A stretch of DNA of 64,000 bases from Thermoplasmatales archaeon E-plasma. Lineage in GTDB: Archaea > Thermoplasmatota > Thermoplasmata > Thermoplasmatales > Thermoplasmataceae. How positions within the stretch are numbered: position 1 is the first letter of the stretch; the number at the start of each line of letters is the position of its first letter. This document shows positions 1 through 64,000 of this stretch, piece by piece. The notes beneath the pieces were generated by a model, which was not told the DNA's origin, did no database searches, and saw nothing but the letters and a program-made list of their open reading frames with translations. The position numbers and the translations under genes were made by a program. The stretch is taken from positions 186,001 to 250,000 of the forward strand of contig KI542674.1 in NCBI GenBank assembly GCA_000496135.1, written 5' to 3'.

Positions 1-491
1 GAGTCACTGAGAGGATAGTAAATCAACTGCTTACTTCCATGGACGGTATTGAAGTGCTGCAGGGAGTAGTCGTGGTAGGCGCCTCAAACAGGCCGGATAT
101 TCTGGATAGTGCCCTCCTGAGAGCAGGAAGATTTGACAAGATGATTTACATACCGCCACCTGACGCTGAGGGAAGATTGAAGATTCTCAAGGTACATACC
201 AAGAATATGCCCCTTGCTTCCGACGTTGATCTGAAGAAACTTGCAAACATTGGAGAAGGGTATGTGGGGGCAGATCTTGAAAATCTCGTGAGAGAGGCTG
301 GAATGATTGCCTATAGAAAAGATCCCAATGCAACAAAGGTTACCCAGGCTGATTTCACGGATGCAATGAATGCAATAAAACCCTCTGTTGATGAGGAGGT
401 TTTGAAATTCTATAACACCATTAGTTCCAACATGGGAAAGAGCATGAGGGAAAAGAGAAAAGATGTAGAAGTTTCTGGTTTATACCAGTAA
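1..491 (+). CDS. VAT/Cdc48-type AAA+ ATPase, C-terminal part (5' truncated)
   Basis: The frame is open from base 3 to the stop, so the gene begins outside the window. The visible ~162 residues are the end of a second AAA+ domain: the sensor/arginine-finger stretch [20 protein letters not shown], then the helical lid with the [18 protein letters not shown] segment typical of Cdc48/p97 D2 domains, and a polar tail. In Thermoplasma the homologue VAT is a hexameric unfoldase that feeds proteins to the proteasome. The tricorn-interacting aminopeptidase a little downstream on the opposite strand fits a protein-turnover neighbourhood. The N-domain and D1 cannot be seen, so other Cdc48-family members remain possible. 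Confidence 0.88.
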
Positions 492-537
492 CTTTCACTT
501 CCATAATATTGATATAATTTGTTTTCCATTCAAGCCC

Positions 538-912
538 ATGGATAAAGGTTTAGACATCTCTTTTCAAGTTGCTTCAGGTAGTGAAGATCAGGATCTGGTT
601 CAGGCTCTTGCGGATTTAACAGGGCACGATATGAGTAAGGAATTCAATATAGACTGGAGGATTTTCAAGGTCAAACTTGAGGATAAGAGATTTTTCAAGA
701 TTCTATATACCGGACCAAAGATAAATGGATTTCATCCTCACAACATGAAAAAAATACCGGATCATTTTGATACGATTTCCAGGTTGAGTTATAATGAGGT
801 TATGACCAGATATAATAAACTGCTCGAGGATGGATCAATAAAGAAAATTCCAATAAAAGAAATTGAAGAATCCTACGACCTGTGGCAGGATAAAATATGG
901 CAATATATTTAA
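538..912 (+). CDS. Hypothetical protein, 124 aa
   Basis: I do not recognise this family. The ATG lies about 24 bases after an AT-rich TATA-like stretch (around 508-520), which suggests its own leaderless transcript rather than read-through from the AAA+ gene. The protein is soluble, with no membrane segment, no cysteine cluster and no evident nucleotide-binding motif. The middle reads like an alpha/beta fold with the segment FKILYTGPKINGFHPHNMKK, and the end is rich in charged and aromatic residues. It faces the aminopeptidase gene convergently, with a 55-base gap. Codon use looks like that of its neighbours, so I treat it as a real gene of unknown role. Confidence 0.6.
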   Translation: MDKGLDISFQVASGSEDQDLVQALADLTGHDMSKEFNIDWRIFKVKLEDKRFFKILYTGPKINGFHPHNMKKIPDHFDTISRLSYNEVMTRYNKLLEDGSIKKIPIKEIEESYDLWQDKIWQYI

Positions 913-967
913 TCAGAAAAAAATGTTTGAATCCGATTAATTATATTTCCTGAAGTTCACATAGATA

Positions 968-3322
968 TCAAGCATTTCCAGACCTTTTGATACTCCCCTG
1001 GGAAACATCTGGGCCATTAAGCAGTGATGCAAGTTTTCTGGTCTTCTTTTCATTAACGATCCCCAGAAGAGGTATGGAAATCTGCATCGCCTGTGCACCG
1101 AAACCGGTTCCGGCAAACTCTTTTCTGATCGCACTTATAACATATTTAAATATACCAAGCATAAATTTTCTTGAATCTGGATTCCTTATGAGCGAAATGA
1201 CAGCCCATGGTGAATCCTGTCTTTTGATTTCACCTTTCATAACCATTTTCATCAGTGCCTTGTGATTCTTCTTTCCTTTCATTGATCCCATTGCGATTAT
1301 GAGTTTGTTCCTGTCAGTATCATCCTTTGCCTTTGAGTAGGTTATTTTTAGATCCTCAATGTTATCCGATGTTGTGGCTTTTGATAATGCAAGAGCCTGC
1401 CTCCCTTCTGGCGGAGAGTCAAAATATTCACCGAAATGAACCGCGTTGGACGCAGCGAAATCATGATCGTATAGAGATAGAGTTTCCTTTATTTTTTCTC
1501 TGGTTATGGATCTCAGAGATTCTTCATCCTGGGACTTTTCTCCAAGTTCTTTTAAAATGGTTTTCAGCAAACCTGTTGCTTTCGAGCGGAAGTTTTCCCT
1601 GTCGAAGAGAATTGACATGGCACTATCCAGATTCCTCTGAACCAGAGTGATAACCGGTGTTGTAACTCCAGGCATCAGGTCATTCAATATCCTGAAATAT
1701 TTATCAACGGTCATCTTGCCTGATAAAAGAAGAGAGTATGCGTCGTTTACTATTTCAGCCCTGTCAATATCTGAGAAAAATTGTACTTTATCCTTTAAAT
1801 TCGTGTAAAACTCCTCCTCATAAATGACTCTGAAAAACCCGTTTCCATCTGAATTTAATTTCACGTAGTCGCCCAAATTAATCTCCATTGACTTTTCATC
1901 CATAAGTATATTTTTTGTTCCCTTGGATCCCTTAACTGATAATGGTATCCTCCATACCAGGTCTGAATGCTGGTCATTCATGAAATATCTTCTCTGTTCC
2001 AGTTTAAGCTTCTTTCCGGATGGTGTTACCCTGATTGCCGGTAGACCTGGCTGATTTATCCAGTCGGACATTATATCACCCACTGGTAACTTTGAAACTT
2101 CTCCTATGGAATTCCACAGATCAGAACCTTCAGCATTACCATACCTGAATTTGTTCAAATATGCAGATACCCCTTTTCTAAAGTTATCATCCCCAACATA
2201 ATTATGGATCATTCTGAGTATACTTCCACCTTTCCCATAACTTATTTCATCAAAAATCTGCTGGATGTCGTCTGGGCTGTCTACCTTTGCATTTATGGGG
2301 TGTGTGCTTTTAAGGGAATCACTTGTCATTGATGAAACCGTTTGCGACAGATATGTTGATTTAATAACATCATACTCAGGATGAATCGTATTCAGACACA
2401 GCATTTCCATGAAAGTTGCGAAACTTTCGTTTAGCCACAGATCATTCCACCATTTCATTGTCACAAGGTTTCCGAACCATTGATGTGCCAGTTCATGAGC
2501 TATGGTAACTCCTATGTTTATTCTTGAATCAAGGTCTGTGTTATCATTACATACAAGAGCTTCCTCTCTGAAGGTAATTGCTCCCCAATTTTCCATTGCT
2601 CCCGCAGCGAAATCAGGTACCGAAATAAGGTGTACCTTTGGTAATTCGAAGGGAATTCCAAAATAATTCTCATAGAATTCAAGGCACTTTGATGCGATTT
2701 CCAGTGGAAAATCATTGCTTGTAAGTTCCTCTCCGGGTATTGCAAGTGTTATTTCTATGTTTTTATATTTGACAGATTTTGTCTTGAACTTACCGACACC
2801 CATATAAAGCAGGTAAGTGGACATTACAGGTGTGGGCAGGAATTCAACGACGTTGTATTCGCCGTCCTTTTTTACTGACTTAATGGGCATGTTCCCTATG
2901 GCTTCCCGGTCACCGGGTATTTTCATGGATATTTCAAATATTGCCTTGGCATCCGGGCGATCAAAACAGGGGAAGGCCAGAGAGGCATCTGTTGATTCAA
3001 ATTGGGTTGTTATAATCCTTTTGCTCCCCTGTCCTGCTAGGTAAAGCCCTGCAAGACTTTCAGAATACGATCTCCTGAAATCTATTTCTATCTTAAGGCT
3101 CCCAGATTCAGTCCCGTTAATGATGAGCTTTTTTTTGTCATCGCTGTATTGGAATTTTGCGGCAACATCATTTATCTTGAGATTCAAAATATCTATTCCC
3201 TTTGAATCCATCTCAATTATTTGTGAATCATTTGATAATATTATTGTTTCATTTCCTGAATATCCGCTTTCTCCCTGACTAAAATCCATATTTATAATAT
3301 ACTTTTCAACTTTGACTGCCAT
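968..3322 (-). CDS. M1 family aminopeptidase, tricorn-interacting factor F2/F3 type
   Basis: A zinc aminopeptidase of 784 residues that trims single amino acids from short peptides released by the tricorn protease and proteasome. The M1 signature is complete: the substrate-binding GAMEN motif at residues 241-245 and the zinc site HELAH at 276-280 with the third ligand Glu at about 299 (NESFATF). The length matches the ~780-residue Thermoplasma factors F2 and F3. The C-terminal ~350 residues form the helical domain of the family. No signal peptide is seen, so it is cytoplasmic. The sequence alone does not separate F2 from F3, which differ in amino-acid preference. The gene stands alone and diverges from the PRC-barrel gene. 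Confidence 0.93.
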   Translation of the reverse strand: MAVKVEKYIINMDFSQGESGYSGNETIILSNDSQIIEMDSKGIDILNLKINDVAAKFQYSDDKKKLIINGTESGSLKIEIDFRRSYSESLAGLYLAGQGSKRIITTQFESTDASLAFPCFDRPDAKAIFEISMKIPGDREAIGNMPIKSVKKDGEYNVVEFLPTPVMSTYLLYMGVGKFKTKSVKYKNIEITLAIPGEELTSNDFPLEIASKCLEFYENYFGIPFELPKVHLISVPDFAAGAMENWGAITFREEALVCNDNTDLDSRINIGVTIAHELAHQWFGNLVTMKWWNDLWLNESFATFMEMLCLNTIHPEYDVIKSTYLSQTVSSMTSDSLKSTHPINAKVDSPDDIQQIFDEISYGKGGSILRMIHNYVGDDNFRKGVSAYLNKFRYGNAEGSDLWNSIGEVSKLPVGDIMSDWINQPGLPAIRVTPSGKKLKLEQRRYFMNDQHSDLVWRIPLSVKGSKGTKNILMDEKSMEINLGDYVKLNSDGNGFFRVIYEEEFYTNLKDKVQFFSDIDRAEIVNDAYSLLLSGKMTVDKYFRILNDLMPGVTTPVITLVQRNLDSAMSILFDRENFRSKATGLLKTILKELGEKSQDEESLRSITREKIKETLSLYDHDFAASNAVHFGEYFDSPPEGRQALALSKATTSDNIEDLKITYSKAKDDTDRNKLIIAMGSMKGKKNHKALMKMVMKGEIKRQDSPWAVISLIRNPDSRKFMLGIFKYVISAIRKEFAGTGFGAQAMQISIPLLGIVNEKKTRKLASLLNGPDVSQGSIKRSGNA

Positions 3323-3475
3323 TAAGTTTTATTCCAAATCAATATTTAATTCTTTATTAATTGAGAATTTACAACCTTTTGAGCAGAAATGTGTCATCTT
3401 ATGGGTGGATGGATTTAAGCATGTCTCATAACTTTTCGAAGGTAAAAATATTAATTGTATAAAACATGGTGATCC

Positions 3476-3733
3476 GTGAACAAAAAATTTGCTACGAGAT
3501 TAATGGATATGCCACTGGTCACCAGTGAAGGAACCATGATAGGAAGGCTTGATGATATCATTGTAAATGATCAGACAGGTGAGATTTTTGAATTACTTAT
3601 AAACCCTACAGGAGAAAAAATAACCAATTTTAAAAAGGATGTGAAGGGAAGATATGTAGTACCTTACGAATATGTCAAAATGGGTAAGGATGTTTTTGTA
3701 ATTGAATTACAGAGAGTCCCCAGATTGGACTGA
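3476..3733 (+). CDS. PRC-barrel domain protein
   Basis: A GTG-started 85-residue protein that consists almost wholly of one PRC-barrel: an N-terminal strand pair (MPLVTSEGTMIGRLDDIIVN), a middle sheet with the E-I-F-E-L-L-I-N pattern, and the closing PYEYVKMGKDVFVIE strand. PRC-barrels occur in ribosome maturation factors (RimM), photosynthetic reaction centres and many small archaeal proteins of unknown function, some near cell-division genes. Nothing nearby points to a specific partner. An AT-rich segment about 25 bases before the GTG suggests a leaderless start. The family call is secure; the role is not known. Confidence 0.8.
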   Translation: MNKKFATRLMDMPLVTSEGTMIGRLDDIIVNDQTGEIFELLINPTGEKITNFKKDVKGRYVVPYEYVKMGKDVFVIELQRVPRLD

Positions 3734-3828
3734 AGACAAACAATAACATTATAATTTTCATTGGGAATCATTTTTAGATTCTCAAATAATATAAAAATTC
3801 GGCAAATGAATATGACCGGTTTTCATTT

Positions 3829-5070
3829 TCACTGGGAATTTGCTCTTTGTGGAACATATCGAAGTATTCCAGCGAGACCGCTGAAGGCTTTCTTTAATAA
3901 CTTCCCTTCATCGCTGTCTTCTCCAATTATCTCCACCCTTGCTCCAGAGGCCTCAGCTAATTCGTAGAGATTTTTTACCAGATCTTCTTCATGGTCAAGA
4001 TCCATTGCAGCTCCGCAGTTGGGGCAGGTAACATCATCGAGCCATTTATCATAGTCCTTGGCAAAACCGCAGGATGGGCATTTATAATAATATCTTGTGC
4101 TTCTGATTCCGTCTGAAATTAGAAGGATGTCAATGGCCTTTCTCTCAAGTGCCTCTTTGACCTGATTTTCACCATAGATTCCAAGCCCTCCCTCTGACTT
4201 CTTAATCTCCATGAGGAATTTAGTTACGAGGTCTTTTTCCCTTGCGATATCCATGTCTTTCATTGTTTCTGCCGCTCTTTCAACAAGTTCTCTTAAACCT
4301 GATTCATCGGTATAACCAACGTCGTAGAGCTCCTCAACCTTGTTCTTTATCTCATTTCTCAGGTAATCCTTTTCAAAGAAGTAATTCTTGGTTGCGCCTG
4401 GACCCCCAATAAATATGGCTCTAATATCCTTTATAATGGGAACAAAAGTATTATTACATATATCTCCTATTTTTTTAAAATAATCATGAGCTGCTATTTC
4501 AATAAGCCTTTCATATCTTCTCGAAGATTGCCCTCCCTGATGATGCTTGCTTGGAACCAGTGACTGTTCGTTTGTCACTGGCACAATATTTGTTCCATTG
4601 AGAAATCCTATGGTGGCTTCTTTTCTGTCTATGACAATCAGACCATAAATTTCCTTTGTCTTTAACTGACTGAGAAGCGGGTCCAGGTAAAATTGTGAAT
4701 CACACTTGTAAATAAACGTTTGAAAAGGCTCCGGAGGCTCAATTATCTGGGCATACATTGTAGTCTGGTCGCCTCTTGTGGCTACATGACCAACAAATAA
4801 AACAAGACCTGTTGGAGGAGTCATTTTATACGATTTTAACCGGGACATTATTGATTCTATTGCAGCCAGCACGTTCTTTCTTGTTGATTTTGACTTTATA
4901 TTGGAAGATGTAGAATATTCTTCTCTAAGATATTGAACTACATCCCATATCTGTTTGTCAGGCGGGATATATAGAGAAACAAGCTCAGTTCCTCTTCCCT
5001 TGAGATTTGAAAGTTCTTCAAGGGCTTTTTTGAATTCGTATTTTCTGAGCTGTTTCTCATCAGTAGGCAT
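3829..5070 (-). CDS. prf1: Peptide chain release factor aRF1
   Basis: Archaeal class I release factor (413 aa), which reads all three stop codons and triggers peptidyl-tRNA hydrolysis. The stop-codon-reading motif NIKS is at residues 57-60 and the catalytic GGQ at 179-181, within [11 protein letters not shown]. The C-terminal domain carries the zinc-finger-like pairs CPSCG and CPNCG, typical of many archaeal aRF1 proteins. The length is normal. The gene diverges from UMP kinase across a 30-base AT-rich spacer that must hold both promoters. Family members are single copy and essential. Confidence 0.97.
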
Positions 5071-5103
5071 TGGAAAGAAAATTTATAATAATATATAACC
5101 TTG
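5071..5103. promoter_or_regulatory. Compact bidirectional promoter between prf1 and pyrH
   Basis: Only about 30 bases separate the two divergent genes, and they are almost pure A/T, with the run ATTTATAATAATATATAACC at 5081-5100. The centre lies about 26 bases from the aRF1 ATG at 5070 and, on the other strand, about 26 bases from the ATG at 5119. Both genes therefore probably use this one A/T tract for leaderless transcription. This is inferred from spacing only. Confidence 0.45.
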
Positions 5104-5118
5104 ATGAAATTGCGTATC

Positions 5119-5796
5119 ATGGAAAAAGTTGTTATCTCATTAGGTGGGTCTGTTGTTTCTTCAAATGCAGTAAATATAGATTTCATTAAAGCGTTTGTAA
5201 AGGCGATTGAAGGGATGCCATCACTTTCAAAGTGCGGCATCGTAGTTGGTGGTGGTTCACTGGCAAGGGGATACATTGAACCTCTCAGAAGTGAGGGAAT
5301 TAACAATTATTTTCTCGATCGCATTGGAATTAAAGCTACACGGCTTAATGCCGAATTAATTGTAAATCTTCTAAAAGATGTTGAAAATGTAATTCCTGAA
5401 TCAATAGATGAAGCGTTATCAGCATGGAAAAACAGAAAGTTTGTGGTAATGGGAGGAACCATTCCAGGACACACAACTGATACGGTTGCAATGCTTCTTG
5501 CCGAGGCATCCGGTATTGGGGAATTTATAAATGGAACCTCAGTGGACGGCGTTTATTCTAAGGATCCAAGAGCCGGCGGGGGAAGTAAGAAATTTGAAAA
5601 CCTCACATATTCAGAAGCATTGTCTTTGAGTATTGAAAGTTACAAAAACGCGGGAAGCAATGTTTTTATGGATCCGGTATCACTCCTGATTGCCAGGAGA
5701 GCTAACATAAATATCCATGTGATTAAAGGAGATTTGCCAGAAAATTATATAAATATTATGGAAATGAATAAAAAAATCGGTACCCTAATTTCTTAG
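5119..5796 (+). CDS. pyrH: UMP kinase (archaeal type)
   Basis: Phosphorylates UMP to UDP in pyrimidine nucleotide synthesis. It belongs to the amino-acid-kinase fold: the phosphate-binding start EKVVISLGGSVV, the glycine-rich IVVGGGSLARGYI, the nucleotide-site segment GGTIPGHTTDTVAMLLAEA and the end stretch MDPVSLLIARRANINIHVIKG typical of archaeal PyrH. I prefer the ATG at 5119, because family proteins begin just before this first strand and the TATA-rich tract lies about 26 bases upstream. Starts at 5104 (ATG) or 5101 (TTG) would add five or six residues. The protein is about 225 aa, normal for the archaeal enzyme. Confidence 0.92.
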   Translation: MEKVVISLGGSVVSSNAVNIDFIKAFVKAIEGMPSLSKCGIVVGGGSLARGYIEPLRSEGINNYFLDRIGIKATRLNAELIVNLLKDVENVIPESIDEALSAWKNRKFVVMGGTIPGHTTDTVAMLLAEASGIGEFINGTSVDGVYSKDPRAGGGSKKFENLTYSEALSLSIESYKNAGSNVFMDPVSLLIARRANINIHVIKGDLPENYINIMEMNKKIGTLIS

Positions 5797-5799
5797 GGT

Positions 5800-8623
<2,824 letters not shown>

Positions 8624-8769
8624 TGTCAGGAGATGTTAAATGAATAGAAATAGTTTTCAACCTTATATATTCGTTCTTGAATAGTTGAAACGGTTTTTTG
8701 AAAAACATTCTCATAAGTTTACATTAACTTTAAAGGAACAGATTAATAGATTTCAAACATACTGATTCA

Positions 8770-9306
8770 ATGATTGTTGTCACCGGGATGCCGGGATCAG
8801 GCAAGGATGAATTCATCAAAGTAGCTAAATCTCTCGGGTGGATCGATATTCACATGGGAGATGAGGTTAGAAAGTATGCAAAACTCAACAATATTCCTTC
8901 CATTGATAGTGAAATAGGTAAATTTGCTTCGAAGGAACGGCAGACTTATGGAAAGGAGATTTGGGCTAAAAGAGTGTGGGACGATATGAGACCGGGAAAA
9001 AACTACATCATAGATGGTCTAAGAAATCTGGAAGAGTTTGAATATTTTAAATCCAAAGACACAGACCTGATCCTCATTGCCATATATACGGAAAGAGAAG
9101 AGAGACTTAAGAGAATATTAAGGAGAAATAGGCCTGACGACGTGCACACTCATGACGAACTTGTTTCCAGGGATGACCGGGAATTGTCATGGGGTATCGG
9201 CAACGCAATATCTCTTGCGAATTATATGATAGTAAATGATTCTTCGTTAGAGGAGTTTAAAAAGAGGTCCCGGGAATTACTGCTTAAAATTAATAAAAGT
9301 AATTAA
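8770..9306 (+). CDS. UPF0200-family P-loop kinase-like protein
   Basis: A 178-residue P-loop protein starting MIVVTGMPGSGKDEF (Walker A). The following HMGDEVRKYAK segment and the Arg-rich lid (RLKRILRRNRPDD) resemble adenylate and dephospho-CoA kinases. This is the archaeal UPF0200 family, annotated variously as nucleotide or dephospho-CoA kinase-like; I know of no proven substrate. The Walker A carries Asp after Lys (GKDEF), where many kinases have Ser/Thr. The gene diverges from the oxidoreductase operon and faces purQ convergently. Confidence 0.8.
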   Translation: MIVVTGMPGSGKDEFIKVAKSLGWIDIHMGDEVRKYAKLNNIPSIDSEIGKFASKERQTYGKEIWAKRVWDDMRPGKNYIIDGLRNLEEFEYFKSKDTDLILIAIYTEREERLKRILRRNRPDDVHTHDELVSRDDRELSWGIGNAISLANYMIVNDSSLEEFKKRSRELLLKINKSN

Positions 9307-9399
9307 AACAGAAATAAACCAAACCCATTAAAAAATCCATATACTTCATGATTTAGAACTTGCATTGACTGACTAAATAAGTAATATTACTGAAAATAT

Positions 9400-10188
9400 C
9401 TAAATTGCATGACTCTTGATGTATTCAATTATTGATGCGAAGAATAGTTTACCGGTAGATATTTTTCCCTCTCTTTCCCTTCCGCTCATATTGAAAATAT
9501 CGAATGCCCTCTCTGGATGGGGCATCATTCCTATTACATTACCTTCTCTGTTAGATAAGCCGGCTATTCCATTGATAGAACCATTTGGATTCCAGGGATA
9601 TTCTCCAAATTTACCCTGAGCATCAGTATACTGGAAGACAATCTGATTATTCTGGATTATTTCATCAAGGATGTTTGGATCCTTAAACATAACCTGACCC
9701 TCCTTGTGTGCCACCGGTGCCTGAAGTATAGAACCGGTGTTTATCCCATTGGAGAGAATAGGATTCTTGTTTGAGAACTTAATATAAGTTGTTCTGCATT
9801 CAAATTTCCCTGATTTATTGACAGATAAAACCATGGATTTTTCTGCCTTCCCGTTTATGTCAGGGAGCAGCCCCATTTCAGACAAAATTTGAAAGCCGTT
9901 GCATGTTCCGATTAAAGGTTTTTTTTCCTCTGTGAACCTTCTGATCTCATTCCATGAACTCTTAATCAGTCTCTGTGCAAAAATTACTCCTGCCCTAACG
10001 TAATCTCCTGCAGAAAACCCACCAGGTATGAATATTCCCTGAAAATTCTCTAGCGACTTCTTTTTTGATTCGAGTTCTTTAATATGCACAAATTCCGGGG
10101 ATACTCCTAGGTTTTTAAAAGCAGAATAAACCTCTTCCTCATTATTTGTTCCTTCCATCCGAAGGATTGCTATTTTGATGTCCTCCAA
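9400..10188 (-). CDS. purQ: Phosphoribosylformylglycinamidine synthase, glutaminase subunit PurQ
   Basis: Supplies ammonia from glutamine for the FGAM step of purine synthesis, acting with PurL and PurS encoded elsewhere. It is a class I amidotransferase: nucleophile Cys in GTCNGFQILSEMG and the His/Glu pair in MPHPER. At 262 aa it belongs to the longer archaeal PurQ group. The start used is TTG at 10188, ten bases after the L40e stop and preceded by an AGGGG element about 7 bases upstream. The spacing indicates co-transcription with the ribosomal protein gene. Confidence 0.92.
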   Translation of the reverse strand: MEDIKIAILRMEGTNNEEEVYSAFKNLGVSPEFVHIKELESKKKSLENFQGIFIPGGFSAGDYVRAGVIFAQRLIKSSWNEIRRFTEEKKPLIGTCNGFQILSEMGLLPDINGKAEKSMVLSVNKSGKFECRTTYIKFSNKNPILSNGINTGSILQAPVAHKEGQVMFKDPNILDEIIQNNQIVFQYTDAQGKFGEYPWNPNGSINGIAGLSNREGNVIGMMPHPERAFDIFNMSGREREGKISTGKLFFASIIEYIKSHAI

Positions 10189-10198
10189 ATAATGCCCC

Positions 10199-10348
10199 TT
10201 ACTGTCCTCCTCTTCTCTCCTTAGCCTTCATCCTGAGTCCAGTATAACCGCACTTTCTGCACTTGGTTGCCTTAAGAGGGTTCCTGGCGTCGCATCTCAT
10301 GCAAATTTTTTTGTTTAATCTTCTTTCAATAGCTTCTTGAAATGGCAT
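10199..10348 (-). CDS. rpl40e: Ribosomal protein L40e
   Basis: A tiny zinc-binding large-subunit protein of 49 aa: the core [20 protein letters not shown] has the CxxC...CxxC zinc ribbon, followed by the Arg/Lys-rich tail ending RRGGQ. I chose the ATG at 10348 because archaeal L40e proteins are about 50 aa long and an AAGGTAAT element that fits the 16S tail sits just upstream. An in-frame ATG at 10411 would add 21 residues that the family does not have. A TATA-like element at 10441-10448 implies a transcript that covers the longer frame. purQ follows directly. Confidence 0.88.
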
Positions 10349-10440
10349 ATTTATTACCTTTGAATGACGGGTTATCTTTAATATGTTATTAATTCTTTCA
10401 CCGTATCCCATCGCTTAACTTCTTCTTTTTGGCCGGGCTT

Positions 10441-10450
10441 ATATATTCTG
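10441..10450 (-). promoter_or_regulatory. TATA-like element for the L40e-purQ operon
   Basis: The minus strand reads CAGAATATATAAGC here. A transcript starting about 25 bases downstream would begin near 10417 and give a leader of about 70 bases to the preferred L40e start. The rest of the 195-base gap (10412-10606) is A/T-rich with no further feature that I can see. Confidence 0.4.
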
Positions 10451-10606
10451 AGTTTTATACACATTCTTATATCATATTTGAACAGATTTTAGATTTATTA
10501 TCTTTTATATGTTACACAATTTTAGGGAATTTACTTTAATACATTAAATGAAGGACAGGTTCCAAAATTTTTTCCTGTCCAAATGTTAAAGATTTCTTCT
10601 TTTGAA

Positions 10607-12168
10607 TTATGTAATGCTGATGGACAGGAATTCTATTAGAAATAGCATTAAAACTATCAGGTTAATTCCAATTATTATGTTATCAAATACTTTCTTATTT
10701 CTTAAAAATGCAAACCTGTCCCTTCTTGACAATATGGTAAGCGATTCCCGGAAAAATTGATGCCCATCAGTTATTACCAGTGGAAGTGCATTCGTTATTG
10801 CCAGCAATATATTTACCCAGAAGAGCCAGTATAACATATTGAAAAATATGAAGAACACTGATTCTGAAAAAGGTGTTGTGTACATATGCGCAAGAGTTGC
10901 CGGAACAGGGGTTAATCCCGAAAAGGGCAGAGAAAGTGTTTCGAGAAATCCATACCATGGAACCTGGTAAGTTAAGCTGCCACTTACCACCTGCTTTAAC
11001 GAACTAAGACTGTCAAGGCTCATTCCTGAATATATGATCTCTATTCCCACAAACGCGACTTTTTTCATACTCGCAGTCGCAGCTGAAGGATCAGCGGATT
11101 CATAGTACTGATATTCCGAAACTGTTCCTACGGTTGTGTTATCATATGTTTTAGAATCATTATTATGATAATAGACTGTGGAAACGTATACATTTTTTCC
11201 TGGCGTTACATTCTGAAATATATCTGATAGAGTTATCAGGTTATAGACTGTTTTGTTATCTACGGATATTATTATGGACCCGGCTCTCAGATTGCTTGAT
11301 GCTGCGGGATATCCTGATATCAGACCATATATTGTTACACCTGCCGGAATTGTAACATTCTTAAAAGAAGTACCATCAAAAAATGTTCCGCTATAAAGCT
11401 TTCCAGGAATTAATGAAGAATTGTAAGGCAAATTCACAATTGAATTTCCGCTATAGTTTCCAAAGGAAGTCAATTCCATTCCGGCCAGACTATTGTTTGA
11501 ATAGATGCTGTTGGGTTCAACTGAGAATACATATGCCCCCGCTTGCTTTTGATGCATGGCTGGCGCCATTGCTCCTACAAGAATGAAAAGTGCCAGAAGT
11601 GCCATAACAACATTTATTGCAGGACCGGCTGCAATAATTCTTCTCTTTATAACCGGATCAGCCTTATTTATTTCTGCTTCATCCGGTTCAACGAAAGCCC
11701 CCAGTGGGACTATAAAAAACATGACGCCAACAGACGTGACTTTGATTCCATGTTTTCTTGCCGTTATTCCGTGGAATAACTCGTGGATCATTATGGATAC
11801 AGCAAAAGCAATTATGCCATACCCGATTGGATTTATGGGGATTAATCCCCGGTAGTCCCAAAAGTTCTGCCGGAGAGAGACTCCTGGTACTCTTAACTGT
11901 AAGCCCAAGGAAAGCGCCGTAAACCATAACTGCCATGGCCCAAAATAAAAAATATGAAAACTATTACGACAGAAATTTTGGAAAAGATAATTTTCTGGCT
12001 CTTTCCCTTTACCCTATCCATGACACCGCGATTCTTTGTTGATTTCCACAGCAGCAATGCCCCTACGTATACTTGAAAATGCTTTGTCTTATTTATATAA
12101 GGAGAAAGAATGTTCAATCCCAGAACCCATAAAACAATAAGGATCAGAACAAGGTACAATGAATTCAT
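10607..12168 (-). pseudogene. Site-2 protease (M50 family) interrupted by two single-base frameshifts
   Basis: An intramembrane zinc metalloprotease split over three frames. The first part (12168 to about 11950) has an N-terminal membrane helix, the ALLLWKSTKNRGVMDR loop and a second helix. The second part (about 11955 to 11840) reads FWAMAVMVYGAFLGLTVKST...LPGINP. The third carries INPIGYGIIAFAV, the HELFH zinc motif, a PDZ-like region (about 11100-11450), the conserved ALPLVITDGH motif that supplies the third ligand, and C-terminal helices. Removing one T from the T6 run (plus-strand A6 at 11947-11952) and one C from the C4 run (plus-strand 11837-11840) restores one frame of about 519 residues. 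The rest is well preserved, so assembly error is likely. Such proteases cleave membrane-bound regulators. Confidence 0.85.
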
Positions 12169-12356
12169 TCAATGCCTTAATTCAATTTCCTTATTAATAA
12201 TCATCTCAGGGTTTATGAGGAAGCTTTTCACTTTTGATTTACCGGAATATATTCTCTATTATGCGAAATGGAGAATTTTCTGTTACGTATATTAAAAATA
12301 ATGGCTTTTTATTATTGGCTTATAAAATGGTTATATTCTTCCATGAACTCACCGGT

Positions 12357-13454
12357 ATGGATGAACAAATCCAGAGAGAAATTCTCAACTACATTGAGCA
12401 TGATAACTTTATTGAAGCCCTTGAGAAAGTGAGTAAATACATATCTTCACAAAAAAATGATGCTGATGCGATTGCTCTAAAAGCAATGATACTACTTGAA
12501 ATGGACCAGCCTGAGGAGGCTTTGAAAGAGGCAAACAAAGCAATTAAGCTAAACAATTTTCATTTTTATAACTTTTTGGCAGGTTCGGCTCTGCTTGAGC
12601 TTGGTTTGATTGATGATGCCATACGGCTTCTTAAAAAAAGTTCAGATGAATCCGATGACGATCCCGGATATCTTATGAAACTGGCATCAGCCTTCGAGAT
12701 GAATGGAGATATTCAGTCAGCATTAAAGGCCATAATAAGGGCAATTAAGAGCGATCCTGATAATGCAGAACTTGTAATTATTAAAGCGTCCCTGTTGAAT
12801 GCTCTGCACAGAGAGAGGGAAGCTATATTGGAGTTAAACAAAATAAGGGAAAATGAAGAACTTAAGGCGGAAGTTTATTTTGTAGAGTCAGAATCACAAA
12901 TGAATCTCAAACATATTCCAGCAGCGGAAAAATCAATTTTAAAAGCATTGGAATTAACAAAAGATTCTCCGGATGAAAGATACCTGGAAAGAGCTTCAGA
13001 GATAGAAACAATTTTGAATAAACCTGATGAGGCTCTGAAGTTCATTGATGAGGCAATCTCCATTAATAATTCTAATGAGAGATACAAATTGATAAAAGGG
13101 AGTCTATTGCTTGATTTCAAAATGCATGATGAAGCCAAAACTTTCGGATTTGAACAGTATAAAGATAACAAAAATAACCCCTTACTTACTTTCATGTTTA
13201 TAGATATACTTTCCATTACGCAGGATCTAACATTATTTACCACATTTCTGAATGAAGCAGGTTTTCCGGAAAGCCTGAATGCACTAATTAAAACTTACTA
13301 TGGTCTTGATGATCAGGAAGATGAATCCAATATTGAAAACTCACTGTCTAATTTATCAACGGATGTTAAAGGCAACCAATTTCAGGAGGATCTATCGGTC
13401 ATTCTATATAACAATCTCTTTGAGGATGATGAAGAAGACATTGATGACGAATAA
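12357..13454 (+). CDS. TPR-repeat protein
   Basis: About 365 residues of tetratricopeptide-like helical pairs, e.g. DADAIALKAMILLEMDQPEEALKEA at the start and further repeats (DDPGYLMKLASAFEMNGDIQSALKA; SNERYKLIKGSLLLDFKMHDEAK), with an acidic tail rich in Asp and Glu. TPR arrays mediate protein-protein contacts; the partner is unknown. I use the ATG at 12357, because a TATA-like TTATAAAATGG lies about 30 bases upstream and the repeat region starts soon after. The frame is open back to 12234, but that stretch looks non-coding. The gene diverges from the site-2 protease. There are no membrane segments, so it is probably cytoplasmic. Confidence 0.82.
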   Translation: MDEQIQREILNYIEHDNFIEALEKVSKYISSQKNDADAIALKAMILLEMDQPEEALKEANKAIKLNNFHFYNFLAGSALLELGLIDDAIRLLKKSSDESDDDPGYLMKLASAFEMNGDIQSALKAIIRAIKSDPDNAELVIIKASLLNALHREREAILELNKIRENEELKAEVYFVESESQMNLKHIPAAEKSILKALELTKDSPDERYLERASEIETILNKPDEALKFIDEAISINNSNERYKLIKGSLLLDFKMHDEAKTFGFEQYKDNKNNPLLTFMFIDILSITQDLTLFTTFLNEAGFPESLNALIKTYYGLDDQEDESNIENSLSNLSTDVKGNQFQEDLSVILYNNLFEDDEEDIDDE

Positions 13455-13601
13455 AATGGTTAACTCAAAATTTTTAAAAGCCTGACTAAATGATGATTAT
13501 TCTCACCTAATACCTAAATTTTTTTTGAAAGTTAGTATATAGATTTGAGAAGAGCAAGAATGTAATTAACCGGTATCTTTAGGGTAAGTTCAAAGTTAAC
13601 A

Positions 13602-14360
13602 TTATCCAAAATAACCAAGGTCATCCTTCTTCTGACCTTTATTAATGGCCTCTTCCTGCATTTTTTCCGTAATTTGCTCTATCTGTTTGCTCCTTATCTC
13701 CAGATCCTTGACGTCAACTTTGATTCCAAGAAGTTTTGTCAAAACCTTAACAAGTTCCTTTGCCCCCTTGGGATCCGCGAAGTAACCCGATGTCTCACCC
13801 ATTAGACACCCACCATCCATTCCAAAAATTTCCTGACTTAAACCCAATATGATACCGGCAGACCCCACAATTCCTCCACCTGGCTCTCCCTTTGGAAACA
13901 CCACGCCACTTTTTAGCATCTTTGATTTCAGTTTTTTGTCAGTTACTGCACCAAGTACTCTTGGCTTTTCAACAATTCTTCCTGTGCTATACCCACCCAT
14001 TGTGTATACGGTGGTTACGTTTAATTTCTTAGCTATTTCCAGTATTTTGTAAGATAATTCATATTGTCCTTCCTGAGTTGTTCCCTGAAAATCTCCGGTT
14101 ACAATAATAATCTCCTTTTTAGCATCCATCCTTTTATAATAAAGACTGTTTCTTGACAGGTGAGTTACACCCTCGTCATCTATGAATATTTGCGGAGGAA
14201 GATATTGAGAGAATATGTCGCAAATTTTTTCCATTGAGAGTTTGTCTATCAGATAATCAGCCGCTATTTTTCCTACGTTGCCGATACCTGGTAACCCGCC
14301 AATAAGTATTGGGTTATTGGTCTCTGGTATCTTAATTTCATTAACTACTATTTTCTCCAT
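13602..14360 (-). CDS. PAC2-family protein (proteasome assembly chaperone-like)
   Basis: A 252-residue protein of the PAC2/COG2047 family: GGLPGIGNVGKIAADYLID near the start, the TGDFQGTTQEGQYELS stretch and the MGGYSTGR and GGGIVGSAGIILGLS segments. A coiled, charged tail follows (residues ~215-245). In eukaryotes PAC2 helps assemble the proteasome; archaeal homologues are assumed to be ATP-grasp partners or assembly factors. It is the last gene of the conserved cluster L44e-S27e-aIF2alpha-Nop10-PAC2 and overlaps the Nop10 gene by 20 bases. Confidence 0.88.
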   Translation of the reverse strand: MEKIVVNEIKIPETNNPILIGGLPGIGNVGKIAADYLIDKLSMEKICDIFSQYLPPQIFIDDEGVTHLSRNSLYYKRMDAKKEIIIVTGDFQGTTQEGQYELSYKILEIAKKLNVTTVYTMGGYSTGRIVEKPRVLGAVTDKKLKSKMLKSGVVFPKGEPGGGIVGSAGIILGLSQEIFGMDGGCLMGETSGYFADPKGAKELVKVLTKLLGIKVDVKDLEIRSKQIEQITEKMQEEAINKGQKKDDLGYFG

Positions 14361-14520
14361 TATTTTCTTCCTCCTTTTCCTTAATTCTGAATTTTTGAAA
14401 TTTATCAGATGGTGAATACTTTAGCGGGTCCGTATTTCTAGTTTGAGAACCACATACCGGACATTTCTCTTCCATAGTATATTTGCCACAGTTTGCACAC
14501 TTTCTAATAAGCGTTTTCAT
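14341..14520 (-). CDS. nop10: H/ACA ribonucleoprotein Nop10
   Basis: A 59-residue protein, small enough to be missed in routine calling. It begins MKTLIRKCANCGKYTMEEKC and continues PVCGSQTR, so the two CxxC pairs form the zinc ribbon. The motif that follows (NTDPLKYSPSDKFQKFR) is the Nop10 linker that contacts the Cbf5 pseudouridine synthase in H/ACA guide RNPs. It sits between aIF2alpha (2-base gap) and PAC2 (20-base overlap), the usual archaeal order. Confidence 0.95.
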   Translation of the reverse strand: MKTLIRKCANCGKYTMEEKCPVCGSQTRNTDPLKYSPSDKFQKFRIKEKEEENNGENSS

Positions 14521-14522
14521 GA

Positions 14523-15284
14523 CTAATTACTTCTTGAAAATTCTACTACTACACTTTCCCTTTTACCTTTGTCTGTGATATTCTGAACGATTTTCTTTAG
14601 CTTATCCTCAGCCACTTTGTATTCCTTTTCTCGAACAACAATTCTATATCTAGGAGCACCTGCATATTGTATTGAAACGCCTTCTTCCTCTCCCACATCC
14701 TTGAAAGTGTCCTTAATCAAATCCACACCGTTTGGCTGAAGTGAATAAGCCTCTATATAACCTCCTATCTTTACGAAAGGAGGAGTGACATTTTCTTTTG
14801 AAATTTTTATAAAAGCATTTTTCCATTTTGCTTTAACGGTAGGCATAAAATCCTCGCCTGAGGCAGCATCTTCAAAAGCTGCATAAATCGAGCCATATTC
14901 TGACTGAAGCTCATTGCCAAATTCAGTCATACACTCATCATACGATTTCTTCAATTGTTTGGCGAGAAGTTCCATAAGTTTTTTTGCCTTCTGTTCATCT
15001 TTCCATTCTGAAATTTTTGCTCTCTTCTGATGATCATTAACTCTCTTTAAAGATAATTCAACATTTCCTCTCGTTGGATCAACTGAAAGAACTTTACAAA
15101 CTGTTTTTTGCCCTTCCCTCAAATAATCTTTGATATATTTAACCCAGCCGGTTGCTACTTCTGCGATATGAATAAAACCTTCTGTTCCGGGGAATTCGTC
15201 TAAAGTTACATCTGCTCCGAATTTTTTAACATTTCTAATCGTAACTACTACGACATCCCCTGTCTCTGGAAGGTTTTTTGCCAT
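14523..15284 (-). CDS. eif2a: Translation initiation factor aIF2 subunit alpha
   Basis: Alpha subunit of the trimeric factor that carries initiator tRNA to the ribosome. The N-terminal S1 domain is clear (residues ~10-85: GDVVVVTIRNVKKFGADVTL...VELSLKRV). A helical middle and the C-terminal alpha/beta domain follow. At 253 aa it has the normal length. S27e ends two bases upstream and Nop10 starts two bases downstream, so the operon is tight. Confidence 0.95.
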   Translation of the reverse strand: MAKNLPETGDVVVVTIRNVKKFGADVTLDEFPGTEGFIHIAEVATGWVKYIKDYLREGQKTVCKVLSVDPTRGNVELSLKRVNDHQKRAKISEWKDEQKAKKLMELLAKQLKKSYDECMTEFGNELQSEYGSIYAAFEDAASGEDFMPTVKAKWKNAFIKISKENVTPPFVKIGGYIEAYSLQPNGVDLIKDTFKDVGEEEGVSIQYAGAPRYRIVVREKEYKVAEDKLKKIVQNITDKGKRESVVVEFSRSN

Positions 15285-15285
15285 T

Positions 15286-15483
15286 TCAATACTCTTTAAT
15301 TTTTTCTCCGGATATGCTGATTAGACCCCCGGTTGGAGAGGCCAATTCAGACCCGCAAATATTACAGATTACCTTAGAAGATCCTTTGCTATAGGTTACC
15401 TGCTCATTGTTACATTCTTTGCACTTTAATCGAATAAATTTATTACCTACGCCCTTAAGCTTAACGCTTGTTTTTTCGCTCAT
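15286..15483 (-). CDS. rps27e: Ribosomal protein S27e
   Basis: A 65-residue zinc-ribbon protein of the small subunit. The four cysteines are in FIRLKCKECNNEQVTYS and KVICNICGSELA. The glycine-rich turn PTGGLISISG near the end is typical. Its start overlaps the L44e stop by four bases (ATGA), which implies translational coupling. Confidence 0.95.
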   Translation of the reverse strand: MSEKTSVKLKGVGNKFIRLKCKECNNEQVTYSKGSSKVICNICGSELASPTGGLISISGEKIKEY

Positions 15484-15767
15484 TGATGCACCTCCAATAT
15501 CTCAAATTTCTTTGCCCTCTGTGTTGGTCTGGTTAATGCCCTTTTACATTTAGTGCATCTGAATCTTATACTGACTCTCTTTGTAGGTTTTTCTCTGCCT
15601 TCTGGCTTTGGCCTTGGAAAACCTCCATATCCTGATGTAACTCTTCTGAATAATCTCTGACCATGCTTCAATTCGCTAGCCTTTTTCTTCCTTACCCTTT
15701 CCACTTCATGATCAGTATGTTCATGGCAGAATTTGCAGTACATTTTAACTTGTTTAGGAATCTTCAC
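15480..15767 (-). CDS. rpl44e: Ribosomal protein L44e
   Basis: A large-subunit protein of 95 aa: MKIPKQVKMYCKFCHEHTDH supplies the first CxxC and RFRCTKCKRAL the second; the middle is the basic GYGGFPRPKPEGREKPTKR stretch. A GGTGAT Shine-Dalgarno element lies a few bases before the ATG, so the mRNA has a leader and transcription starts upstream. It opens the L44e-S27e-aIF2alpha-Nop10-PAC2 cluster. Confidence 0.96.
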   Translation of the reverse strand: MKIPKQVKMYCKFCHEHTDHEVERVRKKKASELKHGQRLFRRVTSGYGGFPRPKPEGREKPTKRVSIRFRCTKCKRALTRPTQRAKKFEILEVHQ

Positions 15768-16121
15768 TTTATCACCATCTTCTCTGTTAACTATGTGTTT
15801 GAGCCCACCTTACCTGACCTTTTGCTATTTATTAGATGAAGACGCGATGATTTACCCATTACGCCTAAACCATAGCTACAGAAGGTATTAATCCATATTT
15901 CACCTATTTCATAGAGTGAATCTGGCTTGAATTTACCATTGCCGGTGGGTATGCTCCCTTGATTATTTCCCAATATATCACTCTTTCCGTCTTGATTTAC
16001 GTGCTTAGCCGGAATTGTTCAAATTTATTCATATTTTTGAAGGATTGAACTTAATTTTGAAATGCGGTAATGTTACTGTATTAATTTTATCCTGTATAAG
16101 TGAAAAGAAGAGAAGTTGTTA
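15768..16121 (-). other. 354-base gap with a doubtful short frame
   Basis: This stretch separates L44e from the MBL hydrolase. On the minus strand a 60-codon frame runs from TTG 15973 to 15791, 24 bases before L44e. Its product looks unlike a folded protein and I recognise no family. A second minus frame (about 15990-15880) reads more protein-like before it hits stops. The gap is somewhat richer in G/C than other spacers. It must hold the ribosomal operon's promoter. It may also hold a leader, a small RNA or the remains of a gene; I cannot decide which. Confidence 0.35.
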
Positions 16122-16784
16122 TTATCTTCCAACTAAGGGTTTTCCATGACCGGGCAGAATTAATGCAGCTTTCTTGTTAAAAATCAGTTCCTTTGATTTC
16201 TCTGCCATTTTCAAATCAAGTGTAAAAGCCTTGTTTATAATAGCTTTGCCAGATCTATTCGTTACTGCATCACCAACAAACAGTACTTGATCGCTCTCTA
16301 GATAATATGATGTACTACCTGGTGTGTGCCCAGGCGTTTTCATAAAACTAATCCCGTTAATGTTTAAATCAGTAACTTTAATTGCTGATGTTATCGGGTT
16401 ACTTTTCATTAACTTTGAAACAAATTTTGATAACAAATGTTTTGTTGGAATAATTTTTGACTTCCCTAAAACAACGTCCATTTCATTATCTGGAACATAC
16501 ACCTTACTTCGAAATTCGTCGGTTATTGCTTTAAGACCGCCTGTGTGGTCCGGATGATAATGTGTTATCAGTATATATTCTGGTATCTGCTGGATTTGTT
16601 TATAATAAGCAATGACTTTCCAGGAAGATCCCTTAGTACCTGCGTCAATGAGCAAATGCCTGTCTTCAATTTTAACGTCATAACAGTTGGCCATTGTTCC
16701 ATCAATTAAAGTAACGTTGTCTGAAACCTTCATAATTCTATAAGTTTTATTTTCCATATAAATATAAGTGTTGATAATTACCAT
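16122..16784 (-). CDS. Metallo-beta-lactamase-fold hydrolase
   Basis: A 220-residue MBL-fold enzyme with the metal site THYHPDHTGG, a later PGHTPGS turn, LFVGDAVTN and the final PGHGKPLVGR. The pattern is that of glyoxalase II-like and general thioester or ester hydrolases; no substrate can be assigned. The ATG at 16784 is used; a second ATG at 16757 (MENKTYRIM) is equally possible. It diverges from the LSm gene, and an A/T tract at 16813-16828 probably serves both. Confidence 0.8.
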   Translation of the reverse strand: MVIINTYIYMENKTYRIMKVSDNVTLIDGTMANCYDVKIEDRHLLIDAGTKGSSWKVIAYYKQIQQIPEYILITHYHPDHTGGLKAITDEFRSKVYVPDNEMDVVLGKSKIIPTKHLLSKFVSKLMKSNPITSAIKVTDLNINGISFMKTPGHTPGSTSYYLESDQVLFVGDAVTNRSGKAIINKAFTLDLKMAEKSKELIFNKKAALILPGHGKPLVGR

Positions 16785-16850
16785 AAAAAACTTAATTCAG
16801 TCTATGACTAGATATTTATTTATAATGATTAACAATGTCAGCAGGTAATT

Positions 16851-17105
16851 ATGCCGGGAAATCCTAGTTCAGCAGCGAGACCATTAGATGTGCTCAGAAG
16901 ATCCATAGAGAAAAACGTTCTTGTGGACGTTAAGGGGAAGAGAGGATACTCTGGAATTCTTGAAGGATATGATGTTTATATGAACCTTGTCCTTAAGAGC
17001 GCTAATGAAATAATCAATGGAGAAAGCAAAGGAGTTTATGACAGAATACTGGTCAGAGGAGATAATGTTATATTTGTATCTCCCTCAAAAGGTGAAAAAC
17101 AATGA
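16851..17105 (+). CDS. LSm (Sm-like) RNA-binding protein
   Basis: A Sm-fold protein of 84 aa: PLDVLRRSIEKNVLVDVKGK opens Sm1 and YDVYMNLVLKSANE closes it; Sm2 is YDRILVRGDNVIFVSP, with the RGD/N motif that binds uridine-rich RNA. Archaeal Sm proteins form heptameric rings that bind tRNA precursors and small RNAs. An AGCAGGTAATT element precedes the ATG. The stop overlaps the L37e start by four bases, giving the well-known LSm-L37e pair. Confidence 0.95.
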   Translation: MPGNPSSAARPLDVLRRSIEKNVLVDVKGKRGYSGILEGYDVYMNLVLKSANEIINGESKGVYDRILVRGDNVIFVSPSKGEKQ

Positions 17106-17266
17106 GTAATGGAACAGCAGTAATGGGTAAGATGTCGGGAAAGAAGGTACACATCAGATGCAGGAGATGTGGTCATCATTCATATCATGTGAGAGAAAAG
17201 AGGTGTTCCCACTGTGGATTCCCTAGTCCAAGACTCAGAGAGTACAGTTGGGCAAAAACCAAATGA
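17102..17266 (+). CDS. rpl37e: Ribosomal protein L37e
   Basis: A 54-residue protein of the large subunit, below common length cut-offs. After MSNGTAVMGKMSGKKVHIRC the zinc ribbon CRRCGHHSYHVREKRCSHCG is complete, and the end PSPRLREYSWAKTK matches the family. It starts inside the last codons of LSm (ATGA overlap) and its 3' end overlaps the start of purF by 53 bases in another frame. Confidence 0.96.
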   Translation: MSNGTAVMGKMSGKKVHIRCRRCGHHSYHVREKRCSHCGFPSPRLREYSWAKTK

Positions 17267-18665
17267 GCACTGTGCTGTCGTAGGATTTTACGGCACAGAT
17301 GGCGCATTTGATTGGATATTTACCTCGCTTAGAACACTTCAGCATCGAGGGCAGGAAAGTTCTGGAATATCCATATTTGACGGAACAAGAATTAATACTG
17401 TCAAGGTAATGGGTCTTGTAAACGAGGGTTTCAAAGGTTTAATTGAGAATGGGAGTATATACTCCAAACTTAGTGGAAACATTGGTGTAGGTCATAACAG
17501 GTATTCAACGGCAGGAGCCAAGGACCTTAGTGGAGCTGGCCCGGTTACGGTATCCTCAATGCTTGGTGAACTTGCTCTTTCACATAATGGAGAAATAGTA
17601 AACCAGGTTGAATTGAGGGAAGAACTTAAAAAGAAAGGAATCACGTTCCAGACACAACTCGATACTGAAGTTCTTCTTATGATTCTTTCAAGGGAAATTA
17701 GTGAAAAGGGCTTGAAGAATGGATTCAAAAATGCAATGAGTCTATTAAGAGGTTCATATTCCTGTGCACTGATAATCAATAATAAATTGTATGCCTTCAG
17801 AGACCCGCTTGGGATTCGGCCACTAATCTTTGGGAAAGTGGGAAATAACTATATTGTAGCATCAGAATCCTCTGTCATTGATGTGCTTGGAGGCAAGATA
17901 ATAAGAGATGTCGAACCGGGAGAAGTGATTGAGTTTTCTGAAGGCGAGTACAAAACTATACTAAGTGTACCTTCTGTGAGAACTGCTCATTGTATGTTTG
18001 AGTACGTATATTTCTCAAGACCGGATAGTGTTATTGATAATGTAGAGGTTTATAATGCTAGAATTTTAATGGGAAGGGAGTTGGCGAAGGAAGCTCCAGT
18101 GGAGGCAGATGTGGTAGTCCCTGTTCCCGATTCGGGAAGAACACAGGCTATGGGATATGCGCTTGAACTGGGTCTAGAATATTCAGAGGGGCTTTTCAAA
18201 AACAGATATTCGGAAAGAACCTTTATAATGCCTACTCAGAGTCTTAGATCTAATTCGGTAAAGATAAAATTGAATCCTATAAAATCAGCAATAGCCGGAA
18301 AAAAGGTTGTGCTCATTGATGACAGTATTGTTAGAGGAACAACTATGCGTTATATAGTTTCAATACTCAGGTCAGCTGGCGCAGCTGAAATCCACGTAAG
18401 AATTGGATCCCCTATGATTATTGCACCCTGTTATCTGGGAGTTGATATGAAAACAAGGGACCAGTTTATCGCGCTGAATAAAGCCATATCCGATATAAAT
18501 GCTGAAATAGGATCGAATTCTCTAGCCTATCTTTCTTTGGATGGCTTGAAAAAGAGTATTGGACTTGGGTCTAAGAGTCTTTGCCTCGGTTGTCTCACCG
18601 GAGAATATCCGGTAAAGATCAAAGGCGAAAAGTTTACCCAGCAAACTGCCCTGGAAAGTTACTGA
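17214..18665 (+). CDS. purF: Amidophosphoribosyltransferase PurF
   Basis: First step of purine synthesis: PRPP plus glutamine gives phosphoribosylamine. The glutaminase nucleophile is the Cys at about residue 20 (NEHCAVVGFYG), exposed after removal of a propeptide. RTLQHRGQESSGI and HNRYSTAG belong to the Ntn domain, and VVLIDDSIVRGTT is the PRPP loop. Cysteines at the end (SLCLGCLTGEYP) may bind an Fe-S cluster as in Bacillus PurF. The GTG at 17214 lies inside the L37e gene; a GAGGTG Shine-Dalgarno element 8 bases before it, and no later in-frame start before the Cys, support this choice. Confidence 0.94.
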   Translation: MDSLVQDSESTVGQKPNEHCAVVGFYGTDGAFDWIFTSLRTLQHRGQESSGISIFDGTRINTVKVMGLVNEGFKGLIENGSIYSKLSGNIGVGHNRYSTAGAKDLSGAGPVTVSSMLGELALSHNGEIVNQVELREELKKKGITFQTQLDTEVLLMILSREISEKGLKNGFKNAMSLLRGSYSCALIINNKLYAFRDPLGIRPLIFGKVGNNYIVASESSVIDVLGGKIIRDVEPGEVIEFSEGEYKTILSVPSVRTAHCMFEYVYFSRPDSVIDNVEVYNARILMGRELAKEAPVEADVVVPVPDSGRTQAMGYALELGLEYSEGLFKNRYSERTFIMPTQSLRSNSVKIKLNPIKSAIAGKKVVLIDDSIVRGTTMRYIVSILRSAGAAEIHVRIGSPMIIAPCYLGVDMKTRDQFIALNKAISDINAEIGSNSLAYLSLDGLKKSIGLGSKSLCLGCLTGEYPVKIKGEKFTQQTALESY

Positions 18666-18719
18666 TTTAAAATTTAAACGCAATTTCTTTTGAAATTAGT
18701 TCAGTTAAGTTATAGTAAA

Positions 18720-18730
18720 AAATTATAACA
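18720..18730 (+). promoter_or_regulatory. TATA-like element for aIF5A
   Basis: The sequence AAATTATAACA lies about 30 bases upstream of the aIF5A ATG, the spacing expected for a leaderless or near-leaderless archaeal transcript. Confidence 0.4.
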
Positions 18731-18756
18731 CCTAACTCATAACCCCATGGTTTTAT

Positions 18757-19146
18757 ATGAGTTGGCAAGAGGCCGAAGTAAGAGAATTGAAAGTTGGGAG
18801 ATATATGCTTGTTGATGACTCTCCGTGCAAGATAATGGATATTACAACATCCAAGCCTGGAAAGCATGGGGAAGCAAAGGCAAGGATTGTTGCTATAGGT
18901 ATCTTTGATAACCAAAAGAGAAGCGTGGTATTTCCTGTGAAACATAAGGTTAAAGTGCCGATAATAGAAAAGAAGAACGCTCAGGTACTCAGCGTGGCAA
19001 ACAAAGAGGCTCAATTAATGGACAGTGAAACCTATGAGACTTTTCTCATATCCCTGTCAGATGACGAATTAGATAAGGTTAAAGCTGGAACAGAGGTATC
19101 TTATTGGGAAGCAATGGGCGTCAGAAAGATAATGCTGGGGAATTAA
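18757..19146 (+). CDS. eif5a: Translation factor aIF5A (hypusine-containing)
   Basis: Promotes peptide-bond formation and termination at difficult sequences. The protein (129 aa) has the modification loop [12 protein letters not shown], whose Lys at about residue 32-33 becomes (deoxy)hypusine, using the aminobutyl group of spermidine. The N-terminal SH3-like and C-terminal OB domains are both present. Its 3' end overlaps the agmatinase gene by 43 bases. That pairing makes biochemical sense, as agmatinase supplies putrescine for spermidine. Confidence 0.95.
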
Positions 19147-20003
19147 GTTCTTATATTTCCCTTAGAAAAATAGCTGATGCACACTACTCATATGAAGACT
19201 CCAAATATGTAATATTTGGGGTACCATTCGACCAGACCTCATCGTTCAGAAAGGGTTCCAGCTTAGCTCCGGATGCAGTAAGGATAGCCTACGATAACCT
19301 GGAATCCTTCGATGCGTATTATGGCGTTGATTTTGGAGAAATTCCCATATGCGATTTGGGGAATTTATCAGTAAGCGAGGATCCTGAAGAAGTTGTGGAT
19401 TCAGTTCAGAGAATAACAGAATTGATCTCTGGAGATGACAAAATTCCAATAATGATAGGTGGAGAACATTCAATTACAGGTGGCGCAATTCGAAATTTCA
19501 AGAATTCTACTATGATTATAATTGATGCACACTCGGATTTCCGTGATGAGTATATGGGAAGCAAGTTCAATCATGCCTGTATCACGCATAGAGCTTTTGA
19601 AGTATTGGGGGAGGGAAAGATCTTTTCCTTTGGAACCAGATCAATTTCAAGAGAGGAATTTGAAGATAAAGATTTCAGCAAAGTCAAATTCATAAGAGCA
19701 GAAGAAATTTTGAGAAATGGCATAAATAGCGCAGTAGAAAATGCAAAAATACCATCTAATTCAAGCATATATTTCTCAATAGACATGGATGGAATGGATC
19801 CATCATATGCCCCTGCTGTGGGTACACCGGAACCCTATGGTATAAGGGATACGGATGTGAGAGCCCTCATCAGAAAGTTTTCAAAAAGAATTGTTGGATT
19901 TGATGTACTTGAATTTTCACCAGTTTATGATAATGGAAACACTGCAGTACTAGCCGCGAAATTAATTCAGGATTTTATTGGAAGCAGGGAGATGAAAAAT
20001 TAG
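19104..20003 (+). CDS. speB: Agmatinase / ureohydrolase
   Basis: A binuclear manganese ureohydrolase (299 aa) that converts agmatine to putrescine and urea. The metal motifs are [19 protein letters not shown] and [20 protein letters not shown]. The start is TTG at 19104, inside the aIF5A gene, with a GAGGT Shine-Dalgarno element 6 bases before it; no ATG or GTG exists before the conserved core. The product feeds spermidine synthesis, for which an SpeD gene lies at 58.0 kb, and hence hypusine. Related arginases or formiminoglutamases are less likely given the neighbour. Confidence 0.88.
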
Positions 20004-20530
20004 AGACCAATTTTTGCGGAAATATCCTTTCCCTTTGAAATCTCTATTCTGCAGGGTGTTGGTAATTTAATGGATGCCTTGTGAAGTGCGTCTTTCATTT
20101 TTTTGGCACCCTCTGCTGTTGTTCTTCCAACCATGACAATATCATTTGAATAAACTCTTGCTGCAGTACCTACGGGCTTTCCAAAAGCATTTCTCATTCC
20201 ACTTGATATCCTATCAGCGCCTGCTCCGGTTGCCATTTTATGCTCTCTTATAACGTGATGAGGATATGGTCTAATCTGCAGGAAGAAATTTTCATTCCCC
20301 ACCTGTTCCGAAAGCTTTCTGTTTATGGAAATCCTTGCCGCTTCCAGTGCAGTGTGCCTGATCTGACAGGATTCTTCAGCTATCAGCCTCATTTCTATAT
20401 CAAAATCTTTCTTTTGGTTTCCCTGCGTAAAAGTTGTGATCTTTGAATATGGAACACCTCCCATGAACTCTCTGCGTGTATAGGATGGCCCTTTTATCTT
20501 TGAATACATTCTAGCTGGTTTCGTTACCAT
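20000..20530 (-). CDS. rpl10e: Ribosomal protein L10e (L16 family)
   Basis: The archaeal counterpart of bacterial L16, 176 aa: the N-terminus TKPARMYSKIKGPSYTRREF, the QIRPYPHHVIREHKMATGAG segment and the GRTTAEGAKKMKDALHKA helix are all typical. It lies near the A-site tRNA elbow and the peptidyl-transferase centre. Its end overlaps the agmatinase stop by four bases in convergent orientation. A TATA box on the minus strand (20555-20566) suits a leaderless start. Confidence 0.96.
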   Translation of the reverse strand: MVTKPARMYSKIKGPSYTRREFMGGVPYSKITTFTQGNQKKDFDIEMRLIAEESCQIRHTALEAARISINRKLSEQVGNENFFLQIRPYPHHVIREHKMATGAGADRISSGMRNAFGKPVGTAARVYSNDIVMVGRTTAEGAKKMKDALHKASIKLPTPCRIEISKGKDISAKIGL

Positions 20531-20554
20531 TTTTATCTAATGGGAAATGATTCT

Positions 20555-20566
20555 CCATATAAAAAC
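20555..20566 (-). promoter_or_regulatory. TATA box for L10e
   Basis: On the minus strand this reads GTTTTTATATGG, centred about 30 bases upstream of the ATG at 20530. It is one of the clearer promoters in the window. Confidence 0.45.
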
Positions 20567-20675
20567 TCCACTACTCCCTTTTTAAAAAATCTGTTATGAT
20601 ATTCATATCATCTTAAGAAAATGCAATTCATTATTTCTAGGAGAATATATTAGAATAAATGCAATAATTACACTA

Positions 20676-20846
20676 ATGGCAAAAAGAGTAATTGATGTAA
20701 CTCATGTTACCTTAAAGGGGAATTCTATGAGAGTGACAATACCTAAGAAGGTTTCAAAAGAACTGGGCTTAACAGGTAATGATATTATTGTTTTTTATGA
20801 AGACGATGGCATAAAAATAAAAAAGATGGAACCTGAATTCAAGTGA
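20676..20846 (+). CDS. AbrB/SpoVT-type DNA-binding protein
   Basis: A 56-residue swapped-hairpin protein. After MAKRVIDVTHVTLKGNS comes the AbrB signature MRVTIPKKVSKELGL, then a two-stranded end (DIIVFYEDDGIKIKKME). AbrB proteins in archaea act as transcription regulators or as antitoxins. No toxin gene lies next to it: the following gene is a transporter-like protein 54 bases on. An AGAATATATTAG TATA-like element at about 20642-20653 fits a leaderless ATG. A local regulator of the downstream membrane gene is my guess only. Confidence 0.85.
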   Translation: MAKRVIDVTHVTLKGNSMRVTIPKKVSKELGLTGNDIIVFYEDDGIKIKKMEPEFK

Positions 20847-20900
20847 TTTATCTTCTAAAAATAAGTATATTCTAGAAAGGCATTCATAAGAGGCGGAATA

Positions 20901-22007
20901 ATGGGAAGAGGAAAAAGTTTAGAAAATCCCATTTATTTGGCGCTTTCAAGTCTCATCTTCTCATCTTCATGGATGATACTGAGCTTTACATTTCCCATAA
21001 TCGGGAACTCCTATGGTGTTGGTTACCTTTTTACTGGAATTCTGGGAGCCCTTGTAAGCCTTCCTTTTTTAATTGTAGGTTTCTTCTATAGGAATTATAA
21101 TAAAAAGTTGATAAATTTTGGAATGAAGGCACCATTCCTTGTTTTGTCGATTCTTTGCTTTATTCTGGTTATAAACCAAAGCTTCTATTTTCTTCTACCG
21201 GTAGTCGTAGTAGGGGGAAGTATTCAATCTTTTTTCTGGATTTCCACTGAGATCGAGATCAATCTCCTTGAAATTAAGGGGCATGCGGAGCTTTATTCTG
21301 CCGCCTGGGGAATACCTGCAGGGATATTGCCTGCAGTAATAGGCTCAATTTTGCATTTAGTTGGATACCCTCCCATCTTCGTTTTTACTGGATTGCTATT
21401 TCTTTTAGGCTTTATTTTGCAACCAGTTGATAAAAAGGACAGAATTGCTGTAAAAAAGAAGCTCCCCGATCTGATGATGGTTTTACCAATGTTATTTGTT
21501 GGGATTTTAGCTGGTTTTACTTTCTTTGTTCTGATTCCGCTGCTTATAAATAGAGGTGTAGAGCTTTATTTAATAGGTATTATTGTTTCAATATGGGGTA
21601 TATCATTTGCTGGCGGATCATTACTTTTAAATTTTTTAACCATTAAGAATATAGAAAGGATCGGAATGATAACTTCATTGTTTGTTTCTCTACCTGTTGT
21701 GTGGATATTAAGCTTTAACATTTTTACAATTATAGCTGTGCTTTCCATAGGGGGTATTGGAGTTTCTGTGGGATTCTCAAAAATATTATCTTATTTATCT
21801 GATACCTCATCCCCCGGTACAGGAGTATTTTTTTATGAATCCTTATTTGGTATAGGTTTCATAACAGGATCCCTTGCAGGCAGTGTATTGTATTCATACT
21901 TGGCCATGACAGGAATTTTTATTCTCTTTGCGGCCCCTCTAGTGTATTTGACTTTAATAATTTCAAAAAATCACTTTAATGCACGAGAACGCAGTAGAAG
22001 CTTATAA
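20901..22007 (+). CDS. MFS-like membrane transporter of unknown substrate
   Basis: A 368-residue protein with about eleven hydrophobic helices and short basic loops (FFYRNYNKK after the second helix; PVDKKDRIAVKKK in the middle), an arrangement that resembles a major facilitator with two halves. Glycine-rich helix pairs such as GISFAGGSLLLNF and GIGFITGSLAGSVLY support this. I find no substrate-specific motif. The ATG at 20901 has a GGCGGA element upstream. It follows the AbrB gene and starts a patch of less conserved membrane genes. Confidence 0.65.
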   Translation: MGRGKSLENPIYLALSSLIFSSSWMILSFTFPIIGNSYGVGYLFTGILGALVSLPFLIVGFFYRNYNKKLINFGMKAPFLVLSILCFILVINQSFYFLLPVVVVGGSIQSFFWISTEIEINLLEIKGHAELYSAAWGIPAGILPAVIGSILHLVGYPPIFVFTGLLFLLGFILQPVDKKDRIAVKKKLPDLMMVLPMLFVGILAGFTFFVLIPLLINRGVELYLIGIIVSIWGISFAGGSLLLNFLTIKNIERIGMITSLFVSLPVVWILSFNIFTIIAVLSIGGIGVSVGFSKILSYLSDTSSPGTGVFFYESLFGIGFITGSLAGSVLYSYLAMTGIFILFAAPLVYLTLIISKNHFNARERSRSL

Positions 22008-22104
22008 AATAAGAGCGATAATGATAAGTTAAACAGTTGATTTATGACTCGGAAATTATGGAGATAGTCTTGTATATAGTCATATTTTTACTTCATTTTT
22101 GCTT

Positions 22105-23091
22105 TCAAAACTTATTAAATTCATAGCCACAATTCTGGCAGACAAGGTCTTCTGATCGACTTCCCCTTATTAAAAATGCGGAATGCCCACAGTTTGGGCA
22201 CTTCCCATTTATCCAGATCGGCTTTTCTTTCCCTATTTTTTTTTCTACGACTGGTTTTTGCTGAACTTCGTTTCCCCCATTATCCTTATGATTGTTTGGA
22301 ATTAGAGAAAATAATTGCAAAAAACCTGCTAAAATAAGGATAAATGTTAGAAATATAAACGGAATTTCCAGAACCCCGAAAAAGGAATATGCCATAATAT
22401 CGGTTTCCAGAGGAACTAAAGCCCCAAAAGTGCCTATCACTGGCCCTTTTGCCATAAACAAAATTGAAACCGCGTAAAACAATAGATAATATTGAATACC
22501 TTCGACCAGTGTGTTCGACCAAACTATGTCTGAAATCAAAGCGATGGGAAGTGATATTATAAAACTCTGGCGGATGTTAAGTGTTCTGTAAAACAACTTT
22601 AATCCTGTTCCCGATCTCTTATATAAATTCAAAAAAATATATATAACAAGGGGTGGAAGCACTGAAATAAATCCAATATAACTTGTCCAGATTGAGTAAT
22701 ACAGAGCATAATCAAGATTATTAAAGCCTTTTATTGTGGAAGAAGCTGATGGGACCAGGTAATACGAAACACTTATTATGAAAAATTCCACAAGAAATAG
22801 TAAGGATGAAGCTTTGAACCCATTATTCGGTAATGAGCCGCTATTTTCTTTAGAATCCATTATATAAAATAGTAAACTAATGACAAAGACTGGTGCCATC
22901 AATAAAATCAACAACAATGATATTCCTCTGCCGATGGTAAAAGGCAAATTATTGTTCAATAGAGTGAGATGAAGTTTATAGTGCCCCACTAATAATTCAA
23001 AAACGAAAAAAACTGCAGAAAGAATAATTAAGGCAAGTGCTGTGATGAAAATATATTCTATTGCTCTTTCCTCTGTATTCTTTTGATTCAA
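22105..23091 (-). CDS. Polytopic membrane protein with C-terminal zinc ribbon
   Basis: A 328-residue protein with about eight membrane helices (residues ~10-260) followed by a charged linker (NNHKDNGGNEVQQKP) and a zinc ribbon: CPNCGHSAFLIRGSRSEDL and VCQNCGYEF. A cytoplasmic ribbon on a membrane protein suggests a sensor, an assembly factor or a redox-linked function; I do not recognise the family. It ends convergently with the MFS-like gene and diverges from the next small membrane gene. Confidence 0.65.
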   Translation of the reverse strand: MNQKNTEERAIEYIFITALALIILSAVFFVFELLVGHYKLHLTLLNNNLPFTIGRGISLLLILLMAPVFVISLLFYIMDSKENSGSLPNNGFKASSLLFLVEFFIISVSYYLVPSASSTIKGFNNLDYALYYSIWTSYIGFISVLPPLVIYIFLNLYKRSGTGLKLFYRTLNIRQSFIISLPIALISDIVWSNTLVEGIQYYLLFYAVSILFMAKGPVIGTFGALVPLETDIMAYSFFGVLEIPFIFLTFILILAGFLQLFSLIPNNHKDNGGNEVQQKPVVEKKIGKEKPIWINGKCPNCGHSAFLIRGSRSEDLVCQNCGYEFNKF

Positions 23092-23140
23092 CGCATGTAA
23101 TTCTTGTAATCTATAAATACCCTATATCGATATAACAAAT

Positions 23141-23791
23141 GTGCCAAAGCTAGAGCAAAAGAAAATTACCCCGGCTGCTAGGTTAAAAGTGTCTATTTTA
23201 AAGCGGATGAAGGATAAATTCTATATTGTAGCTATAATATTTATCATAGTGGGGATTCTGGTGTTGAATGTCTCTTACATTGAACCTAAACCGTATAGAG
23301 ATTACGTTCTTGATAATGTTTATTCAATAAACATAACAAATAAAACTAATTTTTATTCAAATAGCTTTACCGTAGGAGGACAATTTTTTTCTAATATTTC
23401 ATTCTCCGATCCAAACGGAACCCCGTTTACCTATAGACTTTTTTATATGGCATATTACAGGAATGCGACAAACATTCCAGTAGTAAAAAATGAGACTTTT
23501 CAGGAACAAACTCTGGATCAGACAAACTATACTTCACCCATAAACACAAAAGGCATATCATATACTCTGTGCCTGATAATAACGACAAATGCTCCTCATT
23601 TACACGTTGTTGTAACTGAACTAAGTTGGTTCATAACGAGGAATCAAAGCAATCTCTTCCTTGATGAAATTGGGATACCTTTCATTGTTGCAGGAGTTGC
23701 AACTATTGTTGGAAGATTAAGTTATAACACGTCATCAAGAACAAAGGAAAAGAACCTGACAAAGGGGGAGAGAGGTAATAAAGTAAATTAA
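23141..23791 (+). CDS. Hypothetical membrane-anchored protein
   Basis: A GTG-started protein of 216 aa. A basic N-terminus (about 27 residues) precedes a membrane helix (FYIVAIIFIIVGILVLNVSY). The middle ~140 residues are rich in Asn, Thr and Tyr, as in archaeal extracellular domains, with many N-x-S/T sequons. A second helix (IPFIVAGVATIVGRL) and a basic tail end it. The layout suggests an outward-facing domain held by two helices. I do not recognise a family. It diverges by only 49 bases from the zinc-ribbon membrane gene. Confidence 0.6.
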   Translation: MPKLEQKKITPAARLKVSILKRMKDKFYIVAIIFIIVGILVLNVSYIEPKPYRDYVLDNVYSINITNKTNFYSNSFTVGGQFFSNISFSDPNGTPFTYRLFYMAYYRNATNIPVVKNETFQEQTLDQTNYTSPINTKGISYTLCLIITTNAPHLHVVVTELSWFITRNQSNLFLDEIGIPFIVAGVATIVGRLSYNTSSRTKEKNLTKGERGNKVN

Positions 23792-23807
23792 AAAATTTGA
23801 GTTTTTT

Positions 23808-24521
23808 CTAAGCAAGAGTTATAATAACTCTTTTGCTCACTTTACCCTTAACTAATGTAGTTTTGAAATTAACAGTACCTACTTCTGATGTGTTTCTAAC
23901 ATGTGTCCCGTGATCAATCTGGTAAGGCAGTTCCCCAATTTTTACCAGTCTTATATTTGGGAAATCTGGTACATTTCCCCTTGAAATGGTCATCAAATCA
24001 GTGTCTGTTAGTATGGAATTTCTATCCCTGTATACAAATTCAACATTAACGCCCTTTTTTATTATCTCATTAGTTTCCATCTCAATTTTTTTTACAATTT
24101 CTTCATTAATTTCAGGAATCTCCAAATCGACCCATGCCTGGTCATCGTATGTCTGGTTTATCCGGTTAGCCGCTTTATAATCTCTGTAAGCAATACCGGT
24201 TATAATTCTCAGAGCAGTTCTAAACTTCATGTGCCCATATCTAACAGACCAGTCGATATACTGCTTTACATCTTTTCCCTTTATATTTTCTGGATATGTG
24301 TCATGTGATATTAGATGAACACCAGTACCATCATTCCAGGTATCGATAATTTCATATTCCTTCCCTTCTATGACTATTTTTCCTCTGTCGTTTGGCTGTC
24401 CCTCCCCAGTAGGGAAGAAAACAGAATTATCCACTATTAAGTCTGTAAATTCATTAAATATTACTTTTCCGGTAGCTTCTTTTAAGTAATTGTCTTCCAG
24501 ATATGCTAATTTTGTATCCAT
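23808..24521 (-). CDS. AlaX-like trans-editing protein with altered zinc site
   Basis: A 237-residue protein of the AlaX family, which deacylates mischarged tRNA-Ala. The N-terminal domain has FFPTGEGQPNDRG, equivalent to the usual FYPxGGGQPxD. The editing domain is recognisable, but the zinc motif HxxxH is RTALR and the second motif, usually CGGTH, reads IDHGTHVRNT. Both His and probably the Cys are thus missing and only the last His remains. The protein may use other ligands, work without zinc or have another role. It sits between two unrelated genes. Confidence 0.78.
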   Translation of the reverse strand: MDTKLAYLEDNYLKEATGKVIFNEFTDLIVDNSVFFPTGEGQPNDRGKIVIEGKEYEIIDTWNDGTGVHLISHDTYPENIKGKDVKQYIDWSVRYGHMKFRTALRIITGIAYRDYKAANRINQTYDDQAWVDLEIPEINEEIVKKIEMETNEIIKKGVNVEFVYRDRNSILTDTDLMTISRGNVPDFPNIRLVKIGELPYQIDHGTHVRNTSEVGTVNFKTTLVKGKVSKRVIITLA

Positions 24522-24742
24522 TGATATCCCTTATACATTTTTCCTTTTATCCTTTTTCATTTCAAAGTATGGCTAAAATTGCCTTTCGGTGGTTCATAAA
24601 TTCAATCAGGCTTATACCATAAATATTTGACGGCAAGAAGCTAAGGACTATTTTTGCAAAAGGTGATGCCCCGTTATTTTATAACTCAAGATGGAGTCCA
24701 TAATTTATAAAATAAGAAGTGGGCAAGGATATATATCAGTGA

Positions 24743-26032
24743 GTGTTTACTTCTCCGTTGGATTCTCAGAGGCTTGAAACGCTTTATAATCTTAAGAGAA
24801 ACGAAATCAAATATGATCTAAATGTTATGAAAATCTTTGATGAATTCCTCAATAAGCCTCATCAAGACTTCTCAAGCTTTCACGTAGCCGGAACAAATGG
24901 AAAGGGTTCAACCGCTTCATTGATTTTTAATGTAATTAGGGAGAAGTATCGGGCAGGACTTTACACTTCTCCGCATTTAAGAAGATTCAATGAAAGAATA
25001 TTCATACATGACAGGGAAATTTCAGACTCCGAAATTGAAGGGTTTTTAAATAAGGTTGATGGTTTTATTATGGATAATATGAAGGTTAACAGAAACCCAA
25101 CCTTTTTTGAGGTAACGACTGAGCTAGCCTTCAACGCTTTTAAGGAAAACAAGTTAGATTTTGGTGTCATAGAAGTTGGATTAGGAGGAAGGCTTGATGC
25201 AACTAACGTTATTGATCCAAAAGTTTCTGTTATCACAAAAATTGGATTTGACCATGCAGACAGGTTAGGAGGAACACTACAATCTATAGCTTTTGAAAAA
25301 GCTGGGATAATTAAGAATGGAAAACCTACTGTTACATCTGAAATAAAAATTGAGGCAATTAACGAAATTCGAAGTGTTGCAAGAAGGAGAAACAGCAGAT
25401 TAGTAGAGATCAGGAACAGTTGTAAATTGGATAAAATAAACATTTCTGAAGATGGTTTATCCTTTGCCTTAAAAACAGACAAAAACGAATATGAGATCAG
25501 ATCAAAACTTATTGGTGATTTCCAGATAGATAACATATGTTCCGCAGTAAAATCCATTGAGGAATCTGGATTAGATATAGATCCTACCCACATCCAGGAT
25601 GGTATCAGCAAAGCAAGATGGCCTGGAAGATTTGAAATCCTGAGAAAAGATCCAAGAATTCTTATAGATTGTTCACACAACCCTCCAGCTGCCAATTCCC
25701 TCTCCATTGCATATAATAAAATGTTCAACGACAATCCAATTATGCTTATTGGAATGTTATCAGACAAGGATCACTATTCATACGTGAGAAACATTAGAAA
25801 AATCTCAAATAGGGTCATTTTTACCAGACCGGCTGAACCAGGCAGAAGTCTTGATCCTAACATTCTTTTGTCAGAATCTGGCAATCTTTTTAAGGAGGCT
25901 AAAGTCATTGAAGACCCGGTGGAAGCTTATGAATATTCAAAGTCATTAGGTGAATCGGTATTGGTAACAGGGTCCATGTATCTTGTTGGAGTTGTTGCCG
26001 AAATAGAAAACATGAATACTTTTCCCTATTAG
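24743..26032 (+). CDS. folC: Folylpolyglutamate synthase / dihydrofolate synthase (Mur ligase family)
   Basis: An ATP-dependent ligase of 429 aa that adds glutamate to folates. The P-loop FHVAGTNGKGSTASLIF near residue 50, TSPHLRRFNERI, EVGLGGRLDATNVI, the FDHADRLG segment and LIDCSHNPPAANSL identify FolC. The GTG at 24743 follows a TTTATAAAAT element (about 24705-24714) with a short leader. Other Mur ligases are excluded by the folate-type motifs. A separate dihydrofolate synthase activity cannot be judged. Confidence 0.92.
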   Translation: MFTSPLDSQRLETLYNLKRNEIKYDLNVMKIFDEFLNKPHQDFSSFHVAGTNGKGSTASLIFNVIREKYRAGLYTSPHLRRFNERIFIHDREISDSEIEGFLNKVDGFIMDNMKVNRNPTFFEVTTELAFNAFKENKLDFGVIEVGLGGRLDATNVIDPKVSVITKIGFDHADRLGGTLQSIAFEKAGIIKNGKPTVTSEIKIEAINEIRSVARRRNSRLVEIRNSCKLDKINISEDGLSFALKTDKNEYEIRSKLIGDFQIDNICSAVKSIEESGLDIDPTHIQDGISKARWPGRFEILRKDPRILIDCSHNPPAANSLSIAYNKMFNDNPIMLIGMLSDKDHYSYVRNIRKISNRVIFTRPAEPGRSLDPNILLSESGNLFKEAKVIEDPVEAYEYSKSLGESVLVTGSMYLVGVVAEIENMNTFPY

Positions 26033-26195
26033 GAACATTAGATTGGCAGTAGGTTCGAACATTTTGAATTGATCTACCTTATATTCTCATTATAGAGTTT
26101 ACCTTTCATACTTAACAATAACAGACATGATTCAGATACTGGTAAAAAAAGAGTTTAGTATATCTGATGCTTAGAGATTAAATGCAGGTGCCACG
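26033..26195. other. Spacer upstream of Cdc6/Orc1
   Basis: Archaeal replication origins often lie next to a cdc6/orc1 gene, so this 163-base spacer is a candidate. I see A/T-rich stretches but no repeated origin-recognition boxes and no inverted repeats of note. I only record it as a place to look. Confidence 0.2.
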
Positions 26196-27479
26196 GTGAA
26201 TCCTTTTGATAAATTTGACAGGCAAAACAATATATTAAAGGGAGATTTATCTACACTTACCTCTTCACATATCCCCGAAAATTTTCCTCACAGGGATAGG
26301 CAAATTGGTCTTATGGTTGAGTCTTTGAGTAGTATAATGCGCGATTCAAGACCTTCTAATCTTCTTCTCTATGGAAAAACTGGAACTGGTAAATCATCAG
26401 TTACACAATATGTTATTTCAAAACTTGGCGAAAAGGCCCCTAACTCCATTCTTACCTGCTATCTTAACTGCCAAACGTTTGATTCACCTTATTCAATTTT
26501 GATAAACGTTGCCAGGTCCATTTCAGATGTAGATTCCATCCCTCTATCGGGGTGGCCATTAGACAGAGTTTATTCTGAATTGAATACCAGAATTGAGAAA
26601 AGTAAAAGGTATATTGTTATCATTCTTGATGAAATAGATAAGCTGGTTGAAAAAAATGGTGGAGACTCTCTGTATGTAATATTAAAAGCAGCAGATGAAT
26701 CAAAAAATTCCAAGACCTCAATAATAGGAATCACCAATGATACTTCGTTTACGGAAAAACTGGATTCCAGGGTTAAGAGCAGACTCAATCAGGAGAGCAT
26801 AATTTTTCCACCTTACAATGCTTCAGAACTCAAGGATATTTTGGAACCAAGAGTTAAAGATATTATCAAAGAAAATAGTATTGAAGAGGCTGCAATAAAT
26901 CTATGCGCAGCCATTGGGGCTCAGGAACACGGCGATGCCAGAAAAGCAATTGATCTTATGAGAATTGCAATAGAGCTTGCAATACGGGAAAATAGCGATT
27001 GCGTAACGACAAGCCATGTATACAAAGCAAGAGATAGACTTGAGACCGACGTACTTAAGGAGACGATAAGAACTCTACCAACCCACACAAAAATAGTAAT
27101 CCTGAGTTGTATAACTGCCAGCGAGATCAATAAGACCAATATGATCACCGGAGAAATATATGCAAACTACAAGGATATCTGTCATGATATGAAAATACCA
27201 CCTGTTTCATCCAGAAGAGTGTCAGATCTCCTTTCGGACCTGGAAGAAGCTGGACTTATAACGACGACAATGAAGAGCTTGGGCCGTTATGGAAGAACCA
27301 GATTTATTCAGCTTAATGAAAAAGAGAAGGAGATGAAAAAATATCTCGGCGAGGATGAAGAAATGGCTAATTTTAATTTTAATCGCAAGTCTATTCAAAC
27401 CAGATTTGGAACCAATGATCCAACCGAAGCTACTTTAGATAAAATAATTTCAGCCAAAGAAGAAGAGAGACCAAATTAA
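26196..27479 (+). CDS. cdc6: Origin recognition/initiator protein Cdc6/Orc1
   Basis: An AAA+ initiator of 427 aa that binds replication origins and loads MCM. Walker A LLLYGKTGTGKSSVTQY, Walker B YIVIILDEIDKL, sensor I GITND and sensor II in EHGDARKAIDLMRIA are complete. A winged-helix domain follows (residues ~290-380: ISRRVSDL-like region SSRRVSDLLSDLEEAGLI). The start is GTG at 26196, preceded by GCAGGTGCC as a likely Shine-Dalgarno element. Many Thermoplasmatales carry more than one paralogue, so it need not be the only initiator. Confidence 0.95.
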   Translation: MNPFDKFDRQNNILKGDLSTLTSSHIPENFPHRDRQIGLMVESLSSIMRDSRPSNLLLYGKTGTGKSSVTQYVISKLGEKAPNSILTCYLNCQTFDSPYSILINVARSISDVDSIPLSGWPLDRVYSELNTRIEKSKRYIVIILDEIDKLVEKNGGDSLYVILKAADESKNSKTSIIGITNDTSFTEKLDSRVKSRLNQESIIFPPYNASELKDILEPRVKDIIKENSIEEAAINLCAAIGAQEHGDARKAIDLMRIAIELAIRENSDCVTTSHVYKARDRLETDVLKETIRTLPTHTKIVILSCITASEINKTNMITGEIYANYKDICHDMKIPPVSSRRVSDLLSDLEEAGLITTTMKSLGRYGRTRFIQLNEKEKEMKKYLGEDEEMANFNFNRKSIQTRFGTNDPTEATLDKIISAKEEERPN

Positions 27480-27484
27480 GAGAA

Positions 27485-28108
27485 CTAAGCCATAATTACA
27501 CACATATCATCTGAAACATGGTAAAGGTGTAGTTCGTTTTTCTTTGCAAAATCCTTAGGGGCATCTGTCCAGTCATAATTATCCACTACAATAATGAAAT
27601 TCTTTGAAAGATATGGAAACACCGTGTTTAATTCAAAACTGACGTGATCATAAGTATGTGTTGAATCATGGAAAAACATTTCTATATTCTTGTAGATTTT
27701 TAACTCTCTGGGCAAAGTTACAGTTGAATCTCCCAAAACCAATTTCCATTTGTTCTTCAAATCCTCAGGGATTACAAAGCCTACCGGCATTTCATCAGCA
27801 TTCCCATATTTAACTCCAAGATCAAAACTTACCAATTTTGATTCATTTGGCAGTGCCTTGAGAATAGCGCTTGTACTTGTCCCCGGACCTACCCCTGTTT
27901 CAAAGACAGTCTTTGGCTTTGATATGCTCACGGCAAGATATAAAAATGCAAATTCATCATCAGAGATCTGCCAGAAATCTCTCCCGCGTATAATGGTCTT
28001 CAATTTATCATGAAAAACCCTTATCTCTTCAAGAGTTTCCTCGAGATTACCTATCCTGTTTGTATATTTGTTTTCAAGTATTTCGATAAGGGATTTATTC
28101 AAAGTCAA
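27485..28108 (-). CDS. Class I SAM-dependent methyltransferase
   Basis: A 207-residue protein with a Rossmann SAM site (TVFETGVGPGTSTSAILKAL), the acidic loop LVSFDLGVK and a MFFHDSTHTYDH segment that recalls the Methyltransf_24 and cephalosporin-hydroxylase-like group. The target is not evident. It starts with TTG at 28108, inside the last codons of the MBL gene (14-base overlap), so the two are probably co-translated, and it faces cdc6 convergently. Confidence 0.75.
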   Translation of the reverse strand: MTLNKSLIEILENKYTNRIGNLEETLEEIRVFHDKLKTIIRGRDFWQISDDEFAFLYLAVSISKPKTVFETGVGPGTSTSAILKALPNESKLVSFDLGVKYGNADEMPVGFVIPEDLKNKWKLVLGDSTVTLPRELKIYKNIEMFFHDSTHTYDHVSFELNTVFPYLSKNFIIVVDNYDWTDAPKDFAKKNELHLYHVSDDMCVIMA

Positions 28109-28790
28109 ATTCTTTTACCTTCTCAATTTCCATTATTTGAACTTTTGAATTTGTTCTTTCTTCTGCGTTCTTCTTGAACAGATTCGCATCCTGTTTGATC
28201 ATATCAAATGTATTATAATGCATAGGAATAACAATTTTAGGTTTTATCATTTTGATTGCTTCTATGGCCTCCTCTGGACCCATTGTGTAATGTCCACCTA
28301 TTGGCAACATGGCTATGTCAGGCTTGTACAAGTCACCAATGAGTTTCATATCAGAAAATACACCTGTGTCTCCAGCATGGTATATTGTAGTTTTTCCATT
28401 GCTGATGATCATTCCTCCAGGATTGCCAGCATACTTTTCCTCAAAGCTAGATGAATGAAGCGCTGGAACCGCGGTTATTTTAATTCCAGATACATCCACA
28501 CTTCCGCTAAAATTAATGTCGTGAATCTTAACACTATGATCCTTATCCTGTAAAAGCCATGCCAGTTCAACAATGGTAACTATGGGGGCATGGTTCCTTG
28601 AAGCAATATAAAGTGCATCCGCAACATGGTCAGAATGGCCATGTGTTACTACTACAATATCCGCCTTTAGATCTTCCTTTCTTATCAGTGCAACTGGATT
28701 ATGCTCAATAAATGGGTCAGTAACTATCTGCTTACCCATATCTATGTTAAAACATGCATGTCCATGCCATGTAATGTGTACCTTTCCCAT
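28095..28790 (-). CDS. UPF0173 metal-dependent hydrolase (MBL fold)
   Basis: An MBL-fold enzyme of about 231 aa that begins GKVHITWHGHACFNI, with the metal motifs THGHSDHVAD, HAGDTGVFSD and VIPMHYNTF. This is the UPF0173/YtkL-like family, related to UlaG and phospholipase D-type hydrolases; its substrate is unknown. I prefer ATG 28790 over TTG 28808, because the TATA-like AATATAAG (28820-28828) then gives a short leader and the family begins here. The methyltransferase gene overlaps its end. Confidence 0.85.
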   Translation of the reverse strand: MGKVHITWHGHACFNIDMGKQIVTDPFIEHNPVALIRKEDLKADIVVVTHGHSDHVADALYIASRNHAPIVTIVELAWLLQDKDHSVKIHDINFSGSVDVSGIKITAVPALHSSSFEEKYAGNPGGMIISNGKTTIYHAGDTGVFSDMKLIGDLYKPDIAMLPIGGHYTMGPEEAIEAIKMIKPKIVIPMHYNTFDMIKQDANLFKKNAEERTNSKVQIMEIEKVKEFDFE

Positions 28791-28948
28791 ATATGTATAA
28801 TTTCTCAATTTACTTATATTTTGAGGTTTGTTCTACTTTGCCTATATGAAATTTAGAGATATTTTTTTTAAACCTCTTTAAATACAATCGATAAAAAAAT
28901 TATTTACCAAAATTTATGATACTTCCAGATTTAAATTTTCAGGAGCTT

Positions 28949-29305
28949 CTATCCGTGCAAATACTTAATAATAGAATGTATCTTGACTTTTACATCACCT
29001 GTTATTGATTTAACTCCGCTTCCAAACTCAACAAGCAGACCGGTCTGATCTCTGACCTCAAAATAGTATCCGGAAGACTTCATTATGTTTGCGATGCCTT
29101 TAATGAATGAGAATTTTAAGAACCTTTTAGGGATATATTTCCTTATCCGAACTATCTTTTCTTCATCTATAATTGTTAATTTCCCTTTTCCTTCTTCAAA
29201 CCCCAATTCAACAAATCTCTGGTTATGGATAACAATTTTTACTTTTCCTCCTACCAGAGATCTAGATATTGGGGCAACTATATTTTTAAGGTTTGGTTCT
29301 TTCAT
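28949..29305 (-). CDS. Hypothetical protein, 118 aa
   Basis: I do not recognise this small basic protein. It has about six short beta strands (VKIVIHNQRFVELGF; KGKLTIIDEEKIVRI), a Lys-rich middle (KYIPKRFLKFSFIKG) and a C-terminal sheet (VKVKIHSIIKYL). There is no membrane segment and no cysteine. It overlaps the preceding 66-residue gene by 20 bases, so the two are surely co-expressed, and both may form one functional unit. Confidence 0.6.
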   Translation of the reverse strand: MKEPNLKNIVAPISRSLVGGKVKIVIHNQRFVELGFEEGKGKLTIIDEEKIVRIRKYIPKRFLKFSFIKGIANIMKSSGYYFEVRDQTGLLVEFGSGVKSITGDVKVKIHSIIKYLHG

Positions 29306-29468
29306 GAACCGGTCTCATTGTGATACTTATTTTTCCGTTAATTGCTACATTAGCGGACATACCAGGGAGTTTTACTGTTAAGTTACTGAATTCCATTTCT
29401 GCTGTACTTTTAGTTCCCTCTACTGCTTTTATAAAATTCTCCATAATAGATTCTTCCTCGTCTGTCAT
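29286..29468 (-). CDS. Hypothetical protein, about 60 aa
   Basis: A short acidic-then-beta protein. With ATG 29468 it reads MTDEEESIMENFIKAVEGTK, then strands such as AEMEFSNLTVKLPGMS and VAINGKISITMRP. A start at 29486 would add six residues. I know no family. It overlaps the next gene by 20 bases. The order tRNA-His, then these two genes, all on the minus strand, may reflect shared transcription. Confidence 0.5.
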   Translation of the reverse strand: MTDEEESIMENFIKAVEGTKSTAEMEFSNLTVKLPGMSANVAINGKISITMRPVHERTKP

Positions 29469-29631
29469 AGATAAACATGAAACCACAGCTATTTAAGTTT
29501 GTTCTAAATTTAATTATTATTGATCAGATTTACCTAAAATATCATTGCCATTTACAACATTTTTTTGCTGTTGAGCTATTCTAAATAGAGTGGTTTGATA
29601 TAAAAACAAATGGTGATAACTTTATTTAAGA

Positions 29632-29704
29632 GGCCGGGTCCGGGAATTGAACCCGGGTCCGGGGATCCACAGTCCCCAAGGATAACCCCTACCCCAACCC
29701 GGCC
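29632..29704 (-). tRNA. tRNA-His (GTG)
   Basis: A complete cloverleaf on the minus strand. The acceptor stem is GCCGGGT/ACCCGGC, preceded by an encoded extra G (position -1, base 29704) that pairs with C73, the histidine identity element. The anticodon arm is GGGGA-CTGTGGA-TCCCC with anticodon GTG, and the T arm ends with GGTTCAATTCC. CCA is not encoded (TCTT follows). No intron is present. Confidence 0.96.
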
Positions 29705-29801
29705 ATTACATAGGGTCATAGAACATTGATTAATTATTCTTGCGATAAGTAGACTTGATTAGAAACTTTAGTTTTAGTTTTAGTTTTTCCGGAAATAAGA
29801 A

Positions 29802-30401
29802 CTATTTATAAGCGCGAATAAAAATACAATCGATCATGGCTCTATCTTTTGTGTGATGCGGATATGTGCGATTGATTCCAATTTTTATTTTTTCCCAAGT
29901 AAGTTCTGACATACCTCTTTCACTGTATTTGTTTAATACAAATTCCTTGGTTTTATAGTTATGGATCGCATAAACTTTCCTTGAAATACTGCAGGCTTTT
30001 TCTATAAATGGCAAATCGCTATGTGTTTTGACGGAACCGAATGGAGGATTCATTATACAGGTGTCATATTGCCCTGTTGTATCATTAACATCACATTTGA
30101 GAAAATTTATGTTTAAACCAAGTTTTTTTGAATTTTCCAAAGAAATATCGATTTGCTTTTGATCAATGTCGATTGCCGTTACCTCACTGGCCCCCAAAAG
30201 TTTTGCACCAATTGCAAAAATGCCATTGCCTGTTCCCATATCTATAATTGATTTGCCCTCAATGTTACCATCCAGAAAAGCTATATTAAGGATGTAAGAG
30301 GCGGTTTTCCCATCAGTTTGGTATTGCTCCAGATAATTTGATAAACTTTGGCTTACAGCCAATTTTTGCAATGTTAACTCGAGTGTTTTTTTGAAACTCA
30401 C
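29802..30401 (-). CDS. METTL5-type RNA N6-adenine methyltransferase
   Basis: A 199-residue SAM enzyme with IIDMGTGNGIFAIGAKLLGA, AIDIDQKQI and the catalytic NPPFG motif for amino-group methylation. The N-terminal helix layout (LQKLAVSQSLSNYLEQYQTDG) is that of the METTL5 family, whose eukaryotic member makes m6A in 18S rRNA. The start is a GTG that overlaps the stop of the 110-residue gene (GTGA), so the pair is translationally coupled. The RNA target in this organism is inferred from the family only. Confidence 0.85.
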   Translation of the reverse strand: MSFKKTLELTLQKLAVSQSLSNYLEQYQTDGKTASYILNIAFLDGNIEGKSIIDMGTGNGIFAIGAKLLGASEVTAIDIDQKQIDISLENSKKLGLNINFLKCDVNDTTGQYDTCIMNPPFGSVKTHSDLPFIEKACSISRKVYAIHNYKTKEFVLNKYSERGMSELTWEKIKIGINRTYPHHTKDRAMIDCIFIRAYK

Positions 30402-30715
30402 TGCTCAACAGTATTGTTGCTGATTATAAGATTTATCACATCTTTGGCCATTTTAGCTGATGAATCCACATCTATGCCCCTTTGCATAAACAGCTTTTCG
30501 ATTTTCTTTATGGCCCTCTGCTTCTTCCATGTTCCCCTTTCATGAGCAGCAAGTACTATATATTGGGCTATTTCTTTATCTACATTTATTCCAAATCGTT
30601 CCCTTATTTTTAACTGCCATACAGGAACAAGAACAGGCGGAATATCGCACAAGCTATTCCTTCTTCTTTCGGCTATAATTTTATTATAATCGGAATTTTT
30701 TTTAGGAATGGCCAT
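30398..30715 (-). CDS. Hypothetical basic protein, 105-110 aa
   Basis: A basic helical protein that I do not recognise. With ATG 30715 it starts MAIPKKNSDYNKIIAERRRN; a start at 30730 adds five residues. It has no cysteine cluster. The middle has the motif IPPVLVPVWQLKIRERFGI and a Lys/Arg-rich helix (GTWKKQRAIKKIEKLFMQRG). The GTGA overlap with the METTL5-type gene suggests a role in RNA or rRNA modification, perhaps as a partner. It diverges from the DUF2079 gene. Confidence 0.6.
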   Translation of the reverse strand: MAIPKKNSDYNKIIAERRRNSLCDIPPVLVPVWQLKIRERFGINVDKEIAQYIVLAAHERGTWKKQRAIKKIEKLFMQRGIDVDSSAKMAKDVINLIISNNTVEQ

Positions 30716-30795
30716 GCTATTTGATAGCACTATTGTTTTTAAATGTTACCATTGACGATATAGTTTTAATAACCCCTTCAATTTCTTGGATTGAG

Positions 30796-32544
30796 ATGGC
30801 TCCCAAATTTTTAATAGGCAGAAAAAGTAGTGCCAGCTTTCTGAATGGCGCTTTACTTATTTATCTAATCACTGGTGTTCTTATTATACTCACTATATTT
30901 TTTTCCTATCTTCGCTACCTTGATTTTTTTAGCGAGAACTGGGACTTAGGCATCAATATGCAGCAATTATGGACAACGACGCATGGATCGTTTTTATATG
31001 ATTCGGGAGATTATGAATATTATGGCGTTCTTTCCCATCTTGAAGTTCATTCGTCTTTTATTGCTTATCCAGTATCTTTTATCTATTTACTATTTCCTAG
31101 TTCTTTGACAATGTTCTCAATTCAATCTGTCATGGTTTTTACATCAGTACCGATTCTATATTTTTTAAGCCTCGAAATAACAAATAATAGAAAAATTTCC
31201 ACAGTTGCTTCTCTATTGTATGCATTTAATGCGACGCTGATAACATCTGTGCTCTATGATTACCACTGGCTAAGTTTCATGCCGCTATATACATTTTCAT
31301 TCTTGTACCTTCTTTTGAAGAAGAAGTTTATGTTATCATCAATTGTAATAGTAATAGGCTGTTTGACAGAAGAGGCATTTACTTTCATTTCCATCAGTGT
31401 ACTTCTATTTTTGTTTATGAACGATATAAAACTGTCACTTGAAAACATTATTAATCAGATAAAGAAAGAATGGAAGCTCGTTGCACTTGGTATTTTTGCA
31501 ATTGCTGTATATGCTTTCCTAATCGTGATTCAACATTACCTGATTCCGGTTTATTTGAATAATGAATCAGGTATATCTCTCCTCATAAAAACAACCTCAC
31601 AACCAATTTTACCAACAGCAAAAGCACTTTACAAACTTCCTGAAACTTTGGAATATTGGGGACTCACTTTTGCCATGTTATGCTTTATTCCATTTTTTTA
31701 TAGGAAATCGGCGTATATAATATTAATATGGTTAGTGGAAACTATTCTGTTTGTTCCACATTATGCCACTGTTGGAACCCAATATTCCCTCGTTACTCTG
31801 AGCCTATTGGGACCTACGATCCCATACGGATTACTGACAATCAAGAATGGATTTGTCAATTCAAAGGGGTTGAAAAAAATAATGTTCCTTCCATTAATTC
31901 CATTGGATTTCCTCATAGCTATTTCAATCAATAATTTCAGCATTGTATTCCTTTCTCTTCAAATCTTTGTTATTGCAATAGTATTCTCCTTTGTGGTCGA
32001 CATTTTGCTTTATCTGCTATTGATCAAGAAGAAACGTGATTCCATAATAAAGTATTTTAGAGAGCATCGTGGTTTCACATATGCACTGTTTTTAATTCTC
32101 ATAGTTTCTATGAACTTAATGGTATCACCATTAAACCCGCAAAATGATCATAATGCACATTTGCTGGGGGGAGGATATAGGTTCCAGTATTGCATAAATC
32201 CGGAATCTAATTACATGGGTTATATTCAGAAAGAGGTTGGGGATCATTCTACTATAATTGCCTCTAACAACCTGTTTCCATACGTGGCAAACAATAGATT
32301 TGCCTATTCTTTGGCGAATTCTTCAAATTACAAAATATTGAAATTTCCATATAACAATACGAATCTACCGCAATTCATTCTTCTCTCCTCTTCGCAGGAG
32401 ATGTTCCTGTTCAGCTGGATCCGGCAAGATTTGAATAATTCGGTCTATGGCATAGCTAAAGAGATAATTTATGCCGGATACCCGGGAAATATAACCCTTT
32501 GGAAGCTTAATTACACTGGAAGCGCGACTTATTATTATGCATGA
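30796..32544 (+). CDS. DUF2079 polytopic membrane protein
   Basis: A protein of about 582 aa with twelve or so membrane helices. The N-terminal region ENWDLGINMQQLWTTTHGSF and the HLEVHSSFIAYPVSFIY segment are the DUF2079 hallmark, a family distantly like GT-C glycosyltransferases. After the last helix an ~150-residue domain (from about NPQNDHNAHLLGG) faces outward. The start ATG 30796 (MAPKFLIGRKSS) is preferred, because the upstream codons look non-coding. A glycosyltransferase gene follows on the same strand, so a role in surface glycans is plausible. Confidence 0.8.
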   Translation: MAPKFLIGRKSSASFLNGALLIYLITGVLIILTIFFSYLRYLDFFSENWDLGINMQQLWTTTHGSFLYDSGDYEYYGVLSHLEVHSSFIAYPVSFIYLLFPSSLTMFSIQSVMVFTSVPILYFLSLEITNNRKISTVASLLYAFNATLITSVLYDYHWLSFMPLYTFSFLYLLLKKKFMLSSIVIVIGCLTEEAFTFISISVLLFLFMNDIKLSLENIINQIKKEWKLVALGIFAIAVYAFLIVIQHYLIPVYLNNESGISLLIKTTSQPILPTAKALYKLPETLEYWGLTFAMLCFIPFFYRKSAYIILIWLVETILFVPHYATVGTQYSLVTLSLLGPTIPYGLLTIKNGFVNSKGLKKIMFLPLIPLDFLIAISINNFSIVFLSLQIFVIAIVFSFVVDILLYLLLIKKKRDSIIKYFREHRGFTYALFLILIVSMNLMVSPLNPQNDHNAHLLGGGYRFQYCINPESNYMGYIQKEVGDHSTIIASNNLFPYVANNRFAYSLANSSNYKILKFPYNNTNLPQFILLSSSQEMFLFSWIRQDLNNSVYGIAKEIIYAGYPGNITLWKLNYTGSATYYYA

Positions 32545-32688
32545 GTATAACTTAATGTAAAATATCAGTTATAAAATAAAGCTGGTTCTTTCACACCTGA
32601 TTAAAGAACTCGATTTGAATTCATATTGTAAAAAGATCTCACTGATAATCCAGTTACTTTTTTAAGGTGTTTGCATATCTAATCAAAA

Positions 32689-33847
32689 ATGGAAGGTAAA
32701 AAAATAAAATTAGCCATTGTTATTCCATCCTCAATTGAGATGGGAGGTGGCGTTGAAAGGTGGGTAGTAAACATTCTTGGTGCTATAAATAAGAATGCCT
32801 TTGACGTTACTTTATATGATACTGATTTTTTAGATATGAAGAGATTTGATGATGAATTTATTAATAAAAAACTTCAGGGTATAAGGAGAATTAAATTCAG
32901 GTCTCCGGATTCGAATTTCAGATTTATGCGGCAAACAGTTTTATTTTCAATAGTCCTGGATTTTCTCATGCCGTTGATTCTCGCAATAAGTAGAACTAGC
33001 CGGCGCGAATTGAACACTGTCAGAGATCAATACGACCTGGTTTATCTTGCAAGGAACTCCTATTGGAGGTTATTTGATGGAAAAACAGGTTTACTTGTGG
33101 GAAGTTCCCATGCCATTTTTTCCTCAGATTCCAAAAAGAATTTACTGTTTTCTAGATTGGTTGCTGCTGGATTTTTCCTGAGGAAAATAAAAGTATTGCA
33201 TATTTATCAGGGCAGGGATAGAGTCACAGAAATTCTGAAAAGAACAAAGGACCTGTTTGAACTACCAAACCCGGTTTCCATAACTGTTAATATTCATCAT
33301 AATCAAGGCCCTGCTAAATTTCTTTTCGTGGGGAGGTTAGAGAATATAAGGGTATTGATCTTCTGTTAGAGGCATGGAAAAAAAGCAATGTGAATAACTC
33401 TACCTTACAATCATTGGTGCCGGCTCGATGAAAGAAGCTATAGAAAGCTCAATAAGTAACGGAAATAAGAACATAAAATTTTTAGGAATAGCTGATGAAA
33501 AAGAACTATTCGAGGAATATGAAAGATCCGATATTTTCCTTTATCCGACCAGATGGGACTCACTTCCAACTACCATTCTGGAGGCTTTGTGCTCTGGGTT
33601 ATATATTCTTACCAGTGAATCCCTAATGCCAAGTTTCAAAGAGGAATACAGCATGAAATACTTGGAATTTTTTAAAATTACTTCAGATGATATTTCTAAT
33701 AAAATAAAGCATGCTGCTGATAATATACAGAACTTAAGAAGAATTAGGAACGATATTTCGTCTTATTCAATGAACAAATATGGCATAGACAGTGTGGAAA
33801 AAAAATTTGAGAAAATATTAACAGATCTTGTTGAAAAATACAGTTAA
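32689..33847 (+). pseudogene. GT4-family glycosyltransferase with two single-base deletions
   Basis: A GT-B glycosyltransferase that opens with IKLAIVIPSSIEMGGGVERW and ends with the donor-site ERSDIFLYPTRWDSLPTTILEALCSG segment. The frame breaks at 33350-33352, where one extra G (AGGGGTATT) would restore FVGRLENIRGIDLLLEAW, and again at about 33405-33410, where one extra A gives STLTIIGAGSM. Both losses fall within 60 bases, while the rest is intact over about 387 residues. No signal peptide is seen; such enzymes act at the inner membrane face on lipid-linked sugars. Sequencing error and recent inactivation are both possible. Confidence 0.82.
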
Positions 33848-34003
33848 CATGTATACCAAACTAATCGAGATGAAAAGCTTAAAATTTTAGGAATATGCGG
33901 AATATTTTATTGGTGTCAACTGAAAATTGGTTACTAATGTTAATAAACGTGATTTTTTCTCAAAAAGAATAAATACCTTCCACCAATCTGCGTCTTGAAA
34001 CTG

Positions 34004-34231
34004 ATGAAAACATATCTAAAGGTAACATTTTCAAGCGAAGGCGCAAAACCCAGTGAGATCATTAACAGACTGAGATCGCTTGGATTTAAACCCCTCATAG
34101 GAGAACAGGACCTTATTTATGAATGGGGTGAAAATGCAACCACAGAAGATTCCATATGGTTCGCCGATAAAATTCAGGCCACTCTGGAGGGATTTAAGGT
34201 TCTCTTCCAAATAGAGACCCTTAATGATTAA
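34004..34231 (+). CDS. Hypothetical protein, 75 aa
   Basis: A small alpha/beta protein starting MKTYLKVTFSSEGAKPSEII. The ferredoxin-like pattern (strand, helix NRLRSLGFK, strand, acidic loop, helix IWFADKIQATLEGF, strand VLFQIE) recalls small ACT-like folds. I do not recognise a named family. The ATG 34004 follows an A/T-rich tract by about 30 bases; a TTG at 33995 is also in frame. It meets the RNase P gene tail to tail with a four-base overlap. Confidence 0.6.
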   Translation: MKTYLKVTFSSEGAKPSEIINRLRSLGFKPLIGEQDLIYEWGENATTEDSIWFADKIQATLEGFKVLFQIETLND

Positions 34232-34527
34232 TCCAATAAGATTCTCCTAATATCACCACAGGCGATACAGGAAATTTTTAAGGTCTTTGCCGTAATTCTG
34301 ATTCTACTGTTCCCTTTATAGAGGCGTTTGCAGTTTTTGCAGTATTGTATTTTAATTCTTCTCGGTATGGTTATATCTGATCTGAGCGCAATTTTCTCCA
34401 TTAAAATTAAATAACGCGTACTCAGCGATGAATTTAACATAGCAAAATCATTGCTCAACCTGAACATGTTATTTATCCTCAAATTCGCTATTTTATTTAT
34501 TTCAGATCTGTCCTTCAATAAACGCAA
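34228..34527 (-). CDS. rnp4: RNase P protein component 4 (Rpp21-like)
   Basis: A 99-residue zinc protein of archaeal RNase P, which trims tRNA 5' ends. After two helices (STRYLILMEKIALRSDITIPRRI) comes the ribbon YCKNCKRLYKGNSRIRI and CIACGDIRRILLD, matching Rpp21/Rpr2. It starts with TTG 34527 and diverges from the phosphatase gene across 30 bases. It pairs functionally with Rnp1-3 and the RNA, which I do not find here. Confidence 0.9.
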   Translation of the reverse strand: MRLLKDRSEINKIANLRINNMFRLSNDFAMLNSSLSTRYLILMEKIALRSDITIPRRIKIQYCKNCKRLYKGNSRIRITAKTLKISCIACGDIRRILLD

Positions 34528-34557
34528 AGAATTAAATCGTATATAAAATTTGAAGAT

Positions 34558-35226
34558 GTGATAAAGAGAATCATTCTGGATATAGATGGAACTATAACTG
34601 ATATGAAATTGCAGATTTCTCCTGATACTATTAAAGTGCTCAGGATTATTGAAGAAAAAGGGGTAAGAATAGATCTCTGCAGTGGAAATGTATTGCCAGT
34701 AATGATTGGAATAAGAAATATCATAGGTCTTAAGGGGTTTCTCGCAGCAGAAAATGGGGGCATTATCTTATCAGATAATGAGATAAGAAAGGATTTCAGT
34801 AAAGATGTTCCAATTGAGGTATTGAAGGCTATGAAAACAAAATTTCAGATAACGGAACCGCTGACAAATCGCTGGAGAGAGACCTCAACAGCTTTTTACT
34901 ATTCAGGAAATCCTGAATTGGTAAAAGATTATGCTAAGGAATTCGATGTGAGCATTCAAAACAGTAAATTTGCCTATCATATCCTTAACAAGGGTCAAAA
35001 TAAAGGTCACGCCGTGGACGTTTTTCTTAAATTATCCGAAATAAGGAAGGATGAAGTATTAGTATGCGGTGATTCTGAGAATGACATCTCCATGTATATG
35101 GAAGGCGTACACAAAGCAGCACTTTCAAATTCAGTTGACATATTAAAGGAGAAAGCTGAATTTGTCGCCAATAAGGATTATGGCGAGGGTGTGGTTGAGG
35201 TTTTAAACCATTTTGGACTTCTTTAA
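34558..35226 (+). CDS. Phosphoglycolate phosphatase, archaeal HAD type
   Basis: A 222-residue HAD phosphatase of the TA0175 group described in Thermoplasma. The nucleophile motif is LDIDGTITD, followed by LCSGNVLPV (motif II), ENGGII, and CGDSENDISMY (motif IV), with a cap domain in between. It removes phosphate from 2-phosphoglycolate. A GTG start directly before the first strand agrees with the family. The 3' end overlaps the end of pyrC convergently by about 24 bases. Confidence 0.9.
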   Translation: MIKRIILDIDGTITDMKLQISPDTIKVLRIIEEKGVRIDLCSGNVLPVMIGIRNIIGLKGFLAAENGGIILSDNEIRKDFSKDVPIEVLKAMKTKFQITEPLTNRWRETSTAFYYSGNPELVKDYAKEFDVSIQNSKFAYHILNKGQNKGHAVDVFLKLSEIRKDEVLVCGDSENDISMYMEGVHKAALSNSVDILKEKAEFVANKDYGEGVVEVLNHFGLL

Positions 35227-36484
35227 CGGCATGTATTTGCCAAAATGATCTTCAATCAATTCCCTTCCCTGCAGTGCGATCTCTCCCCCTAAAATTACAT
35301 CATTTGGGAAAATAGCTTCAAAGCCATGAAAGGGTGTAGCTGGATTTTTGGAATGAAGTCTTTCCTCACTTATTCTCTGCGTTGATGAGAAATCTACTGT
35401 GAAAAAATCTGCCTGATATCCCTTCTCTACCAATCCTTTCTTTATCCCAAAAAGTGAAGGCGGATTCTCTATGCAAGTTTTAGCAAAAATAGAAAGTGGG
35501 ACGATCTTTTTCCTAAGGAGTGCCAATATTAGTGGAACACGTGTCTCAACGCCAATCATACCAGATTTGGCATATCTTAATTCTCCCTTATCTTTTTCAG
35601 TATGAGGTGCATGATCGGATGAAAGAACATCGATCTTTCCGTCTAGATATGCCTGAAAATTCTTTTGTCTGATCTTCTCGTCTCTTATTGGAGGATTTAC
35701 CTTCCCCCAGGAATTTTCCATTTTTTCACATGACAAAAGCATATGCTGTGGAAGCATCTCGCTCTTAAATGTTGGATTTTGTATCGATTCCACATTGTTA
35801 AAATTACTCAAATGGGCCACAATTTTTCTGGATATCCTGAATTTGTTAAGTTTGTCCAGAGCTATTCTTTCACATTCTGTATTTCTCGAGAGGCTATGAT
35901 CACACATGGTATTAACAGTCACGGTGCTCTTCCTTAAACACTCGCCGGATTCTCCATGGAATACCACATTTTTCCCAATATTATCCAGCCAACGCCTGGT
36001 TAGTTTCATCTATGTCCTCTACTCCTTTGGCATTGGTACTCTCCCCCATATATATTTTTATTCCAGCAGATTCTTCATGGATGATATTTGCATTCACTCC
36101 GTTGAACATGGTATATAATCCATAATCACAGAATGATCGTCCTCTCAATGAATTTCTCTTATTCTCATAAACCTCATAGTCAACAACAGGAACCGTATTA
36201 TTAGGCATATCGAAAACCGTTGTTGTTCCCCCGAAGATAGCCGACATGCTTCCCGTTGAAAAATCCTCTTTTTCTGTTTCACCTGGGTCCCTGAAATGTA
36301 CATGTATATCTGTAGAAGCCGAAAACACTGCGTTTTCCAGTTCCACTACTCTCGTGTTGTTTCTGAATTTTGAAATTTCGCAAATCTTTCCGTTGTTAAC
36401 CCCAATATAAAGATCGTCAAAAATACCATTCCTGTAAAATTTCCCATGAAAATAAAGTTCTGAATCACCATTTCCAGCCGTCAT
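35203..36484 (-). pseudogene. pyrC: Dihydroorotase PyrC with one frameshift
   Basis: A zinc amidohydrolase that closes the dihydroorotate ring. The N-terminal part (167 codons) has the metal motif STDIHVHFRDPGETEKEDF and GGTTTVFDMPNNT. The C-terminal part (about 265 codons) has VVFHGESGECL and LSSDHAPHTEKDKG. They lie in different frames; dropping one G in TTGGCTGG (plus strand about 35985-35992) joins them as NQALLDNIGKNVVFHG, about 427 residues. The start overlaps the queE stop (ATGA). The gene is the fourth in a pyrimidine operon and its motifs are all intact, so the break is probably a sequence error. Confidence 0.85.
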
Positions 36485-37110
36485 ACACCCCTCCTAGTTC
36501 CCCATAATATTTTATGAAGTTGTGGCAGAACCCTGACGTTCAGTTTGTCTTCTAAAACTTTTTCAACAAGCCATTTTAATTCTGTTCCCCAAGATGGTTG
36601 CAATAGAATTTCTACCTTGCTTTCCCATTGTTTTATAAACGATAAGGCGTAATTATAATCTGTTTCATCACTTATTACGAATTTTACGTAATCATTCTCC
36701 CTTAGCAACGTTAGATTTTCCTTATAAAGAGATCCCTGTTCTCCAGAGGATGGCGTCTTGATATCCATATCTATATAAGTGCCTTTTATCTGAACAACCT
36801 TTGCAAGATTAAGGGAACCACCTGTTTCCAGAAGCACATTTTTTCCAATTGATGTACACTCTTCCATAAATTCTATTGCTTCCCGCTGAAGCATTGGTTC
36901 TCCTCCGGTAAAGCATATCCAATCTTCACTTATACTCTTAATATCTGAAATCAAATCAGAAAGTGGGACCTCTTCTCCACCAGAAAATGTATAAGTGGAA
37001 TCACACCATTTGCATCGAAGATTACAGCGGTTTGTTCTGATGAAATACATCGGTATGCCAATGTATTTTCCTTCCCCCTGGATACTGTGAAACCTTTCCG
37101 TTAAAAGCAC
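36481..37110 (-). CDS. queE: 7-carboxy-7-deazaguanine synthase-like radical SAM protein QueE
   Basis: A small radical SAM enzyme (209 aa) with the FHSIQGEGKYIGIPMYFIRT start and the cluster motif CNLRCKWCDS, then CFTGGEPMLQ and a DMDIKTPSSGE segment. QueE makes the 7-deazaguanine core used for archaeosine in tRNA. It stands between pyrK and pyrC, with a 22-base gap to the first and an ATGA overlap with the second, so it is a full member of the pyrimidine operon. Other QueE-like radical SAM functions cannot be ruled out. Confidence 0.88.
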   Translation of the reverse strand: MLLTERFHSIQGEGKYIGIPMYFIRTNRCNLRCKWCDSTYTFSGGEEVPLSDLISDIKSISEDWICFTGGEPMLQREAIEFMEECTSIGKNVLLETGGSLNLAKVVQIKGTYIDMDIKTPSSGEQGSLYKENLTLLRENDYVKFVISDETDYNYALSFIKQWESKVEILLQPSWGTELKWLVEKVLEDKLNVRVLPQLHKILWGTRRGV

Positions 37111-37132
37111 TTTATGAACCTCAATTTAATTC

Positions 37133-37879
37133 TTAAAACCATATCCGTTTTCCTGATTCTGCAAGCTTAGTTCTTCCAAATTCCTTCATAGTTAGCACGG
37201 TGCTGAGGTTGAATGTGGGACCGTCAGTGCATAACTGGAATCCATCTATGGAACATGAATCACAGATACCAATTCCACACTTCATATTCCTTTCGAGAGA
37301 TAGCTCCATGTTTATCTTCCGAACTGAGACGAAATCAACAATGGATTTAATCATCCTTTCCGGACCGCACACATATATCATTTCAAATGCTTCCAGTTCA
37401 ATTTCCCTCATTGCATCAACAATATTTCCCTTTATACCCTCTGATCCATCGTCTGTTGCTACTGTTATTCTATCTTTTGCAAAGAGCTCTTTAAACAGGA
37501 GTTCATCGCTTGATCTGGCTGCAACTACTCCGCTTGCATTTTTGTCAATAAGTGGTCTCAGAGAAGCCATTCCAGAACCTCCGCCAACAAGTAGCGTTTT
37601 GCCTTTCACCCTTGTAAAAGGCTTTCCATAAGGTCCTCTAAAGAATATTCTCTCACCTGGTTCTACTTTAGATAGAGCGTTGGAGGTATCTCCATATTTC
37701 TTCACAGTGAGGCATTTTTCTTTTCCAGTTAATGACAATGACATGGGTATCTCAGATATTCCCGGAACCCAAACCATAACAAATTGTCCTGGTTCTACCA
37801 TTGCATCCCAATGAAAATAAAGTGAATTTACGGTTGGAGTGTTAATTTCATTTCTCAAAATCCTAATGGAATTTATCAT
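37133..37879 (-). CDS. pyrK: Dihydroorotate dehydrogenase electron-transfer subunit PyrK
   Basis: FAD and [2Fe-2S] subunit (248 aa) that passes electrons from PyrD to NAD+. The FAD domain shows GQFVMVWVPG and FFRGPYGKPF, the NAD site LLVGGGSGMASLRPL, and the cluster CGIGICDSCSIDG followed by a fourth Cys in FQLCTDGP. The start overlaps the pyrD stop (ATGA), as expected for a stoichiometric complex. The pair defines a class 1B enzyme. Confidence 0.93.
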   Translation of the reverse strand: MINSIRILRNEINTPTVNSLYFHWDAMVEPGQFVMVWVPGISEIPMSLSLTGKEKCLTVKKYGDTSNALSKVEPGERIFFRGPYGKPFTRVKGKTLLVGGGSGMASLRPLIDKNASGVVAARSSDELLFKELFAKDRITVATDDGSEGIKGNIVDAMREIELEAFEMIYVCGPERMIKSIVDFVSVRKINMELSLERNMKCGIGICDSCSIDGFQLCTDGPTFNLSTVLTMKEFGRTKLAESGKRIWF

Positions 37880-38784
37880 TTTAAAGCAATCCCCCTGAAT
37901 TCTTCGATTTTTTCATATCCTTCTGAGCTCATAAATTCCACGAGTTCCATGGAAACTTTTGAGAAGACCGCTCTGCCGTACTTCCATAATGCGGTTCCAA
38001 TCTGAACTGCCGTTGCCCCAGCCATTATATATTCAACGGCATCCAAAGCTGATTCAATTCCCCCTACTCCAATAACTGGAATGTCCAGATTTGATTTTAC
38101 CTCATATACGCATCGGATACCAACCGGCTTGATGCTGGAACCAGAAAGACCTCCCACCTTATTCGATAAAACTGGTCTCCCTGAGTAAATATCAATTTTC
38201 ATCCCTCGCACGGTATTAATTAGAACAAGTGCATCTGAATCGGAAGCGGCAATAGCAATATCCAATAGATTGGTAACATTAGGACTCAGCTTTGCCCAAG
38301 CAGGTATGCTTATACTGCCTTTGACCCCTTTTACAATCTTCTTTACCAAAGTTGGGTCACCTCCTATCTCTGAACCAAAACCCTTTACATGTGGACAGGA
38401 TAGATTTAACTCTACTGCGGAAACTCCGTATTCCTGCATTTTCACTGCAAGATGGATGAATTCGTTCTCATCTTTTCCGAATATGCTACCTATGATCGGT
38501 TTCCCTGATTCTCTTGCAATCTTTATTTCTTCCCCAACGTCGTTAATACCCGGATTAGGGAGCCCAACCGCATTTATAAAAATCGGGTCGTCTGTGGCAA
38601 CAATAGGCGGTTTATATCCATTCCTCTCCTCCATTCCTATGGATTTAGTTACAACTGCTGCAGCTCCTTCTGATAAAATTCTTTTCATAGTGTGTCCATT
38701 TTCGTCAAGAATTCCGGAAGCAAGGATTAATGGATTTGATAAATGTATATTTCCTATTGATGTTGAAATATCTGAAATACTCAT
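37876..38784 (-). CDS. pyrD: Dihydroorotate dehydrogenase, class 1B catalytic subunit
   Basis: A flavin TIM-barrel of 302 aa that oxidises dihydroorotate to orotate. The characteristic segments are NPLILASGI, AVGLPNPGI, the catalytic Cys in ELNLSCPHVKG and the phosphate site GVGGIESALDAVEYIMAGATAVQIG. It is the first gene of pyrD-pyrK-queE-pyrC. A TATA-like AATATTTAC on the minus strand (38808-38818) is centred about 28 bases before the ATG, which suggests a leaderless operon mRNA. Confidence 0.95.
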   Translation of the reverse strand: MSISDISTSIGNIHLSNPLILASGILDENGHTMKRILSEGAAAVVTKSIGMEERNGYKPPIVATDDPIFINAVGLPNPGINDVGEEIKIARESGKPIIGSIFGKDENEFIHLAVKMQEYGVSAVELNLSCPHVKGFGSEIGGDPTLVKKIVKGVKGSISIPAWAKLSPNVTNLLDIAIAASDSDALVLINTVRGMKIDIYSGRPVLSNKVGGLSGSSIKPVGIRCVYEVKSNLDIPVIGVGGIESALDAVEYIMAGATAVQIGTALWKYGRAVFSKVSMELVEFMSSEGYEKIEEFRGIALK

Positions 38785-38978
38785 GCTCTTGCTAATTTTG
38801 AATTATTATGTAAATATTCCCCATGTATTATTACGAACAGCTATTGAGAATTTCTATCATATGTGCAATAAATTATACAATAACATTATTTGAATGACTT
38901 TCATTATTACATTTAACCTTATATTAGATTTTCTTCATAAATGTACTTAAATTAACATATTTCCTATCCAAAAAAAGG

Positions 38979-39464
38979 TTAACAATCATACCTCAATTCC
39001 TCTGGAAAATCCTCCAGTTGAATATATTGTTCCCCCTGCCCACTTAACCCATAATAAAATATTGTAACTCCCTTTGGTATATCTACCTGTGAACAGCCCA
39101 ATAGATATTTGCCACCATTCTTCATAAAGCTCCTTGCTTCAAACTGGGATGCATAATGCATGATAAGCTGATCTGAAACTTCCATAAACTCCTTTAATTT
39201 TTCTTCTGAAATGGTATGGTTTACAACAACCCTGCTTGCTCCAGAAATAATCATGTCCACAAGGTCGTTTTCGCGGAATGGATATGCCATAAGATCAAAC
39301 TCCACGTATTTTGATATTGTTGAATAGAGATTAAAGTTATATTTGGAACGAAGGAGAGCATCCATGTCTATGACAAAAAATTCCTCATCCGGCAACCTTG
39401 ATAGATCATCTATTCCATCTATATTTCCAAGGATTCTCGAATGCGAAATAGTAAGGCACTTCAT
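38979..39464 (-). CDS. HisA-like (half TIM-barrel) protein
   Basis: A 161-residue protein that resembles part of the HisA/HisF barrel: FFVIDMDALLRSKYNFNLYS followed by YVEFDLMAYPFRENDLVDMI, then the GASRVVVNHTISEEKL strand-helix. Full HisA is about 240 aa, so this is shorter and lacks a clear second phosphate-binding half. Archaeal HisA-related proteins of unknown role are known. It stands alone, between the pyr operon and a stress-protein gene. It may be an independent small protein or a degenerate copy. Confidence 0.55.
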   Translation of the reverse strand: MKCLTISHSRILGNIDGIDDLSRLPDEEFFVIDMDALLRSKYNFNLYSTISKYVEFDLMAYPFRENDLVDMIISGASRVVVNHTISEEKLKEFMEVSDQLIMHYASQFEARSFMKNGGKYLLGCSQVDIPKGVTIFYYGLSGQGEQYIQLEDFPEELRYDC

Positions 39465-39648
39465 TGATCCGTATGAAATACCTGTTGTTAAATTATTGTG
39501 TTTTTTGATGGCATGGTAGTTACTATCACGACCGAATTTAATCTTCCTAAAAATTTAATCTTAAAAAAATGCAATTTTAAAAGTCATTTCAGAGTCTTTC
39601 GTATAATCATAGAAATAGTTACATTAGCAAAAATTTATTAAACATTCT

Positions 39649-40476
39649 GTGAATATCTACTCATTGCTATCTAGTCTGAAGGCATACACAGTGAAACCTG
39701 AGAAATTACTCGTCCCAATGGCAAAAGGAGAACACTCCAAAAAGGCCTTTGATTTAGCCTTGGGCCTAGCATCAAACTACAAATCTGAAATTACAGCGCT
39801 TACAATTAAGGATGAAGCCAGAGAGATAGTATGGAGCGATAAGGTAGCTATAGTTCTTAACGCCTACAAGGAAGCAAAGGAAAGAAATATAAGGCTCGTA
39901 CCAAAAGTTCAAAGTGCGAAGAATATCAAGCAAGGTATAGTATCTGAAATCAACTCAAAGAATTATGATATGGTAATTTTCAGCAGTGGACCCAGGGCGA
40001 CTTTATCTGCATCTTTGTTAGGCGGCATAGGAGATTACATTATAAAGAATTCAAGAGCGACCGTTTTAGCCATAACGTCAAGAATGAACAAGTACAAATA
40101 TGAAAGAGTGTTGGTACCTGTTACCGAATCTCTGAATGTGAGAAGATCGTTATACATTGCCTTAATGATTTCAAAAGTGTTTGATGCCAAGGTGAATATT
40201 CTTGACCTGAGAAAGTTTGACAGGAAGGAAACTCATGGGTTCAAAAATTTCTTTGATTCAATTGACGAAATTAAGAAGGAATATCCAAATATTGAATTTT
40301 CCAAGAGTGAAGGAAATAATATGAAGGAAATTATTCTTGGAAGAGCTTATTCAACCGGTGCGGACCTTCTGGTGTTTGGGGTTCGCCCAGGTACATCCGG
40401 CAACATTAGAATCAACGGTCTTATAAAAGACCTTATAAAAGAAATGTGGACTGATACAATCTTAATCAAGAAGTGA
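39649..40476 (+). CDS. Tandem universal stress protein (two UspA domains)
   Basis: A 275-residue protein of two UspA-like repeats. The first is EKLLVPMAKGEHSKKAFDLA to LGGIGDYIIKNSRATVLAI; the second is YERVLVPVTESLNVRRSLYI to TDTILIKK. The ATP-loop pattern GxxG-9x-G is only partly kept in the first (LGGIGDYII) and altered in the second (GNIRINGLI). The start is uncertain: GTG 39649, TTG 39664 and GTG 39691 are in frame. It ends 15 bases into kdpC on the other strand. KdpD sensors contain a USP domain, so a link to potassium control is attractive but unproven. Confidence 0.78.
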   Translation: MNIYSLLSSLKAYTVKPEKLLVPMAKGEHSKKAFDLALGLASNYKSEITALTIKDEAREIVWSDKVAIVLNAYKEAKERNIRLVPKVQSAKNIKQGIVSEINSKNYDMVIFSSGPRATLSASLLGGIGDYIIKNSRATVLAITSRMNKYKYERVLVPVTESLNVRRSLYIALMISKVFDAKVNILDLRKFDRKETHGFKNFFDSIDEIKKEYPNIEFSKSEGNNMKEIILGRAYSTGADLLVFGVRPGTSGNIRINGLIKDLIKEMWTDTILIKK

Positions 40477-41112
40477 TTTTGGCACCACTCCATTCTTAAT
40501 CATCAAATTTATGATGTCCACATTCAGAACCATTGTGTTTGTGTAGTAGCTTCCGAATATTGGAAAATTTTGCTGTTCACTTGAATTTATATATTGCATA
40601 AGATCAGATTCGAAAACGCTAATGGATAGAGAGCCATTGAATAATATGGACAGGTTTGATGCTATTCTCGGGATCTGAATGTACGCACCTTCCACCGGTA
40701 TATTTGGATCAAGTCCTGAGGCGGAATATGCTATCATTGCAAAGGGAATGGAAGACAGGTTAACCCCTGGATTTTTACTTTCAAATTCCCTTAAGGCTTT
40801 CAGTGTGAAATTAAGTGACTGTGATGAATCCCCAGATCCTGTGCATGAACCTGATTCTGATAAGTTGTACGAAGTTACAGAAGGCCTTGCCTGGAAGAAG
40901 AGAGAACTGTTGTTGAAAGCTTCAGCCAGTAAATAACTTCCATATACCTTGCCGTTTATTTCCACAGGTGAACCCATGGCGCTTCCAGGATCTATATGCT
41001 CTGCGATTTCAGCAGTTATTGAAGGGATGATAAACCCCAGAAAGAGTATCATAACAACTGCCATTATGGCAGAGCTTCTCATGATTTTTAAATAAGGATT
41101 TAATTTTACCAT
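40462..41112 (-). CDS. kdpC: Potassium-transporting ATPase subunit KdpC
   Basis: Accessory subunit (216 aa) of the high-affinity K+ pump. One N-terminal membrane helix (IMAVVMILFLGFIIPSI) anchors an outward domain with YLLAEAFNNSSLFFQARPS and the SYNLSESGSCTGSGDSSQSL segment, equivalent to the family's conserved YNxxxSGGSNxGPSN. Two Cys-like variants (SGSC) replace part of that motif. The GTG/ATG start overlaps kdpB by seven bases. It is last in kdpF-A-B-C. Confidence 0.9.
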   Translation of the reverse strand: MVKLNPYLKIMRSSAIMAVVMILFLGFIIPSITAEIAEHIDPGSAMGSPVEINGKVYGSYLLAEAFNNSSLFFQARPSVTSYNLSESGSCTGSGDSSQSLNFTLKALREFESKNPGVNLSSIPFAMIAYSASGLDPNIPVEGAYIQIPRIASNLSILFNGSLSISVFESDLMQYINSSEQQNFPIFGSYYTNTMVLNVDIINLMIKNGVVPKSLLD

Positions 41113-43097
41113 GTAACACCAACTCCGGCCAATAGAAAATAGATAATGCCAATACAGATAAATGGAAAGATAATGCCCCCTGCACCATATAAAATAATGT
41201 TTCTTTTCAGAAGTTCATCCGCCCCTGAAGCCTTGAATTTGACCCCCTTGAGTGCCATGGGTATCAATGCAGGAATTATGAATGTGTTAAAAATAAGTGC
41301 CGATGTTATGGCAAGCAGGGGATCAGTAAAACCCATTATATTTACGAAACCTAGCTGAGGGATAAGATAAAACATGGCAGGTATGATGACAAAATATTTT
41401 GCAACATCATTTGCAAGTGAAAAGGTTGTTAAAGAACCTCTTGTTATGAGAATCTGCTTTCCAAGAAATATTACGTCCATGAGCTTTGCCGGATCATTAT
41501 CCAGATCAATCATATTTGCGGCGTCCTTGGCAGCCTGAGTGCCGCTATTCATAGCCAGGCCAACATCAGCTCTCGCCAGTGCAGGAGCATCATTGGTCCC
41601 GTCTCCCACCATTGCAACCATTCTCTGCTTGTCTTTTTCCTTTTCTACTTCCCTGAATTTGTCCTCTGGTTTAACGTTTGCAACAAATTCTTCTATACCG
41701 CTCTCCCGGGCAATATACTGGGCAGTTATTTCATTGTCTCCTGTGCACATAATTGTTTTGATATTCATATTTTTCATAGTTTCAATTCTTTCTCTAATCC
41801 ACGGTTTGATAACATCATTTAATTCAATAACTCCAAGGAACTGATCATTTTTACACAAGGTCATGGCAGTTCCCCCCTTGCTTGATATTTCAGCACTAAT
41901 TCCTTCTATGAAACTATCGTTTCGGCCAATTTTCTCTGAGATTGATTTCATTGCCCCCTTCAAAATAACAACATCATCAATTTTTACTCCACTGTACTTT
42001 GTATCTGATGTAAATGGAATGAATTCTCCAGACAAACCTCCAAACTTCTCAGTATCTAAACCAGATGATTCACACAGTTTCACTATGGATATTCCCTCCT
42101 TGGTCACATCTTCAGCAGAAGAGAGATAGCAGTATCTCAGGAATTCACTCCTGTCAATACCTGGAACTGGATAGAAGTTAATGGCCTGCCTGTCTCCTAT
42201 GGTTATAGTTCCAGTTTTGTCAAGAATTATCGTATCTATATCTCCTGCATTTTCAACTGCCCTGCCACTTTTGGCTATTATATTAAATTGAGAGACCTTG
42301 TTTATGGCAGCGATTCCAAGAGCAGGAAGAAGGGCTCCAATTGTTGTAGGAATGAGGCAAATCAGGAGAACGATAAGTATGAAAAGATTCAGATTAATGC
42401 CCAGGAAATCTGCCAGTGAAAAAATTGATGCCGTGATTATGAGGAAGATCAATGTAAGACCTGAAAGCATTACATTCAACGCTATTTCATTAGGAGTTTT
42501 TTCACGAACTGAATTGCCAACAAGGGCGATCATTTTGTCTAGAAACGTTTCCCCCGGGTCCGCCGTAATCCTTATCTTTACAGAATCTGTGGTTAAAACA
42601 GTCGAACCTGTTACACTATCACCTACAACCTTCATCATTGGTTTAGATTCGCCAGTAATCGAAGATTCGTTGAAATAGCCGGAACCTTCTATTATTTCAC
42701 CGTCGTTAGGCACGAATTCATTTTTGTTTACTAAAACGATCATTCCTGTTCTTAACTCTTCTGAAGGAACATCTCTTATTGTTGATCCTTCAATAACATG
42801 TGCAATTGTTTTTTGCCTGATTTTCTTCAGACTGTCAGTAATTGCTTTGCTCTTTCCCTCAGACAAGGATTCAGCAATGTTTGAGAAGAAAACAGTGAGA
42901 AATAGAAGTATTATGACCGCAGTATAGAAATAGATATATCTGGGTGAAACTGGAAGACCGTATTGTCCACTAAATATCAATAAGTATATTGACATTATCA
43001 GGGCAATCTCTGTTACAAACATCACTGGATTCCTGATTAACCTGTCTGGTCTGAAGTTTTTCAGCGCTATAATTACAGGCTCTATGTTGATCTTCAA
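41106..43097 (-). CDS. kdpB: Potassium-transporting P-type ATPase subunit KdpB
   Basis: The catalytic subunit (663 aa). The P-type motifs are all present: TGES at 148-151 (its Ser corresponds to the inhibitory phosphoserine of E. coli KdpB), CLIPTTIG in the membrane at ~247, DKTGT with the phosphorylated Asp at ~293, and GDGTNDAPALARADVG. The expected seven membrane helices are seen. It hydrolyses ATP to drive K+ through KdpA. The ATGA overlap with kdpA shows coupling. Confidence 0.96.
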   Translation of the reverse strand: MKINIEPVIIALKNFRPDRLIRNPVMFVTEIALIMSIYLLIFSGQYGLPVSPRYIYFYTAVIILLFLTVFFSNIAESLSEGKSKAITDSLKKIRQKTIAHVIEGSTIRDVPSEELRTGMIVLVNKNEFVPNDGEIIEGSGYFNESSITGESKPMMKVVGDSVTGSTVLTTDSVKIRITADPGETFLDKMIALVGNSVREKTPNEIALNVMLSGLTLIFLIITASIFSLADFLGINLNLFILIVLLICLIPTTIGALLPALGIAAINKVSQFNIIAKSGRAVENAGDIDTIILDKTGTITIGDRQAINFYPVPGIDRSEFLRYCYLSSAEDVTKEGISIVKLCESSGLDTEKFGGLSGEFIPFTSDTKYSGVKIDDVVILKGAMKSISEKIGRNDSFIEGISAEISSKGGTAMTLCKNDQFLGVIELNDVIKPWIRERIETMKNMNIKTIMCTGDNEITAQYIARESGIEEFVANVKPEDKFREVEKEKDKQRMVAMVGDGTNDAPALARADVGLAMNSGTQAAKDAANMIDLDNDPAKLMDVIFLGKQILITRGSLTTFSLANDVAKYFVIIPAMFYLIPQLGFVNIMGFTDPLLAITSALIFNTFIIPALIPMALKGVKFKASGADELLKRNIILYGAGGIIFPFICIGIIYFLLAGVGVTW

Positions 43098-44857
43098 TGA
43101 ATCACCCCAATTAGAAGGTTAAAGTCCTTTCCCCACGCAAGAAGTGGACCCAGTGCAAGAACCGGGAAAAATGACAGTAAACCAAGAAGTATCATGGTAA
43201 AAAATAACATGAAACCAAACCAGAATGAACCCACATTAACTGATCTCCCGTAAGTTACCTTTGGTTTTTTGAAAGCAAATGACTGAGCTATCATGAGCTG
43301 GAATCCCATTACAAGAAACCTGCCTGTAAGCATAATACCCGCTTCCAGAATATTAAAAAATGCCTGATTGACCTGAAATCCGCCCATGGCGGACCCATTG
43401 TTTGCTGCAGCTGAGGAAAACTCATAAAGCAATTCTGTTATCTGGTCCGGTCTGGGACTTACAAAACTTGACATTAATGCAGGAATCAGGAGAGTGATTC
43501 CCAGCGGAACAACAATGAGGAGTGGATGTGTAATAAGTGAATATGTTGAATATTTTATCTCTTTTGAGCTTATCTTCAGGCTAAAGAGCTCAGGAAGTTT
43601 TCCAACCATTAGAGCTACTAAAAAAATCGTGAAAATAACATATGTAAATATGTTTAGAATACCGGTACCTACGCCACCAAGTGGATCATTTAGCAACATT
43701 GGAAAGAGCACCCCTAGAATTCCTGCGGGTGTAAACGCGTTCAATGCTGAATTAGTTGCTCCAGTGGACGTCATAGTTGCCCCTGATGCAAATATGGATG
43801 TTTGCGAGATTCCCAATGCTATCTCCTTACCAAGGAAATTCCCTGTGTAGAATAATCCAAGATTACTCATTGTGGGAAGGCCTGCATATTCTCCAAAAAA
43901 TGTAAAAAAAGCACTGAGCATAAATAGTGACATGATGACACCAAAAACCATCCTTCCAAAATTTCGACTCTCCAGAACCCTGCCAAGTGCAAAGATTGAC
44001 CCCATCGGTATTATTGTGAATGAAACAACTTCAACAATATTTGAGATCCAGTTTGGATTCTCAAAAGGATATCCGGCATTTGCCCCATAAAATCCACCAC
44101 CATTTGTTCCTATATTCTTTATGCCTTCAAGAGAAGCAACCGGTCCTATGGGTATACCTATCACCGATTTGGAGAAAAATGGGTGTATATATAGAAAAGA
44201 TGATGTGGTTTCCGGAATCCCGATAAAGAGAAATATCACTGTTGCAAGAAGAGATAATGGCAAGATTAACTCGAAAATAGCCACAAGAAAATCATGGAAA
44301 AAATTTCCCAGCTTCCCATCATCCTTAATGATTCCCCTGATAAATGCCATTGAGGCAGCGAAACCAGTTCCAGCAGACAGAAACATTAATCCTATTATTA
44401 CAATGGTGAGTTCATAATATGATAAACGCTGCGGTGATGAATAATTCTGGAGGTTTGTATTTGTAAGAAAGCTGCTTATTGTATTTATGGCAAGGGAAAA
44501 TGAAAAACCTCTCTGACCTGGCAGCGGGAAGTAGTTTGTTTGAATTAGCAAAAAAAAGAGGGTAAAAACCCCTGCCATCAAATTGAAAAAAAGAAGACTG
44601 AAGAAATATCCTTTAAATGTATGTGACTCATTTTCATCTACACCACTTATTTTTTCTATAAAATATATTGCCTTCTCAGAAAATCCTGTTAATATTGTAC
44701 GTTGGCCAAGGTATATTTTTTTTATATGATCCGCTATTATAAATCCAAATATCGATATTACAATGAGATAGATCAAAATTATAACTGTTCCTGAAAAAAG
44801 CCTGTTGTTGACAAAAAAGTTAAGCCAGAAGTTTGTTGAAGATCCACCACTTATCAT
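43094..44857 (-). CDS. kdpA: Potassium-transporting ATPase subunit KdpA (channel)
   Basis: The K+-selective channel subunit, 587 aa with about ten helices. Its pore loops include TNTNLQNYSSPQRLSYYE (first), the GTNGGGFYGANAGYPFENPN filter (second), GATMTSTGATNSALN (third) and SSAAANNGSAMGGF (fourth), each with the family's glycine-centred filter. The start overlaps the kdpF stop. High-affinity K+ import suits acidophiles, which depend on an inside-positive potential. Confidence 0.96.
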   Translation of the reverse strand: MISGGSSTNFWLNFFVNNRLFSGTVIILIYLIVISIFGFIIADHIKKIYLGQRTILTGFSEKAIYFIEKISGVDENESHTFKGYFFSLLFFNLMAGVFTLFFLLIQTNYFPLPGQRGFSFSLAINTISSFLTNTNLQNYSSPQRLSYYELTIVIIGLMFLSAGTGFAASMAFIRGIIKDDGKLGNFFHDFLVAIFELILPLSLLATVIFLFIGIPETTSSFLYIHPFFSKSVIGIPIGPVASLEGIKNIGTNGGGFYGANAGYPFENPNWISNIVEVVSFTIIPMGSIFALGRVLESRNFGRMVFGVIMSLFMLSAFFTFFGEYAGLPTMSNLGLFYTGNFLGKEIALGISQTSIFASGATMTSTGATNSALNAFTPAGILGVLFPMLLNDPLGGVGTGILNIFTYVIFTIFLVALMVGKLPELFSLKISSKEIKYSTYSLITHPLLIVVPLGITLLIPALMSSFVSPRPDQITELLYEFSSAAANNGSAMGGFQVNQAFFNILEAGIMLTGRFLVMGFQLMIAQSFAFKKPKVTYGRSVNVGSFWFGFMLFFTMILLGLLSFFPVLALGPLLAWGKDFNLLIGVIH

Positions 44858-44952
44858 AGTTTCTCAGCTCTGAATATGCTGTAAAGAAGATAACCTGAGG
44901 TAAAAGCAACGACTATGATCAATGGTATTATCCAATAGCTCAGTGAAATCAA
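44854..44952 (-). CDS. kdpF: Small Kdp subunit KdpF
   Basis: A 32-residue single-helix peptide directly before kdpA. From TTG 44952 it reads MISLSYWIIPLIIVVAFTSG and then YLLYSIFRAEKL, ending with TGA that overlaps the kdpA ATG (ATGA). The E. coli KdpF (29 aa) has the same make-up: one hydrophobic helix with a Y-x-Y/L-x end and a charged C-terminus with Glu. KdpF stabilises the complex. The reading frame, length and overlap make this identification strong although the start codon is TTG. Confidence 0.82.
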   Translation of the reverse strand: MISLSYWIIPLIIVVAFTSGYLLYSIFRAEKL

Positions 44953-44961
44953 CCCACTTTA

Positions 44962-44983
44962 ATTTTCTATGTATATTTAAATT
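44962..44983 (-). promoter_or_regulatory. TATA-like element for the kdp operon
   Basis: On the minus strand the tract reads AAAATTTAAATATACATAGA and is centred 20-25 bases upstream of the kdpF TTG. It would start a leaderless kdpFABC transcript. No repeat or dyad that could serve as a regulator site is evident in the 170-base gap to the next gene. Confidence 0.4.
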
Positions 44984-45122
44984 TTAAGGCTAAAATGTGT
45001 AAAATATTTATCACTAATCTATAGAATTCTTGAGTGTCTCTTTTTAAATAATTTTTATTTATTTTTTATAACGAGTTTAGAATGCCTACAATTTGAAATA
45101 TGTTTCATTAAACAAATATACA

Positions 45123-46145
45123 CTATAATGGCGTCTGGAGTATGAGAACTGTTACAGACACATGCCATACGTGCGGTGAAAAGGATTTCACTTTATGCGC
45201 ATTCTCGATTATTGCGCGATATCCAAATTTGTTAATTCTTTCCATGATTTGATAGTTCGTATCTAAAATCTTTTCTGTTGGTGTTATGATATGTAATATT
45301 ACCCGGCTGCCCGCATTAGCATTCCGTAATGCAAATGGTAAATACAAATAACTTTTGAAATTACCCATTATAATAATGTCATATCTCATTTTCCCATGAA
45401 AGCATCTGCAATCTTCGTTATAAATAAAAAATTTTGATGATATACGGTTCAATTTGACAGCTTTTTTTAAATAATTCAGTGCGTTTTCATTGACATCAAT
45501 ACAGGTCAGGGTTTTCGGATTCAAGTATTTCCCAATGGGCAACGAAAAATAACCTATGCCTGAAAACATATCAAGAACGTTGTCAGGTTTTATCCCAATC
45601 CTGGATACAAAATTCCTTTCCCTTAAATTTCCCTTGCTTATCATTACCTTTTCTGGATCAAAGATATACTTCACACCATTCTCCATATATTGAATTTCTC
45701 CTTCTTTCCCCGCTATTAAATGGACTGATGGTTTCCTCTTCTCACCCAAAATTTTACCTGTTTCCCCATAAACTGATATAACCTTGAATTTGTTAACAAT
45801 TTCAATTGCTGCCTGTTTTTCTTCATCAGTATTTTTCCAATTTTTCAGAATAATACATTTACCCAACCTGTACCATTTGTTCCTTTCACCATATTCAATG
45901 TCATCATTCCAGGTTATCTTGTTCAGAACTCCGCTGATTGAGTTTTCCGCTGAAGATGTAAAATCAAAAATTGCTGACTTGTAAGGATCTAAATTGACCT
46001 CGTGGATAACAGGTAAAATGCGTAAATTTCCTCTGGAAATGATCTTAAGATCAGCCCTGAGCAAGTTATTTTCATGAAGATAGTCGTAAACCGAACTGAA
46101 TTTATCTCTAGGTATGGACAATCCGTAACTTTTCAATATGCACAT
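45123..46145 (-). CDS. Taw2/Trm5-family tRNA-modifying enzyme
   Basis: A 340-residue SAM-binding enzyme for position 37 of tRNA. The Rossmann site is NVLDMFSGIGYFSLPIGKYL, with CIDVNENALNYLKKAV. After the fourth strand it reads IIIMGNFKSYLYLPFAL, where Trm5 methyltransferases have NLP; this and the SPHVWHVSVTV end fit Taw2, which moves the 3-amino-3-carboxypropyl group of SAM in wyosine synthesis. Trm5 remains an alternative. Its start faces hemL divergently across 140 bases. Confidence 0.78.
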   Translation of the reverse strand: MCILKSYGLSIPRDKFSSVYDYLHENNLLRADLKIISRGNLRILPVIHEVNLDPYKSAIFDFTSSAENSISGVLNKITWNDDIEYGERNKWYRLGKCIILKNWKNTDEEKQAAIEIVNKFKVISVYGETGKILGEKRKPSVHLIAGKEGEIQYMENGVKYIFDPEKVMISKGNLRERNFVSRIGIKPDNVLDMFSGIGYFSLPIGKYLNPKTLTCIDVNENALNYLKKAVKLNRISSKFFIYNEDCRCFHGKMRYDIIIMGNFKSYLYLPFALRNANAGSRVILHIITPTEKILDTNYQIMERINKFGYRAIIENAHKVKSFSPHVWHVSVTVLILQTPL

Positions 46146-46285
46146 ATGCCTGAAGACTTTTTATTGTTTACCAGTCCAAAATTTTTTAAACAAATTTTAG
46201 TCTTTATGATAACTTTGATGTGTCAGTAAGATCAAATTGAAATCGCAAAAAGAAAAGCGTAAATTCGCGGATATAATACCTGCAA

Positions 46286-47548
46286 ATGAATTCAGCTGAC
46301 CTCTTCAACAAGGCTAAAAATATGTTTCCTGGAGGGGTAAATTCCCCCGTAAGATATTATGCACCAAACCCTGTTTACTTTAGAAAAGCTATAGGAGATA
46401 GAATTTTTGACGTGAATGGAAAAGAATATCTTGATTTTAATATGGGATTTGGCGCAATGATCGCAGGTTATGGAAATGAAGAGGTAATTTCTGAGGTGCA
46501 TGAACTGGATTATTTGAGTATACCTCTTGGAGTTCCCTCAGAGCTTGAAATATTACTGGCTGATGAGATTAAGGCAGCAATTCCTTCAATAGAAATGATG
46601 CGATTTACCAATTCTGGCACTGAAGCAACAATGCACGCCATTAGACTAGCCAGAGCATATACCGGCAGAAAGTTAATCATAAAAATGAATGCCGGTTTTC
46701 ATGGATCGCATGATTATGTCCTCATAAGTGCGGGAAGTGGTGCACTGACATTTGGCACACCCTCATCCCCGGGAATTCCCGATGAAATTGGGAAAACAGT
46801 TCTCGTATCAGACTATAACAATATTGCTGATACTGAGGCACTATTCAAGAAATACAGGGACCAAATTGCTGCGCTTATTGTTGAACCGATTCTTGGAAAT
46901 ATAGGTCTTATTAATCCAGATGCTGGCTATTTAAAAAACCTTGAGAAAATATGTCATGAGAATGGAGCACTGCTTATACTGGATGAGGTTATAACCGGAT
47001 TCAGGTTTGGGTATAATGGTTACCAGAATATTGCTGATTTAAACCCGGATCTAACCATTTTGGGAAAGATAATAGGCGGAGGGCTTCCCATAGGTCTTTT
47101 TGGTGGAAAGAGGAAAATTATGGAAATGATAAGCCCATCTGGCAAGGTATATCAATCCGGCACTTTTTCAGCTAACCCTGCTACAATGGCTTCAGGTCTT
47201 GCCACACTTCATTACCTCAAAAATGCGGATTATAAATATATCGGCAAAATGGTTGATTTAATAACGAATATCCTGCAACCATACATAAACGAACACGAAA
47301 TAATTTTGAACCAGTACCAGTCAATGTTCCAGATTTTCTTCACAGGAAGTCGTGTATATAATTTTAAATCAGCAATGGCTTCAGACAGTAAAAGATTCAT
47401 GAGCTTTTTTAAATATTGCCTTCAGAAAGGTGTGTATTTGTCACCCGGCCAGTATGAAACAAACTTCATAGGATTCCTACATTCACCGGAGGATGTTGAG
47501 ATTGCTGCAACTGTAATGGAGGGGGGAATTGAAGCATCCAGAAATTAG
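46286..47548 (+). CDS. hemL: Glutamate-1-semialdehyde 2,1-aminomutase
   Basis: A PLP enzyme (420 aa) of the C5 heme route that forms 5-aminolevulinate. NMGFGAMIAGYGNEE, RFTNSGTEATMHAIRLARA, LDEVITGFRFGYNGYQ and the PLP lysine in LTILGKIIGGGLPIG are typical. The length is normal. It leads hemL-hemC-hemD; the TTG start of hemC lies 20 bases before its stop. Confidence 0.95.
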   Translation: MNSADLFNKAKNMFPGGVNSPVRYYAPNPVYFRKAIGDRIFDVNGKEYLDFNMGFGAMIAGYGNEEVISEVHELDYLSIPLGVPSELEILLADEIKAAIPSIEMMRFTNSGTEATMHAIRLARAYTGRKLIIKMNAGFHGSHDYVLISAGSGALTFGTPSSPGIPDEIGKTVLVSDYNNIADTEALFKKYRDQIAALIVEPILGNIGLINPDAGYLKNLEKICHENGALLILDEVITGFRFGYNGYQNIADLNPDLTILGKIIGGGLPIGLFGGKRKIMEMISPSGKVYQSGTFSANPATMASGLATLHYLKNADYKYIGKMVDLITNILQPYINEHEIILNQYQSMFQIFFTGSRVYNFKSAMASDSKRFMSFFKYCLQKGVYLSPGQYETNFIGFLHSPEDVEIAATVMEGGIEASRN

Positions 47549-48389
47549 GATAGGAACAAGGAGCAGCAAGCTCGCCTTGAATCAGACCGGAATTTTCATG
47601 AATTCTGTAGATTGGACCGGGATAGAAACACGGATAGAGGAAATAAAATCTCATGGAGATATGGATCTCACCTCATCATTAAGTGAAATAGGCGGTACTG
47701 GAGTTTTTACTGAGAAACTTAATAACATGATCGCTGAGGGGAAAATAGATTTAGCAGTTCATAGCGCAAAGGATATACCTTCAACCCTCAATGAAGAACT
47801 GGAGATTTGCATGGCAATCGAGGGTCATAATTACAGAGATTTCCTTGTCGGGAAAAATGATATAAAGAATATCAGGGCTGGCGGTAAAATAGGAACTTCC
47901 TCACCAAGAAGGATGGCAGAGATAAAATACATAAGACCCGACATTGAAGTTGTTAATCTCAGGGGAAACGTTGAAACAAGGTTAAGAAAGAAAACTGAAT
48001 CAAATCTTGATGGAATAATATTGGCAAAGGCTGGATTGGATAGACTTAATCTGAATCCGGAAGGCTTTGAGTTACCTGAAGACATTTTTGTACCTGCTCC
48101 AGGTCAGGGAATTATTGCAGTTACTGCTCTTAAAAATTCAGAAATTTCAAAACATCTGAAAAAGTATTCAGAAGCATGGAGTATGGAAAGGCTCGAGGCG
48201 GAGAGAAGATGCATGAAAATAATGGGAGCATCGTGTACAGTTCCTTTCGGTATCCTCGTTCTTCCAATAGAAAAAGGATACAGATATCATATATGTATAA
48301 CCAATGAAAAAGGGATAAATTATTCTGATGGGCTTTCAGATAATCTTTCTAAAATTGAGAATGCATGCAGGGAACTTTATGAGGGATAA
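47529..48389 (+). CDS. hemC: Porphobilinogen deaminase
   Basis: Joins four porphobilinogens to hydroxymethylbilane. The family segments are IRIGTRSSKLALNQT, AVHSAKDIPS, IGTSSPRRMAEI and LRGNVETRLRKKTE. The cofactor-bearing Cys is in GASCTVPFGI. It starts with TTG 47529 inside hemL, which implies coupling. At 286 aa it is of the shorter archaeal type. hemD follows with an 11-base overlap. Confidence 0.95.
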   Translation: MKHPEIRIGTRSSKLALNQTGIFMNSVDWTGIETRIEEIKSHGDMDLTSSLSEIGGTGVFTEKLNNMIAEGKIDLAVHSAKDIPSTLNEELEICMAIEGHNYRDFLVGKNDIKNIRAGGKIGTSSPRRMAEIKYIRPDIEVVNLRGNVETRLRKKTESNLDGIILAKAGLDRLNLNPEGFELPEDIFVPAPGQGIIAVTALKNSEISKHLKKYSEAWSMERLEAERRCMKIMGASCTVPFGILVLPIEKGYRYHICITNEKGINYSDGLSDNLSKIENACRELYEG

Positions 48390-49158
48390 TGAGCTGAAAT
48401 ATGACAGGAGCGTAAAAGCTTATACAGTTTTAAGCACAAGACCTGCTGAAAAATTTATACCAGATATTGGAAAGTATCATTTTAATCTTATAAACATTCC
48501 ATTGACGAAATTAATAAGAAGAAATATGGATGCATCCCAGATAGACAAAATAAAGAAATTTGATCCTGATGTCATAATTCTAACCAGCAGCTACGGATCG
48601 GAAATTTTTCTCCATGATCTCTGGGACAATATAAACCAAAGAGATAGAATGTTTATCGCCATTGGTGCTTCCACCGCTGAACCCCTCATAAAAGTAGGAA
48701 TTAAAACCTGTATTCCTGAGAATAAAAGCACTGAGGGTATAATTGAATTCCTGAAGAAAAAAATTCCACGAGAATTGAAGATAATGATTTTGAGAAGCAA
48801 TAAGGGTAACCACGCTCTTAACGAGTTTCTAAAAACAGATAATAGGGAATTCACCGAGTTTGTCCTCTATGACATATTGGAGAATATGGAAAACAGGGAA
48901 AAATTACTGAAGTGCTTGAAGACACTCGAGGTGAAGGCCATATTACTTACCTCTTCTATGGAAGCGAGCATATTCTTTAAGATACTAAGAGAGGATAATT
49001 TTAAAATTCAAAATCAAACTCTAATTTATGCCATAGGAGAACCGACAAAAAAGACCATAATAAATTCAGGATATACGGGAAATATTCTAACAGGGAACTC
49101 CAGTTTTAAAAAGATTCTTGATGATATGAACCGGAATAATAGCGGGGAATGGATTTGA
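48379..49158 (+). CDS. hemD: Uroporphyrinogen-III synthase
   Basis: A two-domain protein of about 259 aa with weak overall conservation, as usual for HemD. It shows VLSTRPAEKFIPDIG at the start, DVIILTSSYGSEIFLHD, AIGASTAEPLIKVGI and, in the second domain, ILLTSSMEASIFFKIL and IYAIGEPTKKTIINSGY. ATG 48379, within the hemC end, is the best start. The final six codons overlap the 3' end of the initiator tRNA on the other strand. Confidence 0.9.
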   Translation: MRDNELKYDRSVKAYTVLSTRPAEKFIPDIGKYHFNLINIPLTKLIRRNMDASQIDKIKKFDPDVIILTSSYGSEIFLHDLWDNINQRDRMFIAIGASTAEPLIKVGIKTCIPENKSTEGIIEFLKKKIPRELKIMILRSNKGNHALNEFLKTDNREFTEFVLYDILENMENREKLLKCLKTLEVKAILLTSSMEASIFFKILREDNFKIQNQTLIYAIGEPTKKTIINSGYTGNILTGNSSFKKILDDMNRNNSGEWI

Positions 49159-49214
49159 ACCATCGATCTACGGGTTATGAGCCCGTCGGGATTTCCTAAC
49201 TACCCCACCCCGCT
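49140..49214 (-). tRNA. Initiator tRNA-Met (CAT)
   Basis: A 75-base tRNA on the minus strand. The acceptor stem AGCGGGG/CCCCGCT has the A1-U72 pair, and the anticodon stem has three G-C pairs next to the loop (GGG-CTCATAA-CCC). Both are marks of archaeal initiator tRNA. The T arm contains GGTTCAAATCC. The discriminator is A, CCA is not encoded, and no intron is seen. It overlaps the hemD stop region by 19 bases. Confidence 0.95.
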
Positions 49215-49350
49215 TCAACAACGAAATGCTTGTTTATCATATAAGCTTAAGGTTTTACAACGAATTTATGAAAAAAATTAAATTGACTATGAGAGGTATC
49301 TTATCACATTATGGAAAGATTTTTAGTCGTGTGGTTGGTAAGATCTTCGA

Positions 49351-49935
49351 TCACCTGAACGCTTCTTCCAGTTTTTCCATCTTCATTTTCTTAACGTTTC
49401 CTTCAAGGAAATTATAAACTGTTCTCTGCTTCCTGCCCTCTATAATCATTTTTATAGCTTCAAGCGAATATTTTATGGATATATAATCACCGATGACCGA
49501 AACAGTGTCACCATATATTGAAACACTTGTTCCCGTTAAATCTTCAATAACCTTTCTCGTCTTTCCTTCCCTGCCAATTATTCTTCCCTTGATTTCTCCT
49601 ATTCTTCTTGACCCCTTTCTAGCGTATTCTCTCAGAGTCATAACAATCAATTGATAATTCTCGTCGAACAGAAACATAGCCTTTTCCGGGTTAAATCCTC
49701 TTCCAATAGCCTTCACTACTTCAGCACTGATATTCGCCTTAAGTGGGTCTCCACGTTGAATTATACGTACATCTCCTTCTCTTGAATCTATGAGAAGACT
49801 TATTTCACCATTCTCTTCTATCTGTTTTCTAATTTCCCCATCCTTTCCAATGAGCACCCCAACTCTTTCCCTCGGAATTTTGAGATCGATCTCATTCTGG
49901 TTCGTTTCAGAATTATCCATTTTTTTCATTATCAT
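49351..49935 (-). CDS. KH-domain protein, archaeal Dim2/Pno1 type
   Basis: A 194-residue protein with two KH-like domains: IPRERVGVLIGKDGEIRKQI (GxxG loop GKDG) and IKGRIIGREGKTRKVIEDL (loop GREG). Dim2/Pno1 helps 40S maturation in eukaryotes, and the archaeal protein binds aIF2alpha and 16S rRNA ends. It is last in the widely conserved set aIF1A-Rio-Dim2. In-frame starts at 49935 or 49926 differ by only three residues. Confidence 0.92.
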   Translation of the reverse strand: MIMKKMDNSETNQNEIDLKIPRERVGVLIGKDGEIRKQIEENGEISLLIDSREGDVRIIQRGDPLKANISAEVVKAIGRGFNPEKAMFLFDENYQLIVMTLREYARKGSRRIGEIKGRIIGREGKTRKVIEDLTGTSVSIYGDTVSVIGDYISIKYSLEAIKMIIEGRKQRTVYNFLEGNVKKMKMEKLEEAFR

Positions 49936-49946
49936 TATTTTCCTTA

Positions 49947-50705
49947 TTATTGTTTTCTGAGTAACTTGTGCGGATCCTCAGGCCAGCTATGGTAAAAAGT
50001 CGGAAGAGCGAGTTCGTTTTGTAAAATGCCTGCCTTTTTTGCAAAAACTATCATATTATTTATATCTCTATTTAGAAACTCTCGAGCCATTGGATGAGTA
50101 ATAGGGACACTTTGCCCTACATCTATTATATATGCATTTTTCCTGTAGCACAATATGTTGTATTCGCTGAGGTCTGCATGGATTAATAATGACTTTTCAA
50201 CCATATTCTTATATTGATTCATGGCAGAATGAATGTATACTGCTATATCATCACCATTATAGTTCCTCAGTTGAGGTGCAGGTTTTAACGATGTTCCCAG
50301 ATATTGCATTAACAGAACATTTTTATGAACGCCTATGGGAACAGGGCATTTTACACCACTTTCTTCCATATTTCTTAGATTAATAAATTCCTTTCTCGCC
50401 CATACATACACGATAGAACTTCTGGAAAGCTTTTCCTTTTCGAAACGGTAATCGCCTTCGATATATTCTCTTACTGAATTGAAGCCCAGAGTGGACATTT
50501 TATAGATTTTTATTGCTATGTTCTTTTTCCTCACGATCGCCTTAAAAACTACGGACTCTTTTCCTGTGGAAACCGGATAGTCAATCAAATCAACCTTAAA
50601 TCTCTTCATGACCTCATATATGGCATCAAGTGTTCTGGCATCAAAAACCTTATCCATGGTTTTACGGCCTGGATCATCACCCCTTCTGAACTCACCAGCC
50701 CTCAA
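49947..50705 (-). CDS. rio1: RIO1-family atypical serine kinase
   Basis: A 252-residue kinase with the ATP-site STGKESVVFKAIV, the Lys in NIAIKIYKM, catalytic HADLSEYNILCY and metal-binding IIDVGQSVPITHP. RIO kinases act on late small-subunit maturation. It uses TTG 50705. aIF1A lies 38 bases upstream and the KH gene 11 bases downstream, the usual order. RIO1 rather than RIO2 is inferred because no winged helix precedes the kinase domain. Confidence 0.93.
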   Translation of the reverse strand: MRAGEFRRGDDPGRKTMDKVFDARTLDAIYEVMKRFKVDLIDYPVSTGKESVVFKAIVRKKNIAIKIYKMSTLGFNSVREYIEGDYRFEKEKLSRSSIVYVWARKEFINLRNMEESGVKCPVPIGVHKNVLLMQYLGTSLKPAPQLRNYNGDDIAVYIHSAMNQYKNMVEKSLLIHADLSEYNILCYRKNAYIIDVGQSVPITHPMAREFLNRDINNMIVFAKKAGILQNELALPTFYHSWPEDPHKLLRKQ

Positions 50706-50743
50706 GCAGTTGTTTCAGGGCACTTTTATCATTATCCATAAAA

Positions 50744-51094
50744 TTACTTGAAAATATCTATCACATCTGGTAGTAGCCTGTTCCTGCTTAAATATCCAGC
50801 CTGAGTTTGCGTATATCTGTAGACAACATCTGCCTTTTCTGACTGGAATTGCCATGGCTTTATGATTACAAGATCTCTCTCTTTGATCCACATTCTTTTT
50901 TTCATTTTACCTGGTATTCTTGATATGCGGGTAAAACCATCCTCACACATAACTGTTAGATGAGATGCACCAGATAGTTTTTCAACTACCCCATACATTT
51001 CTCCTTTTCTCTTGTTTGGTAATATAACTCTTACTGTCTGATCTTCTCCTTCTACTGAAGAATTCGTATATTTTTCATTTGCTTTATCAACCAT
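50744..51094 (-). CDS. eif1a: Translation initiation factor aIF1A
   Basis: An OB-fold factor of 116 aa that binds the ribosomal A site at initiation. The core runs VRVILPNKRKGEMYGVVEKL, GASHLTVMCEDGFTRISRIPG and KMKKRMWIKERDLVIIKPW. The end (QTQAGYLSRNRLLPDVIDI) is typical of archaeal proteins. It leads the aIF1A-Rio-Dim2 operon. Confidence 0.95.
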   Translation of the reverse strand: MVDKANEKYTNSSVEGEDQTVRVILPNKRKGEMYGVVEKLSGASHLTVMCEDGFTRISRIPGKMKKRMWIKERDLVIIKPWQFQSEKADVVYRYTQTQAGYLSRNRLLPDVIDIFK

Positions 51095-51143
51095 TCTTTG
51101 TCTCCTGAATTTAAAGATATGCCATGTTAATATTTAAGAGCTA

Positions 51144-51278
51144 TTAGATTAAGAGGGTGCACATTATCTGTGGATGCAAGCTAATTACATTCTCCACGTA
51201 ATAAAGCAGGTCGCTTCCTTTTCCTGTGATCAGAGGAACCGTTGGCAATTCCCCAATCTCAATGAAATTAAAATTCAC
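51144..51278 (-). CDS. Doubtful small frame, 44 aa
   Basis: In the 223-base gap between aIF1A and the DtxR gene, a minus frame from GTG 51278 reads MNFNFIEIGELPTVPLITGK and GSDLLYYVENVISLHPQ, then ends. The composition is protein-like, with strand and helix patterns, yet I know no match and see no Shine-Dalgarno element; a weak A/T tract lies about 25 bases upstream. It could be a small gene or a remnant. Upstream the frame is open only 10 codons further. Confidence 0.35.
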   Translation of the reverse strand: MNFNFIEIGELPTVPLITGKGSDLLYYVENVISLHPQIMCTLLI

Positions 51279-51317
51279 TAATGTTTTCTTCTTTCTTGAA
51301 TAGGTTTATTTCCAGTC

Positions 51318-51962
51318 TTAAACCTCTAAAAATCTTACTGCACTAAAAAAATTATCCGGAACAATTAGGATTCCTTCTCCTGAGGCACTCTTGACCCTTT
51401 TATCATCCACGATCATTAATTTAGAACCTGGGTATAGCTGGTTTTCTTCCATATATTTCAGTATTTCCGGACTTTCAAATACAACCCTTGACACTATCAT
51501 TTCTCTGGGGGAATTAAATTTACTAATTTTTATGTCCTTTGTTTCAGTTACATTTCCGTCTTTATCTGGTACCGCATTACCATGTGGACACTTTTTGCAG
51601 CCATAATTCAGGCAAACTTTCTCAATAATCTCCTCGGTCATTCCATGTTCGATTCCCATAGCTTGATCATCGAGATCGGACCATTTCATTCCAAGACCTT
51701 TCCACAAGAGGATTTCTGCAACCCGGTGTTTTCTTAGAAACTTTAATGCCTCCTTCATACCTTTTTTCGTGAGTGCATACTTTCCCTTCTCTTTTCTTAA
51801 TACCAGTCCCCGATCCATTAGTATCTTAATCTCATCCAGGACTGTTTGCCTTACGGTACCCAAAATCAATGCTATATCTTTTAAGGCAGCATAACCTTGC
51901 AAGTCCATATATTCGTGTATGCATTTGAGGTAATCTTCTGCATTCACGGAAGAGCCTTTCAC
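51318..51962 (-). CDS. DtxR/IdeR-family metal-dependent regulator
   Basis: A 214-residue repressor. The N-terminal winged helix runs AEDYLKCIHEYMDLQGYAAL to YALTKKGMKEAL, the metal and dimer domain has HRVAEILLWKGLGMKW and GIEHGMTEEIIEKVC with CGCKKC-like CPHGNAVP, and a FeoA/SH3-like end (YPGSKLMIVDDKRV) completes it. A related IdeR of Thermoplasma acidophilum responds to iron. GTG starts at 51962 and 51947 are both possible. No iron-uptake gene lies nearby, so the targets are elsewhere. Confidence 0.88.
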   Translation of the reverse strand: MKGSSVNAEDYLKCIHEYMDLQGYAALKDIALILGTVRQTVLDEIKILMDRGLVLRKEKGKYALTKKGMKEALKFLRKHRVAEILLWKGLGMKWSDLDDQAMGIEHGMTEEIIEKVCLNYGCKKCPHGNAVPDKDGNVTETKDIKISKFNSPREMIVSRVVFESPEILKYMEENQLYPGSKLMIVDDKRVKSASGEGILIVPDNFFSAVRFLEV

Positions 51963-52054
51963 TAAACTTTATAACTGGTTTCTCTAATAAGGATTTCCAT
52001 ATTGGTGGAAGAAATTCAGTATATATCGTCAGGAAGGTTTTAAATTTGCACTGC

Positions 52055-52636
52055 CTATTTGACTCCTGTCTTGCTTTTGGCATTGAACCTTGTATAGTAA
52101 TATAAAACAAAGAGTATTGCTATCAGAGATACAACTATTGAAGCCACTATAATCACATCACTCCCATTATTGTCAGTTGTGACATTTACATTTATGTAGT
52201 CATTTCCCTTAACGTCCACATATCCCTTTGATATATTTTTGCCTCCGCCGGCACCGTTTTGCTGGTTTTGTATGGAATATGATTTGCCAGACTGTGAATT
52301 TATGGTATAACCATTTGGAACATAAATCGTAACAGAGTAGTTACCCGAAGCAACATAAAATATAATTTGATTTGATGTAGCATGTTGTAAAACACTTCCT
52401 TGAGAATTTGAGAGGACAACTGACCAGTTTGAATCACCTGATAAGCCTGATTCGTTAAAAAATACATAGTATGATGAAGTTGAAAAATCAGCAGGATGAT
52501 TTTCATTGAAGTTGTTGAATTGCGAAAATAGATTCATACCGTGGTAATTATAATGAGTTAAATCTCCGTTTTCTGAAACGGATATGAATGAATATAATAG
52601 TATAAACCCAATAATTATAACGATTATTTTTTTCAT
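52055..52636 (-). CDS. Surface protein with N- and C-terminal membrane segments
   Basis: A 193-residue protein with a signal-like helix (IIVIIIGFILLYSFISVS), an outward domain and a final membrane helix (VIIVASIVVSLIAILFVLYYY) with a basic tail. The domain has YYVFFNESGLSGDSNWSVVL followed by YVASGNYSVTIYVPNGYTI, the repeat seen many times in large secreted Thermoplasmatales proteins such as thermopsin-like ones, here as one copy. Its function is unknown; I infer cell-surface anchoring. It stands apart from both neighbours. Confidence 0.7.
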   Translation of the reverse strand: MKKIIVIIIGFILLYSFISVSENGDLTHYNYHGMNLFSQFNNFNENHPADFSTSSYYVFFNESGLSGDSNWSVVLSNSQGSVLQHATSNQIIFYVASGNYSVTIYVPNGYTINSQSGKSYSIQNQQNGAGGGKNISKGYVDVKGNDYINVNVTTDNNGSDVIIVASIVVSLIAILFVLYYYTRFNAKSKTGVK

Positions 52637-52750
52637 CTAACCTCTATTTAAGAAAAATAAATAATCTTTGGCAAATATGCCAATGATTTACTGCTTAAAG
52701 CTGTTTTCATTTCTTTTCATTTTTTACTAATTTATATCCTGTTTATTGAA

Positions 52751-52814
52751 CGCCTACTTTGGGGTTTCCTGCAGATCGTAGTCGGTAACAGACCGGGTCT
52801 GACTCATGAAGGCG
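52751..52814 (+). ncRNA. Candidate structured RNA or regulator site
   Basis: CGCCT at 52751 can pair with AGGCG at 52810 and enclose about 54 bases. Inside, TCGGT-AACAG-ACCGG can form a hairpin around 52782-52796, in competition with the dyad CAGACC-G-GGTCTG at 52789-52801. A TATA-like AATTTATATCC about 20 bases upstream would start a transcript near here. Alternatively the 13-base dyad is a protein operator upstream of the KDG aldolase gene. The evidence is base pairing and composition by eye only. Confidence 0.3.
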
Positions 52815-52900
52815 CAAAGATTTGTTTCCGGTATTCTGATTGAATTAAAGGCTCTTTCAGTTGATTTATTTTAAGATATCTCTCAAGTAGGAGGATAAAT

Positions 52901-52960
52901 ATGGATTTTTATTATAATAATGGGTACTTAATGTTTCTTCGCCTTTATCGCCTCGAATAA
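52901..52960 (+). CDS. Possible 19-residue leader peptide
   Basis: A short frame, MDFYYNNGYLMFLRLYRLE, preceded by AGGAGGATAAAT, the strongest Shine-Dalgarno match in this gap and rare in a mostly leaderless genome. It ends 60 bases before KDG aldolase. It is rich in Tyr, Leu and Arg. It may be a leader peptide or chance. Confidence 0.3.
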   Translation: MDFYYNNGYLMFLRLYRLE

Positions 52961-53020
52961 AATAGTCTTTTAGTTCAGAAAGGATAAAAATCAAGATAAG
53001 GGATGAATGCATGATCAACA

Positions 53021-53914
53021 ATGGATAAATTCAAGTTGATCTGTCCTCTAATAACCCCACTTGATGCTTCTTACTCGCCAAGCAGAGAATATTACAGACT
53101 CCTTATGTCGGATCTTACTGAAATGGGTGTTAACTCCATATTTCCTTTAGGAAGCACGGGCCTTTTTTCACTTCTGACTATGGATAAGAAGAAGGCCTTT
53201 TTAAATATCGTTTCAGAGGAGTCCCAGAAGAAGGAGATATTCATAGGTATAGGCAGCCAGAACACTGAAGAGGCAGTTGAACTGGCAAAATATGCTTTTG
53301 ATCTTGGATTCACAAACATGGTTCTTCAGCCAACCTATTACATAAAACCAGAACAACCATGGATTATCAAGCATTTTAGTGAGGTTATATCCAAGGTTGA
53401 GGCAAATTTCATCATTTATAATATACCACAACTTGCAGGCGTTTCAATAGAAACCCAGACCATCGAGTCGATCACTGATGCTGCAGGGGGCAAAATAAAA
53501 GGAATTAAGGAGAGCTCAGGCAATATTAGATATTTTAATGATATAATATACAACTTCGGCTCCAAACTGCCTGTTTATCAGGGGCAGGATGATTTACTCC
53601 TCCAGTCTCTTGTTGCAGGGTGTAGTGGCGGAGTTTGTGGATCAACAAACGTTTCGTCCGCAGCTAAAAAGGTAATAAACCTGTTTACGGAGAATGACTT
53701 CAAGGGCGCTGAAGAAGCTCAGAAAAACCTGGATTTTGTATTTAGAATTTTAAGTTCATATCCTTTCCCATCCGCGTATTATTATCTGTTCTACAGAAAG
53801 CATAAAGTTGGAGGAAAAATACCTCTTCCCATAACTGCTATGGAACACATACCGGAGTCATTTGTTACAAACTCTCTGGATTCCATGATGAGACTTGAAA
53901 ACAATCCATCGTGA
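53021..53914 (+). CDS. kdgA: 2-keto-3-deoxygluconate aldolase (DHDPS superfamily)
   Basis: A class I aldolase of 297 aa that splits KDG to pyruvate and glyceraldehyde. The features are FPLGSTGLFSLLTMDKKKAF, the catalytic Tyr in NFIIYNIPQ, the Schiff-base Lys in IKGIKESSGNIRYF and YQGQDDLLLQSLVAGCSGGV. The PFPSAYYYLFYRKH end closely recalls the Picrophilus KDG aldolase, which serves the non-phosphorylative Entner-Doudoroff route. DHDPS is less likely on these segments. No pathway partner is adjacent. Confidence 0.85.
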   Translation: MDKFKLICPLITPLDASYSPSREYYRLLMSDLTEMGVNSIFPLGSTGLFSLLTMDKKKAFLNIVSEESQKKEIFIGIGSQNTEEAVELAKYAFDLGFTNMVLQPTYYIKPEQPWIIKHFSEVISKVEANFIIYNIPQLAGVSIETQTIESITDAAGGKIKGIKESSGNIRYFNDIIYNFGSKLPVYQGQDDLLLQSLVAGCSGGVCGSTNVSSAAKKVINLFTENDFKGAEEAQKNLDFVFRILSSYPFPSAYYYLFYRKHKVGGKIPLPITAMEHIPESFVTNSLDSMMRLENNPS

Positions 53915-53950
53915 GTTTAGGAAAGGCACAATTTTCCAGATTTTTCAGAT

Positions 53951-53967
53951 AAAAAAAACTATATATA
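53951..53967 (+). promoter_or_regulatory. BRE/TATA promoter of the L7Ae operon
   Basis: An A-run followed by CTATATATA lies about 30 bases before a likely transcript start near 53988. The mRNA would have a leader of about 25 bases containing the GGAGG at 54001-54005. It is the clearest promoter in the window. Confidence 0.6.
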
Positions 53968-54013
53968 GCGTCTTAGGCTCAGGTGATACTAAAAAGTGAA
54001 GGAGGAAAATAAA

Positions 54014-54382
54014 ATGGAAAAACAGTCATTTGTTAAATTCGAAACTCCCGAGACGCTGGAAAAAAAGATACTTGATCTGGTAGAGAATAGTTACAGGAGT
54101 GGAAAAATAAAGAAGGGTACAAACGAAGTTATTAAGTCTATTGAGCGAGGAGAAAGCAAGATAGTTATAATTGCAGAGGATGTTACACCTCCGGAAGTAG
54201 TATATTACCTGCCTATGCTCTGCGAAGAGAGAAAAGTAGCATATGCTTATGCAAAAAGTAAATCCGAATTAGGTACAAGAGTCGGAATTTCAGCTGCTGC
54301 TTCCATATCTATTACTGATTATGGAAAAAACGAAGAGCTTTACAAGCAGATTACTTCAGAACTTGTTTCTTTGAAGAAATAA
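54014..54382 (+). CDS. rpl7ae: Ribosomal protein L7Ae
   Basis: A kink-turn RNA-binding protein (122 aa) of the ribosome, of C/D and H/ACA RNPs and of RNase P. The segments KIKKGTNEVIKSIERGESK, VIIAEDVTPPEVVYYLPMLC and YAKSKSELGTRVGIS are diagnostic. The start ATG 54014 (MEKQSFVKFE) has GGAGG eight bases upstream; a GTG at 53996 is also in frame but would swallow that element. It opens L7Ae-S28e-L24e-ndk-aIF5B. Confidence 0.95.
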   Translation: MEKQSFVKFETPETLEKKILDLVENSYRSGKIKKGTNEVIKSIERGESKIVIIAEDVTPPEVVYYLPMLCEERKVAYAYAKSKSELGTRVGISAAASISITDYGKNEELYKQITSELVSLKK

Positions 54383-54392
54383 GGTGAATTAA

Positions 54393-54602
54393 GTGGCAGA
54401 TGAAGCTACTCAGGCGGAAGTTGTTGAATTAATGGGAAGAACCGGGATGACCGGGGAAGCAACAACTGTGAAGGTTAGGGTTCTATCGGGTAGAGATCAG
54501 GGAAGAATAATAGCAAGAAATGTTCTTGGACCTGTTAAGGTCGGAGATATATTAATGCTAAGAGAAACAGCCAGAGAGGCTAAAAAACTTTCAATACGGT
54601 GA
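54393..54602 (+). CDS. rps28e: Ribosomal protein S28e
   Basis: A 69-residue OB-fold protein of the small subunit: [20 protein letters not shown] and the end [22 protein letters not shown] 54393 with GGTGA six bases before it is the start. The gene lies 10 bases after L7Ae, in the conserved order. Confidence 0.95.
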
Positions 54603-54607
54603 TAATA

Positions 54608-54883
54608 TTGGCAATAAAAACTTGTGGATTTTGTGGTTCCAATATTGAACCAGGAACCGGTACTATTTATGTAAGAAGAAGCGGGAACATAGTTGATTTC
54701 TGCAGCAGGAAATGCAGAGTAAATATGATCAACCTGAAGAGAGTTCCAAGAAGAACAAAGTGGACAAAGGAATATCACACTATCAAGGCGATGAGAAAGG
54801 ATTCCATAAAGCCTCCTGTTGAAGAGGCTCCTACAGAATCTGCACCAGAACCCATACAGGATACCCCGGTAAACAGTGAGTGA
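54608..54883 (+). CDS. rpl24e: Ribosomal protein L24e
   Basis: A zinc-ribbon protein of the large subunit, about 91 aa. [20 protein letters not shown] and [15 protein letters not shown] carry the four cysteines; [13 protein letters not shown] matches the family. A Glu/Pro-rich tail of about 20 residues is longer than in most archaea. I use TTG 54608, which has GGTGATA just before it. GTG 54599 is in frame but covers that element. Confidence 0.92.
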
Positions 54884-55331
54884 AATGCAGGAAAGGACAC
54901 TTGTACTCATTAAACCCGATGGAATGAAAAGACGACTGGTTGGAGAGATTATAAGAAGATTTGAAATTAAGGGACTCAAGATCATTGGTCTTAAGATGCT
55001 CCAGCTATCCAGGGATGAAGCTGAGAGACATTATTCAGTCCACAAAGGGAAACCATTTTTTGCGGATCTTGTGAATTATATTACTTCCAGCCCTATCGTT
55101 GCAATTATATTTGAAGGAAACAATGCCATATCCGTTGTAAGATCTATATGTGGTACAACCGATGGAAGTAAAGCTACCCCTGGAACCATAAGAGGAGATT
55201 ATTCCATAAGCATTGAAAAAAACATCATACATGCATCAGATTCACCAGAGGCTTTCCAGCATGAGTTTTCTATATTCTTCAAAAACAACGAAATGTTACC
55301 TTTCCAATACGGTGATGAGGTTCTATTTTGA
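54876..55331 (+). CDS. ndk: Nucleoside diphosphate kinase
   Basis: Transfers the terminal phosphate between nucleotides. [20 protein letters not shown], the [18 protein letters not shown] segment, [20 protein letters not shown] and the phosphorylated His at ~119 (NIIHASDS) are complete. The protein is 151 aa, or 148 from ATG 54885. It overlaps L24e by eight bases and ends three bases before aIF5B. Confidence 0.96.
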
Positions 55332-55334
55332 GAG

Positions 55335-57089
55335 ATGAAGAACGAAGGCAAGGAGCTCAGGCAACCAATAGTTTGTGTTCTTGGTCACGTTGACCATGGA
55401 AAAACAACGCTTTTAGATGCTATTCGGGGAACTTCAATAGCTAAAAAGGAAGAAGGTGGAATTACCCAGAGAATTGGTGCCACCGAAATAGATATTACGA
55501 GAATTAAGAAAATAGCGCAACAAACAGGATCGAAGTCTATTTTTACAATACCAGGACTTCTCTTTGTTGATACTCCTGGACACGTCGCCTTCTCAAATAT
55601 GCGATCCAGGGGCGGAGCACTTGCAGATATTGCAATTCTGGTTATTGATATCAATGAAGGAATTAAACCTCAAACAGAAGAGTCAATAAATATATTAAAA
55701 AAGTTCAAAACGCCGTTTATTATTGCGGCCAATAAAGTAGACCTTATAGATTTTGCAATCCCTGTGAAAGATTCTTCTTTTAAGACATTCTTAGCCGCGC
55801 AGAGGGATGAATTTAAGAACACACTTGATGAGAAAATTTACAAAGTGGTAAATTCACTCTATACATTTGGATTCCCATCTGAAAGATACGACAGGATAAC
55901 AGATTTCTCAAAAAATGTAGCCATTATTCCGGTAAGTGCCAAAAATAAAATTGGAATTCAGGACATTTTGCTTATTATTGCTGGTCTTGCCCAGAAATTT
56001 CTCGAAGAATCCATATCAAGGAAATATGGAACTGCGAGAGCTACTGTTATGGAAGTAAAGAAAGAAGAATCACTGGGGAATATTCTTGATTCCATACTTT
56101 ATCAGGGAGAGCTGAGAAAAGGGGCATTAATTGCCTTAAACACAAGGGAAGGCCCTGCAAAAACAAAAATAAAGGCCTTATTTCTGAATCAGAAAACGAG
56201 CAGTTCAAAACTCGTTGAAGTAGAGAAGGTTGAACCAGCCTCTGGCGTTCGAATACTAATCTCAGATAAATTGAATGTAATTCCCGGGTCACCCCTTATT
56301 GAGATTGAAAATGACGAGAGGGAAGCCTATGAGGAAATCTTAAAAGAAACGGCTGTAACCATAGATCTTTCTGAACATGGGGTAACATTGAGGGCAGATA
56401 CTTTAGGATCCCTCGAAGCCATTGCATACGAACTTTCTGAAAAAGGTATCAGGATCAGGAATGCGCAAATTGGTCTCATATCAAGAAGAGATGTCATAGA
56501 TGTGGCAACACTACAGGAACCCCTTGATCGCATAATCCTTGGTTTTAACGTTGAAATCCTTCCGGAGGCTAAGGAGGTTCTTTTGAATCAGGATGTTGGA
56601 GTTATAAATGGAGGTATAATCTACGCCCTCGTCCAACAGTGCGAAGAGTGGATTAACAACAGAACCAGGGAGATTGAAGAAGAGAGAAAAAAAGGGATGT
56701 CTGTTCCGTCCAGATTCAAAATTATTCCAGAATACATATTCAGAGCAAACAAACCTGTCATAGTTGGCGTTAAAATGGAAAGCGGAAGAATAAAGGTAGG
56801 AGACAACTTAATACGTGAAGATGGGAGATACGCAGGTACTATTAAGAGCATAAGGGAAGGCGAACTCTCAAAGAAATTTGCAGAGGCCCCATCCGAGGTG
56901 GCCATTGCCATTGACGGAGTAACTTTAAACAGACAGATTTTTCCAGATGAGCCAATTTACACTGATATTACAGAAGAAACTGTGAAGGTATTAAGGTTAA
57001 GACCTATGGATGAGGCCACAATGAGAGCTCTTGAAGAAATCATTAAGATCAAGAGAAAGGAGAACAAGTTTTGGGGAACTAGGGCATAG
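55335..57089 (+). CDS. infB: Translation initiation factor aIF5B
   Basis: A GTPase (584 aa) that joins the ribosomal subunits. G1 is VLGHVDHGKTTLLDAIRG, G2 lies in EGGITQRIGATEI, G3 is FVDTPGHVAFSNMRSRGG, and G4 is IIAANKVDLI. Domains II-IV follow, with the C-terminal barrel at VIVGVKMESGRIKVGD. No intein is present, although aIF5B is a known insertion site in other archaea. It closes the operon that starts with L7Ae. Confidence 0.96.
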   Translation: MKNEGKELRQPIVCVLGHVDHGKTTLLDAIRGTSIAKKEEGGITQRIGATEIDITRIKKIAQQTGSKSIFTIPGLLFVDTPGHVAFSNMRSRGGALADIAILVIDINEGIKPQTEESINILKKFKTPFIIAANKVDLIDFAIPVKDSSFKTFLAAQRDEFKNTLDEKIYKVVNSLYTFGFPSERYDRITDFSKNVAIIPVSAKNKIGIQDILLIIAGLAQKFLEESISRKYGTARATVMEVKKEESLGNILDSILYQGELRKGALIALNTREGPAKTKIKALFLNQKTSSSKLVEVEKVEPASGVRILISDKLNVIPGSPLIEIENDEREAYEEILKETAVTIDLSEHGVTLRADTLGSLEAIAYELSEKGIRIRNAQIGLISRRDVIDVATLQEPLDRIILGFNVEILPEAKEVLLNQDVGVINGGIIYALVQQCEEWINNRTREIEEERKKGMSVPSRFKIIPEYIFRANKPVIVGVKMESGRIKVGDNLIREDGRYAGTIKSIREGELSKKFAEAPSEVAIAIDGVTLNRQIFPDEPIYTDITEETVKVLRLRPMDEATMRALEEIIKIKRKENKFWGTRA

Positions 57090-58017
57090 TGATATTTTTG
57101 TGATTTTTTGACATCACTCCTCTTAATAACACATAAACAAACAAAAAAGCTGAAATTCCCAGCAACGCTATGATTGAGAATCTGCTGCCTTTAAAAGCAA
57201 CAGGAGATATTAACGTTGCAATGGCAACAAGAATTGTTGCCTTATAGATTGATGATGATAGTATTAATCCTATTGCGGTATCTGTCTCATTCCTCCTCAG
57301 CGAAATCAGGAACATTATACCCTCCGGAATTGAACCTGCAACTCCTGCAATTATCAGGCCCCAGAAAAACAGATTGTTACCCAGCGTAATATAGAAATAA
57401 TTTGAAATGGTAACAATATTTTGAGACGCAAAATATACCAATAACGCAGAAGCAACAAATATTGTGAAACTATAGCTATGCTCTTGAATCCCCAGAGTTC
57501 CCTTATGCCCTGTAATTCTTGTAATATACACAATAAAAATAATTATCAGTAAAATTGCTAAAAAAATAGAGATTGATGTATAGTAGAATGAGGATATCAG
57601 AAGTATTAACATTATAAGAGTCAATAATGCCAGGTCAAAGCTGAATTCCTTTTTAATGGAAATTCCAAGAACAATTACAGATATGAGAAAAACTCCCATC
57701 GCTACCAGATTTGAACCTTCAACTGCTCCGAATGATATGGAAGAATATCCTCTCAGTGATGAGTTCAAAACTACAAATATTTCATCTACTATGGAAAGAA
57801 ACGATAAAAATGTTGCTCCGGTCTGCATTTTAGTGAGTCTAAGTTTTGTTCCTAATCCAATGGCCTCATCAACAAAAATGTCAGCCCCGAATGCAAATGA
57901 GATTATTGTTAGGACAACCCCGCCAATTATTATGAATAAATTTAATGTGGAAATGAAAGCAAATATAATTGAAAAAAGTAGCAGAAATATGAGACAGAAT
58001 ATACCTTTGAAAGACAT
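57079..58017 (-). CDS. Divergent sodium/calcium exchanger-like (CaCA) membrane protein
   Basis: A 312-residue protein of about ten helices in two similar halves. The second alpha repeat keeps the CaCA hallmark as AGVAGSIPEGIMFLIS with a following LILSSSIYKATI. The first repeat is altered: FLSIVDEIFVVLNSS and VEGSNLVAMGVF, with Asp-Glu where the family has Pro-Glu. It starts with an ATG that overlaps the speD stop (TGATG), so the genes are coupled. Whether it still moves calcium, sodium or another cation is unclear. Confidence 0.7.
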   Translation of the reverse strand: MSFKGIFCLIFLLLFSIIFAFISTLNLFIIIGGVVLTIISFAFGADIFVDEAIGLGTKLRLTKMQTGATFLSFLSIVDEIFVVLNSSLRGYSSISFGAVEGSNLVAMGVFLISVIVLGISIKKEFSFDLALLTLIMLILLISSFYYTSISIFLAILLIIIFIVYITRITGHKGTLGIQEHSYSFTIFVASALLVYFASQNIVTISNYFYITLGNNLFFWGLIIAGVAGSIPEGIMFLISLRRNETDTAIGLILSSSIYKATILVAIATLISPVAFKGSRFSIIALLGISAFLFVYVLLRGVMSKNHKNITMP

Positions 58018-58415
58018 CAGGCGAGTATTGTGTGATCACTTTGAATTATGTTAATATTCTCCCCGATCATCTTGCCTCTTTCTACCCTCTTCGTACTTAC
58101 TGAAGTTGGCATCAGGTTCTCAAGAATATATTCATAGGCTATTTCCGCCTTAGAGGGATCCCCACATGTGTATAAATCAAGAGTGACCAAACCGTGCTCG
58201 GGCCAAGTATGGAAAGATAAATGTGATTCGGCAAGAAGGATTATACCGCTTGCACCTATTGGGTCGAACTGATAGAAATCCGAAGATATCTTTGTCAAGC
58301 CCCCAACTCTCACTGCTTCCTCGACTATTTGCCCTATAGGTTCCTTTCTCTCAATTAAATTTGGGCTTACTCCATACATATCCGAAAGTATGTGTACGCC
58401 CACGGCCACTTTCAT
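58017..58415 (-). CDS. speD: S-adenosylmethionine decarboxylase proenzyme
   Basis: A pyruvoyl enzyme (132 aa, SpeH type) that makes the aminopropyl donor for spermidine. Self-cleavage occurs before the Ser in LLAESHLSFHTWPEHG at residue ~63; FDPIGASGIIL precedes it, and LDLYTCGD holds the catalytic Cys. A TGGAGGACG element precedes the ATG, and an A/T-rich TATA-like tract lies at 58460-58475. Together with agmatinase and aIF5A (18.7-20 kb) it completes most of a spermidine-hypusine route. Confidence 0.95.
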   Translation of the reverse strand: MKVAVGVHILSDMYGVSPNLIERKEPIGQIVEEAVRVGGLTKISSDFYQFDPIGASGIILLAESHLSFHTWPEHGLVTLDLYTCGDPSKAEIAYEYILENLMPTSVSTKRVERGKMIGENINIIQSDHTILA

Positions 58416-58631
58416 CGTCCTCCATTTTTATCCCATTCCTCTAAAAGGATAATAATTTTTTATTATTTAAATATTTTATTTCCTAATGGAATATCATTTT
58501 AATATGACAATTAAAATAGTAATGGTATACATTCATACATATCTACATATTCAGTTAAGTATATTTATAATTTTATATATGTAAATAACTGAAATGCAAC
58601 AAAAATAAATAAAATCAGGCTTTTTAGCCGC

Positions 58632-59402
58632 TTATAGAGAGATTATCTCTATCTTTACATCCTTATATTTTAGTTTCAAGTGCCTTAGCGATTCAAAAAG
58701 GAAACCCATTCTGAATTCAGATACTACAACAATGGCATCCTTACCCCTGACTGCTGCTTCAAAGGCGGCTTCCAACGCAGAAAACTCGGCCATAGGCTGT
58801 ATTTCCGATTGATTTAATAGTGCTCTGGCAGATTCACCGATTATACCGATAAGTGCACCCTGTGCCACCTTAATGATTTCCCTCATTGAACTGACCAGTT
58901 GATTTAGCTGCACCACTTTGTCCTCCGGGATATAATAAATCCTGATGCTCCCGGGTGTTATTGAAATAATCCCGTCCAAATTTGTAAGCAAAACAATATC
59001 ACCTGGCTTTGCATAGGTTCTGGCAATGGCATTTGCCGTTCCGGAGCTGCCGGATTTTGCATAAAGATAACCTTCTTTCATGTAAAGAGAGACGGTGTCA
59101 CCTTTTGAAATTTGACCATCGCTGATCGCTTCCCATCTTGTTCCTGAATATAGATCGTCAATATCGTCCATAAGGAAATTTTTAATCCATTCCAGATTCT
59201 TCCTGAGGAATTCTATACCTGAACTTGTAATCTCAACTTTCTCCGTGATAAAACCACTTTCCAAAAAATTTTGAACGTAATACCTTACGCCCTGAATTGT
59301 TATGGATAGTTCTCTGGAAATTTTGGCAATACTCTTCTCACCATGACTTATTTTAGATAATACAGCTATTTCCTTCAGGTTTATATCCTTGGACTTTGGC
59401 AT
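58632..59402 (-). CDS. Winged-helix transcription regulator with a conserved C-terminal domain
   Basis: A 256-residue protein. Residues ~10-80 are a winged helix (AVLSKISHGEKSIAKISREL, IQGVRYYVQNFLESGFI). The remainder (~90-256) is an alpha/beta domain with YLYAKSGSSGTANAIARTYA, KPGDIVLLTNLDGIISITPG and a helix-rich end (ALEAAFEAAVRGKDAIVVV), which could bind a small ligand. I know it as a predicted archaeal regulator type without a proven ligand. ATG 59402 is chosen, with the TATA at 59429-59440; TTG 59408 is possible. Confidence 0.75.
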   Translation of the reverse strand: MPKSKDINLKEIAVLSKISHGEKSIAKISRELSITIQGVRYYVQNFLESGFITEKVEITSSGIEFLRKNLEWIKNFLMDDIDDLYSGTRWEAISDGQISKGDTVSLYMKEGYLYAKSGSSGTANAIARTYAKPGDIVLLTNLDGIISITPGSIRIYYIPEDKVVQLNQLVSSMREIIKVAQGALIGIIGESARALLNQSEIQPMAEFSALEAAFEAAVRGKDAIVVVSEFRMGFLFESLRHLKLKYKDVKIEIISL

Positions 59403-59428
59403 GTTCAATTGCCCCTATGTGCCTTATA

Positions 59429-59440
59429 CTATATAAATTT
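59429..59440 (-). promoter_or_regulatory. TATA-like element for the winged-helix regulator
   Basis: The minus strand reads AAATTTATATAGT, about 30 bases before the ATG at 59402, so the mRNA has a leader of a few bases at most. Confidence 0.45.
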
Positions 59441-59533
59441 GATAGATTTTCAATACTTTCGCTATATGATGAAATCAATTCTTTTAAAAGAATGAAAGCA
59501 CTTTGAAAATAAATACAAAAATTCACCGAATAT

Positions 59534-59545
59534 CTTTATATAATG
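59534..59545 (+). promoter_or_regulatory. TATA box for pckG-lipB
   Basis: CTTTATATAATG is centred 35 bases before the PEP carboxykinase ATG at 59575. The predicted start, near 59566, leaves only a short leader. Confidence 0.5.
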
Positions 59546-59574
59546 AATAATTTTCAATTAAGAAGTGTGATTTC

Positions 59575-61446
59575 ATGCTCAATTATGAAAAAGAAAATAT
59601 TTCCAGCGATCTGCTCAGGAAAATTGTGAAGGAAATTTCAGAAGACGATTCTATAAGGAGGATATATAAGAAAAATCAGGAATTGGGAAACAGAATTGTA
59701 TCATATGTATCAGATTTCATGGCAATGACAGGTGCAACTTCATTTGAATTTGTAACTGGAGAAGGATCACAAATGAAAGCCATGGAAAAAATCCTCATAT
59801 CTCAAAATCTCCTGATTGAATTGAATCCTGAGCACTATAAGAATTCTTTTTTGCACAGAAGTTCCCCAAAAGATGTGGCACGTAGTGAAAAGGATACATA
59901 TGTCTGCACAACGGGAGGCCCAAATGATGTTGGCCCAACAAACAACTGGATGAACAGTGAAGAAGCCATAAGGAAGATTCTTAAGCTCTACGAAGGTTCA
60001 ATGAAAGGTAAGAAACTGTATATTGTACCTTACTGGCTGGGACCATTTGATTCACCATATGCCAGAGGAGGAATACAACTTACTGATAGTCCTTATGTGG
60101 TGCTGAATCTGGCAATAATCACAAGAATCGGTAAGTCGGCAATTGACGAAATCGGAAAAAGTGGAAAGTGTGTGATTGGCCTTCATGCAACAGGAAATCT
60201 TGACCCGGACCAGAGATACATTATGCATTTTCCATATGAGAATAATGGAGATGGCCTAATTGCAAGTATCAACACAAACTATGGCGGAAATGCCCTTCTA
60301 AGCAAAAAATGCCATGCCCTGAGAATTGCCTCGTTTGAGTCTAAGGCAAACGGCTGGCTTGCTGAACACATGATGCTGATTGGAATAAAATCACCCGATG
60401 GAGAAATAACATATATCACAGGTGCTTTTCCAAGTTCCAGCGGAAAGACAAATCTTGCAATGCTTGAACCACCGGAAGATTACAGGAGAGATGGGTGGAG
60501 TACTTATCTCATGAGTGATGATATAACCTGGATGAATGTATACGACGGGCATCTGAGAGGAATTAACCCTGAAAATGGATTTTTTGGTGTAATACCCCAT
60601 ACCAGTGAAAAGACAAATCCAAACGCAATGGCTGCAATAAAACAGAATACTATTTTTACAAATGTTGGAATTGATCAGAACGGCGTTCCATTCTGGGAAG
60701 GCAAATGTGATCCCCCGGAAAATCTCATAGACTGGCAGGGTAAGCCATGGGATGGGAAGAGCCCTGTAGCTCATCCAAACTCGAGATTCACAACCCCAAT
60801 AGTACAATATCCAAGGCTTTCAAAGGAATATGATAACCCTCATGGCGTACCTGTTTCTGCTTTTCTTTACGGAGGGAGAAGGAGTGACCTTCTGCCTTTG
60901 ATTTACCAGTCCTTTGACTGGGAAGATGGTGTGCTTGTAGGGGCAATGCAAAGAGTAGAAACAACCGCAGCCTCAACAGGTAAAGTGGGTGTACTTAGAA
61001 ATGATCCCATGGCAATGAGACCATTTATGGCATACAACATGGCGGATTATTTTAACTACCATCTTTCTTTCAAAGAAAGGGTCAAAAATCTTCCCCTGGT
61101 ATTCAATGTTAACTGGTTCAGAAAGGATGGAAATGGCAAATTCATGTGGCCCGGATATACATACAATATGCATGCTGTCGAGTGGGTTCTGGGTAGGGCG
61201 AAGAATAAAGTCACAAAAGTGACGAAAACCCCTATCGGGTATGTTCCTGATCTCTCTCAGTTTAATTACGGGAAAGAGATAACGGCTGAAAAGATTCAGG
61301 AATTGCTGAAGGTAGACTCGAAGGGCTTCCTCAATGAACTTGATCAGGTAAAACCATTTTTTGAGTCCTTTGGAGAAAGATTTCCAGAGAAGCTTTGGAA
61401 TAGATTCTACGATCTGAAGGCAAGACTGGAATCTGACCTTAAATGA
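59575..61446 (+). CDS. pckG: Phosphoenolpyruvate carboxykinase (GTP)
   Basis: Converts oxaloacetate to PEP for gluconeogenesis. The enzyme (623 aa) has the kinase P-loop GAFPSSSGKTNLAML at ~283-297 with the reactive Cys position replaced by Ser, the metal-binding region MSDDITWM, and the substrate segment YARGGIQLTDSPYVVLN. The length is that of GTP-dependent rather than ATP-dependent enzymes. It is followed by lipB with an ATGA overlap. Confidence 0.95.
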   Translation: MLNYEKENISSDLLRKIVKEISEDDSIRRIYKKNQELGNRIVSYVSDFMAMTGATSFEFVTGEGSQMKAMEKILISQNLLIELNPEHYKNSFLHRSSPKDVARSEKDTYVCTTGGPNDVGPTNNWMNSEEAIRKILKLYEGSMKGKKLYIVPYWLGPFDSPYARGGIQLTDSPYVVLNLAIITRIGKSAIDEIGKSGKCVIGLHATGNLDPDQRYIMHFPYENNGDGLIASINTNYGGNALLSKKCHALRIASFESKANGWLAEHMMLIGIKSPDGEITYITGAFPSSSGKTNLAMLEPPEDYRRDGWSTYLMSDDITWMNVYDGHLRGINPENGFFGVIPHTSEKTNPNAMAAIKQNTIFTNVGIDQNGVPFWEGKCDPPENLIDWQGKPWDGKSPVAHPNSRFTTPIVQYPRLSKEYDNPHGVPVSAFLYGGRRSDLLPLIYQSFDWEDGVLVGAMQRVETTAASTGKVGVLRNDPMAMRPFMAYNMADYFNYHLSFKERVKNLPLVFNVNWFRKDGNGKFMWPGYTYNMHAVEWVLGRAKNKVTKVTKTPIGYVPDLSQFNYGKEITAEKIQELLKVDSKGFLNELDQVKPFFESFGERFPEKLWNRFYDLKARLESDLK

Positions 61447-62129
61447 AGGGTTTTGTTTTGATAGAAGACATCGTCGATTATGACGATGCCTTAATAGTTC
61501 AAAGAAAACTGAATGAAATGGTCAACGAGGATGCACTTGAAGGTGCAATCCTTATTCTTGAACATAAAGATGTATATACATGTGGTATCCATAAGGATAA
61601 GGGACTTGTTACCATTGGCCAGAATATACGTATGGTTGAGAGAGGAGGGGGTATAACCTACCACAATCCGGGACAAATCGTTTCATATTTTATTTTAAAT
61701 TTAAAGGTTCTTAATTTGAATGCCAGGACTCTCATAGGTGTAATCCATAATGAACTCATAGAATTCATGACTGAACTGGATATTCACGGTGAGAGCAGAT
61801 TGGGACAGGAAACAGGCATATGGACTGGCAACAAAAAGATATGCTCCACCGGTATAGCTTTGAAAGGAAATGCCACCCTTCACGGATCTGCACTGAATTA
61901 TATTAACAATATGACCGGTTTTCAGAGAATAAACCCATGCGGGTTTAATCCTGATATAATGACTTCCTGCAAAGAGATATCTCCAATGAACTTACTGCCG
62001 ATTAGCAAAGCAAAGGAAGAAATTGCGAAGAAATTATGCGGAGCACTTAAAATAGATTTTAACAATAGAAAAAATTGGAAAGAGGTAGAAGAAATTATCA
62101 GTGAGCAATCGTTTGAGACTGCTCCCTGA
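61443..62129 (+). CDS. lipB: Octanoyl-ACP:protein octanoyltransferase LipB
   Basis: Attaches the octanoyl precursor of lipoate to carrier proteins. The LipB signature is good: RGGGITYHNPGQIVSYFIL (67-85), GIWTGNKKICSTGIAL with the catalytic Lys at ~131-132, LHGSALNYINNM, and the Cys in INPCGFNPDIMTS at 166. The start overlaps the pckG stop (ATGA). Its end overlaps the aldehyde dehydrogenase convergently by 32 bases. LipA and lipoylated enzymes must be elsewhere. Simple lipoate ligase (LplA) is less likely, because those lack the Cys. Confidence 0.88.
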   Translation: MKGFVLIEDIVDYDDALIVQRKLNEMVNEDALEGAILILEHKDVYTCGIHKDKGLVTIGQNIRMVERGGGITYHNPGQIVSYFILNLKVLNLNARTLIGVIHNELIEFMTELDIHGESRLGQETGIWTGNKKICSTGIALKGNATLHGSALNYINNMTGFQRINPCGFNPDIMTSCKEISPMNLLPISKAKEEIAKKLCGALKIDFNNRKNWKEVEEIISEQSFETAP

Positions 62130-63648
62130 GGAATTGCTGCAGATAATAGAAAGAACCTGTTCCTTTTCCGCTTATTCCACTCAGTTTCCAGCCGACAAAT
62201 GGCTGTGAACCTACCATTGCCCCGGTTGATCCTCCCCTTTCCCTGTTCGCATAAAGAACTCCAACCTCAGCATTTTCAAAATAATACTGGATTTCATCAC
62301 TATCCTCAGTGAATATTCCCCCGGTTAAACCATAATCTGATGCGTTAACCTTTTCAACTGCTTCCTTGAGTGAATTAACTTTCTTTATTGCCAGAACTGG
62401 AAGAAACAGTTCATTCTTTATCACATATGAATCATCCTCGGGGTTCTCCACTAAGGTTGGCTCCACGTAGAATCCTTTTTTGTCGAGTACGTTTCCTCCA
62501 GCGATCACTTTGGATTCCTTCCTGATAATCTCCATTGATTTTTTATATTTGTTTAGAGCTTCTTCATTTATGACCGGCCCCAGATATGTTTCAGCAATTC
62601 TTGGGTCCCCCGGAATTGTCTTTTTTACCATTTCCAGCAGTTGATCCTTAAATTTATCATATATTCCGCTTTGAATATATGCGATTGAACATGCACTGCA
62701 CTTCTGGCCTGAATAACCAAATGATGCCCTATAAACCCCGTTTACTGCCCTTTGAATGTTAGCCTTATCTGTTACTATTATTGCATCCTTTCCTCCCATT
62801 TCAGTTATCACAACCTTTGGATGAACATCATTGGCTCTTCTAAATATGTCCATTCCAGCGTCCCTTGATCCTGTAAAGAGAACCCCGGATACATGTTTAT
62901 TGGATACTATATATGGGCCAATGACACTTCCTTTCCCTGATACAAATGCCAGTACCTCCTTTGGAACGCCGGCTTCATACAGTATATTGGCAAAGATATG
63001 TGATGAAATAAGAAGGTTGCTTGAGGGTTTAAATATAACAGAATTTCCCGTTATGAGAGGACCGCATACCATGCCCACAGTAATTGCATAGAAATTAAAG
63101 GGAGCAATTACAGCGAAAATACCATAAGGCTTCATTACACTCTGGCTCTCCTCATTATCATACCCTTTTCCAGTGAATCTTATAAATCCCTGATTTTCTA
63201 TGAGATTAAGGGAATAGTATCTGAGAAAATCTATACCTTCATCAAGGTCGGCAACTGCTTCTGCTCTTGTCTTACCATTCTCATAGGCCAGGATTGCTGA
63301 TAATTCAAATTTTCTCTTGCTCAGTTCATCTGCAGCTCTCATAAAAATTTGTGATCTTTTCACGTAACCCAGTGAAAACCATTTCCTGTATGATCCCTTC
63401 AGCATATTCAAGGCGGAATCCACTGATTCCTTTGTAGCAGACTGAAAAGTTCCAATAATGGTTCCATCTATTGGACTGATCTCATGGATCTTTTCTTTTT
63501 CCATTACGTTTTTCCCTATTATGTTCGGATACTCCTGCCCCAGGAATTTGGTTACGTCTTTTAATGCGTCCTCATACATTCTGTTGAATTCCTGCTGGTT
63601 TCCTTTTTTTGCCATTCTCACGAACGTTGATTCGTTTTCAAAGCCCAT
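62098..63648 (-). CDS. Aldehyde dehydrogenase, P5C dehydrogenase-like
   Basis: An NAD(P)-dependent dehydrogenase of 516 aa. The base Glu at ~283 is in ITEMGGKDAI and the nucleophile Cys at ~317 in SFGYSGQKCSACS; the QKCSA context and an N-terminal extension of ~50 residues fit 1-pyrroline-5-carboxylate dehydrogenase (proline to glutamate) rather than simple aldehyde enzymes. VIAPFNFYAITVGM and FTGSRDAGM bind the cofactor. The substrate is not proven. The ATG at 63648 has no close upstream gene except the SDR, 73 bases away. Confidence 0.82.
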   Translation of the reverse strand: MGFENESTFVRMAKKGNQQEFNRMYEDALKDVTKFLGQEYPNIIGKNVMEKEKIHEISPIDGTIIGTFQSATKESVDSALNMLKGSYRKWFSLGYVKRSQIFMRAADELSKRKFELSAILAYENGKTRAEAVADLDEGIDFLRYYSLNLIENQGFIRFTGKGYDNEESQSVMKPYGIFAVIAPFNFYAITVGMVCGPLITGNSVIFKPSSNLLISSHIFANILYEAGVPKEVLAFVSGKGSVIGPYIVSNKHVSGVLFTGSRDAGMDIFRRANDVHPKVVITEMGGKDAIIVTDKANIQRAVNGVYRASFGYSGQKCSACSIAYIQSGIYDKFKDQLLEMVKKTIPGDPRIAETYLGPVINEEALNKYKKSMEIIRKESKVIAGGNVLDKKGFYVEPTLVENPEDDSYVIKNELFLPVLAIKKVNSLKEAVEKVNASDYGLTGGIFTEDSDEIQYYFENAEVGVLYANRERGGSTGAMVGSQPFVGWKLSGISGKGTGSFYYLQQFLREQSQTIAH

Positions 63649-63721
63649 GGTTTAGCATTGCAATTTCTTAAAAGAATGTTTGCCTGAATATTTCATACGG
63701 TTTACAATAAATTTCTGCTGT

Positions 63722-64000
63722 TCAAAGGCTTGCACCCCGATCAGCTGTAATGGATTGACCCGTTATTGACTGCGCTAATTTACTGCAAAGGAAAAGAGAA
63801 ATATATGCCACCTCAAGTGGCTGAAGAACCTTATCCTCGGAAATCTCCGCGAATTTGAATGGAAAAACGTTAAAGAAGGTGTCTTCTTTTATGACGCTGC
63901 CAGGCTTTATAGAATTTACCCGTATGTTGTATTTCTTCAGTCTCGATGCCAGAACCTTTGTTATTTCCTCGATTGCATACTTTGACGCTGAATATGAAAC
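63722..64000 (-). CDS. Short-chain dehydrogenase/reductase, C-terminal part (5' truncated)
   Basis: The minus strand is open from the window edge to TGA at 63722, 92 residues. It starts VSYSASKYAIEEITKVLASR, with the catalytic YxxxK of the classical SDR family, then VNSIKPGSVI and the end SITGQSITADRGASL. The Rossmann part and the start are outside. It precedes the aldehyde dehydrogenase in the same direction; a joint catabolic role is possible, but the substrate cannot be told. Confidence 0.88.
   Translation of the reverse strand, partial: VSYSASKYAIEEITKVLASRLKKYNIRVNSIKPGSVIKEDTFFNVFPFKFAEISEDKVLQPLEVAYISLFLCSKLAQSITGQSITADRGASL

Follow-up and report, generated by a model that had tools for sequence, protein, structure and literature searches.

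The window, the whole stretch of 64,000 nucleotides that was analyzed, carries at positions 23808 to 24521 an open reading frame (ORF) related to the free-standing tRNA-editing protein AlaX-M and to alanyl-tRNA synthetase (AlaRS). The ORF, its motifs, and the neighboring genes to which we refer below are as follows.

22105..23091, minus strand: multi-TM protein with a C-terminal CxxC...CxxC zinc ribbon; related, though diverged (E=5e-24), to the gene that adjoins the paralog in most family genomes
23141..23791, plus strand: small membrane-type protein between the paralog and the membrane gene; an ORF weakly related to it (E=2e-8) occupies the equivalent place in six other genomes, which belong to another genus
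23808..24521, minus strand: AlaX-M paralog lacking the zinc site; 237 aa, ATG start, homologous to AlaX-M and AlaRS
23901..23918, minus strand: IDHGTH, residues 202-207, corresponding to (A/S/P)DGGTH of the lineage; D203 is acidic in 68/68, H207 is kept in 7/67
23925..23927, minus strand: P199; Pro in 66/68 paralogs, Asp in 47/47 canonical AlaX-M
24132..24134, minus strand: W130; Trp in 68/68 paralogs, Arg in 47/47 canonical AlaX-M
24162..24164, minus strand: R120; Arg in 68/68 paralogs, Thr in 47/47 canonical AlaX-M
24207..24221, minus strand: RTALR, residues 101-105, in place of HxxxH; R101 in 68/68 orthologs
24381..24407, minus strand: GEGQPNDRG, residues 39-47, a glycine-rich motif whose G41, D45, and G47 are common to both groups

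Only two tRNA genes were found in the window, tRNA-His (29630-29704, minus strand) and tRNA-Met (49140-49214, minus strand).

A profile search matched the 237-residue product to the AlaX-M model NF040865 with an E value of 2.1e-51 and 174.9 bits, with residues 3 to 236 aligned to positions 1 to 233 of the 234 in the profile, i.e., with the full-length architecture of AlaX-M. The score is lower than the curated cut-off of 300 of that model. This cut-off is a strict test since just 17 of 400 class genomes pass it and many other canonical sequences fall below it; the canonical AlaX-M of genome G097 is above it, with 325.2 bits. The tRNA_SAD domain (PF07973) was also recognized in the window protein, at 30.1 bits for a gathering cut-off of 24, while the G101 ortholog reached 15.3 bits only and the G097 ortholog was absent from the tRNA_SAD matches at E 0.1. 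Solved AlaRS and AlaX chains were likewise found to be homologous to the ORF in a search of structures. Taken with the homology to the AlaRS editing domain, these matches bear out the AlaX-like identity proposed in a sequence-only reading of the locus. Two orthologs of the same genus, 95% (L001, from G072) and 85% (L002, from G070) identical to the window protein, carry the same motif residues, and a sequencing error is therefore unlikely. An AlphaFold prediction of the window protein, made with three sequences, had a mean pLDDT of 34.7, too low for the model to be used.

The four zinc-ligand positions (101, 105, 203, and 207) were compared with those of canonical AlaX-M from the same order, represented by 47 sequences from 44 genomes (L034-L063, L104-L119, and L121; three genomes contribute twice). 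The canonical proteins differ at one ligand from better-known relatives: aspartate replaces the zinc-ligand cysteine in all 47 sequences fetched (ligands HHDH, motif DGGTH). CGGTH is the motif in Pyrococcus AlaX-M and in the solved AlaRS chains. The quartet of the window protein is R101-R105-D203-H207. The sequence-only reading, which took CGGTH as the usual motif, counted three of the four ligands as lost; this number stands against Pyrococcus, but against the protein's own lineage only two are missing. Because aspartate is normal at the cysteine place in the AlaX-M of this order, the loss of the cysteine cannot serve as an argument for lost deacylation. The other motifs were read correctly, with RTALR at residues 101-105 in place of HxxxH, IDHGTH at 202-207, GEGQPNDRG kept at 39-47, and HVRNT kept at 207-211.

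The replacement of HxxxH extends to the whole set of orthologs. Position 101 is arginine in 68 of 68 sequences and position 105 is never histidine, being Phe in 23, Lys in 18, Arg in 17, and Tyr in 10. Position 203 is always acidic (36 Asp, 32 Glu). The [C/D]xxxH pair, present in the window protein as D203 and H207, is seldom complete elsewhere, since position 207 is occupied by Gln (19), Asn (18), Tyr (10), Leu (9), His (7), Asp (3), or Val (1), with one gap, the last histidine being lost in 60 of 67. All 68 paralogs thus fit the pattern R-[FKRY]-[DE]-x, versus HHDH in 47 of 47 canonical proteins. Glutamate at 203 occurs with Lys or Arg at 105 in 32 of 32 sequences and aspartate with Phe or Tyr in 33 of 36, a pairing that is strong in counts but amounts to only two or three substitution events when placed on the tree. 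With the loss of HxxxH real and fixed in 68 of 68, it is sensible to infer that the paralog would no longer carry out the known zinc-dependent hydrolysis. A new set of ligands, also suggested earlier, finds no support for the clade, as the only extra candidate, H204, occurs in just 3 of 68 sequences and H207 is missing from most; a clade-wide metal site was rejected because no conserved set of His or Cys exists among the 68 sequences.

Apart from the ligands, few positions separate the two groups cleanly. At a 95% threshold, with 68 paralogs and 44 canonical AlaX-M, exactly four sites are fixed to differing residues (H101R, T120R, R130W, and D199P), while 15 positions hold the same fixed residue (>=95%) in both groups. 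The editing half of the protein holds all four swapped sites: position 101 is itself a zinc ligand, 199 lies four residues ahead of the next ligand, and 120 and 130 are C-terminal of the HxxxH helix in sequence. Judging from sequence position, these four residues may share one pocket in space, and we read the newly fixed residues as the likely signature of a rebuilt site rather than of decay.

We next consider how widely the divergent paralog is distributed. The search covered 117 genomes of the order, 77 from the family of the window and 40 from other families. Most genomes of the family contain two AlaX genes, and the paralog was found in 70 of the 77, as a full or near-full gene in 68, split over two contigs in one (G042), and cut at a contig end in another (G071). 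It is present in 35 of 35 family genomes with a completeness of at least 90%. Seven family genomes, 62 to 86% complete, gave no paralog-level match, four of them (G050, G092, G107, and G109) being judged by score only; they include both g19 genomes, whose AlaX sequences (L117 and L119) are canonical. No paralog-level match was obtained in the 40 genomes of the other families, where the best identity was 39%, and HHDH is present in the AlaX of the 16 of these 40 genomes from which sequences were fetched. A profile built from the paralogs was run against 400 class genomes and found paralog-level matches in the family only, with family members at 203 bits or more, fragments included, and other AlaX proteins at 186 bits or less. 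In 292 phylum genomes, it yielded 28 matches at E 1e-56, every one inside the family; the order, class, and phylum samples overlap each other. A scan of viral contigs found no relative of the paralog. In a phylogenetic analysis, the paralogs formed one clade with moderate FastTree support (0.742) and a long stem of 0.77, and a single clade was also recovered in an IQ-TREE run without support values. With so distant a root as AlaRS, the place of the duplication on the tree is uncertain.

The paralog is under purifying selection. The window gene and its G072 ortholog gave a dN/dS of 0.022. Synonymous sites were saturated in seven of 11 paralog pairs, and dN/dS in the remaining four ranged from 0.009 to 0.044, values that are rough for the two pairs with a dS above 1.6; three canonical AlaX-M pairs ranged from 0.037 to 0.079. 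A recent decay into a pseudogene is ruled out by the low dN/dS and by an ORF that is open in 68 genomes.

The explanation that we favor, and consider reasonably probable, is that of a neofunctionalized, zinc-free, and probably nonhydrolytic AlaX paralog, whose zinc site was lost and rebuilt and which would bind an RNA end or an anionic ligand. AlaX-M would have been duplicated long ago, one copy subsequently losing the zinc site. R101 and the acidic residue at 203, joined by Lys or Arg at 105 where 203 is Glu, could replace the zinc by a salt bridge, and R101 together with R120 would turn the old pocket into an anion-binding one. As a first guess, this pocket would receive the 3′ end of tRNA, or else another anionic ligand, without hydrolysis. 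The protein would then be a binding or adaptor protein, perhaps acting jointly with the adjacent membrane zinc-ribbon protein; cleavage of mischarged tRNA has probably been given up for another task.

The strict fixation of new residues in the editing half and the purifying selection would also suit a metal-independent hydrolase acting on another substrate (aminoacyl-tRNA or ester), in which R101, R120, T124, and W130, with the shared Y125 and D132, would make up a different active site. A similar His/Cys motif is found in the related editing domain of ThrRS, which is reported to have been crystallized without zinc at that site, so that this fold can hydrolyze without metal. However, the ThrRS editing motifs have no conserved counterpart in the paralogs, in which histidine is absent from 101 and 105 in 68 of 68 sequences and present at 207 in 7 of 67. 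One ThrRS report names HxxxH and DxCRGPH as important for editing (PMC4787780). We regard a new hydrolase as unlikely.

The neighborhood of the paralog offers a possible partner. The membrane zinc-ribbon protein encoded at 22105-23091 (minus strand) is fast-evolving, conserves its four C-terminal cysteines, and accompanies the paralog in most family genomes. Its gene is encountered a short way downstream of the paralog in 66 of 68 loci: 60 have it in the same orientation, five in the opposite one, and L093 in broken frames recognized by profile. The ORFs are separated by 0 to 39 bases in 40 of the 68 loci and by 702 to 864 bases in nine, the window included. In the five loci with a gene on the opposite strand, all from g15, the distance is 253 to 589 bases. 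The two remaining loci are L086, which ends at a contig end, and L002 of G070, where the membrane gene is on another contig, a true exception within the window's own genus. Genome G115 has the membrane gene and no paralog was found in it. Of the 68 loci, at least 42 also have folC as a neighbor of the paralog, and 30 or more have an MFS gene, both counts being lower bounds with just 1.5 kb of flanks for 27 loci.

As a more specific proposal, which we put forward only tentatively, a family-wide system can be imagined in which a zinc-free, nonhydrolytic paralog with an Arg-lined pocket would capture aminoacyl-tRNA or tRNA ends and act with the membrane-embedded zinc-ribbon protein, the editing fold having become a membrane-linked adaptor or sensor of tRNA. 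Somewhat more doubtful than either this system or a new hydrolase is the absence of any tRNA role, the AlaX fold being reused for a small anionic ligand or a protein partner together with the adjacent membrane protein; this is a narrower case that overlaps with the reading we favor. It draws on the frequent presence of the membrane gene downstream and on the short gaps, and the gene is turned around in the five g15 loci, yet stays close. It is further in line with the acidity of the paralogs, whose mean net charge and pI are -8.8 and 5.11, compared with -6.0 and 5.85 for canonical AlaX-M; this difference counts against the reading we favor insofar as it gives no support to stronger RNA binding. 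On the other hand, gene order in the family is partly conserved anyway, as the retention of folC and MFS indicates, and this general conservation explains part of the link. In addition, the linkage is broken in G070, and outside the family, proteins more weakly related to the membrane protein are encoded in class genomes where no paralog was found.

The genus of the window differs from most of the family in its set of editing genes. No canonical AlaX-M was found in its four genomes (G000, G070, G071, and G072; 83 to 96% complete) by NF040865 and tRNA_SAD searches. NF040865 matched only AlaRS, the paralog, and a 673-aa ORF that we take to be ThrRS, and tRNA_SAD returned nothing beyond these matches. 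The AlaRS of the window's genome retains HHSSTH and CGGTH, and editing in cis, with the clearing of Ser- and Gly-tRNA-Ala, is thus presumably still in place. Since the genus keeps the paralog without canonical AlaX-M, a mere helper or heteromeric partner of AlaX-M is unlikely. It is highly improbable that D203, H204, H207, and perhaps H97 form a new metal site restoring AlaX activity in this genus: AlaX-M is indeed missing there and both H204 and H207 are present in three of three full-length members, but R101 and R105 still occupy the site, H204 is confined to three of 68 sequences, all from this genus, and H97, found in 30 of 47 canonical AlaX-M, is therefore not a new ligand.

The paralog shows that selection has maintained a proofreading fold throughout a family even though its metal site was lost, with defined new fixed residues, and that one genus retains only the zinc-less copy. 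Since the paralogs score well on the AlaX-M and tRNA_SAD models, they might be labeled in databases as enzymes of alanyl-tRNA editing, probably a mistake for the clade as a whole. Literature searches, judged by titles and abstract openings, found no paper on a zinc-less AlaX of Thermoplasmatales.

Among known systems, the paralog is homologous to the AlaRS editing domain over most of its length, but unlike the AlaRS of the same genome it is free-standing and lacks both HHSSTH and CGGTH. It shares W91, R94, M98, D132, E213, G215, K225, G226, and R231 with the AlaX-M of the order. Its length, full-length alignment, and glycine-rich motif are those of archaeal AlaX-M (NF040865; Pyrococcus horikoshii 2e1b), from which it differs in the absence of HxxxH, in the poor conservation of H207, and in T120R, R130W, and D199P. 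By analogy, the AlaX-like domain (AXD) of Plasmodium falciparum TrpRS comes nearest as a precedent (PMC3680381). There, all four zinc ligands are replaced, their places being held by Asp, Ser, Asn, and Val; the domain is part of the N-terminal region required for tRNA binding, and its authors assign it a role in tRNA binding, not editing (PMC3680381). Like this domain, the paralog is an AlaX relative without the zinc ligand set. The AXD is fused to TrpRS and nearest to the short AlaX type, whereas the 237-residue protein, with no TrpRS catalytic domain attached, is free-standing and of the archaeal AlaX-M type.
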